10,889 nt of DNA from Planctomycetota bacterium (GTDB lineage Bacteria; Planctomycetota; MHYJ01; JACQXL01; JACQZI01). The stretch is from the NCBI GenBank assembly GCA_016207825.1, contig JACQZI010000020.1, positions 1 through 10,889 of the forward strand. Reading direction: 5' to 3'. Below are positions 1 through 10,889 of this stretch, piece after piece. The translations under genes were made by a program, and so were the position numbers. How positions within the stretch are numbered: position 1 is the stretch's first letter; every line of letters starts with the position of its first letter. The notes beneath the pieces are model-generated. The model saw only the letters and a list, made by a program, of their open reading frames with translations. It searched no databases and was not told the origin of the DNA.

Positions 1-1
1 C

Positions 2-364
2 AAGACAACTACTAAATTCTACTGGGGTGATGACGTGAAACAAGCCGGCGATTATGCTTGGTATGAGGATAATTCAAACTATACCACCCATCCAGTCGGA
101 CAGAAAAAGCCGAACGGGTTCGGGCTATATGACACTGCCGGTAATGTCTGGGAGTATTGTGCTGATTGGTATGATGAGACCTATTACGAAAATAGTCCTA
201 AGGACAATCCGCAAGGGCCGGCGAGCGGGGAATTCAAAGCCGTTCGCGGCGGCAGTTGGTACGGTGCCACAGCATACTTGCGGGTGTCTGACCGTGGCTA
301 CGCCGGGTGGACTGGCACGGGACGGAACAGCCTTGTGGGCTTTCGCCCAGCTAAGACGAAGTAG
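2..364 (+). CDS. C-terminal part of a formylglycine-generating-enzyme (SUMF1/FGE-sulfatase) domain protein
   Basis: The gene is cut by the left window edge; the frame is open from base 2 and stops with TAG at 362-364. The visible 120 residues carry hallmarks of the FGE-sulfatase fold: FYWGDD near the edge, then NGFGLYDTAGNVWEYCADWY, then AVRGGSWYG and a final VGFRPAK. In true formylglycine-generating enzymes the stretch after RGGSW carries the active-site cysteine pair; here it reads YGATAYLRVSDRGY with no cysteine. The protein is therefore probably not a sulfatase activator but one of the many relatives using this fold for binding or other chemistry. GTG at 35 is an internal codon, not a start, because the conserved residues continue upstream of it. 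No clear terminator hairpin follows the stop. Family assignment is firm; the specific role is unknown. Confidence 0.88.
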   Translation, partial: KTTTKFYWGDDVKQAGDYAWYEDNSNYTTHPVGQKKPNGFGLYDTAGNVWEYCADWYDETYYENSPKDNPQGPASGEFKAVRGGSWYGATAYLRVSDRGYAGWTGTGRNSLVGFRPAKTK

Positions 365-436
365 CCTTTTACATCTTTACTTTTTGGGTTCAGGGTGCGT
401 CGGGTTATGCGAGTGAGTGCGTTTTTACGATGGGCA

Positions 437-722
437 TCCCATATCTTTACGAGTGGTACCCCATACTTTGGTAAGCAGTGCCCCATACCTTTGTGAAGGG
501 GAGTCCATACCTTGGTAAGCGGTACCCCATAGTTTTGTAAGAGGCGCCCCATATCTTGGTGACTGGTACCCTATACCCTGACAAGTGGCTCCCCATACTC
601 TGATAAGAGGTGCCCTATACCTTGGTGAAGACTACCCCATAGTTTTGCGATGGGTACCCCACGGCCTTACGAGGAGGGGAGCACGGCTTTATAAAGAATC
701 CCCCACGGCGGGGGGTGTGCCT
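437..722. repeat. 22-bp degenerate tandem repeat array, about 13 units
   Basis: Units begin at 437, 459, 481, 503, 525, 547, 569, 591, 613, 635, 657, 679 and 701, each exactly 22 bases. The consensus is CCCCATAC followed by CTTGGTAAGNGGTA. Copies 1-10 are the better ones; the last three degenerate to CCCCACGG-type starts, and 415-436 may be a further eroded unit. The period stays constant although the sequence drifts, and 22 is not a multiple of 3, so the array is not coding. GGTACC occurs at several unit junctions and TACC-TT-GGTA inside some units, giving each unit small inverted repeats. There are no unique spacers, so this is not a CRISPR array. The array fills most of the 398-bp gap between the flanking genes. 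Function unknown; a period of about two helical turns would suit a protein-binding array, but that is inference. Confidence 0.85.
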
Positions 723-729
723 ACCCCCC
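700..729. repeat. Competing G/C-run hairpins at the end of the tandem array
   Basis: A run of six G (710-715) can pair either backwards with C700-704 across a 5-base loop, or forwards: GGGGGGT (710-716) with ACCCCCC (723-729) around a 6-base loop. The forward hairpin is the longer, at 7 bp. No T tract follows, so it is not a canonical intrinsic terminator. It may be a relic of a palindromic repeat or a transcription barrier between the array and the next ORF. Confidence 0.5.
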
Positions 730-762
730 TACGTTTGACTTTACCAAATTTTCTAATTCCTT

Positions 763-1455
763 ATGGGTCAAGATGATACGAACGAAAATGAGCCCGCAAA
801 AAATACCATAATTCCAGCCTTTAATGAGTACCCTCTCAAGGATATTAAACACTGGGTAAAAAAGGCCTACGCCAGAGCACGGCGTCAAGTCCACTGGCGT
901 AAAGCTGAAAAGATTAAGGCAATGATGCCGATAGAGACGGCGTCGTATGCCGAGCGGAAGGTATTCGGCAACTGGCGATTGGTGGCGCCATACCGTGATA
1001 CCGTAGGGGCGATTCATGAATCGCCCCTACAGACAGCCATCCGGGCATTGCGGCCTTATATTGTGCAGACCAGATGGGGTCAATTCCGGCGGCAATTCGT
1101 TAAGCGCCTCAAACTCGCCTTTAACGCGATATGTGATTCTGATTATGACCAGAAGATGGTGGACCAGGTCAACGGCTGGCTGGATGAGTTGGTGGCGTCT
1201 TTCGTCTCTTCCGCCTCAGGCGGACCCGCCTTTGGCGGGCGTCCCTCGTCTTTCGTGGTCAGGTTCGTCCTTCGTCCCGAGACCGCGCAGGGTTATAGTT
1301 CCCCGGAATTCCTGAAAATAAGAAGCGCTATCTGGGAACGGTTTACCGGCAAGGGGCTTGATTTGAACCGGTTTACCAATCCCACGGCGGCCGGCCGCCA
1401 GATGGAGATGGAGTTGGAGTGCCATGGTAAAATGATGGATATAAAGGACGCCTGA
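763..1455 (+). CDS. Hypothetical protein carrying in-frame palindromic repeat insertions
   Basis: I do not recognise this 230-residue ORF. ATG at 763 is the only possible upstream start because an in-frame TAA lies at 754-756; no Shine-Dalgarno sequence precedes it. The N-terminal half is rich in basic and aromatic residues (KHWVKKAYARARRQVHW; WGQFRRQFVKRLKLAF), with no signal peptide or membrane segment, suggesting a cytoplasmic or nucleic-acid-associated protein. Two stretches look foreign. Around residues 81-90 the protein encodes a 28-bp perfect palindrome. Around residues 147-175 (SSASGGPAFGG, PSSFVVRFVLRP) it encodes two adjacent palindromes and a low-complexity TCGTC-rich tail resembling dispersed-repeat translations. 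Between and after them the sequence looks like ordinary protein (FNAICDSDYDQKMVDQVNGW; PEFLKIRSAIWERFTGKG). It could be a real gene tolerating insertions or a decaying gene; whether it is expressed cannot be told. Confidence 0.5.
   Translation: MGQDDTNENEPAKNTIIPAFNEYPLKDIKHWVKKAYARARRQVHWRKAEKIKAMMPIETASYAERKVFGNWRLVAPYRDTVGAIHESPLQTAIRALRPYIVQTRWGQFRRQFVKRLKLAFNAICDSDYDQKMVDQVNGWLDELVASFVSSASGGPAFGGRPSSFVVRFVLRPETAQGYSSPEFLKIRSAIWERFTGKGLDLNRFTNPTAAGRQMEMELECHGKMMDIKDA
1003..1030. repeat. 28-bp perfect palindrome inside the hypothetical ORF
   Basis: Each 14-base half reads GTAGGGGCGATTCA followed by its exact reverse complement, with the centre between 1016 and 1017. A perfect palindrome of this length is very unlikely by chance in coding sequence. 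GTAGGGGCGA...TCGCCCCTAC-type palindromes are familiar as dispersed small repeats in many environmental bacterial genomes, so a REP- or MITE-like non-autonomous element is the likely reading. No target-site duplication is obvious. Confidence 0.8.
1211..1239. repeat. Pair of adjacent GC-rich palindromes
   Basis: The first (1211-1223) is CCGCCT-C-AGGCGG and the second (1225-1239) is CCCGCC-TTT-GGCGGG, separated by one base. Both resemble dispersed intergenic hairpin repeats. They sit in frame inside the hypothetical ORF and are followed by a TCGTC/TTCGT-rich tract to about 1280 that is probably part of the same inserted segment. Confidence 0.7.
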
Positions 1456-1527
1456 ATTACATTATTAGGGTAGGAATGAAAGAAAATAAAAATGGGCTTG
1501 TGATATAAATAATCAATGACTAAATAT

Positions 1528-1556
1528 TTGATTTCAAAACCCGTTAAGGGTAGAAT
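1528..1556 (+). promoter_or_regulatory. Sigma-70-type promoter for the 1593-5010 cluster
   Basis: TTGATT (1528-1533), a 17-base spacer and TAGAAT (1551-1556) give a good match to the vegetative consensus. The predicted start, near 1563, would leave a leader of about 30 bases containing the strong AGGAGG ribosome binding site (1579-1584) of the gene at 1593. Confidence 0.5.
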
Positions 1557-1592
1557 AAAAGTAAACTACCAAAAAGATAGGAGGTTTTTTAT

Positions 1593-2480
1593 ATGCCCAT
1601 CGCCATGAAATGCGAATGCGGAACGGATTATAATTTCAAGGACGAATACGCCGGTAAAAGCGTCCAATGCCCCAAATGCAAAAAGGTGTTTGCGGTCTGC
1701 CTCCAGGGGCAGGATGCCGCCACCCAGCCGGGCGACCAGGTTTTCAACCGTAATAAGTTCCTCCTAAGGCAGAAACATTTCGCCATTTCGGAAAAATACG
1801 ACGTTTGTGATGAAAAAGGCGTGCCTATCATCTTCGTCCAGAGGCCGATGCATCTTTTGCGGAACCTGGGCGCCATCTTCGCCGGATTCATGGCGGGCGG
1901 GCTGGTTGCCACGCTCTTCGGCATACTGGCAAGCTTAACTTCCGGCGCGCTCCAGGCCGTGCTTGTTATCCTTGCCGTGCTCGGCGGGCTTTTCGGCATC
2001 ATTGCCGTTTCGATAATGCTCTATGCCAAGCGCCACATTACTTTTTACCGCGATAAGACCAAAAAGGAAAAACTCCTCGAAGTGCTCCAGGATAAAAAAG
2101 TCCAGATAATCAACGCCACCTTTACCGTCCGGTCGCCGGACGGCGCCGAATTGGCGACTCTCCATAAAAATTACCTTTACAATATAATACGCAAGCGCTG
2201 GTATTGCTACAAGCCGGATAAATCTATTTTGTGCCTGGCAAAGGAGGATTCGATAATCCTTTCCCTGATACGCCGGCTCCTGGGCAATTTCTTTGGGCTT
2301 TTAAGGACGAATTTTATCATCCTCGAACCGGCCGGGGAAAAAGTCATCGGCGAATTCAACCGCAATTTCACCATTTTGGACCGTTACGTTCTGGATATGT
2401 CGGCTGATGCCTATAAGACATTGGACCGGAGAATCGCCATTGCGTTGGGTGTAATGCTCGATACAGGCGAAAAACGCTGA
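1593..2480 (+). CDS. Zinc-ribbon membrane protein with LURP-one/scramblase-like C-terminal domain
   Basis: This 295-residue protein starts at ATG 1593, eight bases after a perfect AGGAGG (1579-1584). Residues 1-36 form a small zinc ribbon: Cys7 and Cys9 (CEC) and Cys26 and Cys29 (CPKC), similar to the short ribbons common at the N-termini of planctomycete and myxobacterial proteins. Residues 55-85 (FLLRQKHFAISEKYDVCDEKG) look like the beginning of a LURP-one/Tubby-C-like barrel. The barrel is interrupted by two membrane helices (about 89-113 and 119-144) and resumes from 147. It ends with NFTILDRYVLDMS and DRRIAIALGVMLDTGE, a closing pattern I associate with LURP-one-related and scramblase-like proteins. 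The barrel in this superfamily binds lipids or lies next to membranes; exact role here is unknown. It is first gene of a probable operon with the rhomboid gene seven bases downstream. Family call is by motif memory and moderately sure. Confidence 0.75.
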   Translation: MPIAMKCECGTDYNFKDEYAGKSVQCPKCKKVFAVCLQGQDAATQPGDQVFNRNKFLLRQKHFAISEKYDVCDEKGVPIIFVQRPMHLLRNLGAIFAGFMAGGLVATLFGILASLTSGALQAVLVILAVLGGLFGIIAVSIMLYAKRHITFYRDKTKKEKLLEVLQDKKVQIINATFTVRSPDGAELATLHKNYLYNIIRKRWYCYKPDKSILCLAKEDSIILSLIRRLLGNFFGLLRTNFIILEPAGEKVIGEFNRNFTILDRYVLDMSADAYKTLDRRIAIALGVMLDTGEKR

Positions 2481-2487
2481 TTTAAAT

Positions 2488-3246
2488 ATGGAAACACCAA
2501 GCCAAAACGAAGCAAAACCCACGGCCAATCCGCTCCCGGCGGTTTTGATTACGGATAACATGCTGGCGGATTCATCCGATGAATCTGGGAAAACGGATTT
2601 TGAAAAGGACATATCGTTCCTTCCGCCTTTGACCATAGCGCTTATCGGCATAAATATCCTTGTTTTTATATGGGAGCTTGCCGCGGGCAAGCTGGAAAAC
2701 GAGGTCGCCATTATCAGCGCCGGCGCGTTATACCGCCCGTTGGTCATGCAAGGCGAGATATGGCGCCTTATTACCTGCATGTTCTTGCACGGCAGTTTTG
2801 ACCACTTAATCGGCAACTGTATCGCCTTTTACATCCTGGGGATGGCATGCGAACACGCTTATAAATATTACAAGACTTCTATAATTTATTTTTTGAGCGG
2901 GATAAGCGGCGCGCTTTTTAGCATTTTGATACATGAAGGCCCTTCGGTAGGCGCTTCGGGCGCCATTTTCGGGCTGATGGGCGCGGCCGGCGTCTTCTTT
3001 TACAAGCACCAAAAGCATTTTTTCCTGCGCGATAAACGCATCGGGTTCATCATCGTTATCTGGGCTTTGTATCAAATCGGGACCGGGTTTTTAACCCCGT
3101 TCATAGATAATTCCGCCCATATCGGCGGGTTTATCGGCGGGGGAGCGATTACTTTCTTCTTAGTCCCTGAATTAGTGGCGCCGGCGAGCCCTAAAGAACC
3201 GGTGACCCTATTGCAACTCGAAGAGAAAAATATTTATGGGATGTAA
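2488..3246 (+). CDS. Rhomboid family intramembrane serine protease
   Basis: This 252-residue polytopic protein should cleave transmembrane segments of other membrane proteins within the lipid bilayer. The rhomboid signature is complete: HGSFDHLIGN holds His101, His106 and Asn110 in the helix that supplies the oxyanion-stabilising residues. GPSVGASGAIFG holds the nucleophile Ser157 in a GASG motif, and AHIGGFIGGG holds the catalytic His211. A WR dipeptide precedes the first motif (IWRLITCMFLH), as usual. The N-terminal 44 residues are polar and probably cytoplasmic; hydrophobic segments begin at residue 45. The start lies seven bases after the previous stop with no Shine-Dalgarno sequence, so translational coupling is likely. 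Substrates are unknown; the neighbouring membrane proteins are candidates only by position. An active protease is well supported. Confidence 0.95.
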   Translation: METPSQNEAKPTANPLPAVLITDNMLADSSDESGKTDFEKDISFLPPLTIALIGINILVFIWELAAGKLENEVAIISAGALYRPLVMQGEIWRLITCMFLHGSFDHLIGNCIAFYILGMACEHAYKYYKTSIIYFLSGISGALFSILIHEGPSVGASGAIFGLMGAAGVFFYKHQKHFFLRDKRIGFIIVIWALYQIGTGFLTPFIDNSAHIGGFIGGGAITFFLVPELVAPASPKEPVTLLQLEEKNIYGM

Positions 3247-3288
3247 GAGAGCTGTTCGGAAACCAGATACTTTTAAAAAGGAGCTGTT

Positions 3289-5010
3289 ATGAATTCGCTT
3301 CCGGAAGAAAATCCTTCCCCGGAAATGCCCAAGCCCGAACCGTCTAAACCGGAATCACCGACGAATATTCCGGAGCCGGATATAAAACCATTTGCCGATG
3401 CGCTTGAGCCGCCGCCCATTCCCAAGCCGAAAAAGGCGTCTATCATCCCGGATATCACCGGAATCGCCATCCTTGCCGTTTTCCTTTTGATAATTTTGTT
3501 CGACTACTTTATATACCAGGGCTCGGAAAGATCCGGCGGCGCCGGTCTGGGTGTTTTAATCCTGCTCTCCGCGATAGTCATCTGGTTCGTGGAAAATAAG
3601 CCGCTGACCAAGTCCTCTGTCATCTGCGGTATTCTGGTGCTTATTTTCGCCCTGCGGACTATTTGGCAAGCGGTTTCGTTGGCTGAAATAATCTCTTTTA
3701 TGCTTCTTTTTACATTTGCCTGCTCTTCAAGGCAATTCTTAATCCATATCCCGGAACTGTGCCATTATTTTTTGTTGACTTTTGTCGCCATCCCTCTGAC
3801 GTTATTGGGGTTTGGCAAAACCTTTATGCGCTTTGGCGCTAAATCCCCCGGCTGGAGCCTGAAAGGATTTCGTATCGGGCTGACCTGGCTGATTCCTGCC
3901 GCGGTTGTCCTGGTTTTCCTTTTCATCTTTGCCATGGGAAATATTGTGGTCGAATCGTGGATGGGAGACGCCTGGGACTGGGTTTGGAAACAGATTTCCA
4001 ATATTTTTGAATACATATCATTCGGCCGTCTCTTTTTCTGGATAGTATCATTTTTCATCGCGATAATTTTATTGATACCTAAAAACATCAAGCGGACTAT
4101 CCTGACCCCGTTTCTCGGCGAAGATGAGAAAATGGAGGCCAGATCGCCTTTGCCCGCGGTTGATTTGCGGGAGACAATCGCCATCAATACGCTTATTGCC
4201 GTGAACGTTCTCTTTTTCGTTTACAATGCGGTGGATATTTCGTTCCTTTGGATAAAGCGCGCCTTGCCAGAAGGCTTTGCGTATTCAGTATACGCCCGCA
4301 GCGGAACGCTCTGGTTGACCATGGCATTGGCTTTAACCAGCCTGATACTGGGGATTATTTTTATCCGCGACCTTAATTTCCACCGCCGGGCGTCTTTTTT
4401 GAAGATTCTTTCCTGGATTTGGGTGGCGCAGAACCTGGTCTTGGCGCTTGCCACTTTCCGCCGTCTGCAGGTATACATTGATTATAACGGTCTTACGCGG
4501 CTGAGGATTGTCGGCGCTTACGGGATTACTTTAGTGGTCATCGGGCTTTTGATCGTTGCCTTTAAGATGCAAAGGGTGAGGAGTTTCCTGTGGATGATAC
4601 GCCGTCATTTGCTTGCCTTTGCGCTGGCGCTTTTCGCGCTTGCCGTAACGCCGATGGACTGGCTGGTTTTTAAATACAATACCGGAATCATACTTTATGA
4701 GAACCCGCGTTCAGCTATCCAATTAATCGTTCAGCCCATCACTGCCGAAGGAATCCCGCCGCTCATTCCTTTATTGGATTCTAAGGACCAGGCTATCCGC
4801 GAAGGGGTTGCCGGCATACTCCTCAGGGAGCAGGCGAGATTGCAAAAGCTGAAGGATGCGGAAACCCGCTGGGCGGATAAAGAGCTTTCCCGCTCCAATG
4901 CCCTGGAGGCGATTAAATCCGCCCGTCCTAAATTGGACGAAATCATTCCGGATGGGAATTGGCAGAAGGCATTAAAGCAACTGGACGATTACGCCAGAAG
5001 ATGGTGGTAA
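3289..5010 (+). CDS. DUF4173-like polytopic membrane protein
   Basis: This is a 573-residue protein with a proline/glutamate-rich N-terminal tail (residues 5-48, PEP/PKPEP-type repeats), about twelve hydrophobic helices between 55 and 460, and a charged C-terminal domain of about 100 residues (475-573) predicted to be helical. The segments NVLFFVYNAVDISFLW (306-321), GFAYSVYARSG (329-339) and NGLTRLRI (400-407) match the pattern I know from DUF4173/DUF4153 membrane proteins, whose function is unknown. A Shine-Dalgarno AAGGAG (3278-3283) precedes the ATG. The 42-base gap to the rhomboid stop suggests the same operon, and an intrinsic-type hairpin follows at 5037. The C-terminal segment (IPPLIPLLDSKDQAIREGVAGILLREQ) resembles a single HEAT-like repeat, which is unusual for the family as I know it. 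The family name is moderately sure; no function is offered. Confidence 0.75.
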   Translation: MNSLPEENPSPEMPKPEPSKPESPTNIPEPDIKPFADALEPPPIPKPKKASIIPDITGIAILAVFLLIILFDYFIYQGSERSGGAGLGVLILLSAIVIWFVENKPLTKSSVICGILVLIFALRTIWQAVSLAEIISFMLLFTFACSSRQFLIHIPELCHYFLLTFVAIPLTLLGFGKTFMRFGAKSPGWSLKGFRIGLTWLIPAAVVLVFLFIFAMGNIVVESWMGDAWDWVWKQISNIFEYISFGRLFFWIVSFFIAIILLIPKNIKRTILTPFLGEDEKMEARSPLPAVDLRETIAINTLIAVNVLFFVYNAVDISFLWIKRALPEGFAYSVYARSGTLWLTMALALTSLILGIIFIRDLNFHRRASFLKILSWIWVAQNLVLALATFRRLQVYIDYNGLTRLRIVGAYGITLVVIGLLIVAFKMQRVRSFLWMIRRHLLAFALALFALAVTPMDWLVFKYNTGIILYENPRSAIQLIVQPITAEGIPPLIPLLDSKDQAIREGVAGILLREQARLQKLKDAETRWADKELSRSNALEAIKSARPKLDEIIPDGNWQKALKQLDDYARRWW

Positions 5011-5036
5011 AACCTGCCGGAAAAGACTCTTTGCGG

Positions 5037-5056
5037 AATCAGGCTTTCCTGATTTT
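5037..5056 (+). terminator. Hairpin terminator after the membrane-protein cluster
   Basis: AATCAGG (5037-5043) pairs with CCTGATT (5048-5054) around CTTT, a 7-bp stem continued by two more T residues. It lies 27 bases after the DUF4173-like stop codon. A second hairpin, TGTAGG-TGT-CCTACA (5056-5070), follows at once; together they sit between convergent genes. The T tract is short, so termination may be partial. Confidence 0.55.
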
Positions 5057-5085
5057 GTAGGTGTCCTACACTTTAAAGCCGGATA

Positions 5086-5511
5086 TTATTTATGATGCCG
5101 TATCCCGTGAAGTAATGTCCTGAAGATATAATATGTGCTGAAAAGGATTATGGACAGCGCCGTCCCGAAACACAGTATCACCAGCGATTCGTAAGCACCC
5201 TGGTACATATCCATGCTTGAGGCGTTGGGGCGTGAGAGCATGTATTGGAATACCGCTTCAAACGCCATTGCCGTTGCCAATATACTCGCCATGAACGATA
5301 ATACCCCCAAGCCTTTCAATACCTTGGGCCAGAACAGGAACTTCTTAAAGCCGTCAGGCAATTGGCTATTGGAAGAGATGTATTGGCGGGCCTTGGAAAG
5401 ATTCTTGATATTGGCGATAACCGCCGCAAAAGAGGCAACCAGGAAAAAGCAGAATACCGCGGTATAAGCCGGCCCGCATAATTTTACCAGATGAATAATG
5501 CTTGTCCCCAT
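5086..5511 (-). CDS. Small three-helix membrane protein, possibly MotA/TolQ/ExbB-like
   Basis: From ATG at 5511 the protein has 141 residues; a TTG at 5544 would add 11 but has no ribosome binding site, and the extra codons overlap the edge of repeat-like sequence. Hydrophobic helices lie at about 13-34, 64-88 and 105-130, with a polar 30-residue loop after the first. The arrangement, and the pair MASILATAMAFEAVFQY / YQGAYESLVILCFGTALSIILFSTYYIF, recalls the proton-channel helices of MotA/TolQ/ExbB proteins. The long cytoplasmic insertion of that family is missing and no partner (MotB/ExbD-like) gene is nearby, so this is only a possibility. It lies 79 bases downstream of dxs on the same strand and may be co-transcribed. 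It is convergent with the DUF4173-like gene. Confidence 0.7.
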   Translation of the reverse strand: MGTSIIHLVKLCGPAYTAVFCFFLVASFAAVIANIKNLSKARQYISSNSQLPDGFKKFLFWPKVLKGLGVLSFMASILATAMAFEAVFQYMLSRPNASSMDMYQGAYESLVILCFGTALSIILFSTYYIFRTLLHGIRHHK

Positions 5512-5550
5512 AAGAGCATTCTTTCCGGCTGATTTCAGCCTCAAAGAAAT

Positions 5551-5586
5551 TTATAGCCGCGTTTGTCCGCGTTAACCTGTGTGCAA
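5551..5586. repeat. Dispersed-repeat-like sequence downstream of dxs
   Basis: The tract contains GTTTGTCCGCGTTAACCTGT. Sequences of the type 'TCCGCGTTAATCTGTGT' recur between genes in many environmental bacterial genomes, and I recognise it on that basis only. It fills most of the gap between dxs and the small membrane gene. There is one copy here, so repetition cannot be shown from this window. Confidence 0.35.
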
Positions 5587-5590
5587 TGAA

Positions 5591-7459
5591 TCACTTCTTA
5601 ACCAGTGTTTTTACCGTTTTGATGATGCCTTCGGCATCCAGCCCGAGTGATGCCAGTAATTTAGCGCGGTTGCCGTGCTCGATGAATTTATCCGGGATTC
5701 CAAGGCACCTGGTTTTTCCGGTGTCCTTGCCTAATCTGTTCAGGCATTCCAGGACCGCCGAGCCGAACCCGCCGCTTGAGGCGTGTTCCTCAACCGTGAT
5801 AATAAACGGCTGTTCCCCTGCCAGCTTCTTAATCAGTTCTTCATCCAGCGGCTTGGCAAATCTGGCATTGACGACGGTGAGTTCAATCCCTTCCTTTGCC
5901 AGAACTTCGGCCGCAGTATATGCCGGATAGACCATCGAGCCGTATGCTAAAATCGCGCCGCCCCTGCCGTCTTTAAGTATTTCTGATTTAGCTAATGCAA
6001 GCGGTGCTGATTGGGTAAACAATGGCTTCGGGGTTTCTGTCCGCGGGTAACGGATAAAGACCGGCTGGTTTAATGTCAAGGCAAAGGCAAGCATCTGGGT
6101 GAGTTCACTTCCATCTTTGGGCGACATCAGGACGAATTCCGGGAACATCCTTAAATAGGCAATATCAAAAACACCGTGATGGGTGGCGCCGTCGCTGCCG
6201 ACTAAACCGGCGCGGTCCATGGTAAATACGATATGATTTTTTTGCAAGGCGACTTCCTGGAAAAGCTGGTCAAAGGCGCGTTGTAGGAATGTCGAATAAA
6301 TGCCGGCGATAGGTTTTAACCCCTGTTTGGCAAGCCCGGCGGCCAGGCCGAGTGCGTGCTGTTCGCAGATGCCGACATCGAAATACCGGTTCGGGTAGGC
6401 TTTTTCGAATTCCACAAGTCCCGTGCCTTCGGGCATTGCTGCGGTGATAGCCACGATACGGCTGTTCTCGCGCGCCAGTTCGGCTGCCGAGCGGGCAAAG
6501 ACATCCGTGTAAGTTTCCGCATTCTGGCGCAGGCTGACTTTACCGTCATCGGAATATTTTACCGGGTTCATGCCGTGCAGGTTACAGGGGTCTTTCATGG
6601 CAAGTTCGGAGCCCTTGCCTTTTTCCGTGATGACGTGAATAAGAATGGGCTGTTTGAGTTTCTGTATTTCACGGAATAGCTGTATCATTTTCGGGATATT
6701 GTGCCCGTCCACCGGCCCGTAATAGGAAAATCCGAGTTCTTCGAAGATAAATCCGCCCAGAAACGACATCGCCGAGGAGCGCAGGTGGCCTATGGTTTTT
6801 CCCACGGTCTGGCCGACCTTGGGCAGGGATTCCGCAATGCGGTAGAGTTCGTTTTTGACATCCTGGTAAAGATGGGTGGTGCGCAGTTTATTGAGATAAT
6901 TCGCCATTGAGCCGATGGTGCGCGATATTGACATTTTATTGTCGTTAAGAATGACGATTAAGTCCGGCTTGACCGTACCGGCGTGGTTAAGCGCCTCAAA
7001 GGTCATTCCGGCGGTCAGGGCGCCGTCGCCTAAGACGGCGATTGCCTTATTATTATTTTTGAGTAGACCATTGGCGCAGGCGATTCCCAAAGCAGTGGAA
7101 ACCGAAGTGCCGGCATGGCCAACCTTGAACGAATCATAAGGGCTTTCTTCCGGCGCGGTAAATCCGCTCAAGCCCCCGCCCATCCGCAGGGTATCTATTT
7201 TATCCAACCGTCCGCTTAGGATTTTATGGGTGTAGCACTGGTGGCTGACATCCCAGGCAATTCGATCTTGAGGAAAATTAAAGACGTAATGCAGGGCGAT
7301 AGTGAGTTCGATTACCCCGAGGTTGGAGCCCAGGTGCCCGCCGTTTTTATAGACCACTTCTATGATTTTCCGGCGGATTTCCTCTGCCAGCTTGGGCAAT
7401 TCCTCGACCGGTAATTTCTTCAACTCTTCAGGAGCTTTAATCTTTTCCAGCAATGCCAT
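5591..7459 (-). CDS. dxs: 1-deoxy-D-xylulose-5-phosphate synthase
   Basis: Dxs joins pyruvate and D-glyceraldehyde 3-phosphate, with thiamine diphosphate, into 1-deoxy-D-xylulose 5-phosphate, the entry step of the MEP isoprenoid pathway and a precursor for thiamine and pyridoxal. It is cytoplasmic. From ATG 7459 it has 622 residues, the normal family length. Visible landmarks are GGHLGSNLG with His42, the thiamine-diphosphate motif GDGALTAG (144-151) with LNDNKMSIS (171-179), and GICEQHALG with the catalytic Glu366. The DRAGLVGSDGATHHGVFDI stretch of the pyrimidine-binding domain and HVITEKGKG of the linker are also present. All catalytic residues I can check are there. A GTG at 7477 would add six residues (MYNKPN), but it lies immediately upstream of a perfect TATAAT box and conservation begins after the ATG. 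No Shine-Dalgarno sequence precedes the ATG; see the promoter entry. Confidence 0.97.
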   Translation of the reverse strand: MALLEKIKAPEELKKLPVEELPKLAEEIRRKIIEVVYKNGGHLGSNLGVIELTIALHYVFNFPQDRIAWDVSHQCYTHKILSGRLDKIDTLRMGGGLSGFTAPEESPYDSFKVGHAGTSVSTALGIACANGLLKNNNKAIAVLGDGALTAGMTFEALNHAGTVKPDLIVILNDNKMSISRTIGSMANYLNKLRTTHLYQDVKNELYRIAESLPKVGQTVGKTIGHLRSSAMSFLGGFIFEELGFSYYGPVDGHNIPKMIQLFREIQKLKQPILIHVITEKGKGSELAMKDPCNLHGMNPVKYSDDGKVSLRQNAETYTDVFARSAAELARENSRIVAITAAMPEGTGLVEFEKAYPNRYFDVGICEQHALGLAAGLAKQGLKPIAGIYSTFLQRAFDQLFQEVALQKNHIVFTMDRAGLVGSDGATHHGVFDIAYLRMFPEFVLMSPKDGSELTQMLAFALTLNQPVFIRYPRTETPKPLFTQSAPLALAKSEILKDGRGGAILAYGSMVYPAYTAAEVLAKEGIELTVVNARFAKPLDEELIKKLAGEQPFIITVEEHASSGGFGSAVLECLNRLGKDTGKTRCLGIPDKFIEHGNRAKLLASLGLDAEGIIKTVKTLVKK

Positions 7460-7468
7460 ATTCGGTTT

Positions 7469-7496
7469 ATTATACACAAATAAGCCGCTTTATCAA
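7469..7496 (-). promoter_or_regulatory. Near-consensus sigma-70 promoter of dxs
   Basis: Read on the minus strand: TTGATA (7496-7491), a 16-base spacer and TATAAT (7474-7469), a match at 11 of 12 positions. The expected transcription start, about seven bases downstream near 7462, falls within a few bases of the ATG at 7459. The dxs message would thus be leaderless or nearly so, which fits the absence of a ribosome binding site. Confidence 0.7.
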
Positions 7497-7577
7497 ATAA
7501 ATCCCGATAGGCCGTTTATGGACAAAACCGATTTCAGTTGACCCCGCCGGATATAATGTGTATCTTGGAATATCCAG

Positions 7578-7600
7578 CGGGGCAAGCCCCGTTTTATTTA
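7578..7600 (+). terminator. GC-rich hairpin with T-rich tail in the leader of the BatA-like gene
   Basis: CGGGG (7578-7582) pairs with CCCCG (7587-7591) around CAAG, followed by TTTTATTTA. By shape it is an intrinsic terminator or attenuator, yet it precedes the BatA-like gene by about 40 bases instead of following a gene. The core GGGGCAAGCCCC also resembles dispersed palindromic repeats. A TATAAT hexamer lies just upstream at 7552-7557, but no -35 element stands at proper spacing. Confidence 0.45.
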
Positions 7601-7630
7601 TTCTCAGTGTTCTCTGTGCCTCTGTGGCTA
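7601..7630. repeat. Dispersed-repeat-like 'CTCTGTGCCTCTGTGGC' sequence
   Basis: The stretch contains TTCTCTGTGCCTCTGTGGCT, a text-like sequence I recognise as recurring near genes in many environmental bacteria; its translation on the other strand (ATEAQRTLR) is the familiar spurious-ORF signature. It ends nine bases before the ATG of the BatA-like gene and so occupies the place of its ribosome binding site. Only one copy lies in the window. Confidence 0.4.
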
Positions 7631-7638
7631 ATTGAATT

Positions 7639-9414
7639 ATGATATTACAAAATCCGCTTGGTTTATTGGGCCTTTTGCTGATACCGCTTTTAATACTGCT
7701 CAAATTCCTCAGGGCGCGCCCGCGCACCGTGGTCGTGCCGAGCCTTTTAATCTGGGAACGCGTCAGCTCCGAAGGCGTTGAGGATAAGAAACATTACCGC
7801 TATAATTTCTTATTAGTCCTGCTTATCCAGATTATCGCCATTGCTCTTCTTTCCTTTGCCATGGCCAAGCCCGCCTTTGTCGCCCAGGAAGAGATCCTGC
7901 CGGAGATAGTAATCATCCTGGATAACAGCATTGGGATGAAAAGCGCCTCCCAGGGCGGTCCGACACGCCTGGATAAGGCGGTAATGCATCTTCAAGGATG
8001 GCTTGCCAGGCAACCAGCGAATCTTCCGCTGACGGTGATACAAACCACCGGCGCGGAGAATCTTGTCCTGCGCCACCTTCGGTCGGCGGACTTAACTAAA
8101 CAGCTTGATGTGTTATCGCCCAACGAAATAAAGATTGACTGGGCGGATTGGCTGGCAAGGTATTCTTCAGAACTTGGTAAGCTTGGTGTCGATAGCCGCG
8201 TGCTTTTGTATTCGGATAGGCATTTGCCGGAATCGATTATCAATCAATTCAGGGTTAAGCCGGTTGAAATACTCTTCGGCGCGCCTTCGCAAAATGCGGC
8301 GATTACCCATATCGGGGCAAGGGTGGTTGAAAGGAGAACGGCGGTATTGGTTACAGTAAAAAACTATTCCAATGAGCCGCGGCAGAATGTTCCGGTTGTA
8401 ATATATTCGGATAATAAAGAGATGGCTAAAGAGGAAATAAGCCTTAATCCGGATGAGGAAAAAGCAGTCGTCTTTCCGGATATCAGCGCGGATAATCCCA
8501 CGGTTATAGAAGCGCGGTTGGAAATCGGGGACGATTTGGAATGCGATAACAGGGCGTTTCTGACCAAACTCAGCAAAAACAAACAAAAGGTTTACCTGGT
8601 CGGCAGGCAGAGCAATGTGCTGACAAGAGTATTAAAGGCGAATCCGTCTTTGGAGCTGGTATATTCTCCCGAGCCACCGGCGGCAGGCACGGACGCTATT
8701 TTTATATACAATAATATCAAGCCGCCTGATGGGGCTGATTACAGGAAAGCTGTTGTGGTAAACCCGCTGTATGATTTTTACCGTTTCAAGCTGGCGCGCC
8801 TGGAAAGGAGCGATTTCCAGTTGCTTTCCCCTGCATTGAATTCGGAGATTATGGCTAATGTGGATGTTACCGGTTTTCATCTCTGGCAAAGCAGGGGTGT
8901 TATATCGGCAGAAGTGGAAAATGAATTTTTGGCGCCGCTCATACGTTCGGGTGATGATATCCTGCTGGCGGAATATAAAAACAAGGGGAACCATATCATC
9001 ATTTGCGGTTTTGATATGGAATGGGTCAATCCCAAAGAGAGCGATACTGATTGGGCGTTGACGCCATACTTCCCGATTTTCTGGGCGAACCTGATAGAAA
9101 GTTTTAGCGGTATTGGACAAGTATCAGAGGGAGAATACGGGTATTACAGGGCAGGGGATTATGCCAAACCGCTTAATGGCTACCAATTAAAGAGCGGATT
9201 GTTTGATTCGGTGGGCGGCAAGACAGCCGTTAACGTGGCAGACAGTGCGTCCTCCGATAATAACGGTGTTACGCAGATACCAGAGGCGGTTTCAGGTGCG
9301 GGGACTGCAACGATAATCAAAAGCATTGCTCGTCCGGCCTGGTTTTGGCCGGTTCTTTTCGGTTTAGTCTTATTGGTAATTTCCTGGTGGTTGGAAAATA
9401 AGGAGGTGAAGTAA
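7639..9414 (+). CDS. BatA/von Willebrand factor type A membrane protein
   Basis: The 591 residues begin with an aerotolerance-type BatA N-terminal domain (NPLGLLGLLLIPLLILLKFL, then VVVPSLLIWERV) and two membrane helices (about 6-24 and 57-75). A VWA domain starts at PEIVIILDNSIGMKS (88-102). Its metal site is incomplete: Asp95 and Ser97 are present, but the third position of DxSxS is Gly99; Asp193 in LLYSDRHLP fits the later acidic position. Next comes an Ig-like/CARDB-type segment (about 225-310), then an alpha/beta domain from KVYLVGRQSNVL onward like the glutamine-amidotransferase-like part of large BatA proteins, and a C-terminal helix (about 568-585). Such proteins usually work with MoxR ATPases and DUF58 proteins in envelope or stress functions; neither partner is in the window. 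No Shine-Dalgarno sequence is visible. The stop TAA is followed directly by the lipoprotein gene. The family is firm, the role unknown. Confidence 0.88.
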   Translation: MILQNPLGLLGLLLIPLLILLKFLRARPRTVVVPSLLIWERVSSEGVEDKKHYRYNFLLVLLIQIIAIALLSFAMAKPAFVAQEEILPEIVIILDNSIGMKSASQGGPTRLDKAVMHLQGWLARQPANLPLTVIQTTGAENLVLRHLRSADLTKQLDVLSPNEIKIDWADWLARYSSELGKLGVDSRVLLYSDRHLPESIINQFRVKPVEILFGAPSQNAAITHIGARVVERRTAVLVTVKNYSNEPRQNVPVVIYSDNKEMAKEEISLNPDEEKAVVFPDISADNPTVIEARLEIGDDLECDNRAFLTKLSKNKQKVYLVGRQSNVLTRVLKANPSLELVYSPEPPAAGTDAIFIYNNIKPPDGADYRKAVVVNPLYDFYRFKLARLERSDFQLLSPALNSEIMANVDVTGFHLWQSRGVISAEVENEFLAPLIRSGDDILLAEYKNKGNHIIICGFDMEWVNPKESDTDWALTPYFPIFWANLIESFSGIGQVSEGEYGYYRAGDYAKPLNGYQLKSGLFDSVGGKTAVNVADSASSDNNGVTQIPEAVSGAGTATIIKSIARPAWFWPVLFGLVLLVISWWLENKEVK

Positions 9415-9415
9415 T

Positions 9416-10342
9416 GTGATTAGGTTTTTCCTGGTTACTTGTTTAGTCGCGGCGTTGGGTTGTGCTTCCCAGCCGTACCGGGAAAGCATACCCGTTCCGC
9501 CTCCGAGCCGTTTTAATTATGTCCATAAACCCTCGACTGAATGCAGTCCGGTGTGTATCCAGCTTAGCCGGATACAGAAACTTGAACATCCATTAGACCG
9601 GGTAAAGGAATTATTAAAAGTTGCAGAGATGGAAAGGCTTTCCTGTCATGACCAGTTGTATTTGATAGAGGTAGCTTTGCCTATTGAGATGTTCAGTGCG
9701 GAGAAGGTTTTTACGAAGCTTGCCGGATATAAATATTTGTGTTATTCGGTGCGGGATGCTCTGCTTAATTATGCGGAACGACTTAATGTGCACGAACGCA
9801 AACAACTCATCCAATTGTTACAGGAAAACAAAGGTGTGCCGGACAGTTTGACGCCTATGGAAAAACTCTGGACGGAGATTTTCTCCGAGGATAATTATAC
9901 GATACTGGGCCTTTATAAAGAGGGCTTTAAGGAAGAGGACAACCTGGTTATTTTATATCTCAATAAAACCGCGCCTGTCCACAAAAGGGTCGATGTTTTA
10001 GCAAGGTGGCGTAAATCTTGGGATAAGGTGACGCCTTGGCATAAAATAATCACGGAGGATTTATCCATGGATGCAACTTCTCTTTTTATACCGCTGGCTT
10101 TCGGTTCGGAAGTGCCGCAACCCTTTAAGAGTTCTTACAGCAAATATTGGATCGGCATCTCTAAAGACACGGTTCTTTCGGATGAAGAAATATCTTTGCT
10201 TATCAGGCTGAAAACCCTGTGCATATATTACCTTAACCGCAGGCTAGCGAGAGAGTTGACAGAAGCAGAAGTGGTAAAGGTGATGGGTTTTTTAAGCGAA
10301 GGGAAGTCCCCGGATGAAATCGCCAAGGGGCTTGAAAAGTAA
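9416..10342 (+). CDS. Probable lipoprotein of unknown function
   Basis: The 308-residue product starts at GTG 9416. The ATG at 9414 is followed immediately by TGA and cannot serve, and AGGAGG at 9401-9406 (inside the end of the BatA-like gene) is nine bases from the GTG. The N-terminus, IRFFLVTCLVAALGC, is a short hydrophobic signal ending at Cys16. The box AALGC has Ala instead of the preferred Leu at -3, so lipidation is likely but not certain. After a proline-rich linker (IPVPPPSR) the rest is mostly helical and charged, with no domain that I recognise. The C-terminus (LTEAEVVKVMGFLSEGKSPDEIAKGLEK) looks like a small helical bundle. Tight coupling to the BatA-like gene suggests the two act together at the envelope. 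Confidence 0.8.
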   Translation: MIRFFLVTCLVAALGCASQPYRESIPVPPPSRFNYVHKPSTECSPVCIQLSRIQKLEHPLDRVKELLKVAEMERLSCHDQLYLIEVALPIEMFSAEKVFTKLAGYKYLCYSVRDALLNYAERLNVHERKQLIQLLQENKGVPDSLTPMEKLWTEIFSEDNYTILGLYKEGFKEEDNLVILYLNKTAPVHKRVDVLARWRKSWDKVTPWHKIITEDLSMDATSLFIPLAFGSEVPQPFKSSYSKYWIGISKDTVLSDEEISLLIRLKTLCIYYLNRRLARELTEAEVVKVMGFLSEGKSPDEIAKGLEK

Positions 10343-10433
10343 AGCATACAGTTAATTATCCATCCCGTTAGATTACTCCTTTATTTCAAGGGGAAACATC
10401 AATAAAAATATTTGATAATAAGCGATATTTGGC

Positions 10434-10462
10434 TTGACAACAACAGGCGTAGTTTATATGAT
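10434..10462 (+). promoter_or_regulatory. Near-consensus promoter upstream of the structured RNA
   Basis: TTGACA (10434-10439), 17 bases, TATGAT (10457-10462): 11 of 12 consensus positions with ideal spacing. The predicted start is near 10469. No plausible protein-coding gene follows within 250 bases, which points to an RNA product. The 91 bases between the preceding stop codon and this promoter are AT-rich and show nothing else. Confidence 0.8.
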
Positions 10463-10468
10463 ACGGCT

Positions 10469-10616
10469 AAGTTAAAAGGTAAAGAATTCTGTCCGCTATT
10501 CTATTGCTTCTCAGCAGTAGGCTCTGCCCTTTGGGGCAGGGGCTGCGATGCTGGACTGCTGGGAAGTCTTAGCGGACAGAAAGTAGAAACCAGTAAGTAG
10601 TTCCTTGCCCTTTTTT
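10469..10616 (+). ncRNA. Candidate rod-shaped structured RNA (unassigned; 6S-like architecture possible)
   Basis: Three nested helices form one long rod. The outer 12 bp are perfect: 10487-10498 with 10570-10581 (TTCTGTCCGCTA / TAGCGGACAGAA). The middle 12 bp contain a single G-U: 10507-10518 with 10555-10566 (CTTCTCAGCAGT / ACTGCTGGGAAG). The apical 8 bp, also with one G-U, are 10522-10529 with 10534-10541 around TTTG. Between outer and middle helices lies an asymmetric internal loop (TTCTATTG opposite TCT); a 13-base bulge (10542-10554) follows the apical hairpin. A near-consensus promoter predicts the 5' end near 10469, and a run of six T (10611-10616) offers a 3' end, giving about 148 nt. 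The helix-bubble-helix plan and length recall 6S RNA, but the bubble is small and no sequence motif confirms it; the SRP RNA tetraloop motif and tmRNA features are absent. An inverted-repeat mobile relic is the main alternative. There is no acceptable ORF across it. Confidence 0.55.
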
Positions 10617-10620
10617 ATTT

Positions 10621-10641
10621 ATCCCGACAGGGCGTCGGGGT
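10621..10641. repeat. GC-rich inverted repeat between the RNA and the next promoter
   Basis: ATCCCGAC (10621-10628) pairs with GTCGGGGT (10634-10641), 8 bp including one G-T, around AGGGC. No T tract follows on either strand. The left arm resembles ATCCCGATAGG at 7501-7511, so both may be remnants of one dispersed palindromic family. Confidence 0.45.
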
Positions 10642-10684
10642 TGGGCATAGGAAAAGTAAATATTGGCAATAAATGAAATTGCCC

Positions 10685-10713
10685 TTGACAAAGAGATTAA
10701 TAAAAGTTATAGT
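10685..10713 (+). promoter_or_regulatory. Near-consensus promoter of the secreted-protein gene
   Basis: TTGACA (10685-10690), 17 bases, TATAGT (10708-10713), again 11 of 12 consensus positions. The start is expected near 10720, giving a leader of about 20 bases that holds AAGGAGG (10728-10734), six bases from the ATG at 10741. This is the strongest expression signal of any protein gene in the window. Confidence 0.8.
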
Positions 10714-10740
10714 ATCAAACAATAAATAAGGAGGATTGTT

Positions 10741-10889
10741 ATGCAGAAAAACAACCGCGCCGTTAACATAGGAGCTTTCGGCATCGCCTTATTAATATGT
10801 ATAGCCACCGTAAATCTGGCCTTTGCAGACCCAACCATCACCACAAATTCCCCCTTGCCTGATGCCTTGCTTAATACTGCATATAATAC
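10741..10889 (+). CDS. Secreted protein, N-terminal part, possibly with Ig-like repeats
   Basis: Only 49 codons are in the window; the gene runs off the right edge. Residues 1-29 form a classical signal peptide: basic start, hydrophobic IGAFGIALLICIATVNL, and AFA before Asp30 as a signal peptidase I site. The mature start, PTITTNSPLPDALLNTAYN, matches the opening of bacterial putative-Ig (He_PIG-type) repeats, which run 'ITT-SLP-...-G-AY-'. A long extracellular repeat protein is therefore plausible, though so few residues make this tentative. Promoter and ribosome binding site are both near consensus, suggesting abundant expression. Confidence 0.8.
   Translation, partial: MQKNNRAVNIGAFGIALLICIATVNLAFADPTITTNSPLPDALLNTAYN

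Follow-up and report, generated by a model that had tools for sequence, protein, structure and literature searches.

The RNA locus

The stretch of DNA analyzed here, referred to as the window, comprises 10,889 nucleotides and constitutes contig C20 of the genome of a groundwater planctomycete (Planctomycetota; 2.89 Mb, 97.6% complete). Close to its 3' end, a gene for a rod-shaped RNA is followed by the first codons of a He_PIG surface-protein gene, and the contig stops 273 bases past the RNA (Table 1). Further upstream, a BatA-type gene precedes an ORF coding for a lipoprotein-like protein of 308 aa without Pfam match (9416-10342), and a degenerate 22-bp tandem array with units like TTTGTAAGnGGnnCCCCATACC, readable in at least 8 registers, lies at 424-643, just after a gene with an FGE-sulfatase domain. 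No tRNA or tmRNA was found in the window.

The earlier note on this DNA had described two 12-bp helices and an 8-bp apical hairpin nested in one rod behind TTGACA-17-TATGAT, and all of these elements were indeed present. The promoter matches the consensus at 11 of 12 positions (TTGACA, 10434-10439; TATGAT, 10457-10462). From its 5' end, the RNA consists of a leader with a conserved AAAG, the outer helix P1 (12 bp), an asymmetric internal loop (about 10 nt in the 5' strand, 2 to 3 nt in the 3' strand), the helix P2, the apical hairpin P3 (8 bp, 10522-10529 with 10534-10541), a GCUGG junction, a linker, and a terminator-like tail, the rod itself being only about 95 nt long. The 97-nt core (10486-10582) folds with -56.8 kcal/mol, compared to -32.1 ± 3.4 kcal/mol for dinucleotide shuffles (z = -7.35; reached in 0 of 200 shuffles), and the fold of the 148-nt transcript has a z score of -5.19. 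The only ORF covering the RNA (10412-10600, 62 aa) is not credible, as the earlier note had judged, since the copies described below are separated by indels whose lengths are not divisible by three and their changes compensate one another.

Table 1. Features at the RNA locus of the window (contig C20)
Feature	Position	Strand	Basis or remark
Sigma-70-type promoter TTGACA-17-TATGAT	10434..10462	+	Sequence; matched by promoters at the other five copies
Structured RNA	10468..10616	+	Extent of the match to covariance model R1, 145.7 bits
P1 outer helix, 5' strand	10487..10498	+	Fold and covariation; both-side changes in 8 of 13 consensus pairs, 97% of cells paired
P1 outer helix, 3' strand	10570..10581	+	Fold and covariation
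P2 hypervariable helix, 5' strand	10506..10518	+	All 10 consensus pairs covary; 98% of cells paired; mean identity only 40%
P2 hypervariable helix, 3' strand	10555..10567	+	Covariation and identity among copies
P3 conserved apical hairpin CUCUGCCC-UUUG-GGGCAGGG	10522..10541	+	Fold and alignment of copies
Conserved junction motif GCUGG	10550..10554	+	Alignment; could pair with CCAGU at 10590-10594
Terminator-like tail GUAAG...CUUGC-CCUUUUUU, stem and then T run	10593..10616	+	Fold and alignment; kept in 5 of 6 copies
Small CCCGAC...GTCGGG palindrome, 3' of the T run	10623..10639	+	In copies C20 and C7; related one in C38
Separate promoter TTGACA-17-TATAGT of the downstream gene	10685..10713	+	Sequence
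He_PIG surface-protein gene start (MQKNNRAVNIGAFG...), truncated by the contig end	10740..10889	+	100% identity to the C39 paralog over the 49 aa present

Six diverged copies with preserved pairing

Searching the genome of the window at the DNA level identified five more copies of the RNA, with 74 to 87% identity. The copies are named by contig, namely, C20 (window), C7, C18, C27, C38, and C39. The covariance model built from all six (R1) scored 145 to 165 bits on each and found no further copies in the genome. Like the window, the C7, C18, and C39 contigs end close to their copies, as expected of repeats in an assembly. Kept across the six are the promoter, the apical hairpin, the GCUGG motif at the junction, and a 3' tail resembling a terminator. 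At the other five copies the promoter matches the consensus at 12, 11, 11, 11, and 9 of 12 positions, and in every case the -10 hexamer lies 1 to 5 nt ahead of the model start, with nearly equal spacing. Over the copies, the consensus of the hairpin reads CUCUGCCC-UUUG-GGGCRGGG and that of the tail CCAGC-AAG...CUUGC-CC-U6. The terminator stem has only 5 bp and shows no covariation, and in the C38 copy the T run is pushed away by inserted hairpins. A CCCGAC-n-GTCGGG palindrome stands beside the RNA tail in three of the six copies (window, 10623-10639; L010, 4713-4728; L007, 141-157), and the one in C38 seems to provide the terminator hairpin ahead of CCCTTTTTT.

In a plain MAFFT alignment of the six copies, 93% of the cells were paired and 19 pairs had changed on both sides, compared to 8.5 ± 2.1 pairs in shuffles, none of which (0 of 500) reached 19. 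Sliding the partners by 1 to 3 columns reduced pairing to 40 to 49% and the pairs with both-side changes to 1 to 4. After realignment to the model, a procedure that leans towards structure, 97% of the cells were paired. The two long helices, P1 and P2, swap letters yet remain paired, while the junction and the tail are kept and the pairs of P3 are mostly invariant. Covariation, which the earlier note had proposed to look for in related genomes, was thus seen in P1 and P2 among six copies of a single genome. Pairing of GCUGG with CCAGC was preserved in 96.7% of the cells, two G-U variants among them; as these columns hardly vary, however, they provide no proof of covariation. A GAC-GCUG-GUC mini-hairpin at the junction was rejected, being absent from some copies. 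G-U cells outnumbered A-C cells by 21 to 1, which indicates that selection acts on the plus-strand molecule and also argues against a DNA cruciform; the apparent mirror match on the minus strand reached only 18 to 22 bits, versus 145 on the plus strand. Although the covariation set is limited to six paralogs from one genome, these data make it almost certain that the locus encodes a real structured RNA that acts as a working molecule.

Relation to known RNA families

The Rfam search that had likewise been suggested gave no family matching the RNA region of the window at E ≤ 5 (Rfam 15); two Rfam matches listed elsewhere in the window are chance hits. When R1 was searched against relatives, the class, and the phylum (about 390 Planctomycetota genomes), it was found in its own genome only, in a search that is lossy and in which the only same-genus genome is 56% complete. 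Weak R1 matches in relatives (E values of 0.4 to 7) were taken as chance. The lossiness of whole-genome RNA searches is illustrated by the genome's true 6S RNA, which was missed, and the absence of R1 elsewhere thus constitutes only moderate evidence of lineage restriction. BLAST detected no homologs in phages and plasmids, one stringent pattern run over the genomes of 84,980 species gave no match, and viral contigs yielded covariance model scores of 17 bits only, which is chance level. Literature searches over titles and abstracts turned up no description of such an RNA in planctomycetes. The best reading of these searches is that the RNA family would be lineage restricted.

The earlier note had allowed for either a divergent 6S RNA or a new small-RNA family. 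A 6S identity (RF00013), with the RNA mimicking an open promoter, might be suggested by the single long rod with an apical stem, the promoter of its own, and the probably free-standing arrangement, as well as by the first whole-genome search, which found no 6S RNA in this genome. However, in relatives of the same order, 6S RNA lies between an MshEN-type gene and DUF2520/aroK (gene names inferred from sequences), and the corresponding gap in the window's genome (G000:C31), located through its ortholog of the DUF2520-like protein, holds a true 6S RNA that scored 46.7 bits against a cut-off of 46.4. This RNA (L073, 3362-3554, minus strand), missed by the fast genome search and above the Rfam cut-off on the locus scan, is not matched by R1. 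In addition, the RNA described here is shorter than 6S RNA, exists in six copies, and harbors a small internal loop instead of the large central bubble. The 6S proposal thus retains next to no probability, while that of an unassigned family is supported by the lack of an Rfam match and by the compensatory changes.

Genomic context and mosaic history of the copies

Five of the six copies are found just upstream of He_PIG/RHS-repeat surface-protein loci. The C20, C7, and C38 copies directly precede He_PIG/RHS-type genes, and in C18 and C39 a CheY-like receiver gene stands between the RNA and the He_PIG surface-protein gene, an order of genes behind the RNA seen at L011 (2-1505) and L008 (6079 onward). 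The C27 copy lies upstream of an unrelated small exported protein gene; a look for a defence or phage context there showed nothing of note. One giant gene (L010, 4823-10501, and L182) has an open frame of about 2769 codons with He_PIG, Laminin_G_3, TIG, DUF6531, and RHS repeats. All six RNAs are located about 124 to 250 nt upstream of a co-directional gene. As the earlier note had observed for the window, where a promoter-like site precedes the ATG at 10740, a promoter with 11 of 12 matches stands between RNA and gene in C20, C7, and C38; in the two receiver-linked copies, nothing better than 8 to 9 of 12 was found there. Paralogous surface-protein genes at C25, C5, C23, and C29 lack the RNA in their upstream regions and, judged by eye, have promoter-like sites of their own. 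Gene and RNA are thus associated but separable. The nearest named relative by CysS, the Planctomycetota MAG Candidatus Brocadiia bacterium DeMMO3_52 (82%), has neither the RNA nor the RHS gene after its cysS, implying either gain of the unit in one lineage or its loss from the other.

Homology over all copies extends from near -45 to the terminator; the RNA is hence dispersed as a promoter-to-terminator module. Outside this module the upstream flanks of the six copies are unrelated, and the downstream flanks are alike only in C20/C7 (93 to 98%) and C18/C39 (87 to 94%). Despite these similar downstream flanks, P2 is only 35% identical between C20 and C7 and 15% between C18 and C39. Conversely, P1 and P2 are identical in C18 and C38, whose flanks and promoters differ. 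Either the RNAs are old and duplication or conversion has recently affected their flanks, or the helices themselves were replaced or diversified; the cautious reading would be the first. In a bolder and unlikely reading, the RNA family would be lineage specific and one of its helices would be kept hypervariable between copies of the same genome, with pairing kept and letters replaced faster than in the flanking DNA. The RNA would then mark the identity of co-duplicated RHS-type surface-protein loci or form a module of these loci that is protected from recombination. A related reading would make the variable helices locus-specific tags, with the copies kept different (or recombining) and each RNA serving its own locus. 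The contrast between P2 and the downstream flanks, together with the exact sharing of both helices by C18 and C38 amid unrelated flanks, would fit such tags, but the same mosaic results if the RNAs diverged long ago and the downstream repeats were duplicated or underwent gene conversion only recently, and a helix type common to two loci fits them poorly, so that we consider this reading highly improbable.

Leader, mobile repeat, or free-standing RNA

In antitermination leader RNAs of the EAR, put, and LoaP type, a structured RNA separates a promoter from long loci for exported or surface products. The RNA described here could similarly be a cis-acting leader, that is, an attenuator or a processive-antitermination RNA that controls whether transcription passes the terminator and enters the long surface-protein gene. 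This would account for the placement ahead of co-directional genes, five of them He_PIG/RHS genes or their receiver, and for the terminator-like tail between RNA and gene, whose stem the GCUGG-CCAGC pairing would overlap. Here, however, the terminator directly follows the RNA and the downstream gene has a separate promoter in three copies, the same kind of promoter on which the sister genes lacking the RNA seem to rely alone. Moreover, a strong, mutually exclusive antiterminator helix was not apparent, and the gene behind the C27 copy is unrelated. A cis leader is possible but, taken together, doubtful. REP and MITE repeats occur as several intergenic copies of an imperfect palindrome, and a non-autonomous mobile element of this type, folding by chance, would explain the discrete module in six unrelated upstream contexts, its absence from the syntenic cysS site of the relative, and the small palindrome inserted beside the tail in three copies. 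Such repeats would be near-identical and free of strand-specific RNA selection, whereas the copies studied here are only six, highly diverged, and compensated at the level of single base pairs. Their G-U pairs are strand specific, and promoter and tail are preserved; an unsystematic look at the flank alignment showed no common terminal repeat or target duplication. A mobile palindrome is thus very unlikely, and the many identical copies that the earlier note had named as the mark of a mobile repeat were not found, strongly diverged helices with preserved pairing being the opposite of a recent one.

We therefore favor a trans-acting or protein-binding RNA made from its own transcription unit, and we propose, with a probability of roughly 0.6, that the window RNA belongs to a set of six paralogs, each encoding a free-standing structured noncoding RNA of about 150 nt. 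That the transcript is free-standing, as the earlier note had judged, rather than a leader, is probable from the promoter and 3' tail kept in the copies, the downstream promoters of three copies, and the paralogous genes lacking the RNA. Transcription of each copy would start at a sigma-70-type promoter of its own and most likely stop at its own intrinsic terminator. The helices P1 and P2 would then be a scaffold, free to vary in letters while paired, presenting the conserved apical hairpin, GCUGG junction, and 3' tail as the surfaces that probably contact a protein or RNA partner. Paralogous small RNAs with their own promoters within one genome are known from multi-copy bacterial sRNA families; unlike these, the RNA described here belongs to no recognized family, and neither seed complementarity nor a link to Hfq or CsrA was found. 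Pairing to the neighboring translation starts, scored for the C20, C7, C18, C38, and C39 copies, gave no consistent signal, with 2 of 15 tests at p 0.02 to 0.04, as chance allows. CsrA was not found in the genome and the only Hfq-like match was under the cut-off, and an sRNA dependent on either is not supported on these grounds. More speculatively, the RNA may act on the adjacent He_PIG/RHS-repeat loci that accompany five of its six copies, and we only tentatively link it to the regulation of surface proteins.

A structured RNA with clean compensatory evolution and no Rfam match represents a real new family. Its attachment to giant RHS-repeat surface genes may offer a concrete way into the regulation or shuffling of such loci, and the independence of the helix sequences from their flanks is an uncommon feature that can be tested.
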